From positions 1 to 64,000 of the forward strand of contig CAISYI010000265.1 of NCBI GenBank assembly GCA_903889595.1: a DNA stretch of 64,000 nucleotides, given 5' to 3'. The stretch comes from an uncultured beta proteobacterium (GTDB lineage: Bacteria > Pseudomonadota > Gammaproteobacteria > Burkholderiales > Burkholderiaceae). Below, one piece after another: positions 1-64,000 of the stretch. A model generated the notes under the pieces. The model was not told the origin of the DNA. It ran no database searches and was given only the letters and a program-made list of their open reading frames with translations. Every line of letters begins with the position of its first letter. The stretch's first letter is position 1. The translations under genes were made by a program, and so were the position numbers.

Positions 1-1
1 G

Positions 2-130
2 ATGCACCTCATTGAACCAAGCCATAACCGTCGGTTTGTAACTTTAATGGATCAGCATATGCCTGATTGGAAGGCTCTCAAGAAAATCCTTAATAACTCC
101 CTAGTTAATCATTCATACTACGCTGAATAA
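2..130 (+). CDS. C-terminal fragment of YgjP-like (M48/SprT-type) metal-dependent hydrolase, truncated by window start
   Basis: Frame 2 reads MHLIEPSHNRRFVTLMDQHMPDWKALKKILNNSLVNHSYYAE*, resembling the 'HLxEPxHNxxFxxLMDxxMPDW' C-terminus of YgjP-like proteins. Confidence 0.7.
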   Translation: MHLIEPSHNRRFVTLMDQHMPDWKALKKILNNSLVNHSYYAE

Positions 131-305
131 AGATGGATTATTTCTAAGGTAAGATCAAATTTAGCTATATTAATTTCTCCTCATGTTTTACCCCAATAGA
201 TTTACTTTAAGTTTTCTATTAAAACTTAATATAAGAACAATTTATGCTGACTGAATTTTTTAAGTAAAAACTTATTAAGTTAAGTAGTAGGTCAAAATTA
301 ATTTG

Positions 306-440
306 CGCGTCACTCAAGAAGAGGTATTTGGATCTGTACTCTCCATCATCAAGTTCAGGGATGAAGAGGTAGTTGCTAATGATATTCGGTTTGGTTTAGC
401 TCTATCGTCCAATCAGTTACTAGAAATCCTTTTGAAATGC
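306..440 (+). pseudogene. Relic of the C-terminal region of an aldehyde dehydrogenase
   Basis: Frame from 306 reads RVTQEEVFGSVLSIIKFRDEEVVANDIRFGLALSSNQ, matching the ALDH signature '(I)xQEEIFGPVLSVIxFxxEEEAIxxANDxxYGLAA'; no upstream ALDH body is present. Confidence 0.7.
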
Positions 441-501
441 GATGTTAGTTTTAGGGTTGGATTTTGTTTATGTTTTTTTTGATAGATATTGGAATAATTT
501 T

Positions 502-1473
502 ATGAATATAGTCATTGCAGATGATTACCAAAATTGTGTGAAAAATTTGAATTGCTACTCGCTGTTATCTGCGCATCAAGTGAAAGTTTATGTGGAGCCA
601 GTTAAGCACCGTGATGAGTTAATTGCTCGACTGAAGGATGCCGATATTTTGGTCATTATTCGGGAACGTATTTCTATTGATGAGGAGTTGTTAAGACATT
701 TACCCAAACTTCGATTAATTTCTTTGGTAGGGCGACACAGTAAAACAATTGATTATGCCGCATGTACGAAGCATGGAATTGCAGTCACTCATGGCATTTC
801 TTCTTCGCCAGAAGCTCCTGCTGAATTAACTTTAGCTCTGATGCTCGCTGTGAGAAGAAACGTTGTTCTGGAAGCCACAAGAATGAAGGAAGGTCAATTC
901 CCAATTACTCTGTCCCACAGGCTTGCTGGGTCGACTTTGGGAATTTATGGTTTAGGTGTTATTGGCCAAATTGTGGCAAGGGCTGCGCATGCTATGGGTA
1001 TGCATATTTTAATTTGGGGCCGAGATGCTTCAGTAAATAAGGCAAAAGAATTGGGGTATGAAGTTGCAAATAGTAAAGCAGATTTATTTTCACGCGCTGA
1101 TGTATTGAGTCTTCATTTGCGCTACAGTAAAGATACAGCTAATTCAGTATCTTATGCCGATCTTAGTTTGATGAAGTCAACGGCATTATTTATTAATACC
1201 GCACGAGCTGAACTAGTAGAAGAGGGGGCATTAGAGAAGGCTTTGCAAAATGGTCGCCCTGGTTTTGCAGGTGTTGATGTTTATGAGAATGAACCAATTC
1301 TTGACGGTAATCACCCGTTTTTAAAAATGGAAAACGTTGTTTGTATTCCCCATTTAGGCTGGGCAGACATTGATACCTTCGAGCTCTATTTTGGGGAAGC
1401 ATTCGAGCAAGTCATTCGTTATGTGAACAAAGAAAACTTACGTTTAATTAATCCTGAAGTCCTTTTGAGGTAG
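502..1473 (+). CDS. D-isomer specific 2-hydroxyacid dehydrogenase (NAD-binding)
   Basis: ORF 442..1473; likely start ATG 502 (MNIVIADDYQN). GxGxxG region 'LGIYGLGVIGQIVARAAHAMGM', 'TARAELVEEGALEKAL', 'GVDVYENEPI'. Confidence 0.85.
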   Translation: MNIVIADDYQNCVKNLNCYSLLSAHQVKVYVEPVKHRDELIARLKDADILVIIRERISIDEELLRHLPKLRLISLVGRHSKTIDYAACTKHGIAVTHGISSSPEAPAELTLALMLAVRRNVVLEATRMKEGQFPITLSHRLAGSTLGIYGLGVIGQIVARAAHAMGMHILIWGRDASVNKAKELGYEVANSKADLFSRADVLSLHLRYSKDTANSVSYADLSLMKSTALFINTARAELVEEGALEKALQNGRPGFAGVDVYENEPILDGNHPFLKMENVVCIPHLGWADIDTFELYFGEAFEQVIRYVNKENLRLINPEVLLR

Positions 1474-1478
1474 TTGAA

Positions 1479-2453
1479 ATGAAAACCATTCGACAGTTAA
1501 GTACTTATTTTATTTTGGCCCTATTTTTCTCACAGGCAATTGCAGCAGAAAAATATCCCTCTAGACCGATTCGATTAGTAGTTGCAAATTCCGCAGGTTC
1601 ATCTGCTGATGTGATTGCAAGAATCATTGCGACGGGCTTGTCTGAATCATTTAAGTGGAACGTAGTCGTTGAAAATAAGCCAGGTGCAAATGGTATTGTG
1701 GGTATTGATTTGGTTGCAAAGGCTCCAGCCGATGGTTATACATTGGGACTTGTAGTACCTAGTCTTATGACAGTCAACCCTCATGTTTATAAGAATATGC
1801 CATTTAGACCTTTGGAAGATTTAGCGCCGATTACTCAAACTACTTCAATCATTTTTGCTTTGGTATCAAACCCACAACTTCCTTTTAAAAATGTCAATGA
1901 CCTTGTTTCGTTTTCTAAAAAGAATGAGCGTTCTTTAAACTTTAGTTCAGCTGGGGTTGGTAATCTTGGACATTTAGCCGCAGAGTTATTTTCTGCTAAT
2001 GCAAATATTAAGTTAACTCATATTCCTAACCGTGGAGATGCCGCTGGGATGCTTGACGTAATGGGTGGACATACTGATTTAATGTTTGTACCTTTGGCCT
2101 CTGCCATCAGTCATATTAGGTCTGGTAAATTAAACTTATTGGCTATCGCCTCGCCTTTGCGAGTTCAACAATTTCCTGATGTTCCAACCTTAGTAGAGCA
2201 GGGGTTCCCCGAAGTTGTGATTCAAGGTTGGACTGGATTAGTGGCGCCAAGCGCAACACCAATGCCAGTTATCAACGATATTCATAAAGCCGTTCAACAA
2301 ATACTTTCAGATAACACGATTAAACAATCTATTTTCCAGCAGGGTATGGAAACAATTGGTTCGAGTTCAAATGACTTTAAGCAAATCATGAAAACAGAGT
2401 CTATTAAATGGGGAAATCTTATTCAGCAGTCTGGATTGAAATTAAATGACTGA
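1479..2453 (+). CDS. Bug/TctC-family tripartite tricarboxylate transporter substrate-binding protein
   Basis: Signal peptide, then 'YPSRPIRLVVANSAGSSADVIARIIATGLSESFKWNVVVENKPGANGIVGIDLVAKAPADGYT'. Confidence 0.9.
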   Translation: MKTIRQLSTYFILALFFSQAIAAEKYPSRPIRLVVANSAGSSADVIARIIATGLSESFKWNVVVENKPGANGIVGIDLVAKAPADGYTLGLVVPSLMTVNPHVYKNMPFRPLEDLAPITQTTSIIFALVSNPQLPFKNVNDLVSFSKKNERSLNFSSAGVGNLGHLAAELFSANANIKLTHIPNRGDAAGMLDVMGGHTDLMFVPLASAISHIRSGKLNLLAIASPLRVQQFPDVPTLVEQGFPEVVIQGWTGLVAPSATPMPVINDIHKAVQQILSDNTIKQSIFQQGMETIGSSSNDFKQIMKTESIKWGNLIQQSGLKLND

Positions 2454-2610
2454 AAAACGTTAAATATTGGAGATGTCTGATTGAAAATAATCGATTGGAA
2501 TTGATCAAAATAGAAAAATTGTAGTTATTTTTAATATCCATTTAGAACACTAGGTGAATTCTAATACGAAGTGCAACTTTGAATAATTAAAGTGAATATG
2601 TATAAAAGAC

Positions 2611-2645
2611 TAAAGACCTCTAATGTATTAAATTAGAGGTCTTTA
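2611..2645 (-). terminator. Intrinsic terminator downstream of tRNA-fMet
   Basis: 14-bp perfect stem taaagacctctaat / attagaggtcttta, immediately 3' of the tRNA on the minus strand, followed by a U-rich run (gtctttta). Confidence 0.7.
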
Positions 2646-2647
2646 AT

Positions 2648-2724
2648 TGGTTGCGGGGATAGGATTTGAACCTATGACCTTCGGGTTATGAGCCCGACGA
2701 GCTGCCAGACTGCTCCACCCCGCG
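2648..2724 (-). tRNA. tRNA-fMet (CAT), CCA encoded
   Basis: Reverse complement CGCGGGGTGGAGCAGTCTGGCAGCTCGTCGGGCTCATAACCCGAAGGTCATAGGTTCAAATCCTATCCCCGCAACCA; unpaired C1-A72 and GGG/CCC anticodon stem typical of initiator tRNA. Confidence 0.95.
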
Positions 2725-2789
2725 TCTGATCTGTACTAAGAGGGTAACTATATCATGTTTAACCTTGAATAGCAATCCCTTAAAAAAAC

Positions 2790-3674
2790 TTATGTTATTG
2801 AAGGGGTTATTTTAGGTGGTTGTTGAATCACCAATTGTGGGAATGGAATCTCAATATCTTCTTGTTCAAAAGCTAATTTCAGTCTGCCTTGAAACTCTCG
2901 TTTGATCAACAATTGAGAATTAGTATCAACTTTAATTCTACATTTGACAACAATTGATGAGTCACCAAAATTATCTAATCCTGCAATCTCCAGGTCGGCT
3001 AATATGAGATCACTAAACTTAGGATCTTCCCGCATTGCTTTAGCCACTTGGATTAAAGTTTGATTTAAATGATTTAAATCTGTTTTGTATGCAACGCACA
3101 CATCCATTACAGCGTAAATAAAATTTCTGGAGTAATTCGTTACCACTGATATTGCGCTATTGGGCACAAAATGGACCACACCCTCATAGTCTCTTAGTCG
3201 GATATACCTTAAGGTAACTTCTTCTACTGACCCAAATTTTCCAGCAATATTGACTCTATCGCCTTGTCGAACTTGATTCTCAATCAATATGACGAAACCT
3301 GTAAAGAAGTCTTTAACTAATGATTGAGCACCAAAACCAATTGCGACGCCCGCCACTCCAGCAGTCGCTATTAATGGTGCGACAGGAATTCCTAAAGTAG
3401 AAAGCACTGTCATAGTGGATAGAGCAAATATTACTACAGATGTGATGTAACGCATGACGCGAGAAAGAGTTTTGATTCTCTTCGTATCATCTGTTGCTGT
3501 ATGCTCTGTCATTTTTCCTTCGATTCCAAGGATGATTCGTCTAGAGAGCCTCGAAATTAACCAAGCTAGGAATAAGATGATTGAGATGTCTAAAAACAAA
3601 ATAATAAAATCTAACCACTCAACATAGATGTCAAGTTCTAGCTTTCGAAGGAATTGAATAATTGGATTTTTCAT
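2790..3674 (-). CDS. MscS-family mechanosensitive ion channel
   Basis: 'GVAGVAIGFGAQSLVKDFFTGFVILIENQVRQGDRVNIAGKFGSVEEVTLRYIRLRDYEGVVHFVPNSAI'. Confidence 0.92.
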   Translation of the reverse strand: MKNPIIQFLRKLELDIYVEWLDFIILFLDISIILFLAWLISRLSRRIILGIEGKMTEHTATDDTKRIKTLSRVMRYITSVVIFALSTMTVLSTLGIPVAPLIATAGVAGVAIGFGAQSLVKDFFTGFVILIENQVRQGDRVNIAGKFGSVEEVTLRYIRLRDYEGVVHFVPNSAISVVTNYSRNFIYAVMDVCVAYKTDLNHLNQTLIQVAKAMREDPKFSDLILADLEIAGLDNFGDSSIVVKCRIKVDTNSQLLIKREFQGRLKLAFEQEDIEIPFPQLVIQQPPKITPSIT

Positions 3675-3768
3675 AATTTTTTTTTAAAGGATTGTTTGTC
3701 TAGTTTAACTTCAAGTATGATTTAACGATGGATGATTAATAACAAAGAATAAAAAATCAACGAAAAAT

Positions 3769-4719
3769 ATGGCGTTACGATTTGGTAAAGATTTGGGTTG
3801 TAGGATTGTCTTGGTTGATACGGGTTTTGGTCGTACACAAAGTGATTCCTGCTATGTTGTTACACAAAGAGCTCCCTCAGGGGATCGATTAGCCATCATT
3901 GATACTGGAACCAATTTCTCTATTCCTCGAATTTTAGCAACAATTAAAGATTTGGGTTGTAGCTATGATCAAGTCAGTTACATTATTCTTACTCAGATTT
4001 ATTTAGACCATGCTGGTGGAGCTGGTTTACTTATGCAAAACTGTCCTAATGCAAAGTTGCTTCTGCACCCCAGAGGAGTCCGTCATTTGATTGACCCGAA
4101 TTCTTTAAGGGCTGTAGCAATATCCCTCTACGGTGAAAGTAGGGTCGATAAAGAATATGGTAATTTAATACCGATTCAACCGAGAAGAATCATCGAAGTT
4201 CAAGATGGTGATTTAATCAATCTAGCTGGTCGAATGCTGACGATTTTAGAAACTCCAGGAAATGCTAAACACCATCTTTGTATTTGGGATGAGTTATCCC
4301 AAGGAGTCTTTACTGGTGACACCTTTGGTTTGTCGTATCCGGAATTGGTGACATCTCAAGGGCCTTTTGTTTTTCCGGCTACAAGCTCTACTCATTTTGA
4401 TCCAAGGTCTCTGAGAGGTTCATTAAAGAAAGTGTTGGCCCTCAATCCTTCCTGTTTATATTTTTCGCACTTTGGTTCTTTAAAGGAAGTCCCACAAATT
4501 TATGAAGCCTTTTCAAAGTTGTTAGAGGAGGTTGAAAACTTAGGAAAAAAACTGAAGTTTGCAGATAATCGCCATGAGTTTCTGAAGGAAGGTTTACTTA
4601 ATATTTATACTCAAGCCCTCAGAAACCAAGGGTGTGAGCTAACCGACACTAAAGTCCAACAATTATTAGCCATAGATATTGAAAAAAATGCACAGGGTAT
4701 GGGCATTTGGTTGAGTTAA
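3769..4719 (+). CDS. MBL-fold metallo-hydrolase
   Basis: 'IILTQIYLDHAGGAGLL', 'ETPGNAKHHLCIWDELSQGVFTGDTFGL', 'LYFSHFG'; the first metal motif is QIYLDHAGG rather than the usual HxHxDHxGG. Confidence 0.82.
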   Translation: MALRFGKDLGCRIVLVDTGFGRTQSDSCYVVTQRAPSGDRLAIIDTGTNFSIPRILATIKDLGCSYDQVSYIILTQIYLDHAGGAGLLMQNCPNAKLLLHPRGVRHLIDPNSLRAVAISLYGESRVDKEYGNLIPIQPRRIIEVQDGDLINLAGRMLTILETPGNAKHHLCIWDELSQGVFTGDTFGLSYPELVTSQGPFVFPATSSTHFDPRSLRGSLKKVLALNPSCLYFSHFGSLKEVPQIYEAFSKLLEEVENLGKKLKFADNRHEFLKEGLLNIYTQALRNQGCELTDTKVQQLLAIDIEKNAQGMGIWLS

Positions 4720-4804
4720 CACATGGGTTTACCCTTAGAAAATAATATGCCGTAACCTTTTAAGGTATATAATTTTTAGCATTGGAGCACCAACAAGGTA
4801 GAAC

Positions 4805-6742
4805 ATGTCCCTAAGTAACCGTGAGTTTTCAGAATCAAAGATTCTTCGTCCTATCAACCTTGAGTCTCATTCTCAACATAAGAGTGGCAATACATCATCT
4901 CTAATGCTTGCGGCCATCGGTATCGTCTTTGGTGATATCGGTACTAGCCCCTTATATGCTCTCAAAGAATGTTTTAGTCCTGAACACGGTATTCCGTTCT
5001 CACCCGATGCAGTATTTGGGGTGATATCAATGGTCTTTTGGGCATTTTTGATTGTCGTTTCACTCAAGTACGTCCTTTTTGTTATGCGCGCCAATAATAA
5101 TGGTGAGGGGGGTATCCTTGCCCTGATGGCACTTGCTCTTCGGACAGCTCCAGTTGGATCTAGGCGCGCTTCTTGCATTATGATGCTTGGAGTTTTTGGT
5201 GCCTGTATGTTTTACGGTGACGCTGTGATTACACCTGCTATTTCAGTTCTTTCTGCTGTTGAAGGAATTGAAGTTGTTTCTGCTGAATTTAAGCATTATG
5301 TTATTCCAATCACACTCATTATTCTAGTTTTACTTTTCTTCATTCAAAAAAAGGGGACTTCAACGGTTGGTATATTGTTTGGCCCGATTATGGTGGTTTG
5401 GTTTGTGGTATTGGGTTTAATGGGGATTTACAACATCGTTGACAACCCTCAAATCATTTCTGCAATAAACCCACTTTTTGCTATCAATTTTTTAATGGAA
5501 CATTCTCTGCAAGCTTTTATTGTCTTGGGAGCAGTATTTTTGGTTTTAACCGGGGCAGAAGCACTTTACGCCGATATGGGTCATTTTGGTATAAAACCAA
5601 TTCGCTACGCTTGGTTCTTCATTGCCATGCCATGTCTTCTTCTCAATTATTTTGGTCAGGGAGCAATGTTATTGAATAACCCTGAGGCTATTTCTAATCC
5701 ATTTTTCCTAATGGTTCCCGAAGCTTTTACTCTTACACTCGTCATATTGGCCACTTGTGCAACCGTAATCGCCTCCCAAGCCGTTATTTCAGGTGCTTAC
5801 TCGATGACGAGTCAAGCTATCTTATTGGGATTTGTGCCAAGAATGAGGATTTTCTACACTTCAGCGAGAGAGGTAGGGCAAATTTATATGCCTGCGATTA
5901 ATTGGATGCTTTTAATCATTGTTATTTTCGTAGTCGTTTCTTTTAAAAGCTCTGCAAATCTAGCTGCTGCATACGGGATTGCTGTTACCACAACAATGAT
6001 TATTACAACTATTTTATCTGCGATTGTGATGAGTTTTGTTTGGCGTTGGAATCCAATACTAATTTTTGTCATTATTGGTTTATTTATATCCGTCGACTTT
6101 GCATTCTTCGCGGCTAATTTACTAAAGATTTCTGAGGGTGGTTGGTTCCCATTATTACTTGGAGTAATTTGTTTTGTTTTGTTGATGACCTGGTATTTGG
6201 GCAGAAAACTACTACGTGAAAAATCTGTTCAGAATGGTATCCCTTTACTTGGTTTTATTGAGTCTTTAAATAATCATCCACCTTTACGAGTTGAAGGCAC
6301 AGCTGTTTTCCTAACTGGTCATGTTGACTATGTTCCAGTTGCAATGTTGCATAATTTGAAACACAATAAAATCTTGCACGAAAGAGTCATTTTCTTAAAA
6401 ATTAGTATTTGGGATGTTCCATTCGTGGAAGAGGAACAAAGGATTACATTTAAAGATCTTGGTAATCAAATGTACTTAGTAAGGGCTATTTATGGTTTTA
6501 AAGAAACACCAAATGCCTTGAAAGTTATTGATGATTTAAAAGCTTACGATATTGAGTGTGAAAGTATGGATACATCTTACTTCTTAGCAAGGGATTCTGT
6601 CATCCCATCGGCGATGCCTGGAATGGCAATATGGCGTGAGAAAATCTTTGCTTGGATGCATCAAAATGCAGCAAAGCCTTCAGACTTTTATCAGATTCCA
6701 ACTAACCGAGTAGTTGAACTCGGTGCAAAAATAGAAATCTAA
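4805..6742 (+). CDS. kup: Low-affinity potassium transport system protein Kup
   Basis: '[22 protein letters not shown]', '[30 protein letters not shown]', 'GTAVFLTG'. Confidence 0.95.
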
Positions 6743-6783
6743 AAAAACCCACTAAGCGAAAGTCTAGTGGGTTGTTTAATTCT
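6742..6783 (+). terminator. Intrinsic terminator downstream of kup
   Basis: aaaaaaCCCACTA-agcgaaagtc-TAGTGGGttgttt; A-rich 5' side means it may act bidirectionally for the convergent dehydrogenase gene. Confidence 0.8.
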
Positions 6784-6805
6784 TTTGAATGTCTTTGATT
6801 AATTT

Positions 6806-7984
6806 TTAGAAAGCTGAAATCCCTGTTATTGCGCGTCCTAAAATAAGGGCATGGATATCATGAGTACCTTCGTAGGTATTCACAACTTCTAAGTTTAAAA
6901 GATGTCTAATCACATCATATTCTTCTGAAATACCGTTACCACCCAACATATCTCTAGCCATACGGGCAATTTCTAAGGCTTTGCCTGTAGAGTTGCGCTT
7001 CATGATCGAAGTAATCTCTGGGCAGTCAATTCCTTCTTCTTTCATTCTGCCTAATCGAAGTGCACCCTGTAAGGCTAAACTAATTTCTGCTAGCATATCT
7101 GCCAGTTTTTTCTGTATTAACTGATTTGAAGCGAGTGGGCGATTAAACTGTTTACGATCTAGAGTGTATTGGCGAGCAATGCGCATGCATTCTTCTGCAG
7201 CACCCATGGCTCCCCAAGCAATACCATATCTGGCTGAATTCAAGCAAGTAAATGGACCTTTTAAACCCGATACATTTGGCAATTCATTTTCTGCTGGTAC
7301 AAAAACCTGATCCATAAAAACTTGACCAGTCGTCGAAGCTCTAAGCCCCATCTTGCCATGCATGACTGGAGCTGATAAACCCTTCATATTTTTTTCTAAA
7401 ATATAGCCACGAATTACGCCATCATCATTCTTCGCCCATATGACAAATACGTCAGCAAAGGGAGCATTTGAAATCCATATTTTTGAACCAGTTAATTCAA
7501 AGCCACCCGGTACTGATTTTGCTCTTGTAACCATGCTTCCTGGGTCAGAACCATGATCCGGTTCTGTTAAGCCAAAGCAACCAATATAGTGACCGCTTGC
7601 AAGTTTAGGAAGATATTTTTGTTTTTGCTCTTCTGAACCAAACTCGTAAATTGGTAACATGACAAGGGATGACTGAACTGAAAGCATGGAGCGATAACCA
7701 GAGTCAACTCTCTCAACTTCTCGGGCAATTACTCCGTAGGCGACATAGCCTAAGCCAGCACCACCATATTCACTTGGGATGGTACAACCCAAAAAACCTA
7801 ATTCACCCATTTCACGAAAAATCGCCTGGTCCGTAACCTCATTATGAAATGATTCACGGATTCTTGGCATTAGCCGTTCTTGACTATATTGTCGAGCTGC
7901 ATCAGCAATCATGCGCTCTTCCATAGTTAATTGTTGTGCAATTAAAAGAGGGTCGTCCCACTGAAATCTTGTTTTATTTGACAT
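6806..7984 (-). CDS. Acyl-CoA dehydrogenase, probable glutaryl-CoA dehydrogenase
   Basis: '[49 protein letters not shown]', '[49 protein letters not shown]'. Confidence 0.9.
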
Positions 7985-8037
7985 AATCTTGATATGATAA
8001 AAAAATGATATAAATGCTAGTTTAGACTAAATCTTAC

Positions 8038-8793
8038 ATGAAGACCAAACAGGCAAACCCTTCCATAAAATCTACGGCAGTAATACCCTCAACCAAAAAA
8101 TCATTCAAATATTATGATTTGATGTTGGTAGGGTTTGTTACTGTCCTCATTTGTTCTAATTTAATTGGGGCTGGGAAGGCTGCTCAAATAGAATTACCAT
8201 TTTTAGGGACCATGATTTTTGGGGCAGGTGTTCTGTTTTTTCCTATTTCGTATGCCTTTGGTGACATTTTTACGGAGGTTTATGGTTATGCCCATGATCG
8301 TCGTGCTGTATGGTGTGGATTTGGTGCGCTAATTTTTGCTGCATTCATGTCCCAAATCGTTATCCACTTAACCCCAGCACCTGGGGAATATAACAGCCAT
8401 TTACAAGAAGGTCTAGAATCTGTTTTTGGTAATACTTGGCGTATTGTCTTCGGATCGATTATCGCTTTTTGGACTGGAAGTTTAGTTAATTCTTTCGTGC
8501 TCGCCAAAATGAAAATATATTTCAATGGTAAACATCTCTGGCTTCGTATGATTGGCTCTACCGCATTGGGGGAATTAGTTGATTCTAGTTTATTTTATAT
8601 GTTGGCATTTTATGCAATATGGCCAATTGAACAAGTTATTCAAGTAGCAATGGCTCAATATATTCTGAAGACTTCTTGGGAAATTTTAGCTGTTCCCTTC
8701 ACGTATAAAATTGTCGCTTTTTTAAAGAAAAAAGAGGATGAAGATTATTATGATCATCAGACTAACTTTAATCCCTTTAAGATAAAGCTTTAA
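8038..8793 (+). CDS. yhhQ: Queuosine precursor transporter, VUT/YhhQ family
   Basis: 'FGAGVLFFPISYAFGDIFTEVYGYAHDRRAVWCGFGA', 'RMIGSTALGELVDSSLFY'. Confidence 0.9.
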   Translation: MKTKQANPSIKSTAVIPSTKKSFKYYDLMLVGFVTVLICSNLIGAGKAAQIELPFLGTMIFGAGVLFFPISYAFGDIFTEVYGYAHDRRAVWCGFGALIFAAFMSQIVIHLTPAPGEYNSHLQEGLESVFGNTWRIVFGSIIAFWTGSLVNSFVLAKMKIYFNGKHLWLRMIGSTALGELVDSSLFYMLAFYAIWPIEQVIQVAMAQYILKTSWEILAVPFTYKIVAFLKKKEDEDYYDHQTNFNPFKIKL

Positions 8794-8816
8794 CTCTTTT
8801 TTGAGAAGAATAAGAT

Positions 8817-9704
8817 CTAGTCTTTAGTTGTCAATTCATAACGGCTGTAATCATCTTGTCCTAGAGCTTTCACTAAAAAGGGCAGGCACATGGCAAGTTG
8901 TTCTTTCAGTTGCCAAGGTGGATTGATTACCCACATGCCACTGGCAGCTAAACCCTCTGTCAATATTTGACTTTTTATTTGCAGTTCTGCTTGTAAATAG
9001 GGTAGCCGATGATCATTGCAGAACTCTGCTAGTTGATGCGGTAACTCAGTTGCGTCACGGCGTTGTAAGATTGGATACCAAATAAAATAGGTACCCGTTG
9101 CAAAGCGCTTGATAGAATCCCTCAGAGCAGATAAAACGAACTGATAATCATCCTTATTCTCATAGGACGGATCAATTAAACAAAGGCCTCTGCGTGTTGG
9201 CGGTGGCAGAAATGCTTTTAACTGGGTAAAACCATCTTTCTGATACATTTGTACCGATCTTTTAGGACGATACGCACTTTGTGAGACGGTCATATTCTCT
9301 ACGAGATTAGGATAATCTGTAGTGTGTAGCTCTATCAATTTCAGCTGATCTTGAACCCTCATTGCTTGCAGCATTAACTGAGATGAACCAGGGTAGGTTT
9401 TAATGGATTTAGTTTTTTGGTTATTTAAATGACCAATTTCTTTGAAATAGTTGATAACTCCCTCAGGAATTCCATCTGGGTTTTCAGCACAGTAAGTTGC
9501 TAATCGCAAAACACCTTCGATAGCTTCTTCGCTTTTGATGGCATATTCGCTTTCAAGATTATAGATTCCAGCTCCAGCATGCGTGTCAATCAGGGAAATA
9601 CCAATTTCCTTTTTTTGCAGCAAATTAAGGCCGATTAATAGGGTGATATGTTTGAGCACATCCGCATGATTACCAGCATGAAAGGCATGACGATAACTAA
9701 ACAT
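8817..9704 (-). CDS. rlmJ: 23S rRNA (adenine(2030)-N(6))-methyltransferase RlmJ
   Basis: 'MFSYRHAFHAGNHADVLKH', 'YPGSSQLMLQAMR', 'RRGLCLIDPSYE'. Confidence 0.95.
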   Translation of the reverse strand: MFSYRHAFHAGNHADVLKHITLLIGLNLLQKKEIGISLIDTHAGAGIYNLESEYAIKSEEAIEGVLRLATYCAENPDGIPEGVINYFKEIGHLNNQKTKSIKTYPGSSQLMLQAMRVQDQLKLIELHTTDYPNLVENMTVSQSAYRPKRSVQMYQKDGFTQLKAFLPPPTRRGLCLIDPSYENKDDYQFVLSALRDSIKRFATGTYFIWYPILQRRDATELPHQLAEFCNDHRLPYLQAELQIKSQILTEGLAASGMWVINPPWQLKEQLAMCLPFLVKALGQDDYSRYELTTKD

Positions 9705-10524
9705 GATTTTTCAAAGACCGTTGATGTTTAATGAATAAGCTAAAGTAAATCACAAAATGAATACTTAAAAATAATGCCGTAATGAATTGGAGTGGTTGAT
9801 TGATAGAAAAGTCTAGTTTTTCTTGTATCAAGATATAAATGTTGACGAGACTAATAAGAACAACGACAGCTGTCAAGATTGAATAGGTTTTAAATGTTGA
9901 GGCTGGAATTTTAAAGATCAGCACAGTTCCAACTAAACCACAAAAAATCCCGAATGATGCTCCGATTAAGACATCGGATGGCCAATGCGCTCCAACTGCA
10001 ATTCTTGATAAACCGGCTCCAATTGCAATGATACAAACGAATAGGGAATATTTAAGAGTACTTTTGGGAGCGGAGAAAATAACGGCAAAGGCAATCGCAA
10101 AAGCCGTCATTGTATGACCAGAGGGCATTGCCGAGTGGAGGAGGGGTGAATCAATAATGTGAAAACTACTATGATCAATGACCCCTGCTGGTCTTGGCGT
10201 ATCAAAATAGGATTTACTAATGCTAGATAAGATACCAGTAAAAATTCCGCTAAGTAAAGCTGCAAAAATAACCCTAGGTGCAAAAAAGACTACAGGAAGT
10301 AGGACTGCAAAGCAGAACCATCCATTGCCAAACAAAGATAAAGTCGTCCAAAAGAGATCAGGTAGATTTGAAAAATGCTTATTTAAACTTAAAAATAAAC
10401 GAGTATTCAAATCGTTTTGGTCTATAACTACCCAAATTAAAAAAGGAATGAAGACTAGGCACCAGGCATAAATTGGCACACTTTCTCGAGCAGAGCCCAA
10501 GGATGAACTCGTCACACTATTCAA
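9697..10524 (-). CDS. PAP2-superfamily phosphatase, integral membrane
   Basis: 'KSYFDTPRPAGV', 'PSGHTMTAFAIA', 'GLSRIAVGAHWPSDVLIGASFG' phosphatase motifs; overlaps rlmJ start by 8 bp. Confidence 0.88.
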   Translation of the reverse strand: MNSVTSSSLGSARESVPIYAWCLVFIPFLIWVVIDQNDLNTRLFLSLNKHFSNLPDLFWTTLSLFGNGWFCFAVLLPVVFFAPRVIFAALLSGIFTGILSSISKSYFDTPRPAGVIDHSSFHIIDSPLLHSAMPSGHTMTAFAIAFAVIFSAPKSTLKYSLFVCIIAIGAGLSRIAVGAHWPSDVLIGASFGIFCGLVGTVLIFKIPASTFKTYSILTAVVVLISLVNIYILIQEKLDFSINQPLQFITALFLSIHFVIYFSLFIKHQRSLKNHV

Positions 10525-11794
10525 AGTTGATTACCATTTCATTGGTCGGAGTATCTAGTAATTTTTCTATTGCACTAATTACTTGAGGAACTTGAATGGC
10601 TTGCATACAGACGTTGTCAATACACGGTGTTTTACGATGATTAGCAGCACTAACACACGGTGAACACGCTAAGCCTGCAAAAATAGGGATTGAGTTCCCA
10701 AGCGAGCCATAAAGGGCAGGTGTTTCAGGGCCAAATAAAACAATTGTGGCTAAAGGTGTAATTGAGGAAAAGTGTCCGGGTCCGGAGTCATTGGTAACCA
10801 TCAAATCAGCTAGTTGATAAAGTGCTGGTAATTGAGTGAATTTGACTTGACCAGCAAAATTGATAACGTTACTGGATTTTGCATCATTCATTACATTTTG
10901 TGCGTATTGCTTTTCTTCAGGAGAGCCAGTAATTAAAAAGACAGCCTCTGGCCATTTTTGGCTAGCCACACTAATTAAATCTGAGAAGCGAGATGGTGCC
11001 CAACGCCTTTGAGGTAATAAATCACTTGCGTTTGGATTAATTAAGATAAGCGGGTTCGGAAAGGTTGATTTTAAAGAGTCACTAGCATTTGACTCGCTTA
11101 AACATTGCATGATTCTCTGCCTTACCAGATCCCTTTGCTCATCACTGACTTGTGCTTGCGCTAAAACGATATCTTCATCTTTAATCAGTATCTTACTAAA
11201 AGGCAGCTCCTGAGTCGAACTAAAAGCAGCATGGACTAGCGACATAAAATTTTTAGAAATATGGATATGCGGGTTATAGTGCACAGCATGGGTTAGCATC
11301 TTGCCACGCCACAATCCCTCGCCATGATAAATGTGATAACCAACGCGACGTCTTGCCAGAGAACAACCTGTTAAAAGTGCAGTAAAACGCGAGAACAACT
11401 CTAAGTCGATGACCGTATCGATTTTTAATTGATGAATTTTCCATAGTACTTTTAACGTACTTATAATCAAGGGGACAAGACCACTAGCATCTATGGTTAG
11501 AACATGTTGACTGGGTACCGTTTTCAATAGCTCAAGACTTACTTGATTACTTTTAAAAATAAGAAAATATATTTGCGCTCCCCGTTTGATGGTCTCTCTC
11601 ATGGCAGGATCAACTAGGATTGCACTGCCCATTTCTGACAGTTCAATAAATAGAACTTTTTTTGGACTAGAAGAAGGCTGACTAACTAGGCTCCGCAACC
11701 AATCAAACAGAAGGACAAAAGGACTTAAAAGAGCGCACAAAGGCACACCTGCAAGGTGATCAATACGCCGCATTGTATCTACACGAATAGTCAT
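10517..11794 (-). CDS. Glycosyltransferase family 9 (heptosyltransferase-like)
   Basis: 'LINPNASDLLPQRRWAPSRFSDL', 'LADLMVTNDSGPGHFSSITPLATIVLFGPETPALYGSLG'. Confidence 0.85.
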   Translation of the reverse strand: MTIRVDTMRRIDHLAGVPLCALLSPFVLLFDWLRSLVSQPSSSPKKVLFIELSEMGSAILVDPAMRETIKRGAQIYFLIFKSNQVSLELLKTVPSQHVLTIDASGLVPLIISTLKVLWKIHQLKIDTVIDLELFSRFTALLTGCSLARRRVGYHIYHGEGLWRGKMLTHAVHYNPHIHISKNFMSLVHAAFSSTQELPFSKILIKDEDIVLAQAQVSDEQRDLVRQRIMQCLSESNASDSLKSTFPNPLILINPNASDLLPQRRWAPSRFSDLISVASQKWPEAVFLITGSPEEKQYAQNVMNDAKSSNVINFAGQVKFTQLPALYQLADLMVTNDSGPGHFSSITPLATIVLFGPETPALYGSLGNSIPIFAGLACSPCVSAANHRKTPCIDNVCMQAIQVPQVISAIEKLLDTPTNEMVINFE

Positions 11795-11806
11795 AAAGGT
11801 ATTATC

Positions 11807-12790
11807 TCAGGTGGAATTTTTTTTTACCAATAATCTCAACAAACCTGGCAGAAATGTGATTAATGTTATTAATCCATACAGTAAGGAACTCAGAATAACA
11901 AGGCTTGTATCTAAGTGCCACAGTCCTAAAATGCTTACTAAGGACGTTTCCCTTATTCCCCAGCCCGAGATACTGATGGGCAATATCATCAAGATACTAA
12001 TCGCTGGGATGCCAATTAATAAAGATTCAATTGGCGCATCAACGTGACAAGCCTTTAAACACCCCCAGTATGCAGCGAGAGTTAAAAAATGAATAAAAAC
12101 TGCAACTGGAATTTGAAATATAACATTTGGCCAACCCCATGCATAAATAGTAGGTTGGAAACCGTTATGAATATCTAATTTAAGCAGTGTATTTTGGATG
12201 ATCTGTTTGCTAAATTGCAAATGGAGGAGAAGGGAGATCAGTCCAGTTCCAATAATCATTAGGATACATAAAATCCAACCAGTTGTTCCTAACCAGTCAT
12301 TAAAAATGTATCCTCCGAGCCCCAGGCCAATAGCTCCTAAAATACTATTTCCAGCGAACCCTAAAGATCGATCAAGAGCGACATTATAAAAAGATAACTT
12401 TAGGTTAGGAGCTTGCTCAGGTGATATGGATGGATTTCTATTTGAGTGATTGTACGCAGAAATGGCTCGGTAACTATCACCGCCGAAAGTTGTTGGTAAA
12501 CCCTGATTGATTAAGCCTCCCGAGAAATACCAGCGTACGTATTCAATCAAGGGAGAAATAAAACCACCAACTTGCATAATTTTCCCCCAGCGCAGACCAG
12601 AAGTTGCGTTGCTGAGCCAAAGAAAAAGTAGGGTTAAAAGAAGCCACTCTAGTTGAATCGTAGGGAGGGCTTTCTCAATATTTTCCCAATCAATTAATGT
12701 AAAGGCACGAGCTAAAAGAAGAAATGAAATCAAAACTCTCATCCAAGAAAAGAGTTTTTGTCTTAAAGTGCTATGAATGTGATTCGTCAA
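11807..12790 (-). CDS. Lysylphosphatidylglycerol synthase TM region / UPF0104 (AglD-like) flippase-type membrane protein
   Basis: Polytopic; 'GGLINQGLPTTFGGDSYRAI', 'DRSLGFAGNSILGAIGL', 'PISISGWGIRETSLVSILG' characteristic of the family. Confidence 0.8.
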   Translation of the reverse strand: MTNHIHSTLRQKLFSWMRVLISFLLLARAFTLIDWENIEKALPTIQLEWLLLTLLFLWLSNATSGLRWGKIMQVGGFISPLIEYVRWYFSGGLINQGLPTTFGGDSYRAISAYNHSNRNPSISPEQAPNLKLSFYNVALDRSLGFAGNSILGAIGLGLGGYIFNDWLGTTGWILCILMIIGTGLISLLLHLQFSKQIIQNTLLKLDIHNGFQPTIYAWGWPNVIFQIPVAVFIHFLTLAAYWGCLKACHVDAPIESLLIGIPAISILMILPISISGWGIRETSLVSILGLWHLDTSLVILSSLLYGLITLITFLPGLLRLLVKKNST

Positions 12791-12847
12791 AATGAATAAT
12801 AAGATTGGCTAATTTTTAGTTAATGATAAATGGTTTAAAAGTTAAAT

Positions 12848-14455
12848 TTAATTATTCTTGGAATTTTGCACAGACGGTTCAGGCACTGGTTGATCAGGAG
12901 TTGATTCCAACAATGGAGTTGATTGGATTTCAATAGGCAGATTAAAATCATAGTTGTTTCTTTGGGGGGAGAAAGAGCCCTGCCAATTTTTACATAATAA
13001 GAAATCAAATTGAGCAATATCTCTTCCAAAACGATGAACAACCATTGAATCTATCTTCTCACAACTCTCAAAACCTGTATCTCCAACGGGAGGAATAAAT
13101 GACATCTGTGACCAGTTTAAAAGTAATGCATCTTTACCAATAGGTAGCTTACCAAACCATAAATCAAATTGATCGACTCGTTCATCTAGTATATGGACTG
13201 GAAGAGGCTTTGAATACCAAGCCAATCGACTACCCAAAGTCCAGTTTTGAACAGCTAGATGCTCTATCTTATTGTTTTGTGCAAGGGTTGTCATTTTTTC
13301 ACCCGCTTCTGACCATCCAAATAAATCTGCAATTGGGTTGTTTTTACCGAGTGGATCTTGCATTGATACAGTGGGGATTCCTCCCATCAATAATAATGAA
13401 AAGCCTGCTACACAAATGGATAACTGAGTGATGAGAAAGAATCTGATCCAAACTCTTTTTCCCATCCCCCAAGCATTTGATAAGCCAATACCTGCTATGG
13501 GTGCAAGTGCAATCCAAGCTGGACTTGTCCAATGAGGAAGGCTAGAACCACCTCCAGAAAAATATAAAAACAAAAGGAACGGTATGATAAAAAATAGAGT
13601 TAAGGGAGTTGGCGTATTGAGATGTCGACGATAAGTCCAAATAACCCCTAAAATCGAAAGTACTCCAAAACAAACCATTTGATTCAAGAGGAAAACGCCT
13701 AAACGTTTAAATTTCCATTCTCCACCTGAACCGTGTGCTATTTGATAGGTAAAAGAAATCCATTCATGTTGAATATTCCAATAAATAATTGGTGAAGTGA
13801 AAATTGCTGCAATTAAAAGACAAATCCAAAATCCAGGACGATTAAACATCTTCATGCCATTCCAACTAATCAAACAAAATGGTATGGCAAGGGCAAAAAA
13901 CAATGATGTATATTTTGCTAATGCTGCTAGTCCTAAAACGCAGCCTAGTAAAATCCAAAGTCCTAAATCACGGGGATACCGTTGAGTTAGTTGAAGATGT
14001 AGTTTAATTGTCAACCACATCATCATTGGCACTATAAGCATTAAGAGTGTATCTGGGAGTAGTCCTACACCTAACACATGCAAAATCGGAGAGCTAACTA
14101 GGCACAGGGCTGCCCAAAGGGGGGCAGATTTAAAATGAATATCTCCTGAGAAGTAAAAGAAAGAATCAAGAATGAGTCGGGTCAGTGACATGGTCACTAC
14201 GATGCTAAAAATCCAGATGACTTCTGGAATTAACAGTCGAATAAAACCTACTGAAAATTGTAAATTAATGGGTAGGGCTTGAATCCATCCAACTAATGGT
14301 GGATGATCAAAGTAACTCCAATCTAAATGAAGTCCATACAAAGCATAGTGGGCTTCATCAACAGAAAAATCTAAGTAAAAACCAAAAAAAACATGGATAA
14401 AAACTGATAAAAAAATAACGAAAATCGCTAAGCGCTTTCCAAGTGGACTTAACAT
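12848..14455 (-). CDS. Glycosyltransferase family 39 / ArnT-like membrane protein
   Basis: 'SVDEAHYALYGLHLDWSYFDHPPLVGWIQALP', multiple TM segments, 'GLAALAKYTSLFFALAIPF'. Confidence 0.85.
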   Translation of the reverse strand: MLSPLGKRLAIFVIFLSVFIHVFFGFYLDFSVDEAHYALYGLHLDWSYFDHPPLVGWIQALPINLQFSVGFIRLLIPEVIWIFSIVVTMSLTRLILDSFFYFSGDIHFKSAPLWAALCLVSSPILHVLGVGLLPDTLLMLIVPMMMWLTIKLHLQLTQRYPRDLGLWILLGCVLGLAALAKYTSLFFALAIPFCLISWNGMKMFNRPGFWICLLIAAIFTSPIIYWNIQHEWISFTYQIAHGSGGEWKFKRLGVFLLNQMVCFGVLSILGVIWTYRRHLNTPTPLTLFFIIPFLLFLYFSGGGSSLPHWTSPAWIALAPIAGIGLSNAWGMGKRVWIRFFLITQLSICVAGFSLLLMGGIPTVSMQDPLGKNNPIADLFGWSEAGEKMTTLAQNNKIEHLAVQNWTLGSRLAWYSKPLPVHILDERVDQFDLWFGKLPIGKDALLLNWSQMSFIPPVGDTGFESCEKIDSMVVHRFGRDIAQFDFLLCKNWQGSFSPQRNNYDFNLPIEIQSTPLLESTPDQPVPEPSVQNSKNN

Positions 14456-15270
14456 GAAGATGGCTCAGGAAAGGTTGATTGAGTTGTTAAAGCACTACTT
14501 AAATCGTCCAAAAAAGCATCTTTTCGGAAAGTTAAAACTAGGGTATCACGCCAAGTGAGTTCGGGATGAAGTCGATCCATTGGTTGAATGGGGGTTGTTT
14601 CATGTAAGACCTTTAAATCATCAAGAATTAAGAGCGTCCATGATTCGTCTAGCGTGAAGCGTTCTCCCTGCGGGCCGGTGGCAGAAAAAACGCGAGATTC
14701 CCCACCTTTTACAAAATGTCTGTCAACTAGCAATACTGCGACAAAATGGACTCCATCACGGTGGGCACCCTCTGGCGTAGGCCTGCCAATACCGCTAGCT
14801 GTGTCAATTCTAAATTGATGAACTTCTGTGAACCAGTTAAGGGGTTTATTAACTGCTTGATTAGATTGGGATGCCTCTATTTGATCAAATAATTTAGTTA
14901 GAGAACAAAGTAAGTTTTTTAATGGCAGACTTTTAATAAAATCTGTTGAGCATTCTGTAAACCAACGCTGCATGCCACCGTGTAAGGCATTGTAGGATAC
15001 GGGTTGGAAGTGCGGGCGATAAGGAACTAACTCAATTTTCTCATCAGAAACAATTACGCTAGCGTGTTTACGCTGACGATATTTACCACCATCTTTTAAA
15101 TATTGATCCGGATCTAGAGATTCCCATCCTTTTTTTAGTTCTTCCCATTGGGTTGCATCTGTCTGTGTAAATGAGAAGAAATCTCGGTTTTGTAAAAGAG
15201 CAAAGCCCCTATGTATTAAGGTGTCGGTTAACTCTACTAAGGGAGTAAATGGGGGTTTAAAAGACGTCAT
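14449..15270 (-). CDS. 2OG-Fe(II) dioxygenase family protein (BsmA / isoleucine-dioxygenase-like, PF10014 type)
   Basis: 'HQFRIDTASGIGRPTPEGAHRDGVHFVAVLLVDRHFVKGGESRVF', 'LILDDLKVLHETTPIQP', 'RDTLVLTFRKD' (HxD...H facial triad). Confidence 0.85.
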   Translation of the reverse strand: MTSFKPPFTPLVELTDTLIHRGFALLQNRDFFSFTQTDATQWEELKKGWESLDPDQYLKDGGKYRQRKHASVIVSDEKIELVPYRPHFQPVSYNALHGGMQRWFTECSTDFIKSLPLKNLLCSLTKLFDQIEASQSNQAVNKPLNWFTEVHQFRIDTASGIGRPTPEGAHRDGVHFVAVLLVDRHFVKGGESRVFSATGPQGERFTLDESWTLLILDDLKVLHETTPIQPMDRLHPELTWRDTLVLTFRKDAFLDDLSSALTTQSTFPEPSSC

Positions 15271-15413
15271 GCTAAAAAGAATTCTGGAATATTGATATCA
15301 AATGTGTTGCTAGACCTTGCTCGAAGTTGATTTTATTAAAGAACCAATCCAAGAGCGACTAAACATTCAATCATATCAGTTTTTGGCCTGAAAAGATGGA
15401 TTTTAAAACATTG

Positions 15414-16055
15414 CTAATTAACGATTTTTTGAGTGTTCCTTGACTCCAAATTCCTTTTTACCCAATAGAAGAGGCGATAAGCGAGAAGTAGACTAATAAT
15501 CCCAATGTAGATTTTGACTGTAAATAAGTTGTTTTTAGCTGCTTTATGGATCCAATAATGAAGAGGAGCCAAGATGGCAATAAGATATATTAATTGATGA
15601 AGTTTTTTCCAATTTCTCCCTAGTTTTCTTTGCATAGGATTCGTGGACGTAATTGCTAAGGGGATTAGTAATATGAACGCCAACAATCCAATCGTAATAT
15701 AGGTACGTTTGTAGAAGTCTGGAATAATTTCCGAAAGGTCCAGTTGATGATCTAACACGAGCCAAGTTAAAAAATGAAGAAGAGCATAGGCAAAACAGGT
15801 TAAGCCCAAAGGTCTGCGATAACTCAGGAGGTGGTTGAAGTTGGAAATTTTTCTAAGTGGAGAAACAGCGAGGGTGCAACATAAAAAAACAATTGCCCAG
15901 GTACCGGTATACCTTGTAATAAATTCAATTGGGTTAGCAGTTAATTCATTGGCGAAGCCAAACCATACAAGTCTTATGAATGGAAACAAACATAAGACAA
16001 GAATCGCTTGGTAGCCATACTGTTTAGTAATACTTTTTAAGGTCCATACCGGCAT
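15414..16055 (-). CDS. msrQ: Protein-methionine-sulfoxide reductase heme-binding subunit MsrQ
   Basis: '[23 protein letters not shown]', '[23 protein letters not shown]', '[23 protein letters not shown]'; downstream of msrP. Confidence 0.92.
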
Positions 16056-17019
16056 ACATAGATCCTACTTGTTCAGCATAGCCATTGTGCATTAATGTTT
16101 TACGCTTTGGACCAAAAAATCCTTTGTCATCACCAATTCTTCTCTCACTGGCCTGAGACCAACGTGGATGATCAACTTCTGGGTTCACGTTTGAATAAAA
16201 GCCATATTCACCAGGATTAGCTAGCCACCAACTGTTGGCCGGTTGCTTTTCAACCAGACGAATTTTGATGATCGATTTTGCACTCTTGAAACCATATTTC
16301 CAAGGTACCACCAATCTTACCGGTGCGCCATTCTGTTTCGGTAAGACTTCTCCATACAAGCCAAGTGTTAGAAGTGTTAAGGGATGCATGGCTTCATCTA
16401 ATCTGAGTCCTTCAACATATGGCCAGCTTATAACTTCACTACCAATACCTGGCATTTGTTTTTTGTCCGCAAGTGAAATAAATTCCACAAATTTTGCAGA
16501 ACCCTGTGGCTCGACTTGCTTAATCAAATTTGATAAGGAATATCCAACCCACGGTATGACCATCGACCAGCCTTCAACACAGCGCATACGATAAATACGT
16601 TCTTCCATTGGGGCTAGTTTTAATAAGTCTGCCAGATCAAAAACTTTGGGTTTATTTACAAGGCCCTCAATACTCACTTTCCAAGGGGTGGTTTGGAAGT
16701 TTTTCGCATTTTGTTTTGGATCACTTTTATCCATACCAAACTCATAAAAGTTGTTATAACTTGTAACATCCTCATAACTAGTCTTTTTCTCATTGACAGA
16801 AAAAGCCATATTAGGTGTGCTATTGAGTTTGTTAGTAGAACTTTGGGCAAAAGCATTCCTCGAGAACCAGTCTCCCATTGAGGCAGTAAGGGTACTTGCA
16901 GCAGCAACTTTCATTAAGTTACGGCGATTTTCAAAAAAATGTTGGGGTGTAATTTCACTCGGTAAAATTAAAGGAGAATTTGATTTTTTTGTCATTTCTA
17001 TAACACCTTTTGCTTTCAA
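16024..17019 (-). CDS. msrP: Protein-methionine-sulfoxide reductase catalytic subunit MsrP (Tat-exported molybdoenzyme)
   Basis: '[28 protein letters not shown]' Tat-like leader, '[24 protein letters not shown]', '[30 protein letters not shown]'; true start may be 16995. Confidence 0.95.
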
Positions 17020-17146
17020 AAAAGACGAGTTAAATGTTTGTAAGTTTGATTCTATTCTTCAATCTTAACATTCCCTTTAAACTAGCGTTATATTCAATTC
17101 AAATTTAATATATTCGACAAATACTTATCAACCCTAAAAAATTATT

Positions 17147-18271
17147 ATGAGCTTACTTTTCACTGAATTTCATCTTCCTGCCCCGAATGGCGGCTTTACA
17201 TTAGCTAATAGAACCGTAGTTGCGCCAATGTGCCAATATTCATCAATTGATGGTTTGGCAAATGATTGGCACCTATTTCATTGGGCTAATTTATTAAATA
17301 GTGGTGCCTCCGCTCTTATATTAGAGGCCACCGGTGTGACTGCAGATGGCAGAATTACGCCACACTGTTTAGGTTTATATAACGATGCCTGTGAAGTAGC
17401 CTTGGCAGACCATCTACATAGGGCTCGGGCATTAGCCCCAGCAGTTAAGGTGGGTATTCAGTTATGTCATGCGGGTAGAAAAGCATCCAGTGCTGCTCCA
17501 TGGGAAGGTGGAGCCTTAATCGATCCAAGTCAGCCAAATGGCTGGCCAACTAGAGCACCATCAGCGATTCCTCAAAATCCCAATGAAGTTCCGCCAATTG
17601 CACTTGATAAAGCTGGTCTTGAAGAAATTAAAGCCGCTTTTGCTACAGCAGCTATACGTGCTGAAAGATTGGGTGTTGATTTCATTGAGTTACATGGTGC
17701 CCACGGTTATTTAATTCATCAATTTTTATCGCCAGTTGCCAACCAACGCACTGATGAGTACGGTGGGTCATCTGCAAATAGAATGCGTTTTCCGCTGGAG
17801 ATTTTTGCTGCTGTTCGTGAAGTTTATAAAGGCGTTTTAGGAATTCGTTTATCGGCAAGTGACTGGGTCACTGACGGTTGGACCCCAGAAGAGACGGTGG
17901 TTTTATGTAATGCACTGAAAGCTCATGATGTTTCCTACATTCACGTTTCAAGTGGTGGTGTCTCTCACGCTCAAAAAATTACTATTAAGCCAGGTTATCA
18001 GGTCGACTTTGCAAAGAAAGTGAAAGAAGAAACTGGATTACCAACTATTGCTGTAGGACTGATCACTGATCCTACCCAAGCCCAAGAGATTTTAGAACGT
18101 GGTGAGGCGGATTTAGTAGCATTAGCTAGGGCATTCTTGTATAAACCTCGTTGGGTTTGGGAAGCGGCTGCAGCACTTGGAGGTCAAGTAGAGGCTGCTC
18201 CTCAATATTGGAGATGTTTACCTAGAGAACATCAAAATGTTTTCAAAACTCTAAAAATAGGACAGCGTTAA
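17147..18271 (+). CDS. NADH:flavin oxidoreductase / Old Yellow Enzyme family (YqjM-like)
   Basis: 'LANRTVVAPMCQYSSIDGLANDWHLFHWANL', 'GIQLCHAGRKASS', 'ELHGAHGYLIHQFLSPVANQRTDEYGGSSANRMRFPLEI'. Confidence 0.93.
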   Translation: MSLLFTEFHLPAPNGGFTLANRTVVAPMCQYSSIDGLANDWHLFHWANLLNSGASALILEATGVTADGRITPHCLGLYNDACEVALADHLHRARALAPAVKVGIQLCHAGRKASSAAPWEGGALIDPSQPNGWPTRAPSAIPQNPNEVPPIALDKAGLEEIKAAFATAAIRAERLGVDFIELHGAHGYLIHQFLSPVANQRTDEYGGSSANRMRFPLEIFAAVREVYKGVLGIRLSASDWVTDGWTPEETVVLCNALKAHDVSYIHVSSGGVSHAQKITIKPGYQVDFAKKVKEETGLPTIAVGLITDPTQAQEILERGEADLVALARAFLYKPRWVWEAAAALGGQVEAAPQYWRCLPREHQNVFKTLKIGQR

Positions 18272-18403
18272 TCTTTCGTTAATTTGTAATTAATAATGGT
18301 TCGTGCCTGTTTTTAGCATCACCACGAAATTTTCTTAGCAATGTCATGAATTCTCTATTAATATTAGAGTTGAATGAGGTTTTGTTAAGAAAATTAATCG
18401 AGG

Positions 18404-19024
18404 TTGAACGTGCTCCATATTTTGAAGCTAGACGTTGCTGGTATTCCTCAGAGTTGGATTAACGCTGAGGAAGCTACCAAACACTACGCAGAAGGAAGTA
18501 TTGCTTGGACTTTAGGTAAGCCCGTCGCGGTGATGAGGGGAGGGGTTTCCCGACTTTCAGGCAAACAGTCGATAATCGAACTACACTCAATTATCGCTAC
18601 CAAAGGTAGTTCTAGAATTAATCTTTTTGAAGTCATTCCGTCTATTACTAAGGCCAAACTCTATAAACGTGATCAAGGTTTATGCGCTTATTGCGCTGGT
18701 ACGATTAACGAGTGTGAAGCTGAAGCCGAACACATTACACCGTCTTCCAAAGGTGGTGGATATTCTTGGATGAATTTAGTGATTTCTTGCCGATCTTGCA
18801 ATCAAAAAAAGGGCAATCGTTCTCCTGAAAATGCTGGGATGTCCTTGATTTATGCGCCTTATATTCCCAGCCTTTATGAAGATATGATTCTGAAAGGTAG
18901 AAATATTCTAGCTGATCAAATGGAGTTTTTAGCCGCCAATTTACCTAAAAATAGCCGACTACTACAAAACAATATTGCTACAAATATGCTTTCGGAATCT
19001 ATTTCTGAAGAATCTGCTATTTAG
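18404..19024 (+). CDS. HNH endonuclease
   Basis: 'LYKRDQGLCAYCAG...CEAEAEHITPSSKGGGYSWMNLVISCRSCNQKKGNRSPENAGM'; apparent TTG start at 18404. Confidence 0.85.
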   Translation: MNVLHILKLDVAGIPQSWINAEEATKHYAEGSIAWTLGKPVAVMRGGVSRLSGKQSIIELHSIIATKGSSRINLFEVIPSITKAKLYKRDQGLCAYCAGTINECEAEAEHITPSSKGGGYSWMNLVISCRSCNQKKGNRSPENAGMSLIYAPYIPSLYEDMILKGRNILADQMEFLAANLPKNSRLLQNNIATNMLSESISEESAI

Positions 19025-19056
19025 ATTAACTAGGAATCTTTGCTAAAAAGTTTCAA

Positions 19057-20235
19057 TTAAGATTTTTTGATGGGTTGATGTTCAACTAGTTCGTTCAAGT
19101 ATTTGTGCATCGAGTTTCCTTCTTGTTCTAAGAAGTTCTGTACAGCATTTGCAAATCTGTCATCGACCAAATAATGCATTGAATAAAGGTTTACGGGCAA
19201 TAAACCCCGATGAATTTTATGTTCTCCTTGTGCACCACCTTCAAAAACACTAATTTTTTCACGGATACAAAATTCAATAGATTGGTAGTAAGCCGTTTCA
19301 AAATGGAGGTTGCTGACATACTCAGTACTTCCCCAGTATCTACCGTAAACTCGTTCATTTTCACCACGATTTCTAAAGAGTAAGGAGCTAGCGATACGAC
19401 GGTTATCTATATTTGCAAAAATGACATGAATGTATTCAGCCATTGTTTTACCAATTATGTCAAAGAAAGACCGCGTCAAATAAGGTGCATTGCCGTGATT
19501 GAGGTAATTCGATTCATAAAAGGTATAAAAATCATCCCAGTCCCTTGGCTCCATGGTTGAGCCAGGTTTGTGTTCAAAGATAATGCCTGCTTCCTCAACA
19601 CTTTGTCGTTCTCTAAGGATATTATTACGTCTTTTTTTATTGAGGGTATATAAAAACTCATTGAAATCAGTTAATTTCTCTGAAGGTCTTTCGAGTGAGT
19701 GATTTTGCCAATGAAACTGAATCGATTCTCTTCGTAGAAAGTTAAATTTCTTGAGAAGTTCTTCTGAAGCACTACTTGGAAAGAGCATGTGCATGGAAGA
19801 AATATTTTGCTCTTTAATCCATTGCAAACTGGTAGCAATTAAAATTTCTTGGGCTTCAAGGTTATTTCCAATTAGCCGAGAACCACTTACTGGTGTAAAC
19901 GGAATTGCACTGAGTAATTTTGGATAATATTGCAAGCCATTTTGTTGATACGCATTAGCCCACGCCCAGTCAAAAACAAACTCTCCATAAGAATGCTTTT
20001 TTAAGTAAGCTGGCATTGCACAGAGTAACTCATCATTTTCACGATGCCTCACTGCGAAATGACAAGGTTGCCATCCAGTACCTACTGAAACACTAGCGCT
20101 TAATTCCATTGCCTCCAAATATTCGTGACGAATAAAAGGGGAGGCATCTGGATCTGTAATTAATTGATTCCACTCATCTGCTGGAATATGACTAATGCTC
20201 TCATGTATCTCGGTATAAAACAAAGATTGCGTCAA
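19057..20235 (-). CDS. FemAB-like / PF04339-type GNAT acyltransferase
   Basis: 'SPFIRHEYLEAMELSASV', 'GWQPCHFAVRH', 'RRNNILRERQSVEEAGI', 'FEGGAQGEHKIHRGLLPVNLYSMHYL'. Confidence 0.85.
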   Translation of the reverse strand: MTQSLFYTEIHESISHIPADEWNQLITDPDASPFIRHEYLEAMELSASVSVGTGWQPCHFAVRHRENDELLCAMPAYLKKHSYGEFVFDWAWANAYQQNGLQYYPKLLSAIPFTPVSGSRLIGNNLEAQEILIATSLQWIKEQNISSMHMLFPSSASEELLKKFNFLRRESIQFHWQNHSLERPSEKLTDFNEFLYTLNKKRRNNILRERQSVEEAGIIFEHKPGSTMEPRDWDDFYTFYESNYLNHGNAPYLTRSFFDIIGKTMAEYIHVIFANIDNRRIASSLLFRNRGENERVYGRYWGSTEYVSNLHFETAYYQSIEFCIREKISVFEGGAQGEHKIHRGLLPVNLYSMHYLVDDRFANAVQNFLEQEGNSMHKYLNELVEHQPIKKS

Positions 20236-20241
20236 TTTAGA

Positions 20242-20784
20242 TTAATGACTTTCTGGAGAAACACCTGTGGCGATTAAAAACCTTGAAACCATGTTATAGG
20301 TTGCCACGACAGCAACCATTTCTACTGTTTCTTGGTTTCCAAGCGTTTTTTGTAAACGTTCCATTACTTCTACTGGCACTTCAACATGCCTTGTCATTGC
20401 GACAGTAAGTGCAATGACATCGAGTTCTGTTGCGTCAAACAAACTAGAGTTGAACGCTTGCGTATCAATTTTTCTTAGTTCATCAACTTGGGCTTGCGTG
20501 CCACCTGCTTTTAAGAGTTCGGGAGCATGATGAATAAACTCATACTCAGCACGATTAAGAATAGCTACACCACACATGCCGATTTCTTTGTATTTATCGT
20601 CAAGGGTAAGATTCTCACGAATTTCTTTTAAGTGAGCATTCCAACCTCTGATTAATGCAGGACTATTAAGTAGCATTCTGTCTAAATTGAGGAGAGTACC
20701 CCCACGGCGAGCACGCACAGCGTCTACAATTTCTTTAGGCTCTTTGAGGTCGATGGGTAAATAAGGAATAATTTGTTTTGTCAT
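20242..20784 (-). CDS. Carboxymuconolactone decarboxylase (AhpD-like) family protein
   Basis: 'LDRMLLNSPALIRGWNAHLKEIR', 'AILNRAEYEFIHHAPELLKAGGTQAQVDEL'. Confidence 0.82.
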   Translation of the reverse strand: MTKQIIPYLPIDLKEPKEIVDAVRARRGGTLLNLDRMLLNSPALIRGWNAHLKEIRENLTLDDKYKEIGMCGVAILNRAEYEFIHHAPELLKAGGTQAQVDELRKIDTQAFNSSLFDATELDVIALTVAMTRHVEVPVEVMERLQKTLGNQETVEMVAVVATYNMVSRFLIATGVSPESH

Positions 20785-20867
20785 AGTATTGGAATGTAAA
20801 AAAGTTGTCTGTATGAATTTATTTTTGCTGTAAAGTTGATTTTAAACCTTTTTAGATTGCCTCACTA

Positions 20868-21284
20868 ATGAATGAAACCCCAAATGATTTAATTGTTCGA
20901 AAAGGAGAAGTAATTTGTCATTCGCAAGATCTGGAAAATAATCAAGCAAAACGTTTTCAGGTTCGCTGCTCAGACATTAATTCATTTCCTGGCATGAATG
21001 CAGATCCTGAAGACTATTTGCCAGCATTTGTTCTTCGTAAAAATCAGTTGATTGTTGCTTATTTAAATCGTTGCGCACATTTGCCAATGGAAATGGATTG
21101 GAATCCCTCAGAGTTCTTCGATGAAGGCTTTAACCATATTGTTTGCGCAACGCATTATGCAGTATATGAAATTGAGACTGGAAATTGCCTAAGAGGACCT
21201 TGTCCTAAAGGAGCAAAGTTAATTCCTTTAGCAATCAAAACTGTGGCAGAAGAAATTATTTTTTTGGGCAGTAAAAATGATTAA
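20868..21284 (+). CDS. Rieske 2Fe-2S domain protein
   Basis: 'YLNRCAHLPMEMDWNP....IVCATHYAVYEIETGNCLRGPC' (CxH...CxxH). Confidence 0.85.
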   Translation: MNETPNDLIVRKGEVICHSQDLENNQAKRFQVRCSDINSFPGMNADPEDYLPAFVLRKNQLIVAYLNRCAHLPMEMDWNPSEFFDEGFNHIVCATHYAVYEIETGNCLRGPCPKGAKLIPLAIKTVAEEIIFLGSKND

Positions 21285-21306
21285 TCAATCTTTACCCACA
21301 ATAGCT

Positions 21307-21858
21307 TTACTCGGTCTCAGGGACTTGCTCATCGCTATCCAATGCTTTTAGAATTTGAAATATTTCTCTAAAGGCTTTCGGTGGTTTGTTTTCAGCTTTT
21401 TCTTTTCTTGCATTACGAATAAGTGTTCGTAAGTTTTGTAAATCATGTCCTGGATGATCCTGGATCAACTGTGTAAGTCTTGAATCATTTTTAAGTAAAT
21501 CTTCCCGCATTCGCTCAAGATGATGAAACTTAGCAATTTCTACTTTATTGACCCCTTTGATTGCTTCTAAGCGGGCTTCTATGGCAGCAATTTCTGTTTC
21601 ATCTAGAGCTCTCATTAATTTCCCTAAGAAGAGCTTATGGCGTTTAATCGCTCCAAAAGTTCTAATTTTTTCAGTTTCTAGTAGTTTTTCTTTTAGACGT
21701 TCTTCAACTGGTAAGGATTTAATTTGATCACTGCTTAATTCTGAAAGAGTCTTTGCTAAATCTTGCCTTGCCAGCATTTGACGTTTGATTTCTGATTTAC
21801 TAGGACCATCGTATTCATAATCGAATTCGTCCGACATTTCGTTTTGACTATTTTGCAT
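21307..21858 (-). CDS. darP: Ribosome-associated protein YjgA/DarP (DUF615)
   Basis: 'GPSKSEIKRQMLARQDLAKTLSELSSDQI', 'RHKLFLGKLMRALDE', 'FREIFQILKAL'. Confidence 0.92.
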   Translation of the reverse strand: MQNSQNEMSDEFDYEYDGPSKSEIKRQMLARQDLAKTLSELSSDQIKSLPVEERLKEKLLETEKIRTFGAIKRHKLFLGKLMRALDETEIAAIEARLEAIKGVNKVEIAKFHHLERMREDLLKNDSRLTQLIQDHPGHDLQNLRTLIRNARKEKAENKPPKAFREIFQILKALDSDEQVPETE

Positions 21859-21893
21859 CTAAAAGTTCTCTCTTGAAATTCTCTAAATCTTGA

Positions 21894-23381
21894 TCAGGAA
21901 GAGCATGATACGCTAATCTGTGAAGCCCAGTCAGGGGGTAACTTTGCAAATTCAGAAAATTGTGCTTGTTCATCAAACGGATTCTGCAAACACTCATGCA
22001 GTTGATGTACTAAACTAAAGTCTCCATTCTCCGCATTTTCAATGGCTTTTTGAGCAAGATATTGGCGTAGAATATATTTAGGATTGTGTCTTCTCATCTG
22101 TGCTGCAATGTCCTGTGCATTATCGCTCGGGATCATAGCAAGATATTTTTGAAGCCAAAGATCAATTCCTTGGTGATCTAAAAATAAATCTTTAATCACC
22201 GAAATAGTAGCAATTGAGGGCGCATCAACAACATCACATAGGGATCTAAAGAAAAAGGTGTAATCTACTTTGTTTCGGTCTAATAGTAAAACCAATTCCT
22301 CAACTAAAGCGTTTTCTGCTTGCATAAGACCTAGTTTTAAACGCATTTCTTCTTGATAGAAATGCTCGTATTTTTGTGGAAATTGAAACAATAATTCTTT
22401 TAATTGCTCTACTTTTGCATCAATCAATGCTTCATCTTGACCGGGTGCTATCAACGGTAATAATGCTTCCGCTAAACGAACTAAGTTCCAATGAAACACA
22501 TTTGGTTGATTAAGGTAAGAGTATCTACCAGCACTGTCACTATGATTGCAAATATACTTTAAGTCAGTTGCATCGATAAAGCTGAATGGGCCATAGTCAA
22601 GGGTTAGACCGAGGATTGACATATTGTCTGTATTCAATACACCATGACAAAACCCCACAGCTTGCCATTGGGCTACTAGAGCGGCATTTTTTTCAATAAC
22701 TTTTTCGAGTAATGCTAAATAAGGCTCTTCAGAATCTATGAGGTCTGGGTAGTGATTTTTAATCACGAAATCGGCTAGTTGCGCCAACTCTTCATATTGT
22801 TGATTTGAGGCAAAATGCTCAAAATGACCAAAACGAATAAAACTAGGTGCTACCCGAGTTACCACCGCTGCTGTTTCAACTTCTTCCCGAACAATAGGTG
22901 CACTGGAGTGTGTCAGTGCGAGTGCTCGCGTAGTTGGAATACCGAGGCCTGCCATTGCTTCTGAACATAAAAACTCTCGGATAGAAGATCTTAAAACAGC
23001 TCGACCATCACCCATCCTTGAATAGGGAGTTTTACCAGCGCCTTTGAGCTGAATTTCAAAAGATTCTTCACCATTTTGAACGGTACCAAGATGAATCGCA
23101 CGGCCATCACCTAATTGTCCAGCCCAAACTCCAAATTGATGACCAGAATAAATCGTTGAGTAAGCTTGTTGATTTTCTAAAGAAGCATTACCTGTAAGAA
23201 CCTCTAAATTATGTTGATCCAACTCCCAACCAGCTGAAAGGCCAATATTTTTAGCAACATCTTGAGAAGCCGCTCCCCAAAAGGAGTCTGGTAAAGGAGT
23301 AGGCTTTAAAGTCGTAAAGAAGGCATTACCTAACTTTAAAAAGCCTTCTTGCCAAAGGAGTGAGTCAATAGATTTAGACAT
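21894..23381 (-). CDS. selO: Protein adenylyltransferase SelO (YdiU/UPF0061)
   Basis: '[22 protein letters not shown]', '[35 protein letters not shown]'-type motif, '[28 protein letters not shown]'. Confidence 0.95.
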   Translation of the reverse strand: [495 protein letters not shown]

Positions 23382-23384
23382 GCG

Positions 23385-24395
23385 TTATTCAACTTTTCCA
23401 ATTTTTTTAACTATCTCAGACATTTTCTTGGCGTCTGTATCCCAATATTTCTGGAACTCAGGTGCATCGAGATACTGAATAGGAGAACCAGCTCCCTCTA
23501 AAATCATTTTGACTTTTTCATCATTGACTGCAGCTTTCGCCGCTAGTCGAAGTTTTTCAACGATGGGAGCTGGAGTATCTTTAGGGACAAATAAACCGGA
23601 CCATTGTGCAAATTCAATCTTTTCACCCAGCTCTTTTAAACTTGGGACATCCGGCATGCTAGCTAGACGACCATCTCCCCAATGTGCTAGTGCTCTAACT
23701 TTGCCTGCTTTAATTTGTTGAACAATTGAAGCAGGACCCGTGGCAATAGCGTCTACTTGACCACCCAATAAGGCCACGATTGCAGGACCTGCACCTGTAT
23801 AAGGAATATGCGCCATGTCAAATTGATCGTTTAACTTAATCATTTCCATTGGAATATGCATCGTCCCATAGTTTCCAGAGGATCCAAAATTATATTTACC
23901 GGGATTTTTTTTCATACCCGCCACAAATTCTGAATAGTTTTTCCACGGGCTATCAGCTTTTACTACCAGAACAGTTGGATCTGCCGTAAACCTAGCAATG
24001 GGCGCAAATTGATTCGTACGATATGAAATTTCTTTACCTAAAATTTTGTCAGCTTCTGGAATAATTGAAATTGAAGAAAGTGTCATTAAGATTGTGTAAC
24101 CATCTGGCTTTGCTTTTGATACTGCAGCCATACCAACTCCACCGCCAGCGCCGGCTTTATTTTCAATAATTACAGGTTCACCAAGTTGACGACTCAAAGC
24201 CTCGGCAATAGGCCTACCAACAGTATCAGCGACTCCGCCAGGAGGAAAAGGTACAATCATGGTGATAGGGCGACTTGGCCACTTATCTTGGGCTTGAACA
24301 TTTCCTGAATGGAGGGACGATAAGGAAAGTACTAAGCCTAAAATTGCTAGTTTGAAAAAAACTAAACCTTGTTTGTTGATTAAATGTGTTGTCAT
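23385..24395 (-). CDS. Bug/TctC-family substrate-binding protein
   Basis: 'KWPSRPITMIVPFPPGGVADTVGRPIAEALSRQLGEPVIIENKAGAGGGVGMAAVSKAKPDGYT'. Confidence 0.93.
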   Translation of the reverse strand: MTTHLINKQGLVFFKLAILGLVLSLSSLHSGNVQAQDKWPSRPITMIVPFPPGGVADTVGRPIAEALSRQLGEPVIIENKAGAGGGVGMAAVSKAKPDGYTILMTLSSISIIPEADKILGKEISYRTNQFAPIARFTADPTVLVVKADSPWKNYSEFVAGMKKNPGKYNFGSSGNYGTMHIPMEMIKLNDQFDMAHIPYTGAGPAIVALLGGQVDAIATGPASIVQQIKAGKVRALAHWGDGRLASMPDVPSLKELGEKIEFAQWSGLFVPKDTPAPIVEKLRLAAKAAVNDEKVKMILEGAGSPIQYLDAPEFQKYWDTDAKKMSEIVKKIGKVE

Positions 24396-24496
24396 AAATA
24401 GTCTCCCTTTTAAATTAACTCTTGCGGTACTTCTATTGTAATTCTTTCGAATAATTTAAGAAGTTCCTGTGGGGCTGTGAAGAGGTTTTAGAAAAA

Positions 24497-25321
24497 ATGT
24501 ATATTCCAAAAGTTTTATCGATTGCTGGATCAGATAGTGGTGGCGGAGCTGGAATTCAAGCGGATTTAAAAACTGCTACCTCTCTTGGTTGTTTTGGGAT
24601 GACTGTAATTACTGCAGTCACTGCTCAAAATACCTTAGGTGTCGATCAAATATCCCAACTATCAGAATCGATGATCGCGGCACAATTTAATGCGATTGTG
24701 CAGGATTTTCAGGTTGATGCTGTAAAAATTGGCATGATAGGTAGTAGCAACACTGTTCAATTGTTAAGTAAATTATTGGGTGTTAATAGAGAAAATATCG
24801 TATTCGATCCTGTTATGGTGGCTACTTCTGGCGCAATATTGGCCGAGGATCAAATTCAACATTCCATGGCAAATTTATTATTTCCTATTAGTAGATTAAT
24901 TACACCTAATTTAAATGAGGCACAAACATTTTTAAATTCAGGCCCTATAGAGTCTAGTCAGATGATTGATGCAGCGAATGAGCTTTTAAAACTAGGTGCG
25001 AATGCTGTTTTACTAAAAGGAGGACATTTATCGCAGGATCAATTAAAAGATGTCCTTGTGGAAAAAAATGGCCAACATATCGAAGTTACTGAGTTTCATC
25101 ATCCAAGGATCCTCACAAAAAATACCCATGGCACCGGTTGTACTTTATCGAGTGCAATTGCTTGTGGTTTAGCTCAAAAGCTCTCATTAAAAATAGCGGT
25201 TAACAAGGGAATTGACTATACTCAAGGTGCTATCTTAGCGGCTAGCCATATTCCTGAAAAGCAATTAGGCAATGGGCACGGCGCTTTGTGGCATGCTTTT
25301 CAACAGTTCCCGATTAATTAA
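24497..25321 (+). CDS. thiD: Bifunctional hydroxymethylpyrimidine kinase/phosphomethylpyrimidine kinase
   Basis: 'SIAGSDSGGGAGIQADLKTATSLGCFGMTVITAVTAQNT', 'VKIGMIGS', 'THGTGCTLSSAIACGLA'. Confidence 0.95.
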   Translation: MYIPKVLSIAGSDSGGGAGIQADLKTATSLGCFGMTVITAVTAQNTLGVDQISQLSESMIAAQFNAIVQDFQVDAVKIGMIGSSNTVQLLSKLLGVNRENIVFDPVMVATSGAILAEDQIQHSMANLLFPISRLITPNLNEAQTFLNSGPIESSQMIDAANELLKLGANAVLLKGGHLSQDQLKDVLVEKNGQHIEVTEFHHPRILTKNTHGTGCTLSSAIACGLAQKLSLKIAVNKGIDYTQGAILAASHIPEKQLGNGHGALWHAFQQFPIN

Positions 25322-25325
25322 TCAT

Positions 25326-26252
25326 CTAGTTGAATTTTAGAATTCTTGCTTGTAGTTGGTCAATCGCAAGCTGATAATCAGGCGCATTAATGACTGACCT
25401 TACCATCGCCACGGAACCGACTTGACAACTTAATACAGCTTCAAGATTAGTTTCATCAACACCCCCGATACCGACTAAAGGATAGGACTGTAATAGCTTG
25501 GTGTAGAAGGCTAAGCGAGCTAATCCCTGAGGTGCAGTCGGCATTACTTTTAATGTGGTTGGGAAAATAGCTCCAAGAGCAATATAGCTTGGTGATATTT
25601 GATCTGCTCGTTGCATTTCAGCTACCCCATGGGTGCTGATGCCCAAACGTAGTTGATTGGATTTTATTAAATCAAAGTCAGCTGTGTCGATGTCCTCTTG
25701 ACCTAAATGAACCCCATAGGCTCCGTACTCAATGGCCAGCTGCCAAAAATCGTTAATAAAAAGCTGGCAAGAAAATTGCTGAGAAATTTGAATAGCTTTT
25801 TTTACTTCTTGCCTAATTGCTTCTTTGTCCTCGGATTTAAAGCGTAATTGCACTGTTTTAACTCCAGCAATTAAGAGCTTTTCAATCCAATCTGCATTAG
25901 GAGCAACTACATAAAGCCCTAAATTTTTAGGACAGCTAGGGAATGAAGTGTTTGGATTAAATCCTTGAATATTAAATAATTTAGGATCATTAGGCCAATT
26001 TAATGGATTAAATTGCTCGATGGACGGATTATCATTTTGCCAAGCTTTTGCAATAGCCTCTGCATCAATTTCAATAAAGCCAAGTTCATAGCAAGCTTCT
26101 TTAACTAGTTGATAAACAAGATTTGAGTCTGAAAAATTTAACTGAGTGAAATGATCTCGCTGCTCAATATTTAGAGGTCGATAAAGATCAATCAATTTTT
26201 CTTGAAGTGATTGATATTGGGTGGGGAGTTGTGACGTTAACTTTGATGCCAA
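25326..26252 (-). CDS. thiE: Thiamine phosphate synthase with ~110-aa N-terminal extension
   Basis: C-terminal TPS domain 'VKTVQLRFK', 'FINDFWQLAIEYGAYGVHLGQEDI', 'YIALGAIFPTTLK', 'PLVGIGGVD'; overlaps thiG. Confidence 0.92.
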   Translation of the reverse strand: MASKLTSQLPTQYQSLQEKLIDLYRPLNIEQRDHFTQLNFSDSNLVYQLVKEACYELGFIEIDAEAIAKAWQNDNPSIEQFNPLNWPNDPKLFNIQGFNPNTSFPSCPKNLGLYVVAPNADWIEKLLIAGVKTVQLRFKSEDKEAIRQEVKKAIQISQQFSCQLFINDFWQLAIEYGAYGVHLGQEDIDTADFDLIKSNQLRLGISTHGVAEMQRADQISPSYIALGAIFPTTLKVMPTAPQGLARLAFYTKLLQSYPLVGIGGVDETNLEAVLSCQVGSVAMVRSVINAPDYQLAIDQLQARILKFN

Positions 26253-27037
26253 AATGGAATTCCTAAATTAGGCGTACTCGCTTGTGCTTGTTCATGTTCT
26301 GGCATCGCACCCGCTAAAAAAGCATCTCTGCCTGCTTTAACGGCACCGGCAAAGGCATTTGCCATTTTGACAGGATCGTGAGCAAGAGCCACTGCGGTAT
26401 TGAGAAGTACACCGTCGTATCCCCACTCTAGAACTGTTGTCGCATGCGAAGGTAATCCAAGGCCAGCGTCAACAATCATAGGAACTGAAATTCTTTCTCT
26501 TAGAAGCTTTAAGGCGTAAGGATTGATAGGGCCTTTACCAGTTCCTATTGGCGCCGCCCACGGCATGATTGCTTGGCAACCAACATCAACAAGACCTTGA
26601 CAGAGCATTAAGTCATCTGTGCAATAAGGTAAAACTTTAAAGCCGTCTTTGATGAGTCGTTCTGCAGTAGAAACTAAGTGTAATGTATCAGGTTGAAGTG
26701 TGTAATCATCACCAATCAGCTCTAACTTGATCCAGTCGGTTTCAAAAACTTCTCTAGCCATGTGCGCGACTTGAATCACTTCTTCAGGACGATGACAGCC
26801 TGCAGTATTAGGTAATATTGGAACATTGAGTTTTTTTAAGATATCCCAAAAACCACTGGAAATTTGATCTGGGTTTGCGCCTTGTCTTCTTAAAGAAGCA
26901 GTTACCATTGCCGGCTTACTTTCTTGAATACAGCTCTCTAAAATACTGGGAGAAGGATACCTAGAGGTTCCAAGTAGTAATCTAGATGGAAATTGTTGCC
27001 CATATAATTCTAAAAAATCATCATGATTATGATTCAT
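26237..27037 (-). CDS. thiG: Thiazole synthase
   Basis: 'LPNTAGCHRPEEVIQVAHMAREVFETDWIKLELIGDDYTLQPD', 'MPWAAPIGTGKGPINPYALKLLRERI', 'VDAGLGLPSHAT'. Confidence 0.97.
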   Translation of the reverse strand: MNHNHDDFLELYGQQFPSRLLLGTSRYPSPSILESCIQESKPAMVTASLRRQGANPDQISSGFWDILKKLNVPILPNTAGCHRPEEVIQVAHMAREVFETDWIKLELIGDDYTLQPDTLHLVSTAERLIKDGFKVLPYCTDDLMLCQGLVDVGCQAIMPWAAPIGTGKGPINPYALKLLRERISVPMIVDAGLGLPSHATTVLEWGYDGVLLNTAVALAHDPVKMANAFAGAVKAGRDAFLAGAMPEHEQAQASTPNLGIPFWHQS

Positions 27038-27040
27038 CTT

Positions 27041-27235
27041 TTACCCCCCAGTAACTGGCGAAATGACTTCAATTTTGTCACCGTCTTGCACTGGTGTTTC
27101 ACCATAGGCACTTTTAGGAATAAAGGTACCATTTTTAGCGATACCGAAAGGTGGCTTCGGAGTAATTTCAGAAATCAACTCTTGGAGATGTTTTGCTGAA
27201 GTCTGAAAAGGTTCAAGATTAATGATGACATGCAT
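27041..27235 (-). CDS. thiS: Sulfur carrier protein ThiS
   Basis: Ends in GG ('EVISPVTGG'); start MHVIINLEPF at 27235 more likely than the ORF-track start at 27253. Confidence 0.92.
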   Translation of the reverse strand: MHVIINLEPFQTSAKHLQELISEITPKPPFGIAKNGTFIPKSAYGETPVQDGDKIEVISPVTGG

Positions 27236-28307
27236 GAGGAAGGGCCGATTCAATAGAAAATTGTTGTGCTAGCTTGGACTGGTTTTTGAAGATCATCTCC
27301 ATCGTAGCATCCACGATTGCTGGAGATATCATAAAACCATGACGATATAAGCCATTGATGCTAAAAATACGTTCATTAATTTTTGCAATGATAGGAGCGT
27401 TATTAGGTAAGCTTGGGCGGCATTGGGCATTCATTTCTAAAATACGTCCCTCTGCAAAGCCACTGTGAAGTGAGTATGCAGCACTCAGAAGTTCAAGAGC
27501 AGAACGAACACTCACTTCAGAATTATCTTCAGATTCGATTTCAGTAGCCCCGATTACGAAAATTTGTTTATCTTTGGGGGCGATATAAATTGGGTAGCGG
27601 GGGTGCAATAAGCGAATAGGGCGCTTGAGATTTACCTCTGGAGCAAAAACCCGTATTACTTCACCTCTAACGCCACGAAGATTATTTAAAGATTTTTTTG
27701 CCCCCAAACCACGACAATCAATTAATTTGAAGTAACTTATGTCCCTAAAGTCATTAATTTCCTTAGGGCTTTCCCAATAAAATTGAACACCAAGACTGAC
27801 TGCATCCTCGAGTAAAGCATCCAGTAGTTCTCGGTTATCAAGTTGACCCTCATTTGGCAAATACAAAGCTTCACGAAAACGATGATCAATTTCACCCTCT
27901 ATTTGCTTGAGTTTTTCTCGATTTAATTTTTCATAAAGAAATTCACTTGGGTAAGATGATTGCGTTTTTGTGAGTTGAGACTGAAAGTGTTTGCCAAGAG
28001 ATTGATCCTGGCTATGCCAAACAATCAAGCTACCATTTTGTTGAAAAAAGACAGGCTTAGACAAGGTCCTAATCATCTCTGGCCATCTTTTTAAACTGTA
28101 AATACCCATCTTAATAATGTTGTTTTCAGTAGCTACGGATTCAGCTAGGGGAGCTAACATTGCTGCCGCAGTATAAGCAGCTGACCCTTTAACCTTTGAT
28201 GTGCCTTGATCATATACAGTGACTTGATAGCCTTCTTTGGCACAAGAAAGGGCTAAAAGTCTACCAATTAGCCCTGCACCGATAATGATGATAGGTTCTT
28301 TAGACAC
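27219..28307 (-). CDS. thiO: Glycine oxidase ThiO (FAD-dependent)
   Basis: 'IIIIGAGLIGRLLALSCAKEGYQVTVYDQG', 'NGLYRHGFMISPAIVDATMEMIF'; between thiC and thiS. Confidence 0.92.
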   Translation of the reverse strand: MSKEPIIIIGAGLIGRLLALSCAKEGYQVTVYDQGTSKVKGSAAYTAAAMLAPLAESVATENNIIKMGIYSLKRWPEMIRTLSKPVFFQQNGSLIVWHSQDQSLGKHFQSQLTKTQSSYPSEFLYEKLNREKLKQIEGEIDHRFREALYLPNEGQLDNRELLDALLEDAVSLGVQFYWESPKEINDFRDISYFKLIDCRGLGAKKSLNNLRGVRGEVIRVFAPEVNLKRPIRLLHPRYPIYIAPKDKQIFVIGATEIESEDNSEVSVRSALELLSAAYSLHSGFAEGRILEMNAQCRPSLPNNAPIIAKINERIFSINGLYRHGFMISPAIVDATMEMIFKNQSKLAQQFSIESALPHACHH

Positions 28308-28345
28308 TAGGATGCAATGAAGTGAAAGGAATAAGTAGCAAAAAG

Positions 28346-30238
<1,893 letters not shown>

Positions 30239-30287
30239 TCATCTCCGTTGAGGTCAGTTAGGAATGAACAGCGACACTAATACAGAA

Positions 30288-30368
30288 AACTCCCCACGCA
30301 AGCATTACCAAGATCGGGTTAAGGGTATCTCTCAGCCAATCGAGTTATTCGATAGCACCCCTGTTTCA
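30288..30368 (-). promoter_or_regulatory. TPP (thiamin pyrophosphate) riboswitch
   Basis: Reverse complement 'aggggtgct...ggctgagagataccctTaacccgatcttggtaatgcttgcgtgggga' matches the THI-box consensus, upstream of thiC. Confidence 0.96.
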
Positions 30369-30427
30369 TTCAACTTCTAATTTAACATAATTACTTAAAG
30401 AAAGCGTAAATTGTTAATAAAGAGAAA

Positions 30428-31459
30428 TTATTTAACAGGCGGGGTTGATCGGTATTTTCCTTGCATTTCATACATCCACCCCGGATACTCCACGGGCAAG
30501 GCACTCACCTCATTGAGAAGAGTTAACTCCTCTGAGCTTAAAGTTAATTCTGATGCAAGTAAGTTGTCATTTAACTGATCAAGCCGCTTTGCCCCAATAA
30601 TGACGCTTGTTACTTCTTGTTTAGACAGTAACCAAGCGAGCGCTACGCGAGCTACTGAAACACCATGATTTTTAGCAATCGGTTCCATTGCATCAATGCA
30701 AGCATAAGCACGTTCGCGTTGAATAGGAGGAAAATCAAAATCATTTCTTCTAGCATCAGCGGGGAGGGGGCTATTATTCTTAAATTTCCCAGATAAAAAA
30801 CCGCCAGCTAAAGGACTCCATACCATCAATCCTAATTTTTGATCATTTAACAATGGAAATATTTCACGCTCAATATCACGGCCAGCAATTGTGTAATAAG
30901 ACTGGGAGCTAATAACTTCTGTAAAGTTTTTTTCTCTTGAAATGGACAGGGCTTTCATCATATGCCAAGCTGACATATTGCAAAGTCCAATGTAGCGAAT
31001 TTTCCCTATCTTCACCAAATCATGCAAAGCACTAAGAGATTCTTCAAAGGGTGTCAGAGGGTCAAAGCCATGTAATTGATATAGGTCAATATGGTCGAGT
31101 TGAAGTCTCTTTAATGAGGCATCTACTTCGTTGAAAATGTGGTGGCGAGAATGACCGCGACCATTAGGAGTCTCGTTCATGGGACCAGTTGATTTGGTTG
31201 CGACAATTAATTGATCGCGCGGAATTCCTGTATCTTTAATCGCTTGACCCAATAAACTCTCGGATTCCCCAAATGAGTAGACATTTGCTGTATCAATAAA
31301 ATTTACGCCTTGATCAAACGCAGTCTTGACAAGTTGGTTCACTTCAGCCTGACCTAAACCACCCATTACTGACCAAAAACCTTGTTTACCAAAAGTCATC
31401 GTTCCTAGGCAAATTTCGGAAACATATAGGCCAGTAGGGCCGAGTAGTCTGTATCGCAT
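30428..31459 (-). CDS. Aldo/keto reductase
   Basis: 'YRLLGPTGLYVSEICLGTMTFG', 'DTANVYSFGESESLLGQAI', 'DLYQLHGFDPLTPFEESLSALHDLVKIGKIRYIGLCN'. Confidence 0.93.
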   Translation of the reverse strand: MRYRLLGPTGLYVSEICLGTMTFGKQGFWSVMGGLGQAEVNQLVKTAFDQGVNFIDTANVYSFGESESLLGQAIKDTGIPRDQLIVATKSTGPMNETPNGRGHSRHHIFNEVDASLKRLQLDHIDLYQLHGFDPLTPFEESLSALHDLVKIGKIRYIGLCNMSAWHMMKALSISREKNFTEVISSQSYYTIAGRDIEREIFPLLNDQKLGLMVWSPLAGGFLSGKFKNNSPLPADARRNDFDFPPIQRERAYACIDAMEPIAKNHGVSVARVALAWLLSKQEVTSVIIGAKRLDQLNDNLLASELTLSSEELTLLNEVSALPVEYPGWMYEMQGKYRSTPPVK

Positions 31460-31487
31460 TAAAAAACTCCTGTTTTGAATGTTTTTA

Positions 31488-34109
31488 TTAGGTATTATTT
31501 ACTAGCTTACTATATATTTCAGGTCGATAATTTTTAGCATAATCAATAAATTCTAAAGCTGGAATTGGCTTGCTAAATAAATATCCTTGAAACTGATCGC
31601 AATCCAATGATCTTAATAAATTAAATTGCCCTTCAGTTTCAACCCCCTCAGCAGTAACCTTTAATCCGAGAGACTGACCGAGTGAAATAATGGTTCTTGC
31701 AATCGCAGTATCATGTTTATTGCTTGGTAGTTCATGCACAAAGGATTGGTCAATTTTTAGTTCATCTAAGCTTAATCTTTTTAAGTAATTGAGTGTTGAG
31801 AAGCCAGTACCAAAATCATCTAAAGCGATTTTAATTCCAAAAGATTTTAAAACTTTTAATTTCTTTTCTAGATCTTCAAAATCCGAAATCATTATTGACT
31901 CGGTTAACTCTAAATTTAACTTTTCTGGGTTTGTAGCGAACATTTCAATTGGGTCAAAGACTGATGATAAAAAATCTGGTGAACTAAATTGACTCGTACT
32001 GACATTAACAGACATAACTAAATGTTTCATTTCTGAAATTTCTGACCAATTTTTTAGATAAAAGGCTGCTTTTTGTAAAACCCAATTCCCTAATTCTCTA
32101 ATTAGAGCATTTTGTTCAGCAATGGGAATAAATACACCAGGAGGAATAGGACCCATCTCTGGGCTACTCCAACGCATTAAAGCTTCCGCTCCGATTAACT
32201 GAAGTGAAAAATCAAATTGTGGTTGAAAAAATAATTCAAACTCATCATTAGCGATAGCTAACTTTAAGCGATCAGCAATTGCTGCGCGATCTACCACTAT
32301 TTGTTGCATGTCGCTATTAAAAATCGTGAAGTTGTTTTTGCCTTTTTCTTTGGCTTGATACATTGCAATATCTGCTTGTCGAAGAACATCATCAGGCTTG
32401 GTAGCAGTTTTACCAAAAATGGTTATACCAATACTTGCACTAGTTCTGTAGCTTGAATCTTTTAAGAAAAACTCTTCATTCAAGACTTTATTTATTTTTT
32501 TTGCTATAAATTCGGCATTTGCTGAAACTTCGGTAATATTTGTGCCAATATTAGAGAGTAATACAACAAATTCATCGCCACCAAGTCTCGCCACCGCGTC
32601 ATCTTCACGGGTCGACTTTTTTAGCCTTTTAGAAACTTGGATTAAAAGATCATCTCCACGGTCGTGACCAAAAGTATCATTCAATTCTTTGAAGTTATCC
32701 AAGTCAATCAACATTAAAGCGAAGTAACTAGGATTTCGCTGAGCTGATTGAATCGTACTGGATAGTCGATCATTGAAGTATTGACGATTTGCTAGGCCAG
32801 TCAGTCCATCAAAATAAGCTAATTTTTTGATACTTTCTAGAGCTAATTTACTTGCAGTAATATCTTTTTGTACACTAACCCAATGGGTGTAAGCGCCAGT
32901 CTCATCTTTAATTGGTGAAATGGTTAAGTCACCCCAAAAGGATTCACCATTTGCTTTATAGTTCTGTATTTCTACACGAATAGCCTCAAAATTCATTAGG
33001 CTTTTACTAATTTTAGAACTCGTGATTTTAGATGTTTTTTCTCCTTGGAGAAATCTAGGGTTCTTACCAATTATTTCATCGGCTCTATAGCCAGTTTGTT
33101 GCTCAAAACTTTCATTGATATATAAAATTTTATGGTCACGAGCATCCTTATCACCCAAATCTGTAATCATCACCATGTCACTAACTTGTGAAAGTGAAGA
33201 TTCAAGTAATAATACTTTTTGATCTAGTTGCTTTGACTCTGTGATGTCTTGGATGCTACCCACAAATTGAGCTTGATTTATGGGGTCTTCATCTACCCAA
33301 AATCCTGATATCTTAATCCATTCAAATTGTTTCGAATTTCTGATTATTGTTCGACAATTTTGTACAAAGTGCTCCCGAGTTGATTTGGAGTCAACTACTA
33401 ATTTTGAAAACTTGAAAGAGTCCTCAGTCGAGAGTAAAGAGTTTATTTTTTTAAAAAAACTTGGCAACTCGTTGGGTGCAAACGAGAGAAAGTCTTGGAC
33501 AATTTCTGAAGACTCAATGTCCAAGTAATCATTATCAAATTTAAAGTATCCAATTCTTGCTACCCTTTGAGAAATCAAGAGCTTCTCTGAATTTTTATAC
33601 AAATCATCTTCAATTTGACTTCTTCTAACGAAGGTTATTGCTATTTGCTTTACTTCATAGGAGTCAAAGGGTTTCTTTAAAATAAGGAATCGATCATTCG
33701 TTGGCAAAGAAGTATGGATTTCCTCCCAAGAAAGATCGGAATGAGCAGTACATAGAACAATATTGAGATTCGCCTGAACTTTCCAAATTTCTTGAATTGT
33801 TTTAAGCCCATTCCATCCATTGGGCATCCGCATATCTACAAAGCTCATTAGGTATGGATTATTTTCTTCTTGTGCTTTTTTTACTAAATCTAAACCAAGC
33901 TGGCCGTTAATTGCAAAATCGACTTTATATTGAATATTGGATTCGTTAGTTTTTGAATCTCCGAAAAGGTTGAATACAAGATCATCTAGCTTATGGTTGT
34001 TTTCTAAAGAGGAACCTAATACCTTCAGAAAATCCTCATAAATCATTTCATTATCGTCAATGACAAGCACTCTAAATATTCTTTTGAAATGAGATTGGTT
34101 GATGTTCAT
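31488..34109 (-). CDS. Response regulator with PAS, GGDEF and EAL domains (c-di-GMP turnover)
   Basis: REC 'VLVIDDNEM...SFVDMRMPNGWNGLKTI'; PAS/PAC 'ENFRFLQG'-type motif 'KNPRFLQGEKT'; 'ARLGGDEFVVLL'; 'GAEALMRW...VNVSTSQF...LDDFGTGFSTLNYLKRL'. Confidence 0.95.
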   Translation of the reverse strand: MNINQSHFKRIFRVLVIDDNEMIYEDFLKVLGSSLENNHKLDDLVFNLFGDSKTNESNIQYKVDFAINGQLGLDLVKKAQEENNPYLMSFVDMRMPNGWNGLKTIQEIWKVQANLNIVLCTAHSDLSWEEIHTSLPTNDRFLILKKPFDSYEVKQIAITFVRRSQIEDDLYKNSEKLLISQRVARIGYFKFDNDYLDIESSEIVQDFLSFAPNELPSFFKKINSLLSTEDSFKFSKLVVDSKSTREHFVQNCRTIIRNSKQFEWIKISGFWVDEDPINQAQFVGSIQDITESKQLDQKVLLLESSLSQVSDMVMITDLGDKDARDHKILYINESFEQQTGYRADEIIGKNPRFLQGEKTSKITSSKISKSLMNFEAIRVEIQNYKANGESFWGDLTISPIKDETGAYTHWVSVQKDITASKLALESIKKLAYFDGLTGLANRQYFNDRLSSTIQSAQRNPSYFALMLIDLDNFKELNDTFGHDRGDDLLIQVSKRLKKSTREDDAVARLGGDEFVVLLSNIGTNITEVSANAEFIAKKINKVLNEEFFLKDSSYRTSASIGITIFGKTATKPDDVLRQADIAMYQAKEKGKNNFTIFNSDMQQIVVDRAAIADRLKLAIANDEFELFFQPQFDFSLQLIGAEALMRWSSPEMGPIPPGVFIPIAEQNALIRELGNWVLQKAAFYLKNWSEISEMKHLVMSVNVSTSQFSSPDFLSSVFDPIEMFATNPEKLNLELTESIMISDFEDLEKKLKVLKSFGIKIALDDFGTGFSTLNYLKRLSLDELKIDQSFVHELPSNKHDTAIARTIISLGQSLGLKVTAEGVETEGQFNLLRSLDCDQFQGYLFSKPIPALEFIDYAKNYRPEIYSKLVNNT

Positions 34110-36094
34110 TTGAATTTACTTATATTTTGGGGAAGAGTTAAGGTAAATTCAGCCCCTAAGTTGACTCCCAAGCTAATTACTTGAAGTTTTCCACCCATCT
34201 CCTGCGCTGCAAGGGCACTGGAATGAAGACCATAACCATGACCTGTGGGTTTCGTTGTAAATCCGTAGGTAAATATTTTATCCAAAAGCTCTTGATTAAT
34301 CCCTGAGCCGTTATCTATTACTTTGATAATAATTTGTTCTTCATTTATTTCTGAACGAATCATAATTTTTTTATCTACCTTATCGCTAAACAACAATGCG
34401 TCTTTTGCATTTAAGACTAAGTTGAGTATGATTTGGGATAGTTTGACGCGATCGCCCACCCAAGTAATGTTTGGCCCATAATCCAGGAGAAGTTGAATGC
34501 TTGTTTTGATGAGTCCTGGTGATGCTATCAGTAAGGTACTATCAATTATTTCACTCAAAATATAGGGCTCTTGTACGCCTAATTCTTCGTGATCATCAAA
34601 ATCTTTTAATTTGTACCTACCAATGATTTCATTAATGTGATGAATAGACTCAACTACATTATTCGCCTCATTAGAAATAACCGTATGATTTTTTTGCCAT
34701 TGAGAGGTCATTTCATTGATGAAATCTGGGATTTGCTTACCTTTTTCATCATTTGTAAGAAATTCGGGTAGATTCTCTTTGTTTTGGTAAATTAACTCAT
34801 TTAGCTTTGGCAGATTCTTTATTGGTGTCTCAGCGATAAGTTCTCTTAATAAACCAATAGAGATATTTAAACTGTTTAAAACGTTACCGACATTGTGCAG
34901 CATACTGTTAACAACTTCCAATTTTCCAGCACGATGAGAAATAAGAGCGATGTTTGAGTTAATACGCAATAACTCTTGTTGAGCCAGTTTTCTTTCTGAT
35001 ATTTCATTGGTTAAGGCATTAGTACGATCCTTAACTCTAATTTCAAGTTCTTCTTTGGATTTAGATAGTTCTGCTTCAATTTTTCTCCTATTATTTAACT
35101 CTTCTTGAAGATTTTTTTGTGCTTTGGAAATCTGAGTCACGGCAATTCCAACAAGAATGACGCCACTACCCGTTAATCCCCAAATCCACCATAAGGAATT
35201 AACCCAAGATTTTAAATAGATTTCTTTATTAGCTGTCACCGTCACATAAAAGGGAAATTTGTCTAATCTTCTTACTCCAACGAACCTTTCTTCTATTTGA
35301 TTATTCTCAGTAAACCTGGGACTATTAATAATCATGTTACCAAATGGTTTTCCAAGGTCTAAGATTCGCTTAGCACCTCCCTCAGCATTTGCTTTTCCAA
35401 TCAAATTATCTCTAAATGGATATCTTGTCATTAACTTATGGTCATTTTTATATAAACCAAAAGCAATTTCGGAGTTGAAATTATTTGCTAAAACCTCGTA
35501 GTATTCCGAAAACACCTTCGAAGAGATACCAACTAAAACAACCCCTAAAAATTTATCATTTTTATCATTGATTCTTCTTACTTGATAAAAAACCCAATTA
35601 CCTGTTCCCCGATTCTGAACAGGGGCACTATAAAATATATTTTGATCGTTATTGTTTTTGAAATAAACAAAGTAATCTCTGTCCGCTAAATTAATTTTAG
35701 GTGGCGGATAAGACCTTGAAAAATTGATGACATTACCTTCAACATCAACGAAAGTAGCGACGTCAATAATGGAGTTAGAAAGAGTTTTTTCTTTTAAAAG
35801 ATTGAACTGTTTATAGTCGGCTGCAAACTTAATATACTGACTTTCATTCTCTATTTTTGATACCTCGAGGACATCTATTAAGTTTTCTAAAACTCTGTTG
35901 CCATTTTGCAAAATTTGACTTGCGTGTTCACTATTAACAAGTGTGAGACTGTCCAACTCATTCTGCCAATTTTTAATATTACTTTCATAGGTTAAAAAAG
36001 AGATAGTGCTTCCCATAAAAACAAAAAATAAGGCAGTCAAAACTCCAATCTTAAATAAAAGTTTGTTTTCTTTAAAGGAGGAGAAAGTGATCAT
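34106..36094 (-). CDS. Membrane sensor histidine kinase with periplasmic Cache-like domain
   Basis: N- and C-flanking TM segments around ~270-aa sensor; 'SMLHNVGNVLNSLN' phosphoacceptor region; 'LSQIILNLVLNAKDAL', 'IKVIDNGSGI', 'FTYGFTTKPTGHGYGLHSSALAAQEMGG'. Confidence 0.92.
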   Translation of the reverse strand: MITFSSFKENKLLFKIGVLTALFFVFMGSTISFLTYESNIKNWQNELDSLTLVNSEHASQILQNGNRVLENLIDVLEVSKIENESQYIKFAADYKQFNLLKEKTLSNSIIDVATFVDVEGNVINFSRSYPPPKINLADRDYFVYFKNNNDQNIFYSAPVQNRGTGNWVFYQVRRINDKNDKFLGVVLVGISSKVFSEYYEVLANNFNSEIAFGLYKNDHKLMTRYPFRDNLIGKANAEGGAKRILDLGKPFGNMIINSPRFTENNQIEERFVGVRRLDKFPFYVTVTANKEIYLKSWVNSLWWIWGLTGSGVILVGIAVTQISKAQKNLQEELNNRRKIEAELSKSKEELEIRVKDRTNALTNEISERKLAQQELLRINSNIALISHRAGKLEVVNSMLHNVGNVLNSLNISIGLLRELIAETPIKNLPKLNELIYQNKENLPEFLTNDEKGKQIPDFINEMTSQWQKNHTVISNEANNVVESIHHINEIIGRYKLKDFDDHEELGVQEPYILSEIIDSTLLIASPGLIKTSIQLLLDYGPNITWVGDRVKLSQIILNLVLNAKDALLFSDKVDKKIMIRSEINEEQIIIKVIDNGSGINQELLDKIFTYGFTTKPTGHGYGLHSSALAAQEMGGKLQVISLGVNLGAEFTLTLPQNISKFK

Positions 36095-36213
36095 CTAAAT
36101 CAGTAAATTAAATGGTGCAATATATGAAAGAAATTGAAAATTCATTAAATCTTAAAATTGAAATTGAATCAAGATTTAATTGCAATTAATTTAGGGAGCT
36201 CTTGTTAACAGCT

Positions 36214-36242
36214 TAAAAAAAATGGCTCATTTAAGAGCCATT
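36214..36242 (-). terminator. Intrinsic terminator of the BcsD-like gene
   Basis: Minus strand AATGGCTC-ttaaat-GAGCCATT followed by TTTTTT. Confidence 0.85.
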
Positions 36243-36262
36243 AATTCTGTAATAAGGATAAA

Positions 36263-36733
36263 TTATGCTTTAAGTTGGTATTCAGTTGTACCAAATTCAT
36301 CGGTCAAATCTGATTGAGTAACTTTTAAGGATTCACCCGCACCCATTGCAGACAACCACTTTTGGTAAGCACCTTCTAAAATTGCTGGACCCCAAACTTT
36401 GGTTTGATCTCCAAATACATCGCTAATTAAAGATGCATTGGTTGATTGATGATGAATAATTCTAAGAGATGCAGGAGTTTCTTCTAAATCAACCCAGCCC
36501 CAATCAAGATCTTGCCAAACTGAATTCATAGCAGTTTTGAACTCATCTAGTGAGTTACATGTTGGAAGAGCAGATTGTGTAGCAAAACGATAACCAATTT
36601 TGTACATTGTTTCCCTAATATTTCCTGTATTTGGATTCGTAACAAATTCAGTGGCAAATGCTGTTAACAGGCTTCTCCAAAGTCGTGAACTTTGACGCGG
36701 GATACGATAATCAATTTTTTTTGGACCAAACAT
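36263..36733 (-). CDS. Cellulose synthase subunit D (BcsD)-like protein
   Basis: 156 aa; 'YKIGYRFATQSALPTCNSLDEFKTAMNSVWQDLDWGWVDLEETPASLRIIHH...WGPAILEGAYQKWLSAMGAG' aligns by eye to AxCesD 'GRGMAGRFQPPLCNTIHQLQIELNALLGMINWGYVKLDLLPEEQAMRIVHE...LAPVLEGLYGRWITSQ'. Confidence 0.75.
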   Translation of the reverse strand: MFGPKKIDYRIPRQSSRLWRSLLTAFATEFVTNPNTGNIRETMYKIGYRFATQSALPTCNSLDEFKTAMNSVWQDLDWGWVDLEETPASLRIIHHQSTNASLISDVFGDQTKVWGPAILEGAYQKWLSAMGAGESLKVTQSDLTDEFGTTEYQLKA

Positions 36734-37041
36734 TGCAATCTTCCATTGATGAAAAAGTTAAATAAATATAAACGAGTACGTACTAATTTACATGAAAATT
36801 AAGTCTAGAGCCTCAAAAATTTACCCAAAATGTCAGAATTTTGATTAATGTGAATCAAAAAAGTGAAATTTTAAGGGAATTTACTTAGCTAATCTGCCAG
36901 TTTTATAGTGATGATTGAATTAAACACAATAAAATCTTCAAAATAATTTTACAGTACAAACCATAAAAAGTTATGTTAGTTTTGTGAATTCATAAACAAA
37001 TCTGACAATTTCTATTAGTTTGTTTACTAATTTACTTCTCT

Positions 37042-37491
37042 TTAAGTGATTTTTGTAGGAAATTTGACACATTCCCTGTGCAAAATCCCGCCCTCTATAA
37101 ATTCTTCTGAGTCGGCAATAAATCCAAAATTTTCGTAAAACCCCAAAGCATCAATTTGGGCATGAAGTGAGATTTTTTTATATTGATGGATTTCTGCATA
37201 ATTTATTAACATCTCCATCATCTTTGAACCCAGTCCTTGGCGACGGTGATCCTTTAAGATTGCTAGTCTACCAATTTTAAGATGGTCGTTTGATTGGTGA
37301 TTTGCTTTGAAAATTCTAGCTGTTCCAATTGGCTTTTGATTTAAAAGAACGATTAAATGTTGGGCACTAGCATCATGTTCGTCAATTTCTAAATCAATAG
37401 GAATACGTTGTTCAAGAACGAAAACTTGATACCTTATTGGATAGGCGATAGGGGAGGCTTCTGACCATGGTTTAAAAAAATATTGGTACAT
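37042..37491 (-). CDS. GNAT family N-acetyltransferase (ElaA-like)
   Basis: 'YPIRYQVFVLEQRIPIDLEIDEHDASAQHLIVL', 'IGRLAILKDHRRQGLGSKMMEMLI'. Confidence 0.88.
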   Translation of the reverse strand: MYQYFFKPWSEASPIAYPIRYQVFVLEQRIPIDLEIDEHDASAQHLIVLLNQKPIGTARIFKANHQSNDHLKIGRLAILKDHRRQGLGSKMMEMLINYAEIHQYKKISLHAQIDALGFYENFGFIADSEEFIEGGILHRECVKFPTKIT

Positions 37492-37544
37492 CTTGATTAA
37501 ATGTTTGCATTCCTATAAAAAATAAAGCTATAATAACCAACTGT

Positions 37545-37620
37545 TCCCTGATAGCTCAGTTGGTAGAGCGACGGACTGTTAATCCGCAGGTCCCTGGTTC
37601 GAGTCCAGGTCGGGGAGCCA
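37545..37620 (+). tRNA. tRNA-Asn (GTT), CCA encoded
   Basis: TCCCTGATAGCTCAGTTGGTAGAGCGACGGACTGTTAATCCGCAGGTCCCTGGTTCGAGTCCAGGTCGGGGAGCCA. Confidence 0.97.
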
Positions 37621-37631
37621 GATATATTTTT

Positions 37632-37667
37632 AAAAAAACCACTTTCTTTAAAGTGGTTTTTTTATTT
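37632..37667 (+). terminator. Intrinsic terminator after tRNA-Asn
   Basis: aaaaaaaCCACTTTctttAAAGTGGttttttt. Confidence 0.85.
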
Positions 37668-37804
37668 AAATTTACCATTAATGCGCTCTTAGCCTTGTTT
37701 GGTTGCTGAACATCTATTACAGACCTTAATTGCGTCATTCCACAAGCATAAAGCTAAATTGTCCCAATACTAAAGACATTTTTACATCATACTCAGTTGA
37801 TTAT

Positions 37805-38542
37805 TTACTCTCTAAGGCCAATTTCATTTTGATATAGGCTAATAGTGGTGTTTACATAGCGATTACGAAATTCAACAACTTCATCGCCGTAGGTGTAAGC
37901 AAAACGACTAATCATCAAAACTGGATCTGTCTTTTTTAGTCCCAGTTCTAATCTTATAAACTCAGGTGCTTGAATCGCTTCGACTTGTTCATTAATTCTA
38001 ACAATTGTCATCATGAATTGAGATTGATAAAGTGAATAGATAGAGCCTTTTCTATTTTCAAACTCATTTTGAGTGAGCTTCATAAATTTCTTTTGAGGTA
38101 ACCAAATACGATCAAACATCGTAGGTATGCCGTCAATGAGTCTCAGGTTATCGATCACAAACAACGGTTCACCGACTTTAACATTTAATGACTTTGCAAT
38201 TTCCTTATTTGCTAATACTTTCTTGAATGAAAGTAATTTTGGTTCGATATGCATTTCACTATCAGACCGATTAGCAAAATTAAAGAAAGTACTAAATTGG
38301 TTATATTTTTCATGGGTAGAAACAGTGGTACCGATTCTTGCTCGCCTAATCAATACTTGTTCTGAAACAAGGTCTTCAACTGCTTTTCTAACAGTCCCAA
38401 CACTCACTGAAAACAGTTTAGCTAACTCGGGTTCAGTCGGAATTTTCTCTCCCGGTTTCCATTCACCATTCCTTAGCTTAATCAGAATGAGGCTTCTTAC
38501 CGTGTTGTAAAGGGGTTGATCCAAATTACTGCGTTTATTCAT
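37805..38542 (-). CDS. GntR-family transcriptional regulator (HutC/UTRA type)
   Basis: wHTH 'LILIKLRNGEWKPGEKIPTEPELAKLFSVSVGTVRKAVEDLVSEQVLIRRARIGTTV' plus UTRA-like C-terminal domain. Confidence 0.92.
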   Translation of the reverse strand: MNKRSNLDQPLYNTVRSLILIKLRNGEWKPGEKIPTEPELAKLFSVSVGTVRKAVEDLVSEQVLIRRARIGTTVSTHEKYNQFSTFFNFANRSDSEMHIEPKLLSFKKVLANKEIAKSLNVKVGEPLFVIDNLRLIDGIPTMFDRIWLPQKKFMKLTQNEFENRKGSIYSLYQSQFMMTIVRINEQVEAIQAPEFIRLELGLKKTDPVLMISRFAYTYGDEVVEFRNRYVNTTISLYQNEIGLRE

Positions 38543-38598
38543 TGAAAACTTTTCCTTTAGGGGGGCAGATTGAATTTAATTTTAATTGAAAATAAATC

Positions 38599-38635
38599 TT
38601 GACATCATATTAATCATATATATGATTAATATGAT
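38599..38635 (+). promoter_or_regulatory. Sigma70-like promoter overlapped by a 32-bp perfect palindrome (candidate GntR operator)
   Basis: TTGACA (38599-38604), 16-nt spacer, TATGAT (38621-38626); palindrome ATCATATTAATCATATATATGATTAATATGAT at 38604-38635. Confidence 0.75.
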
Positions 38636-38669
38636 TAAATACTACGAACTCATACAAAAGGAAAATACT

Positions 38670-39101
38670 ATGCCAAATTTAATTAAACATATCGCGATGC
38701 GGGTCATCAACATTGAAGAATCAAAGAAATTTCATGAATCAGTTTTTGGATATAAACATGTAAATACAGTATTGCGTAAAGGCAAGCACGGCGATCATAT
38801 TTCTTGTCATATGACCGATGGGTATATGGACTTAACCTTGATTCATTATGAATCTGATGATGCTGATGAAGCAAATTTTGCTGGTCCAGCTCCTTGTATC
38901 CACCATATTGGAATGGAAGTTGAAGATTTAGATGCTTTTATTAAAGGTGTAAGAGATAGTGGTGGAGAAATATTGACTGAGCCAGGTCATTTACCAGTGA
39001 AGTTTAGATCACCAGGTGGACCAGTAGCTGAAGTAGTTCCAATGAAACGCTGGGAAGCTGAAACATTAGCTGCTGGCGTTCACGGACAAGTATTGGCTTA
39101 A
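38670..39101 (+). CDS. VOC family protein (glyoxalase/dioxygenase superfamily)
   Basis: ORF 38586..39101; start ATG 38670 (MPNLIKHIAMRVINIEESKKFHESVFGYKHV) preceded by aaagga. 'PCIHHIGMEVEDLDAFIKGVRDSGGEIL'. Confidence 0.88.
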   Translation: MPNLIKHIAMRVINIEESKKFHESVFGYKHVNTVLRKGKHGDHISCHMTDGYMDLTLIHYESDDADEANFAGPAPCIHHIGMEVEDLDAFIKGVRDSGGEILTEPGHLPVKFRSPGGPVAEVVPMKRWEAETLAAGVHGQVLA

Positions 39102-39107
39102 CAGTTA

Positions 39108-40136
39108 TTGAAGCGCTTAGAGAACAAAATGCCACCTATTTCTGAGAGTAGAAGAACTTTATTGCAATTCGTGATTGCATCAGTTGGTTCCTCATGTTTA
39201 GCTGATAAGAAAATTTTTGCTAAAGATGTATGGCCAAGCTCTAAGCCAATCAAAATTATTATTCCTGCACAACCCGGCGGAGGCTTAGATTTAATCGCCC
39301 GAACAATGGCTGATAAACTTACCCAAGCCACAGGCACCTCATTTATTTCAGAGAATATTGGCGGTGGCGGGGGAACCATTGCAAGTCTTGCGACTTCAAG
39401 AGCAATTCCAGATGGTCAGACATTCATGGTTGTAAACATCAGCACCCATGGTACTAATCCGGCAATTAGAAATCTTCCCTATGACTCCATGAAAGACTTT
39501 ACTCATATAGCTATGGTTGGTGGGTCACCAAACGTTCTATTAGTAGGTCCAGAATTGAGTAAATTAAACTCAATAGAGGCATTATTTAATGAGTTAAAAA
39601 AGAAAGGTAGACCAATCAGTTATGGCTCAGCTGGCCCTGGTACTTCCTCACATCTTCTTGTAGAAGAATTAAGTGTTGCAACTGGGATTCCTTTTTTACA
39701 TGCTCCTTATAGAGGAATTGGTCCTGCTTTGGTGGACGTGATGGCTGGTAGGGTAGATGTTGCTTTTCCAGGTCTAATTGCTGCTTTACAGTTCATTAAA
39801 GGAAATCGTTTAAAACCTTTTGCGGTTACTTCTCAAACTCGAATGCCTCAAATTCCAAACATACCAACTTTTACTGAGATAGGAATGCCTGACTTCTCAA
39901 GCTTGCAATGGTATGGGATATCTGGACCGGCAGGGATACCAACTGACATTGTGAATAACTTAAATAGTCAAATTAATCGTATTCTCAAAGACCCACAAAT
40001 CATGGCAAAGTTTGACGCAGAGACACTAACTGTTCTCCCAATGACACCCCAACAATTTACAACTTTTATTGATAAAGATTTAAATAAATGGAAAAAGGTA
40101 GTAAAAGAAAGAGGAATACAAGTTGATGGTGCTTAA
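39108..40136 (+). CDS. Bug/TctC-family substrate-binding protein
   Basis: 'WPSSKPIKIIIPAQPGGGLDLIARTMADKLTQATGTSFISENIGGGGGTIASLATSRAIPDGQT'. Confidence 0.92.
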   Translation: MKRLENKMPPISESRRTLLQFVIASVGSSCLADKKIFAKDVWPSSKPIKIIIPAQPGGGLDLIARTMADKLTQATGTSFISENIGGGGGTIASLATSRAIPDGQTFMVVNISTHGTNPAIRNLPYDSMKDFTHIAMVGGSPNVLLVGPELSKLNSIEALFNELKKKGRPISYGSAGPGTSSHLLVEELSVATGIPFLHAPYRGIGPALVDVMAGRVDVAFPGLIAALQFIKGNRLKPFAVTSQTRMPQIPNIPTFTEIGMPDFSSLQWYGISGPAGIPTDIVNNLNSQINRILKDPQIMAKFDAETLTVLPMTPQQFTTFIDKDLNKWKKVVKERGIQVDGA

Positions 40137-40336
40137 GTAATCAGCTAGCAAAGCTCCATAATTGGGGAAAGTTAAGATTTTCGATTAAATTAACTAGGTG
40201 CTTTAGGTATAAAGTGCCGTAATCAACTCAATAGTTGAAGATTATGTCAATAAATTCATCAGCTTGAGGGCGTATTTATAGTAATATATTTCAAAATAAT
40301 CCTTAACCTCGCCAACCTTTAATAATGGTTCATTAC

Positions 40337-41011
40337 ATGAAAAATATCTCTGCTAAATTAGCACTTGCATGCCTTGTTTCAGTATCAATAAATTTACATG
40401 CTGAAAAATTACCTTTTGAAGGACTTTACGGTCAAATTGGAATTGGATATGATGGAGCTTCCCCATCTGCTACGGGTTCTTCAACTGGAAATCTTAGTAC
40501 GGTTTATGGAAGTTACAATATCGGCAAAGCCTATAATTTTAACGAGTCTCTTGCATTGGGATACAACTATGTTCTCGATCCAAAAATTCGTTTAGGTATT
40601 GGCTTTGAATACCATGTGATGATTGCAGTACCAAAACAAGATGCTACTTTAACCACCGGAAATACCACTGCAGTTATTGGTGGTTACGTCAAAAAGAATT
40701 CCTATGATTTTTTCATAGCACCTGGTTATGTGGTTGATACTGATGGTCTTGCTTACGCTAAGTTCGGTTTGTCTTCATCTAGGGCTGAGTTATTGGGTGA
40801 TACGATTAATTTCAAAGGTTACACCTTTGGTGCAGGGTACAAATATGCACTTGATCCAAACATGTTTGTTTTCGGTGAAGTAAATTACTCAGTTTATGGA
40901 GATCAAACTTCCTATCCGACCACATATATCAACGGCGCGACTGCAACTCACAATCTTAACTATAGCTACAACTCAAAAATGGCTTTAATCGGTTATGGTT
41001 TCAGATTCTAA
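40337..41011 (+). CDS. Outer-membrane beta-barrel protein (small porin-like)
   Basis: Signal peptide MKNISAKLALACLVSVSINLHA; alternating beta pattern; C-terminal '...NSKMALIGYGFRF' ending in aromatic F. Confidence 0.8.
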   Translation: MKNISAKLALACLVSVSINLHAEKLPFEGLYGQIGIGYDGASPSATGSSTGNLSTVYGSYNIGKAYNFNESLALGYNYVLDPKIRLGIGFEYHVMIAVPKQDATLTTGNTTAVIGGYVKKNSYDFFIAPGYVVDTDGLAYAKFGLSSSRAELLGDTINFKGYTFGAGYKYALDPNMFVFGEVNYSVYGDQTSYPTTYINGATATHNLNYSYNSKMALIGYGFRF

Positions 41012-41014
41012 GTT

Positions 41015-41863
41015 TTAAAAAAGAGTTTCTTTTTTCAAATTCCTTAAGATAAAGTCTGCTGTAACAACAGCAGCATCTTGAGTCATCTTCTCTTCAAATA
41101 TTAGGCTCACAATATCTTCAACATCATATTTCTGAAAATGATGGACTTCTCCATCGTTATTAGTTGGATTCCAATCATCATCAACGATCAAATCAAAAGT
41201 AAATATTCTTTCGTGATGGACTTCATTTGGCGGTAGTGGTCTTCTGATCTCGATTGAACCAATAGGATAAAGATTCTTTAATTGATTCGAAGTAACACCT
41301 GCCTCTTCCCAAAGCTCACGAATGACGGAAGATTGAATTGTTTCAAGTGCGCTAATCCCTCCAGCCGTCATGTTATCTAACAAACCAGGATCTACGGTTT
41401 TGCTATCGCTTCTTGTCGCTAGCCATAGGAGTCCATCCTCAGAGCAGCCGTTTACATGAACTGCATGGCTAATGAATCCGAAGCCTCTAAAAGCAGCACG
41501 TTCTAATTGAAAAGCTTCATGAGAGTCTTCTCTTAAGAATGAAAAATTTTCATTACGCCAATGAGAAAATACCTTCTTAGACCTTAAGAATTCAGCAAGA
41601 ATTTTCAGCTCTAAACTTAATTCTTGTGAGGATGCATTGGATAAAATAAGCGCATCTTTTGTCACTTGTATCAGGAAAAACTCATTCTGATCTTGGTCTA
41701 ATAATTCCTGAATGAGCATTAAGCATGATGGAGAAATGCTTCCTATTACCTGATTGTTATAGAAGACTGGTGCAAAATTTTGAGGAATTGAACGATAAGA
41801 TGTTTCAATGATTTCCATCAGTGCTGATTTAGTCGAATCAGAAATTACATAACTTAATTTCAT
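41015..41863 (-). CDS. NUDIX hydrolase with N-terminal DUF4743-like domain
   Basis: 'GFGFISHAVHVNGCSEDGLLWLATRSDSKTVDPGLLDNMTAGGISALETIQSSVIRELWEEAGV' Nudix box with GG...REL.EEAG. Confidence 0.85.
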   Translation of the reverse strand: MKLSYVISDSTKSALMEIIETSYRSIPQNFAPVFYNNQVIGSISPSCLMLIQELLDQDQNEFFLIQVTKDALILSNASSQELSLELKILAEFLRSKKVFSHWRNENFSFLREDSHEAFQLERAAFRGFGFISHAVHVNGCSEDGLLWLATRSDSKTVDPGLLDNMTAGGISALETIQSSVIRELWEEAGVTSNQLKNLYPIGSIEIRRPLPPNEVHHERIFTFDLIVDDDWNPTNNDGEVHHFQKYDVEDIVSLIFEEKMTQDAAVVTADFILRNLKKETLF

Positions 41864-41901
41864 ATAACATTTCTTTGCAAAATTTTTAAAACTATTTAAA
41901 T

Positions 41902-42157
41902 TTTTCCATTACCACTTTAGGGGGAAAGTATGGTTCTTAAAATTGGGATTAGTCAGCGAATGCCCCACCAAAACTAATATTTTTTTCAACTTTTACATAT
42001 TATGGAAAATACTAGTGTGTAAGTTAGTGTTTTCCCTTACCACTTTAGGGGGAATGAATGGTGCTTAAAATTTGAGCAAGTCAGCCCTTGCCCCACCATG
42101 TCTAACTATTTTCACTATTTATTGCTACTTATCCACAATACTTGTGGATAAGTTATT
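41902..42157. repeat. Tandem direct repeat, two copies with exact 128-bp period
   Basis: Copy 1 41902-42029 and copy 2 42030-42157 align without gaps; shared blocks TTTTCC.TTACCACTTTAGGGGGAA, CTTAAAATT, AGTCAGC, TGCCCCACCA, AATACT.GTG..TAAGTTA. Confidence 0.85.
42127..42153. promoter_or_regulatory. Perfect palindrome made of two inverted DnaA-box consensus 9-mers
   Basis: ACTTATCCACAA-TAC-TTGTGGATAAGT; TTATCCACA (42129-42137) and TGTGGATAA (42143-42151). Confidence 0.65.
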
Positions 42158-42256
42158 CTTTAAAAAAACAAAAAAAAAGATTGACAATGAGACAGAATAT
42201 TTTTAATAAAATAAAACAGATGCTAATGCGTTTGTTCTCAATATTAATCTCAAATT

Positions 42257-42331
42257 TGGTCCCGCCGACAGGAATCGAACCTGTATCTTACGCTTAGGAG
42301 GCATACGTTCTATCCATTGAACTACGGCGAG
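42257..42331 (-). tRNA. tRNA-Arg (CCT), CCA encoded
   Basis: Reverse complement CTCGCCGTAGTTCAATGGATAGAACGTATGCCTCCTAAGCGTAAGATACAGGTTCGATTCCTGTCGGCGGGACCA. Confidence 0.93.
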
Positions 42332-42548
42332 ATTGGATGATTTTACAATGAATGTAAATAATATTTAATTTTCAAAAAAGTTAAAAAAATAAATTGTGTA
42401 TTAGATCAAGAGTTTAGTTAAAAATAGTTTGATTTAGTATGGGTAAATGATGATACGTCGTATTGAAAATTGATAATATAGTCAGCAATTTAGAATATCA
42501 TCTTGAAATCCATTCATTCAATTACGGCAAGCTACATTAGTTATTTCC

Positions 42549-44537
42549 ATGGCAACAAATAAAGAAAACTACAGCGAATCATCCATCAAAGTTTTAAAAG
42601 GCTTAGAGCCAGTAAAACAACGACCTGGTATGTACACGCGCACCGACAACCCGTTACATATTATTCAAGAGGTTATTGATAATGCCTCGGACGAAGCATT
42701 AGGTGGTCATGGTAAAGAAATTTCACTGATAATGCATATTGATGGCAGCATCAGTGTAGAAGATTTTGGCAGAGGTATTCCTGTTGGAATGCATCCTGAA
42801 GAAAAAAAACCCGTTGTTGAAATTGTATTTACACAACTCCATGCTGGTGGAAAATTCGAAAAAGGAAGCGCTGGAGCTTATGCATTTTCAGGCGGGCTTC
42901 ATGGAGTTGGTGTTTCAGTTACTAATGCCTTATCAAAGCGTCTCGAAGTTCAAGTATGCAGAGAAAAGTTTTTTTCTACTTTGGCCTTTGAAAATGGATT
43001 TTTAGTCGAAAACATCCAGTCAATTCCGATTACCAAAGGAAGTAAACAAAACGGTACAAGAGTCAGAGTTTGGCCAGATCCAAAGTACTTCGATTCCCCA
43101 GTCATTCCATTGAACGAATTACAGCGTTTATTGAGGTCAAAAGCCGTTTTGCTGCCAGGTGTTAAAGTTAACTTAACCGTTGAAAAAAATAACGATACTC
43201 AATCATGGATTTATGAAAAAGGATTAAGAGGTTATTTAGATGAGGCAATGGTTCAATTGGGTCACAGTGAAACTCTAATTCCTCCATTTGAAGGTGAACA
43301 CTTTGCTCACCCTGACGTAGTTGGTGAAGAAAGCTTTGCACAAGGCGAGGGTGCTTCTTGGGTTGTTGCTTGGACGGAGTTTGGTAATCCTGTGCGCGAG
43401 AGTTATGTGAACTTAATTCCTACGACTGCCGGTGGAACTCATGAGAGCGGCCTTCGAGAGGGGCTGTTTAATGCGGTGAAGTCATTTATTGAAATGCATG
43501 CTTTGCTACCAAAAGGCGTTAAATTAATGCCGGATGATGTGTTTGCGAGAGCATCTTTTGTACTTTCAGCTAAAGTTCTTGACCCACAGTTTCAGGGTCA
43601 AATTAAAGAACGTTTAAATTCGAGAGATGCAGTTCGACTTGTTTCTGGCTTTGTAAAGTCTGCTCTTGATCTATGGCTAAATGAACACGTTGATTTAGGT
43701 AAGAAACTTGCTGATTTAGTTATCAAGCAAGCTCAAGCAAGAACCAAAGCTGGCCAAAAAGTTGAGAAGAAAAAATCCTCTGGGGTAGCGGTATTACCCG
43801 GTAAATTAACAGATTGTGAAAGTGAAGATATCATCATCAATGAAATCTTTTTAGTAGAGGGCGATTCAGCAGGTGGCTCTGCCAAGATGGGACGAAATAA
43901 AGAGTATCAGGCCATCTTACCTTTAAGAGGAAAGGTACTAAATACCTGGGAAGCTGATAAAGATAGATTATTTGCAAATAATGAAGTTCACGATATAGCG
44001 GTTGCAATTGGCGTTGATCCCCACAGTGCGAGTGATGAACCTGATTTAAGTAATCTTCGTTATGGAAAAGTTTGTATTTTGTCTGATGCTGACGTTGACG
44101 GTTCTCATATTCAAGTTCTTTTGTTAACACTTTTTTATAAACACTTTCCAAAATTAGTTGAACGCGGTCATATTTACGTAGCAAGACCGCCTCTTTTTAG
44201 AGTAGATGCACCTGCTAGAGGGAAGAAGCCTGCTCAAAAGATCTATGCATTAGATCTTCCAGAATTAAAAAATATTGAAGACAAGTTAATCAAAGATGGT
44301 CTAAAGACAGGAAGTTGGCAAATATCAAGATTTAAAGGTTTAGGTGAAATGAGTCCTGAGCAGTTGTGGGAGACTACTTTAAATCCTGATACTAGAAGAT
44401 TGTTGCCAATCCTCACAGGTAGCTTAGGTCTTGAAGATACAAATAAGTTGATGGATATGCTAATGGGTAAATCTGAATCATCAGCTCGCAGGACCTGGTT
44501 AGAAGATCGTGGTAATGAAGTAGAAGCGGATATTTAA
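42549..44537 (+). CDS. parE: DNA topoisomerase IV subunit B
   Basis: 'IKVLKGLEPVKQRPGMYTRTDNPLHIIQEVIDNASDEALGG', 'LVEGDSAGGSAKMGRNKEYQAILPLRGKVLNTWE', 'DADVDGSHIQVLLLTLFY'; paired with parC. Confidence 0.95.
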   Translation: MATNKENYSESSIKVLKGLEPVKQRPGMYTRTDNPLHIIQEVIDNASDEALGGHGKEISLIMHIDGSISVEDFGRGIPVGMHPEEKKPVVEIVFTQLHAGGKFEKGSAGAYAFSGGLHGVGVSVTNALSKRLEVQVCREKFFSTLAFENGFLVENIQSIPITKGSKQNGTRVRVWPDPKYFDSPVIPLNELQRLLRSKAVLLPGVKVNLTVEKNNDTQSWIYEKGLRGYLDEAMVQLGHSETLIPPFEGEHFAHPDVVGEESFAQGEGASWVVAWTEFGNPVRESYVNLIPTTAGGTHESGLREGLFNAVKSFIEMHALLPKGVKLMPDDVFARASFVLSAKVLDPQFQGQIKERLNSRDAVRLVSGFVKSALDLWLNEHVDLGKKLADLVIKQAQARTKAGQKVEKKKSSGVAVLPGKLTDCESEDIIINEIFLVEGDSAGGSAKMGRNKEYQAILPLRGKVLNTWEADKDRLFANNEVHDIAVAIGVDPHSASDEPDLSNLRYGKVCILSDADVDGSHIQVLLLTLFYKHFPKLVERGHIYVARPPLFRVDAPARGKKPAQKIYALDLPELKNIEDKLIKDGLKTGSWQISRFKGLGEMSPEQLWETTLNPDTRRLLPILTGSLGLEDTNKLMDMLMGKSESSARRTWLEDRGNEVEADI

Positions 44538-44540
44538 GTT

Positions 44541-46871
44541 ATGGCAAATAATAATGAATTAGATCTTTTTTCAAACATTCAACCAGAGGATCCGAATGAT
44601 TCTTTGGTATTGGGACATTTTGCTGAAAGAGCATATTTAGATTACGCAATTAGCGTGGTTAAAGGTCGTGCATTACCCGAGTTAGCAGATGGTCAAAAGC
44701 CTGTACAAAGAAGAATTCTTTACTCGATGAGTGAAATGGGTTTAAGGTTTGATGCTAAACCAGTTAAAAGCGCCAGGGTGGTAGGTGATGTATTAGGTAA
44801 GTTTCACCCGCATGGTGATCAATCTGCTTATGATGCCTTGGTTCGATTGGCGCAAAGTTTTAGCCTTCGATATCCTCTGATTGATGGTCAGGGTAATTTT
44901 GGTTCAAGGGATGGAGACGGTGCAGCGGCAATGCGGTACACGGAAGCTCGCCTTACGAAGATCTCGAGTTTATTATTGGATGAGCTCGATCAAGGTACTG
45001 TTGATTTTATTCCAAATTATGATGGATCTTTTACTGAGCCGGCGTTACTACCAGCAAGACTTCCTTTTGTTTTATTAAATGGTGCATCTGGGATTGCCGT
45101 TGGTATGGCAACTGAAATACCCTCTCATAATTTAGTAGAGGTGGCAGCAGCTAGCGTAGCGATCTTAAAAAATCCAAAAATTTCTGAAGATGAAATTTTG
45201 AATATTATTCCTGGGCCAGACTTTCCTGGTGGTGGCCAAATCATTTCGTCAATTCAAGAAATTCAAGAAATATATAAGCTCGGTCGTGGTAGTCTAAAAA
45301 TGAGAGCTCGCTGGAACATTGAGGAATTGGCCCGTGGACAATGGAAGCTTGTTATTACCGAAATGCCTCCCAATGCCTCTACTCAAAAAGTGCTTCAAGA
45401 AATTGAAGAACTAACTAATCCAAAAGTGAAAATTGGAAAGAAATCTTTATCTGCTGACCAAAACTCCTTAAAGCAAGCCGCTTTAGCAATGCTCGACGGG
45501 GTTCGTGATGAATCCAGTAAAGATGCTGCTGTGCGCTTGGTCTTTGAACCAAAATCAAAAAATATCGATGTTAATGAATTCGCGAATTTTTTACTCGCTC
45601 ATACCTCTCTTGAATCAAATGCTTCTATCAATTTGGTAATGATTGGAACTGATGGACGTCCAAGACAAAAAGGCTTATTGGCGATTTTGCAGGAATGGGC
45701 ACAATTCCGAATCCAAACTGTTACAAGACGAACTGCTTTTCGTTTAAAAAAGGTTGAAGATAGAATTCACATTTTAGAAGGTCGTCAATTAATTCTTCTA
45801 AATATTGATGAAGTAATTCAAATTATTCGTGCAAGTGATGAGCCTAAAAAAGATTTGATGGAAGCTTTTAAATTATCTGAGCGTCAAGCAGATGACATTC
45901 TAGAGATTCGATTACGACAACTAGCCAGATTAGAAGCGATTAAGATTGAACAAGAACTTAACCAACTTAATCAAGAGAAAGAAGACTTATCCAACTTGTT
46001 AGGTAACGATTCTGTTATGCGTCGCCGTATCATTAAAGAAATTGAAGCCGATAGTAAGACGTTTGGAGACGCTAGAAGAACCTTAATACAAGAAGAAAAA
46101 CGCTCTATTATTCAAACAAAAGTCGTAGATGAGGCTGTTACGGTTATTGTTTCACAAAAAGGCTGGGTAAGATCTCGTCTTGGTCACGGACATGACCCAC
46201 TGCAGTTTTCTTTCAAGGCTGGCGATAATTTATATGCGGTTTTTGAATGTAGAACTATTGATTTTATTTTAGGTGTTGGTAGCAATGGCCGTGTTTACAG
46301 CGTGGCTGTGTCTGATTTGCCTGGAGCACGGGGTGATGGTGTGCCAATGACATCACTTGTCAGTATGGTTTCTGGTACTCAAATGATTGCCTTTTATGCA
46401 GGTCAATTAGATGATTTGATTCTTATTGCCATGTCCTCTGGTAATGGCTTTTTAGCTAATGTTGCAGACATGGTTACAAGAAACAAAGCAGGTAAATCTT
46501 TTGTAGGACTGAATGAAAAGTTTTCACCTGCGGATAGTATTTTGCCCCTCTACAAGATAAAAGAATCGATGAAGCAAGTAGCTTGCTATTCATCCGAAGG
46601 TAAATTACTTTCATTCGATATCGCTGAATTAAAACGTCTACCGTCCGGAGGGAAGGGCGTAATTTTGATGGATATTGGTGATAAAGCACAATTATTAAGT
46701 GCTATTTGCTACGATGAGCAAGGTTTGTTGCTAGAAGGTTTAGGGCGCGCCAACAAGCCAAGCTCTGTAACACTTAGCATGAAAACTTTGTTGACTTACA
46801 AGACTTCAAGAGCTAAAAAAGGTCAATTCGTCGAACCAAGACTGAAAGAAGCACTATTAAAGTCAGTCTAG
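44541..46871 (+). CDS. parC: DNA topoisomerase IV subunit A
   Basis: '[96 protein letters not shown]'. Confidence 0.96.
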
Positions 46872-46887
46872 TCGACTGTTTTAACTT

Positions 46888-46949
46888 AGGTCATCCAAAG
46901 AAGTGAAGTCATTTTTTTCTAGACTTCACCAATCTGGACTGAATGACCT
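46888..46949. terminator. Nested hairpin between convergent parC and RidA genes (candidate terminator)
   Basis: Outer stem AGGTCAT/ATGACCT and inner stem GTGAAGTC/GACTTCAC with a T-rich loop. Confidence 0.45.
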
Positions 46950-46962
46950 TAATTACCTTTAA

Positions 46963-47439
46963 CTAATTTGTGGCAATTTCTGCTATGAGCTCAATTTCAA
47001 CGCAAACACCCATTGGTAATTGATTTACTCCTACTGCACTTCTAGCATGTTTGCCAGCGTCCCCCAATACTTCCACGAGTAGTTCAGAGCAACCATTGGT
47101 TACTAAATGGTGTTCGGTAAAATCGGGGGTACAGTTCACAAAGCTGCTCACTTTAATGATGCGTTGTATACCATCAATATCTCCCAAATGCTTTTCTAAG
47201 GTAGCTAATAAATCAATGGCTACAGATCTTGCAGCAAGCTTACCTTCTTCGGTAGTTAATTCTTGACCAAGCTTACCCACCCATGGGACTCCATCTTTTT
47301 TGGCAATATGGCCAGATAAATACACCAAATTACCAATATGTGTGGACATGACGTAGGATGCTGCTGGAGCAGAGGGTTTAGGCAAAACAATGCCGAGTTC
47401 CGCCAGGCGTTGTTTACGTTGAGAATTAGAGTCGATCAT
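46963..47439 (-). CDS. RidA family protein (YjgF/YER057c/UK114)
   Basis: 'YVMSTHIGNLVYLSGHIAKKDGVPWVGKLGQELTTEEGKLAARSVAIDLLATLEKHLGDI', 'GKHARSAVGVNQLPMGVCVEIELIAEI'. Confidence 0.93.
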   Translation of the reverse strand: MIDSNSQRKQRLAELGIVLPKPSAPAASYVMSTHIGNLVYLSGHIAKKDGVPWVGKLGQELTTEEGKLAARSVAIDLLATLEKHLGDIDGIQRIIKVSSFVNCTPDFTEHHLVTNGCSELLVEVLGDAGKHARSAVGVNQLPMGVCVEIELIAEIATN

Positions 47440-47478
47440 ATATCCGCCATAAAAATTTGTTAAGAGTAGTATAAATGA

Positions 47479-48654
47479 CTATTTCGATAATTCATTCATT
47501 GCATTTTCAAGGCCAACTAAGGTCACGGGAAACATTTTTCCTCGTATTAGTTCTTTGATGATGCTAACTGACTGACGGTATTGCCAAACTCCTTCGGGTT
47601 CCGGATTTAACCAAATTACTTTTTTAAAGTGTTCGAGGATTCGATTCACCCAAGTTGCACCAGCTTCATTATTGTTGTACTCAACTGATCCACCAATGGA
47701 TAAAATTTCATAGGGGCTCATTGTTGCATCCCCCACGAAAATGACTTTATATTCTGAACCGTATTTATTAAGAATATCCATCGTATCAAATTTTTCTAAA
47801 TGTCTTCTTTGATTATTTTTCCAGACATAATCATACAAACAGTTGTGAAAATAGTAATATTCAAGATGTTTTAATTCGGTTTTAGCTGCTGAAAACAACT
47901 CTTCAACACGTTGAATATGGTCATCCATTGACCCACCGACGTCCATTAATAAAATGACCTTAATATTATTGTGACGCTCTGGTCGCATTTTTATATCTAA
48001 GTAACCAGCGTTAGCAGCCGTCGATTGAATCGTATTAACTAAATCAAATTCATCAGCAATTCCTGTTCTAGTAAATTGCCGCAGACGACGTAAGGCCATT
48101 TTGATATTACGAATATTCAACTCTTGACGATCATCATAATCTTGGAAAGTTCTTTTTTCCCAGACTTTTAACGCTGTTCGGTTTCCAGCACTTTCACCTT
48201 TGATTCTAAAGCCCTCAGGGTGAAACCCACCATGACCAAAGGGAGAAGAGCCACCTGTACCAATCCATTTACTACCACCTTCATGACGACTTTTTTGCTC
48301 TTTCATTAATTCATCGAGTCTTTTCATTAAGGCATCTAAACCGCCCAATTTTTCAATCTTTGCCTTATCTTCAGGAGATAATTCTTTTTGAAATTTCTTA
48401 ATTAGCCAATCATCCGAAATTTCTCCAGATAACCCTATGATAGATTCAACCCCGGCAAAATATGTTGAAAATACTTGATCAAAGCGGTCAAAGAATTTTT
48501 CATCTTTTACTAGAGTTAGTCGGGTTAAAAAATAAAAATCTTGAATTGATGGCGGGATTACTTCTTTCTTTAAAGCATCTAATAAGGTTAGATATTCACC
48601 AATAGAAACAGGGATTTTCTGATCGCGAAGTTGAAAGAAAAATTCGATCAGCAT
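47479..48654 (-). CDS. VWA domain containing CoxE-like protein
   Basis: 'IKVILLMDVGGSMDDHIQRVEELFSAAKTELKHLEYYYFHNCLYDYVWK' MIDAS-like DxGxS; adjacent to MoxR ATPase. Confidence 0.9.
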   Translation of the reverse strand: MLIEFFFQLRDQKIPVSIGEYLTLLDALKKEVIPPSIQDFYFLTRLTLVKDEKFFDRFDQVFSTYFAGVESIIGLSGEISDDWLIKKFQKELSPEDKAKIEKLGGLDALMKRLDELMKEQKSRHEGGSKWIGTGGSSPFGHGGFHPEGFRIKGESAGNRTALKVWEKRTFQDYDDRQELNIRNIKMALRRLRQFTRTGIADEFDLVNTIQSTAANAGYLDIKMRPERHNNIKVILLMDVGGSMDDHIQRVEELFSAAKTELKHLEYYYFHNCLYDYVWKNNQRRHLEKFDTMDILNKYGSEYKVIFVGDATMSPYEILSIGGSVEYNNNEAGATWVNRILEHFKKVIWLNPEPEGVWQYRQSVSIIKELIRGKMFPVTLVGLENAMNELSK

Positions 48655-48656
48655 GA

Positions 48657-49526
48657 TTATCGATGATTTTTATTCATCATCATTAAACGTTCAAAAAGTC
48701 GGATATCCTGCTCATTTTTTAATAAGGCTCCTTGTAAAGGAGGGATAGCACTCATTTGATCTTTTGATTGTAAAAGTTCAGAAGGAATATCATCTGCCAT
48801 TAATAATTTTAGCCAGTCAATAAATTCAGAAGTAGAAGGCTTTTTCTTAATACCAGGCATATTTCTAACTTCATAGAAAATCCGAAGAGCGGCAGATAAG
48901 AGATCTTTTTTGATATTTGGATAATGAACGTCAACAATTTTTTGCATTGTTAAGGCGTCTGGAAAAGCAATGTAGTGAAAAAAACATCGCCTTAAAAAAG
49001 CATCAGGTAATTCTTTTTCATTATTAGAGGTAATTATCACAATGGGTCGAAATTTTGCTTGAACCAATTGTCTTGTTTCATACACATAAAATTCCATTTT
49101 ATCAATTTCTCTTAATAAGTCGTTGGGAAATTCGATATCCGCTTTATCAATTTCATCAATTAAAAGAACTGTTGGTTGGTTAGCTTCAAAAGCCTGCCAT
49201 AAAACGCCCTTGACAATGTAATTTGAAATTTCATGCACCTTGGCATCTCCTAATTGTGAGTCTTTCAAACGACTTACAGCATCATATTCGTAGAGTCCTT
49301 GTTGTGCCTTAGTAGATGATTTGATATGCCATTGTAATAAAGGTAAGCCAAGCGCACTAGCAACTTCCTCAGCTAACATCGTTTTCCCAGTTCCCGGCTC
49401 ACCCTTGATCAGTAAAGGTTTTTGTAAAACCATGGCTGCATTAACAGCAAGTTGCAAATCATCAGTGGCAACATATTGGTCTGATCCACGAAAACGATTG
49501 ATTGGAGTTTGGGCTGGGTTATTCAT
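48657..49526 (-). CDS. MoxR-family AAA+ ATPase
   Basis: Walker A 'GEPGTGKTMLAEEVA', Walker B 'VLLIDEIDKADIEF', 'IITSNNEKELPDAFLRRCFFHYIAFPD'. Confidence 0.94.
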   Translation of the reverse strand: MNNPAQTPINRFRGSDQYVATDDLQLAVNAAMVLQKPLLIKGEPGTGKTMLAEEVASALGLPLLQWHIKSSTKAQQGLYEYDAVSRLKDSQLGDAKVHEISNYIVKGVLWQAFEANQPTVLLIDEIDKADIEFPNDLLREIDKMEFYVYETRQLVQAKFRPIVIITSNNEKELPDAFLRRCFFHYIAFPDALTMQKIVDVHYPNIKKDLLSAALRIFYEVRNMPGIKKKPSTSEFIDWLKLLMADDIPSELLQSKDQMSAIPPLQGALLKNEQDIRLFERLMMMNKNHR

Positions 49527-49701
49527 GATTTAAAAAAAAAGATGTTATAGAAAAAAGCTGTCGTGATAAAAACATTGAGCACCTTTATAATAAAAAATTA
49601 CATTAATTTTGATTATTAACAATAACTCAATAATAAATTTAAGATAGTCCACTATACTATTATTCGCTAAAGATTTTTTACACTTCAACACACTTTTTAT
49701 T

Positions 49702-50082
49702 ATGACAAAAACTATATGTTCTAAAAATAAATTGAGCCTGACTGGCTTGATTTTGTTTTCCTTCGCCCTTTCCTCAAATGCTTTTGCTCAACAAGATGTT
49801 AAAGGTGACGCCGAAAAGGGTGCTACTAAAGTAAGTTTATGCGTTGGTTGCCATGCTATCCCGGGTTATCGTTCTTCGGTTCCTGAAATTTATACTGTGC
49901 CGATGATTGGTGGTCAATCTGCTTCTTATATTGTTTCAGCATTGAGTGCATACAAAAAAGGGGAGCGTAAGCACCCAACCATGAGGGGTATTGCAGGTTC
50001 TTTATCTGATCAAGATATGGCTGATATTGCAGTTTATTATTCATCACAAAATTCTGACACTAAGCCCAACAAACTAAAATAA
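49702..50082 (+). CDS. Class I cytochrome c, monoheme, exported
   Basis: Signal peptide; heme motif 'CVGCH'; 'MIGGQSASYIVSALSAYKKGERKHPTMRGI...DMADIAVYY'. Confidence 0.9.
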   Translation: MTKTICSKNKLSLTGLILFSFALSSNAFAQQDVKGDAEKGATKVSLCVGCHAIPGYRSSVPEIYTVPMIGGQSASYIVSALSAYKKGERKHPTMRGIAGSLSDQDMADIAVYYSSQNSDTKPNKLK

Positions 50083-50108
50083 ACCACCAGAATTAAGAAA
50101 GCCCCAAA

Positions 50109-50456
50109 ATGAAAAATTCAATAATCTTTACGCTGTTAGCCTCCTTTTTCCTTGCCAGTCCTGTCTTTGCAGGAAATATCGCAGCAGGAAAAGAATTGGT
50201 AACAAAAAACAACTGTAATTCTTGTCATGGTCCTGATTTAAAGCAACCCATTGCTCCTGGGTACCCTAAAATTGCTGGTCAACATGAAGACTACCTTTTT
50301 TATGCTTTAAAGTCTTACCAAGTTGAAAACAATCCCCACGTTGGTCGCGCTAACGCCATTATGGGTGGTCAAGCAAAACAGTTTACGCAGGCGCAATTGA
50401 AAGATATGGCTGCATATATAGCCTCCTTACCTGGTGATTTTGTCATTAAAAAATAA
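50109..50456 (+). CDS. Class I cytochrome c, monoheme, exported (c4/c553-like)
   Basis: Signal peptide; 'CNSCHG'; 'PKIAGQHEDYLFYALKSYQ...LKDMAAYIASLPG'. Confidence 0.9.
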   Translation: MKNSIIFTLLASFFLASPVFAGNIAAGKELVTKNNCNSCHGPDLKQPIAPGYPKIAGQHEDYLFYALKSYQVENNPHVGRANAIMGGQAKQFTQAQLKDMAAYIASLPGDFVIKK

Positions 50457-50478
50457 GTCTTAATTGTAAGGAAAGGAA

Positions 50479-51123
50479 TTAATCCTTTCCTTTAGTAGCT
50501 GCTCTTTGACCTTGCAGAAGGTGGCTATTCATCAGTAATTTAGCTTGCTCAGGTTTTCTGTCAATCAGCGCTGACATTATTTTTCGATGCTCTAGCAAAG
50601 ATTGTTCCACTCGGCCAATTTTTCTTAATGAATTTTTCCTTTGTAGCTTTAGGACCTGCCTCAGGTCTTGAATGACTTTTCTCATCCATGGATTGCCTGA
50701 AATTTGCTGAATCAAATCATGAAACTCTTGATTTAATTCAAAAAATCCATCGATATCGCGATCAGCTGCGGCCTTTTCTAAGCGAGTATGTACTTTATCT
50801 AACTGTTCAAGCTCATTCTCAGTCGCATTGGTAGCCACATCAAAAGCGGCTTGAGCTTCTAGGATTGAAATGACCTCAAAAATATTCCCTAAGTCTTGGT
50901 TATCAACCTCAGTAACATAAGCGCCACGCCTTATTTTCATTGTTACTAGACCTTCTGCAGCTAAAACTTTAATCGCCTCACGGAGCGGGGTTCGACTAAT
51001 TTCTAACTCTTGAGTGATTTCTTTTTCATTAATCCAAGCCCCTGGTTTTAATTGATGTTGAAATATTTTTTCTCGAATTACATCTGCAATATCAAGATAT
51101 AGTGGCCTTGAAGCTAAACTCAT
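50479..51123 (-). CDS. GntR-family transcriptional regulator (FadR/FCD type)
   Basis: 'VIREKIFQHQLKPGAWINEKEITQELEISRTPLREAIKVLAAEGLVTMKIRRGAYV' plus FCD domain. Confidence 0.93.
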   Translation of the reverse strand: MSLASRPLYLDIADVIREKIFQHQLKPGAWINEKEITQELEISRTPLREAIKVLAAEGLVTMKIRRGAYVTEVDNQDLGNIFEVISILEAQAAFDVATNATENELEQLDKVHTRLEKAAADRDIDGFFELNQEFHDLIQQISGNPWMRKVIQDLRQVLKLQRKNSLRKIGRVEQSLLEHRKIMSALIDRKPEQAKLLMNSHLLQGQRAATKGKD

Positions 51124-51177
51124 TGGTGAAGGTACCTTAATAATATTTGTTATTAAAAGAAGTTAAATATTCAATTT

Positions 51178-51199
51178 TGAATTCATAATTATGAATTCA
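51178..51199. promoter_or_regulatory. 22-bp perfect palindrome in divergent GntR/mutase promoter region (candidate operator)
   Basis: TGAATTCATAATTATGAATTCA, exactly self-complementary. Confidence 0.65.
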
Positions 51200-51279
51200 T
51201 TTTGCTATTTCTTTTATTATCTGTCAATGGTATCCTAAGCAAATAAATGAAAATTAACTCTTTCTAAAAGGTATACCGC

Positions 51280-53466
51280 ATGAGTGCAGACGACAATAAT
51301 TCGATGGAATGGCCTAAAGTTGAAAGTGCAAAGGTGGACGATTGGATCAAGTCAGCAAATAAATCAGCACCCAATCAAGATTCATCTCAGTTAGGATGGC
51401 AAACTCCTGACGGAATTCATTTAAAAGCGCTTTATACAGCCACCGATATTCAAGACTTACCGTTTACTAATACCTTACCTGGGTTTGCTCCCTTTATTCG
51501 AGGCCCACAAGCTACGATGTACTCGGTTCGGCCTTGGACAATAAGACAATATGCAGGATTTTCTACAGCTGAAGAGTCGAATGAGTTTTACCGTAAATCT
51601 CTTGCCGCTGGCGGACAGGGAGTATCTGTCGCATTTGATTTACCAACTCACCGTGGCTATGATTCTGATCATCCAAGGGTTACTGGAGATGTTGGAAAAG
51701 CCGGTGTTGCTATTGATACTGTCGAAGATATGAAAATCTTATTTAATCAAATACCGTTGGATAAAGTTTCTGTTTCGATGACCATGAATGGTGCAGTTTT
51801 ACCTGTTTTGGCTGGATATATAGTGGCCGCAGAGGAGCAGGGTGTCGCTTTAAATTTACTTTCAGGAACCATTCAAAATGATATTTTGAAAGAGTTTATG
51901 GTTCGTAATACGTATATATATCCACCAGAACCATCGATGAGAATTATTGGCGACATTATTGAATTTACTTCCCAAAAAATGCCAAAGTTTAACTCCATCT
52001 CAATTTCTGGCTATCACATGCAAGAAGCAGGTGCGAATCAATCGCTAGAACTTGCATTTACCCTCGCTGACGGTAAAGAATACGTAAAAACAGCTCTTGC
52101 TAAAGGTTTGGATGTTGATGATTTTGCAGGCCGTTTATCTTTCTTTTTTGCTATAGGGATGAATTTCTATCTTGAGATAGCAAAGTTAAGAGCTGCACGT
52201 CTACTTTGGTGGCGAATTATGAGTGAATTTTCTCCTAAAAATCCAAAGTCTTTAATGCTAAGGACTCATTGTCAGACCTCAGGCTGGTCTTTAACAGAGC
52301 AAGATCCCTATAACAATGTGGTCAGAACAACCGTTGAAGCAATGGCAGCCGTTTTCGGTGGAACACAATCTTTGCACACTAACTCTTTTGATGAGGCAAT
52401 TGCATTACCAACTGAATTTTCTGCACGAATTGCCAGAAATACACAATTAATTATTCAAGAAGAAACGCACATCACCAGCGTTGTTGATCCATGGGCTGGC
52501 TCCTATATGATGGAAAAATTAACGCAAGAAATGGCTGATAAAGCTTGGGAAATTATCCAAGAAGTTGAGGCAATGGGTGGTATGACTAAAGCTGTAGATA
52601 GTGGCTGGGCTAAGTTGAAGATTGAAGCTGCTGCCGCTGAAAAACAAGCAAATATTGATTCAGGAAAGGATGTGATTGTTGGTGTTAATAAATATCAACT
52701 TACGGAGCAAGATGATCTTGAAGTTCGAGAAGTGGATAACAATAAAGTTCGTGAATCCCAATTACTTCGTTTGAAAGAAATCAAATCGACAAGAGATGGT
52801 CAAGCCGTAGAAAAAGCACTAGAGGCAATTACCCTAGCAGCACAAAGTGGAGTAGGTAATCTATTAGATTTAACCGTCCAAGCGATGCGACTTAGGGCTA
52901 CAGTTGGGGAAGTATCAGGCGCATTAGAGTCAGTTTATGGCAGGCACAGGGCTGATACACAAAAGGTAACTGGGGTATACGCTAGAGTTTATGACTCTGC
53001 TGAAGGTTGGGAAAAACTTCAACAAGAAATTAGCCAATTTGCAGAAGATTTTGGTCGCAGGCCTAGAGTAATGATTGCTAAACTAGGGCAGGATGGTCAT
53101 GACCGTGGTGCAAAGGTAGTTGCTACGGCTTATGCTGATTTAGGCTTTGATGTGGATATGGGTGTGCTATTTCAGACGCCAGCTGAATGCGCAAGACAAG
53201 CAATTGAAAATGATGTGCACGCTGTTGGAGTTTCTACTTTAGCCGCTGGTCATAAAACATTAGTCCCTGAGATCATAGCTGAATTAAGGCTTCAAGGTGG
53301 TGAGGATATTGTTGTTTTTGTAGGTGGAGTAATACCAAGACAAGATTATCAATTTTTGTATGAAGCAGGAGTACAGGGAATTTACGGACCAGGTACGCCG
53401 ATACCTGCCTCAGCAAAAGATGTTTTAGAGCGAATTCGAGTACATCTGACTAGTCAACAATCTTAA
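51280..53466 (+). CDS. scpA: Methylmalonyl-CoA mutase (single chain, catalytic plus B12-binding domain)
   Basis: '[78 protein letters not shown]'; B12 motif '[13 protein letters not shown]'. Confidence 0.96.
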
Positions 53467-53491
53467 AATTAAATAACGGTTACTCAATCAA

Positions 53492-54514
53492 ATGTTCCAG
53501 ACTGATGAAGAGTTGTTTTCGCAATTAATCAGTAAAGATACGGATAGTATCTTACTGAAAAGAAGAGCTATTGCAAAATTAATTACTTTATTTGAATCCA
53601 CTCGTTTGGAACATCGTAAAAGGGCAGATGCATTATTACAGCGCATGCTGCCAATGGTTGGGCAATCTCTGAGGATTGGTATTTCAGGGGTTCCTGGCGT
53701 TGGAAAATCTACCTTAATTGAGACTTTTGGTTTGTATTTGATTGATAAAGGCTTCAAGGTAGCAGTGCTGGCAATTGATCCATCATCAACCATTTCAGGT
53801 GGTTCTATCCTTGGTGATAAAACCCGCATGGAAAAATTGTCGGTCAATGATCATGCATTTATTCGCCCAAGTCCATCCTCTGGAAATTTAGGAGGTGTAG
53901 CAGAAAAGACGCGGGAAGCAATAGTGGTTCTCGAAGCTGCTGGTTTTGATCTCATCATTATTGAAACTGTCGGCGTTGGTCAAAGTGAAATCGCCGTTTC
54001 ACAAATGACAGATATTTTTGTTTTATTGCAATTACCTAATGCAGGTGATGATTTACAAGCGATTAAAAAAGGAGTGATGGAAGTTGCAGATTTAGTCGTG
54101 ATTAATAAATCCGATATTGATTTGAACGCAGCCATCAGGGCACAAGCACAGATAAAGAGCTCACTAAGAATTTTTGGTTATCAAGGTAATCCGCACCATC
54201 AGCTTCATGATTTAAAGCAGTGGCATCCTGATGTAATGTGTATGAGTGCCCTCGATGAAAAACAAATCGACTCTTTTTGGCAGTTGATTCTTAGCTTCGA
54301 AAAAATTCAAAAAAATAATGGTAGTTTCAAGGCTCGTCGTGCCCAACAAGCTTTGTCTTGGATGGACGATCAGATTAATCAAAGCTTAAAAGTTTTATTT
54401 AAAACGCATCCTGGCGTCCAAGAAAAATATTTGCAGTATCAATCAGATGTTCATTTAGGTTTACTGGATCCCTCAGTTGCTGCGAGAAGTTTATTAGAGA
54501 TTTTTAAGAATTAG
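53492..54514 (+). CDS. meaB: Methylmalonyl-CoA mutase-associated GTPase MeaB
   Basis: 'IGISGVPGVGKSTLIETFGLYLIDKGFKVAVLAIDPSSTISGGSILGDKTRM', 'FDLIIIETVGVGQSEIAVSQMTD'. Confidence 0.95.
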   Translation: MFQTDEELFSQLISKDTDSILLKRRAIAKLITLFESTRLEHRKRADALLQRMLPMVGQSLRIGISGVPGVGKSTLIETFGLYLIDKGFKVAVLAIDPSSTISGGSILGDKTRMEKLSVNDHAFIRPSPSSGNLGGVAEKTREAIVVLEAAGFDLIIIETVGVGQSEIAVSQMTDIFVLLQLPNAGDDLQAIKKGVMEVADLVVINKSDIDLNAAIRAQAQIKSSLRIFGYQGNPHHQLHDLKQWHPDVMCMSALDEKQIDSFWQLILSFEKIQKNNGSFKARRAQQALSWMDDQINQSLKVLFKTHPGVQEKYLQYQSDVHLGLLDPSVAARSLLEIFKN

Positions 54515-54541
54515 ATATTTAAAAATAGATGAGGAGTTAGT

Positions 54542-56074
54542 TTGAACGATATTATTCGACAATTAGAGGCTAAAAGAGAACAAGCGTATTTGGGCGGTGG
54601 CCAAAAACGGATTCATGCTCAACATAGTAAAGGTAAGTTAACTGCTCGTGAGCGGATTGAACTATTACTCGATGAAGGTTCCTTTGAGGAATGGGACATG
54701 TTTGTCGAGCATCGTTGTACGGATTTTGGTATGGCAAATGAAACAGTACCAAGTGACGGTGTCGTGACTGGATACGGCATGATTAATGGTAGATTGGTAT
54801 TTGTCTTCTCACAAGATTTCACGGTTTTTGGTGGCTCTCTCTCAGAGGCTCATTCCGAAAAAATTTGTAAAGTCATGGACCAAGCAATGAAAGTTGGTGC
54901 GCCTATTATTGGCCTGAACGATTCAGGTGGCGCTAGGATTCAAGAGGGCGTTGCATCACTTGGTGGATATGCTGAAATTTTTCAACGCAATGTAATGGCC
55001 TCTGGAGTGATTCCCCAAATTTCGCTCATAATGGGACCCTGTGCTGGCGGGGCGGTTTATTCGCCTGCCTTGACAGACTTTATTTTTATGGTCAAAGATA
55101 GCTCCTATATGTTTGTCACTGGCCCTGATGTAGTTAAAACAGTTACGCATGAAGAAGTGACAGCTGAAGAACTTGGTGGTGCATTAACTCATTCGACTAA
55201 GTCTGGTGTGTGTGACCGTGTGTTTGAAAATGATATTGAAGCAATCATGATGTTGCGACGATTCTTTAATTATCTGCCTCTTTCTAATCGTGAATCTGCT
55301 CCGCTTCGTCCTAGTACCTCTATTTCAGAAAATTTGGATTATTCCTTAGACACTTTAGTGCCGTCTAATCCGAATAAAGCATACGACATGATGGAATTAA
55401 TTCATAAAACAATAGATGATGCTGACTTTTTTGAAATTCAACCTGACTACGCTAAAAATATCATTATTGGCTTTGCCAGAATAGATGGTCAAACAATTGG
55501 GATCGTTGCAAATCAACCGCTCGTTCTAGCCGGTTGTCTAGACATTAAGTCCGCAATTAAAGCCGCTAGATTTGTACGTTTTTGTGATGCTTTTAATATT
55601 CCGATTGTGACGTTTGTTGATGTTCCAGGATTTATGCCAGGAACTGCTCAAGAATACGGTGGAATTATCAAACATGGGGCAAAACTATTATTTGCCTACG
55701 CTGAATGTACTGTCCCCAAAATAACTGTAATTACTCGTAAAGCATACGGCGGTGCCTATGACGTGATGTCATCAAAGCATCTACGTGGTGATGTAAATTT
55801 TGCATGGCCTTCTGCCGAAATTGCAGTGATGGGCCCCAAAGGTGCCGTAGAAATTATTTTTAGAGATGAAAAAGGAGATCCATTAAAGCTAGCTGCAAGG
55901 GAGGCCGAATATAAGAGTAAATTTGCCAATCCTTTCGTTGCAAGTCGAAGAGGGTATATCGACGATGTAATTATGCCGCATGAGACACGTAAAAGAATTT
56001 CTAGATCATTAGTAATGCTCAAGGGCAAAGAGCTAGAAAATCCATGGCGTAAACACGACAACATTCCTCTTTGA
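54542..56074 (+). CDS. pccB: Propionyl-CoA carboxylase beta chain (carboxyltransferase)
   Basis: '[35 protein letters not shown]', '[63 protein letters not shown]'. Confidence 0.95.
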
Positions 56075-56095
56075 TTATTACTTAAGGATCAATTT

Positions 56096-58093
56096 ATGTT
56101 TGAAAAAATCTTAATCGCCAACCGCGGTGAAATTGCTTGCAGAATTATTGGTACAGCAAAAAAAATGGGGATCAAAACAGTTGCTGTTTATTCGGACGCA
56201 GATCGTGAAGCTAAACATGTTGAATTAGCTGATGAGGCGGTTTACATTGGACCCGCTCCCTCAAGAGAATCCTATTTAGTGATTGAAAATATCTTACAGG
56301 CTTGTAAAGATACAGGTGCTAATGCTATTCATCCTGGATATGGTTTTTTATCTGAGAACGAAGCATTCGCAAAAAGAGTCGATGAAGAGGGTTTTGTATT
56401 TATTGGTCCCAAGCATTTTTCTATTGCTGCAATGGGCGATAAGATCGCATCTAAAAAATTAGCGATGGAATCAAAAGTAAACACCATTCCAGGTTACAAC
56501 GATGTCATCGATTCTACTGATCAAGCAGTACTAATTGCCAATAATATTGGTTATCCAGTAATGATTAAAGCTTCAGCTGGTGGCGGTGGAAAAGGGCTGC
56601 GCGTTGCCTACTCAGATAAAGAGACGATTGAAGGTTTTTCCGCTTGTAAAAACGAGGCGCGAAACTCATTTGGCGATGACCGCGTTTTTATTGAGAAATT
56701 TGTTGAAGAACCGCGTCATATTGAAATTCAAATATTAGGTGACAGTTTTGGAAATGTGGTTTATCTGTGGGAGCGAGAATGCTCTATTCAAAGACGCCAT
56801 CAGAAAGTAATTGAAGAAGCTCCATCACCTTTTATTAGCGATGTAACTCGAAAAGCCATGGGTGAACAAGCTGTTGCTTTGGCTAAAGCAGTTAATTATC
56901 AGTCTGCAGGTACCGTAGAGTTTGTCGTTGGTAAAGATCAGTCTTTCTATTTTCTAGAAATGAATACACGGCTACAGGTTGAGCACCCGGTTACGGAATT
57001 GATCACTGGATTAGATTTGGTTGAGCAAATGATTCGGGTTGCAGCGGGTGAAAAATTAAGCTTTACACAAAAAGAAATCAAGAGAGATGGCTGGGCAATG
57101 GAGTGCCGGATTAATGCAGAAGACCCTTATCGGCAATTTTTACCTTCTACTGGTCGTCTTGTGAAGTATTCGCCTCCACCAGAAGAGGGTGGGGTGAGGG
57201 TTGATACAGGAGTTTATGAAGGCGGAGAAATTCCGATGTTCTACGACTCGATGATTGCTAAATTAATTGTGCATGCTGAAAATAGACCAGCTGCCATTAT
57301 GAAAATGCAAGATGCTTTAAACCAATTTGTGATTAAAGGAATACATTCAAATATTCCTTTTCAGGGTGCACTCATGCAACACCCAGATTTTCAAAGTGGA
57401 AATTTTCATACAGGGTTTATTGCTAATCATTTTCCAAATGGCTTTAAGGGAGCAGAGATTGACTCTGGTTTCCATGATTTCTTTTGTGCCATTTCTACTT
57501 TTATTCATACTGCTTTTCTTGCCAGAGCTGCAAATATCTCTGGTCAGTTAATTGGGCATCAAGTTCAAATCCCTAATGAATTTGTCGTTGTCGAAGGCGA
57601 AAATGGTAAACAATCTTATACTCCCGCCGTAAGGAATGAGATGAGTGGTGGGTTTGAGGTTCGTATTGCCAATAAGAATTTTGCGATTCAATCAAATTGG
57701 AACCCCGGGGATCTCATTTTTAAGGGGACTGTAAATGCGCATCCTGTCATTTTGCAAGTTGAAAGGTTTGGACTATTCTATCAATTGTGTCATTCTGGGA
57801 TGCAATTTAATGCCATGGTAATGAGTCAATCCGCGGCAAATCTCCAAAAGTTAATGCCTTTTAAAGCACCTCCTGATTTATCAAAATTTTTGCTTTCACC
57901 AATGCCAGGATTACTCGTAAATATTGCAGTAACAAAAGGACAGAAGGTACAAGCTGGTGAGAGATTAGCAGCTATTGAAGCAATGAAAATGGAAAATGTC
58001 TTATTTGCCTCTCAGGATGCTGAGGTTCTTGATATTCTTGCTAATCAAGGTGAAAGTCTTTCTGTAGATCAACCCATTATTCAATTTAAATAA
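56096..58093 (+). CDS. pccA: Acetyl/propionyl-CoA carboxylase alpha chain (biotin carboxylase plus biotin carrier)
   Basis: 'FEKILIANRGEIACRIIGTAKKMGIKTVAVYSDADREAKHVELADEAVYIG', biotinylation site 'AIEAMKMENVL'. Confidence 0.95.
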   Translation: MFEKILIANRGEIACRIIGTAKKMGIKTVAVYSDADREAKHVELADEAVYIGPAPSRESYLVIENILQACKDTGANAIHPGYGFLSENEAFAKRVDEEGFVFIGPKHFSIAAMGDKIASKKLAMESKVNTIPGYNDVIDSTDQAVLIANNIGYPVMIKASAGGGGKGLRVAYSDKETIEGFSACKNEARNSFGDDRVFIEKFVEEPRHIEIQILGDSFGNVVYLWERECSIQRRHQKVIEEAPSPFISDVTRKAMGEQAVALAKAVNYQSAGTVEFVVGKDQSFYFLEMNTRLQVEHPVTELITGLDLVEQMIRVAAGEKLSFTQKEIKRDGWAMECRINAEDPYRQFLPSTGRLVKYSPPPEEGGVRVDTGVYEGGEIPMFYDSMIAKLIVHAENRPAAIMKMQDALNQFVIKGIHSNIPFQGALMQHPDFQSGNFHTGFIANHFPNGFKGAEIDSGFHDFFCAISTFIHTAFLARAANISGQLIGHQVQIPNEFVVVEGENGKQSYTPAVRNEMSGGFEVRIANKNFAIQSNWNPGDLIFKGTVNAHPVILQVERFGLFYQLCHSGMQFNAMVMSQSAANLQKLMPFKAPPDLSKFLLSPMPGLLVNIAVTKGQKVQAGERLAAIEAMKMENVLFASQDAEVLDILANQGESLSVDQPIIQFK

Positions 58094-58113
58094 ACTAAAA
58101 AGAGCGCAAATTC

Positions 58114-58581
58114 ATGAATCAACGGCCATTTAAAATACTAGGACTGCAACAAGTCGCAATTGGTGCAGAAAATAAAGACCATTTAAAAACCTTATGGGCT
58201 GATATGCTGGGTTTGCAATATAAACTCACTTTTCGATCTGAACGTGAAAATGTGGATGAGGATATTTACACTTTGGGGGGTGGTGATCATCCTATCGAGT
58301 TTGATTTAATGCAACCCATTGACCCCAATAAAAAACCTTCGGTTCATTTAACTCCTCTTAACCATATTGGTTTATGGGTCGATAATTTACCTGTCGCAGT
58401 TGAGTGGTTAACTCAGCAGGGAGTTCGTTTTGCTCCTGGTGGTATTCGACGTGGTGGAGATGGTCACGATATCATCTTTATTCACCCTAAAAGTAATGAA
58501 GAATTCCCAATTTCAGGTAGTGGTGTTTTAATTGAATTGGTGCAAGCTCCTGATGATGTAATTAATAGCCACAATCTATGA
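58114..58581 (+). CDS. VOC family protein, candidate methylmalonyl-CoA epimerase
   Basis: '[25 protein letters not shown]', '[25 protein letters not shown]', '[10 protein letters not shown]'; last gene of mutase/carboxylase cluster. Confidence 0.78.
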
Positions 58582-58643
58582 TCAGACAAGGCATAATTGA
58601 AGTTTGATTTATAATAATTTTTTTGCTTATCATAGGAGAAACA

Positions 58644-60221
58644 ATGTCCCAATTGCCAAATGGAATGGAAATCCACGCCGAAATCACCCCTGATTTTGCA
58701 ACAGTTTTAACACCAGACGCTCTAGCATTAGTTGCAAAATTACACCATACATTTGAACCACGTCGCCAAGAGTTATTGCAGATGCGCGTTGAGAGAACGA
58801 AAAGTTTAGATGCTGGTGAAATTCCAGATTTTCTTCCAGAAACAGCGTCAATTCGCAATGGTGATTGGAAAATTGCCCCTATTCCTGAGGCTCTTCTTTG
58901 CCGAAGAGTTGAAATTACTGGACCTGTTGATGCCAAAATGGTTATCAACGCATACAACTCTGGTGCTGATTCTTATATGACTGACTTTGAGGACTCAAAT
59001 AGTCCAAGCTGGTCAAATCAAATTCAAGGTCAAATCAATTTAAGAAGTGCCATCAAAAGAGAGTTAACTCTTGAGCAAAATGGTAAAACATATGCTTTGA
59101 ATGACAAAATTGCTGTCCTTCAAGTTCGCCCACGTGGTTGGCATTTGGATGAGAAACACGTAACGATTGATGGTAAGAGAGTTTCTGGTGGTATTTTTGA
59201 TTTTGCATTGTTCTTATTTCACAATGCACGTGAGTTATTAGCGCGCGGAGCAGGTCCTTATTTTTACCTACCAAAAATGGAAAGCCATTTAGAAGCACGT
59301 TTATGGAACGACATCTTTGTGATGGCGCAAAACGAAATGGGTTTACCACAGGGAACCATTAAAGCAACAGTATTGATTGAAACTATCCTTGCTGCTTTTG
59401 AAATGGATGAAATTCTTTACGAACTACGTGAGCACAGTGCTGGTCTTAATGCAGGTCGTTGGGATTATATTTTCTCTTGTATTAAAAAGTTTAAAGTTGA
59501 TAAAAACTTCTGCTTAGCTGACCGCGCAAAGGTCACGATGACTGCGCCGTTTATGCGTGCTTATGCATTACTTTTATTAAAGACTTGTCACCATCGTGGT
59601 GCACCTGCGATTGGTGGTATGAGTGCTTTAATTCCAATCAAAAATGATCCTGAGAAAAATGCCATAGCAATGGGTGGTATCATTTCTGACAAGAAACGTG
59701 ATGCTGAAGATGGTTACGATGGTGGTTGGGTTGCTCATCCTGGATTGGTTGAGCCAGCAATGATTGAGTTCAAGAAAGTATTGGGCGACAAATTAAATCA
59801 GTTTGAAAAGCAAAAGCCTGAAGTAACAGTTGTAGCGGCTGATTTATTGAATTTCCAACCGGAAGCGCCGATTACAGAATTTGGTTTACGCATGAACATT
59901 AACGTTGGTATTCATTATTTAGGTGCATGGTTGGCTGGTAATGGTTGTGTACCTATTCATAACTTGATGGAAGATGCAGCGACAGCTGAAATTAGTCGTT
60001 CACAAGTTTGGCAATGGATTCGTTCACCAAAGGGTGTGTTAGATGATGGCCGTAAAGTTACTGCAGAATTAGTTAAATCAATGATTCCTGAAGAGTTAGC
60101 GGAAATAACTGCTTCCGGTGCCATTGGACATTTTGAGCGTGCGGCTGCGATTTTTGACGTTATGTCTACGGGCGAGAATTTCGAGGAGTTCTTAACCTTA
60201 CCGCTATACGAAGAAATCTAA
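58644..60221 (+). CDS. aceB: Malate synthase A
   Basis: 'NSGADSYMTDFEDSNSPSWSNQIQGQINL', 'RPRGWHLDEKHVTIDG', 'FYLPKMESHLEARLWNDIF'-type motif; start MSQLPNG at 58644. Confidence 0.96.
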   Translation: MSQLPNGMEIHAEITPDFATVLTPDALALVAKLHHTFEPRRQELLQMRVERTKSLDAGEIPDFLPETASIRNGDWKIAPIPEALLCRRVEITGPVDAKMVINAYNSGADSYMTDFEDSNSPSWSNQIQGQINLRSAIKRELTLEQNGKTYALNDKIAVLQVRPRGWHLDEKHVTIDGKRVSGGIFDFALFLFHNARELLARGAGPYFYLPKMESHLEARLWNDIFVMAQNEMGLPQGTIKATVLIETILAAFEMDEILYELREHSAGLNAGRWDYIFSCIKKFKVDKNFCLADRAKVTMTAPFMRAYALLLLKTCHHRGAPAIGGMSALIPIKNDPEKNAIAMGGIISDKKRDAEDGYDGGWVAHPGLVEPAMIEFKKVLGDKLNQFEKQKPEVTVVAADLLNFQPEAPITEFGLRMNINVGIHYLGAWLAGNGCVPIHNLMEDAATAEISRSQVWQWIRSPKGVLDDGRKVTAELVKSMIPEELAEITASGAIGHFERAAAIFDVMSTGENFEEFLTLPLYEEI

Positions 60222-60238
60222 GTAAACACATTCCTGTA

Positions 60239-60931
60239 ATGACCATTTTAGCCATCGACACAACCTCACAATGGTGTTCGGTGGCTATTTATTTAGATCA
60301 AGAGAATTATTATTTTAAACATGAGCTACTTGACAACAAGGCTAGTCAACATTTGTTAGATTTTGTTCAAGATGTTCTTGATCAAGCACGTCTCAAGTTA
60401 GAAGATATATCTGTGTTTGCCTGTTCTCAGGGGCCCGGTGCCTTTACCGGAATTAGGTTGGGTATAGGTGTTTCACAAGGAATTGCCTATGCCCAAAATA
60501 AACCTTTGATACCCATTTCGAGTCTTGACGGTATGCTTGCCCATACATGGCTTACTCGGCCAGAATTGTTCCAAAATCAGCAAGTAACAGTAGCAATTGA
60601 TGCCCGAATGAATCAAATGTATACAAGCGAGTATTTGCAAAATGACGGTACTGTGCCTTATCGTGCTCGGCCAATTCAAATACAAGATAATATTTCTATA
60701 CCCCAATCTGAGAATAAATTACTAGTTTCTTATCAATGCACTCAATATGAATTATTTTCTTCTGCATTCAAATCTATAATTGAAGGAACTCCTCATGCAA
60801 TTGGAATTGCTTATCTAGCTAGCTTATTAACTAAGGTTGAGGGTTTTATTCCAGAGGATTGTCAGCCACTCTATCTTCGTGATAAGGTTGCTCAAACAAC
60901 CCTTGAACGAACACAGTCTAAATTGTTTTAA
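60239..60931 (+). CDS. tsaB: tRNA threonylcarbamoyladenosine biosynthesis protein TsaB
   Basis: 'ILAIDTTSQWCSVAIY', 'ACSQGPGAFTGIRLGIGVSQGIAYAQNKPLIPISSLDGM'. Confidence 0.95.
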   Translation: MTILAIDTTSQWCSVAIYLDQENYYFKHELLDNKASQHLLDFVQDVLDQARLKLEDISVFACSQGPGAFTGIRLGIGVSQGIAYAQNKPLIPISSLDGMLAHTWLTRPELFQNQQVTVAIDARMNQMYTSEYLQNDGTVPYRARPIQIQDNISIPQSENKLLVSYQCTQYELFSSAFKSIIEGTPHAIGIAYLASLLTKVEGFIPEDCQPLYLRDKVAQTTLERTQSKLF

Positions 60932-60938
60932 TTCAAAT

Positions 60939-61430
60939 ATGGTGAATTTTCAATTCAGAATCATGGTAAAAGATGATTTAGAGCAAGTCTTGCTAACCGA
61001 GACAAGTTCTCACTTGACGCCGTGGAAAGAGTTGAATTTTCTTGACTGCATAGCCTCTAATTATTGGAATTATGTCTTGGTTGACTGCATTTCGCCCTAT
61101 GCATTACTTGGCCACTGTGTCGTCATGCCCGGCTTTGAGGAGGTACATTTGCTAAATATCACCATTCATCAAGACTACCGACGATTAGGGATTGCTAAAA
61201 AAGCGCTTCAGGCAATTGAACAAACTTGTGTAGAGAGAAATTTTGAGCGCATTCTTTTAGAGGTTAGACAAAGTAATTTAGAAGCGTTTTCTCTGTATCA
61301 AGCAGTAGGTTTTGAGCAAATTGGTACTAGAAAAGGGTATTATCAATTACCAATGACTCATCTTCGAAATGCTAGAGAAGATGCAATTGTGATGCAGAAA
61401 TCCTTAAAAACTGAAATTAACCATCCATGA
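60939..61430 (+). CDS. rimI: Ribosomal-protein-alanine N-acetyltransferase RimI
   Basis: Start ATG 60939 (MVNFQFRIMVKDDLEQV); 'LLNITIHQDYRRLGIAKKALQAIEQTC', 'LEVRQSNLEAFSLYQAVGFEQIGTRKGYY'. Confidence 0.92.
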   Translation: MVNFQFRIMVKDDLEQVLLTETSSHLTPWKELNFLDCIASNYWNYVLVDCISPYALLGHCVVMPGFEEVHLLNITIHQDYRRLGIAKKALQAIEQTCVERNFERILLEVRQSNLEAFSLYQAVGFEQIGTRKGYYQLPMTHLRNAREDAIVMQKSLKTEINHP

Positions 61431-61963
61431 ACCGTACTCAAATACTTAAAGAATTAGGAGTTACTCCATGGGTATTAAAAACGCCAGAATCTAATTCATC
61501 TCAAGTACCTGATTCTATTTTATCTCCTGTCTCGAAAGCTGTTTCTCCAACCTCATCTGAACAAAATATTATGCCTGCCAAAGAGCTTAAACCTACTTGG
61601 GTTATTGTGGCTAAACCCAATGTGATTCAAACACCCATTTTCGTTAAAATTATTGGTGCTATTAGAAAGTTTGGAGTTGATACTTTAATTTTAGAATTTA
61701 ATCCAACAAGATGGCAAGTTGAGTTAGTGAAGGGTGATTTAGTGATTTCATTTGGAGATGCAACAGCACAATTTTTTTCAAATGAACCGTCCACAGCACA
61801 AGATCTTCGTGAAATCATCTTTGAGACTCAAAACCATGAAGGAAATGATATTCCGGTCATCATCACACATGATATTGAGGTTTTAAGAAAAAACCCCATC
61901 AAGAAAAAAGAAGTTTGGAATGATTTGGTAATGGCACGTTCAGTATACCTAGAAATTCATTAA
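61427..61963 (+). CDS. HolD-like (DNA polymerase III psi subunit-like) protein
   Basis: 'ILKELGVTPWVLKTPES' compares with E. coli HolD 'LQQLGITQWSLRRPGA'; C-terminus 'IITHDIEVLRKNPIKKKEVWNDLVMA' compares with 'VASPALTDLRANPTARAALWQQICTY'; next to rimI as in E. coli. Confidence 0.6.
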   Translation: MNRTQILKELGVTPWVLKTPESNSSQVPDSILSPVSKAVSPTSSEQNIMPAKELKPTWVIVAKPNVIQTPIFVKIIGAIRKFGVDTLILEFNPTRWQVELVKGDLVISFGDATAQFFSNEPSTAQDLREIIFETQNHEGNDIPVIITHDIEVLRKNPIKKKEVWNDLVMARSVYLEIH

Positions 61964-62023
61964 GGCTTTTCTGATTTCACGCGTATTTAAAGTTAAGTAA
62001 AGTAATGCTGTGCCAACAATTTA

Positions 62024-63340
62024 CTAATGTTTTTCTTCACCAATTAAATGTAATGAATCATATTCTTTTTGGTTGCTTTTATGCCAATGAATTACCAAGG
62101 CCATTGAAATAATGACGAAGCAACCGAAACATAAAATCACTACTTGAACAGGAACGTTCAAAGAAATAAGTAACGAATAAATTCCAAGCATAACTAATAC
62201 AGATAAGTTCTCATTTAAATTTTGAACCGCAATCGAATGGCCTGCAGATAAAAGAACATGACCTCGATGTTGTAAAAGTGCATTCATTGGCACTACAAAG
62301 TAACCCGACATCCATCCAATGGTAAACAAGAAAACATAAATAAAGAGCAAGTGGGCTGGAACGTTAATAAATGCAAAATGAATAACATAATCACCAAACT
62401 GATGCTTCTGAAAGGCTGCGAGTGTAATTACAAAAAATCCCATAATCACACCGTACTTCAAAACAACTAAGGAGTTCTTTAAGGGAACTCTTACAGCCGC
62501 CCAGATTGCTCCTCCAGCGACTCCAAGAGCAACCACTGCTTGCAATATGGCACTCCTAGATAAATCCATGTCCAATGCACTTTCAGCCCATTTCAAGATG
62601 ATGAACTGAAGTGTGGCACCAATTCCCCAAAATAAGGTGGTTACAGCAAGTGAAATTTGTCCGAGTCTGTCTTTCCATAAAACTTTAAAACAATATGAAA
62701 AATGCTGAATTAGTTTGATCGGATTTTTATTAAGATTTTCATAAACCACGCCGGTATCAGGGATTTTTAAATTGATTAAGGCTGCAATGAAATAAAGCAC
62801 CATAATGATAGAAATAGCAGCCTCAGGTGCTGTATCAATATGTGAATCGAATACTGGTATGTCAATTGCTAAAAGTGTTGCAGCGACAGAGGGATTAATT
62901 AGGATGCCACCAAGAACTGTGCCTAAAATAATGGATCCAACAGTTAGCCCTTCAATCCATCCATTGGCTGCTACCAACTTTTCAGGGGGCAACAACTCTG
63001 TTAATATTCCATATTTAGCCGGTGAGTATGCTGCAGCACCAAAACCAACAATGGCATAGGCAGCCAAAGGATGAAACCCAAAAAGCATGACTAAACAGCC
63101 AATTAATTTAATGGCGTTTGTAAGCAGCATCACTTGACCTTTGGGTCTAGAGTCTGCAAAGGCACCAACAAAGGCAGCAAGAAGAACGTAAGAGAGAACG
63201 AAGAATAACTTTAATAATGGCGTCATCCATGCTGGCGAGTCTAATTGCAATAGAAGCGCGATGGCAGCGATGAGGAGAGCGTTGTCAGCCAGTGAAGAAA
63301 AAAACTGAGCCAACATAATTGCGTAAAATCCAGGTTTCAT
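62024..63340 (-). CDS. lplT: Lysophospholipid transporter LplT (MFS)
   Basis: 'MKPGFYAIMLAQFFSSLADNALLIAAIALL', 'GFGAAAYSPAKYGILTELLPPEKLVAANGWIEGLTVGSIILGTVLGG'. Confidence 0.92.
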   Translation of the reverse strand: MKPGFYAIMLAQFFSSLADNALLIAAIALLLQLDSPAWMTPLLKLFFVLSYVLLAAFVGAFADSRPKGQVMLLTNAIKLIGCLVMLFGFHPLAAYAIVGFGAAAYSPAKYGILTELLPPEKLVAANGWIEGLTVGSIILGTVLGGILINPSVAATLLAIDIPVFDSHIDTAPEAAISIIMVLYFIAALINLKIPDTGVVYENLNKNPIKLIQHFSYCFKVLWKDRLGQISLAVTTLFWGIGATLQFIILKWAESALDMDLSRSAILQAVVALGVAGGAIWAAVRVPLKNSLVVLKYGVIMGFFVITLAAFQKHQFGDYVIHFAFINVPAHLLFIYVFLFTIGWMSGYFVVPMNALLQHRGHVLLSAGHSIAVQNLNENLSVLVMLGIYSLLISLNVPVQVVILCFGCFVIISMALVIHWHKSNQKEYDSLHLIGEEKH

Positions 63341-63388
63341 TCGTACAATATTTTTTATAAACTAATTTTCAATGATAAACGGAAGTTG

Positions 63389-64000
63389 ATGAATCGACCA
63401 ATACAAGCAACGATTGTTACACAGAATTTGAAAGATAACTTGAATAAAGTGAAGAACATTACAAATCAACGATTTGTATGGGCTGTTATCAAGGCAAATG
63501 TCTACGGACATTCTATCAAATCTGCATTTGAAGGGTTTTCTCAAGCAGATGGCTTGGCCCTGTTAGATCTTCACGACGTTCACGAGTTGCGTAAAATGGG
63601 GTGGACGAAGAGGATTTTGCTACTAGAAGGTATTTTTTCTGAAAAAGAAATCCCACAAATTATCCAAAATGAATGCAGTATTGTTGTCCATCATTTTTTA
63701 CAACTAGAGTGGATAGAGCAGTATCTCTCTAAATTGACCCCCTTTGAGGCTGAAGACTTTAAGTCCCGAGTTGAAATTTGGTTAAAACTTAATTCTGGGA
63801 TGAATCGACTTGGTTTTAAATCAGGAGAATATGGCTTAGCCTATAACCACTTAATTCATCTCGGGTTTAAAGTTCATCACCTTACTCATTTTGCGAATGC
63901 TGATGAAGAGAGCGTTTTTCCAACTGTTGCAGATCAGTGGGAAATTTTTGAGCATACGACTCAGTGGATGGATGGATTTCGCTCAGCAGCCAATTCCTCT
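63389..64000 (+). CDS. alr: Alanine racemase, N-terminal part, truncated by window end
   Basis: Frame from ATG 63389: MNRPIQATIVTQNLKDNLNKVKNITNQRFVWAVIKANVYGHSIKSAFEGFSQADGLALLDLHDVHELRKMGWTKRILLLEG... with PLP-lysine motif 'VIKANxYGH' and 'KLNSGMNRLGF'; missed by the ORF track. Confidence 0.93.
   Translation, partial: MNRPIQATIVTQNLKDNLNKVKNITNQRFVWAVIKANVYGHSIKSAFEGFSQADGLALLDLHDVHELRKMGWTKRILLLEGIFSEKEIPQIIQNECSIVVHHFLQLEWIEQYLSKLTPFEAEDFKSRVEIWLKLNSGMNRLGFKSGEYGLAYNHLIHLGFKVHHLTHFANADEESVFPTVADQWEIFEHTTQWMDGFRSAANSS

Follow-up and report, generated by a model that had tools for sequence, protein, structure and literature searches.

A conserved pair of facing DnaA boxes near the terminus of Polynucleobacter chromosomes is a candidate DARS-like element

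The 64-kb stretch of DNA analysed here (the window) belongs to a 2.65-Mb assembly of the genus Polynucleobacter (86% complete), and the element under discussion lies in it between a tRNA-Arg gene and a gene that we take to be a member of the NUDIX hydrolase family (Table 1; the names of neighbouring genes were read off their translations). The core of the element is ACTTATCCACAATACTTGTGGATAAGT, whose two 12-nt arms are 100% complementary and are separated by 3 nt. A preliminary description of this DNA had reported two inverted, exact consensus DnaA boxes 5 nt apart within a perfect palindrome, an arrangement abbreviated here as 9-5-9, and this is confirmed in the sequence.

Table 1. Coordinates of the palindrome, its repeats and the neighbouring genes in the window.
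Feature	Position	Strand	Remarks
NUDIX hydrolase-like gene	41015..41863	-	usual, not obligatory neighbour on other side of element (presumed family)
Repeat copy 1, tandem duplicate of flank confined to this lineage	41902..41984		single copy in relative L047
Decayed palindrome of copy 1, ATTATGGAAAATACTAGTGTGTAAGT	41999..42024		128 bp upstream of intact one
Tandem repeat copy 2, with intact palindrome	42030..42112		78% identity between copies along 83 nt, at a spacing of 128
Conserved motif GGGCTGACTTGCTCAAATTTTAAGCACC, copy 2	42060..42087	-	genus form GA.CT.gctTGC.tAA...T..GCA
Perfect palindrome with 12-bp arms	42127..42153		extra pairs outside and inside the boxes mostly unconserved in relatives
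DnaA box, box I-like	42129..42137	+	exact consensus TTATCCACA; conserved across the genus
Spacer ATACT, 5 nt	42138..42142		length invariant, sequence variable across the genus
DnaA box, box II-like, facing the first	42143..42151	-	exact TTATCCACA on minus strand; geometry of boxes I/II in E. coli DARS1/DARS2
tRNA-Arg (CCT)	42257..42331	-	usual neighbour on one side of element in the genus

The two boxes are the only exact copies of TTATCCACA in the window, a number that is unremarkable by itself, given that 16 of 100 shuffled sequences match it. The genome as a whole contains 32 exact boxes (24 on the plus strand and 8 on the minus strand), and palindromes equivalent to this one are not abundant in it. 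An inverted pair at a spacing of 2–8 nt is expected by chance, according to our own estimate, about 5e-4 times per genome.

The pattern TTATCCACA-N(2-8)-TGTGGATAA was searched for in 186 Polynucleobacter genomes, with the reversed pattern as a control. The exact 9-5-9 palindrome is present in 155 of the 186, once per genome except in two, and the spacer measures exactly 5 nt in all the matches listed, even though 2–8 nt were permitted; the reversed pattern gave 0 matches in the same scan. Among the 31 genomes without an exact match, every one of good quality (18/18) keeps a form with one or two mismatches and the same spacer, and no second site with up to two mismatches was found in the 27 complete genomes. 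The spacer sequences are of 38 kinds among 87 loci. Conservation measured on this set is biased, because the pattern that retrieved 48 of its loci included a part of the flank; the unbiased set consists of 46 loci for which the palindrome was the whole search pattern. The palindrome is neither a product of chance nor peculiar to this genome, and the objection that it might not be conserved in related genomes, anticipated in the preliminary description, fails.

On the side opposite tRNA-Arg, the boxes are accompanied by a conserved flank of about 65 nt, with the consensus aT....aAAaGTttTcgTAAGTc...gATTTgTAtaG...GA.CT.gctTGC.tAA.t..T..GCA and a mean information of 1.32 bits, against 0.24–0.32 outside it (46 loci); the distance between the box and the motif TAAG is 17 nt in 44 of the 46. 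The lineage of the window has diverged in this flank and retains its last motif. The flank and the box pair were duplicated in tandem (128 bp) in this lineage, with loss of the boxes of copy 1, where a degenerate palindrome had been described and is indeed found. It had been left undecided whether copy 2 kept or gained its symmetric site; because the element is single in relative L047 and its palindrome there is intact, copy 2 kept the ancestral site while copy 1 decayed, and the idea of a gain is set aside. The A/T-rich tract described at 42158-42220 is present, but it is not a conserved part of the element, the tRNA gene starting about 5–20 nt from the palindrome in most relatives.

The perfect pairing of the arms over 12 bp in this genome could suggest that the site is a hairpin and nothing else, in RNA or in DNA, for example a terminator of the tRNA gene. 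Of the 46 relatives fetched by the palindrome alone, however, only 7% have complementary bases in the first pair beyond the boxes, which indicates that a protein site has been conserved and not a hairpin. Since complementarity stops at the edge of the boxes in these relatives, the 12-bp arms of the window are partly coincidental and the two 9-mers are the conserved part. Moreover, covariation of the arms is lacking, the stem is not followed by a T-run, and the site persists where the tRNA gene is absent, so that the stable hairpin with conserved pairing and a succeeding T-run that defines an intrinsic terminator is not what is found here. The earlier suggestion that the palindrome is simply a hairpin does not survive these comparisons, and we regard it as extremely improbable. 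A riboswitch was rejected on the same lack of covariation between the box arms. A search of the region against Rfam returned nothing above threshold but the tRNA, and the folding of the leader RNA (z = -2.15 on the minus strand and -1.38 on the plus strand) corresponds to no known family.

A different possibility is that the boxes form an operator through which DnaA controls a neighbouring gene, be it NUDIX, tRNA-Arg or parE. The NUDIX gene starts 120–265 nt from the element in most genomes, and in relative L209 the boxes stand directly before parE, both of which favour this possibility. Nevertheless, the element is intact in several genomes in which NUDIX lies about 2.9 kb away with other genes in between, and also in L042 and L045, where no gene start follows it; tRNA-Arg is missing beside intact copies in these two and in L050 and L053, and in genus g26 an FMN-reductase-like gene, unrelated to these, is found next to it. 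The element is INDEPENDENCE from genes, being conserved while its neighbours change, and because the flank and the site persist through these changes, it does not serve any single gene as a promoter. An operator is therefore unlikely, and the control of parE-parC that had been proposed is at odds with neighbours that differ between genomes. A NUDIX promoter was also considered and was rejected on account of the genomes that have the element without an adjacent NUDIX gene. The genes that separate the element from NUDIX in some lineages (L140, L161, L167, L176, L178 and L180) are one for a substrate-binding protein and one resembling acetolactate synthase.

The position of the site on the chromosome was calculated in complete genomes by taking dnaA as the origin (our own arithmetic). 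The site lies opposite dnaA, about half a chromosome away and thus far from oriC, at 0.41–0.55 of the chromosome in 26 of the 27 genomes and at 0.74 in the remaining one (G094). In the genome of the window, dnaA, already noted as absent from the window, is found on a different contig (G000:C178). The marks of an oriC, namely an adjoining dnaA at the GC-skew minimum and an unwinding element, are not seen at this site, since dnaA is on another contig or half a chromosome away and the A/T tract is not conserved; the prediction of a DnaA site other than the origin is in this way supported. A second origin was rejected, there being a weak GC-skew wobble at 927–967 kb of G004 but no unwinding element; in that one genome, the local GC skew dips just before the element (G004:C1:927001-967000) and is positive again at the element.

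In the same genome a dif candidate, ATTTGACATAATAATGATTATACGCAGA, coincides with the GC-skew maximum (G004:C1:1037961), at a distance of 70 kb from the site. Identity with dif was rejected, the candidate being separate. This proximity and the position shared by the complete genomes could be explained by a terminus-linked site, one that serves termination, segregation or fork control and makes use of a palindrome resembling DnaA boxes. We consider this very unlikely, because conserved gene order accounts for the position, the site of G094 departs from it, dif is elsewhere, and the three-box relatives described below occur at many chromosomal positions.

The function of DARS, the DnaA-reactivating sequences, has been worked out in E. 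coli. As read here, DARS1 is TTATCCACT-ATTCC-TGTGGATAA-CCA-TGTGTATTA and DARS2 is TTATTCACC-TTTTC-TGTGGATAG-AGT-TGTGAAGAA; in both, 5 nt separate box I from box II, which is turned towards it, and box III follows 3 nt further on. This agrees with the published account, in which box I is opposed to boxes II and III and the spacing is equal in the two loci (PMC5742627). According to the literature, DARS is characterised by boxes I and II lying head to head, an arrangement that its function requires, and box III is stimulatory (PMC10380432, PMC8682772). The window site has the opposing boxes at 5 nt and is intergenic and separate from oriC, as DARS is. A box III in the same orientation 3 nt beyond box II is not recognisable in the window, nor in 28 of 31 loci of the genus (up to two mismatches), and for this reason the site is called a DARS-like two-box variant and not a member of DARS. 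The site also lacks the mid-arm position of the E. coli loci, which is not strictly defining for DARS; when DARS2 is relocated to the terminus, it retains only part of its function (PMC5010248). Sites for IHF and Fis belong to DARS2 only, and for IHF the related elements offer a one-mismatch match, described below. The DnaA protein of the window's own genome keeps all the DNA-contact residues that were checked, as well as D269 and L290, which have been linked to DARS function (PMC5742627). One subclade of Polynucleobacter (L243-L245, L252-L254, L260 and L267) carries a further 9-5-9 site, TTATCCACAGAAAATGTT[GT]ATAA, whose flank is similar, so that each genome there has two DARS-like loci, the number known from E. 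coli.

Outside the genus, spacing was controlled by counting the spacers of exact pairs in 300 Burkholderiales genomes and the gaps to box III at the loci. The spacer is almost always 5 nt, 6 nt in three sites, and never 2–4 or 7–8 nt. Box III is found in the DARS orientation at a gap of 3 nt in 26/28 loci of g26 and 19/30 other loci, with other gaps near zero; it is scarce in Polynucleobacter (3/31 loci, with no enrichment of a third box at this gap) and in genus g19 (1/14). A search for the whole three-box pattern, with up to 3 mismatches and thus loose enough to take in both E. coli loci, recovered it in 245 of 300 Burkholderiales genomes (control 1) and in 311 of 369 genomes of the class (control ~6), usually in one to three copies per genome and, where the position of dnaA is known, mostly far from it. 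At 7 of 44 order-level loci, from a few genera, box III is followed after 17 nt by the motif TAAG, as box II is in Polynucleobacter, a coincidence that weakly suggests the loss of one 12-bp box-plus-gap unit in the latter. Six tandem matches to the three-box DARS core were observed within about 900 bp at G678:C11:513551-514394 and at G649:C12:22534-23398.

The same geometry turns up in other settings. In g26 and g19, the exact palindrome is found on contigs without dnaA (L106-L108, L113, L115; G435, G371, G443, G455), apparently belonging to a secondary chromosome or megaplasmid. In L089 and L090, an inverted 9-5-9 pair forms part of what seems to be a plasmid origin, presumably an IncP-type oriV, with what we take to be its TGACACTTGAGGGGC iteron nearby. 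These occurrences mean that the geometry has other uses, and its lack of exclusivity to DARS, the missing box III, the near-terminus position and the weakness of the IHF match are the points that count against a DARS reading.

With these points weighed, we consider it fairly likely that the palindrome forms the centre of an element which is non-coding, binds DnaA and acts in the manner of E. coli DARS. The best reading would be a two-box, DARS-like site without box III, located near the terminus and recharging ADP-DnaA; reactivation, one of the first guesses, is now the leading interpretation. Two molecules of ADP-DnaA would occupy the facing boxes, which are 5 bp from each other, so that their AAA+ domains meet head to head, and this arrangement would loosen the bound ADP, after which the freed DnaA could take up ATP and start the next round at oriC. 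Acting far from the origin, the site probably helps to set the timing of chromosome replication. The Polynucleobacter core of such an element would be the symmetric two-box form, usually single-copy and close to the terminus. A more specific proposal, for which we have only tentative confidence, is that DnaA recharging in Polynucleobacter depends on one minimal, symmetric, two-box DARS near the terminus that has lost box III. In that case the number of recharging sites would double as the terminus region is itself replicated, shortly ahead of the next cycle, the site would be the smallest natural DARS, and the 9-5-9 pair would be sufficient alone.

Exact, high-affinity boxes at a single conserved, non-coding locus could also belong to a datA-like site, which titrates DnaA or inactivates it and does not reactivate it. 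In related sequences an IHF-like match lies near the boxes: a site of this kind with one mismatch, which is a weak match, is present in 36 of 46 elements, compared with 11% of shuffled sequences. The datA locus, which drives ATP hydrolysis, has more boxes, together with a required IHF site (PMC5742627), whereas only two boxes are found here within 150 nt at up to one mismatch, apart from weak matches in copy 1. Two boxes are too few to titrate DnaA among the 32 exact boxes of the genome, the head-to-head box I/II arrangement is the reported hallmark of DARS (PMC10380432, PMC5742627), and the exact 5- and 3-nt spacings of DARS recur in relatives. For these reasons titration or inactivation is rather unlikely, and reactivation is preferred.

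According to one source, conservation of the DARS core is specific to those gamma-proteobacteria that are relatives of E. coli (PMC4245941), and similar sequences have been said to occur in many proteobacteria (PMC10380432); our literature search, which covered papers outside subscription, found none that relevantly joins DARS with Burkholderia or betaproteobacteria. A signature based on spacing, present in some 80–84% of the sampled genomes of the order and the class, makes the generality of DnaA reactivation testable, and Polynucleobacter, with its small genomes and usually one two-box site, provides a simple natural case.

Compared with known systems, the Polynucleobacter site resembles DARS1 and DARS2 in its facing boxes exactly 5 nt apart, its intergenic, single-copy location away from oriC and the conservation of D269 and L290 in DnaA. 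It differs from them in the lack of a recognisable box III, in having two perfect consensus boxes and hence a symmetric core, in its location near the terminus and not mid-arm, and in its flank, which runs 17 nt to TAAGT and then to a TGCTTAA...TTAAGCA motif. With datA it shares the nature of a non-coding DnaA-box locus that would modulate DnaA activity, but according to the literature the head-to-head 5-nt pair is not a hallmark of datA, with its additional boxes and its dependence on IHF. The IncP-type origin shares the inverted pair and is distinguished by its flanking iterons, which the Polynucleobacter site does not have. Finally, the three-box elements of Burkholderiales and the class share with it the 9-5-9 core and, in a few genera, the TAAG at 17 nt; they keep box III at 3 nt, whereas the copies of Polynucleobacter and g19 are without it.
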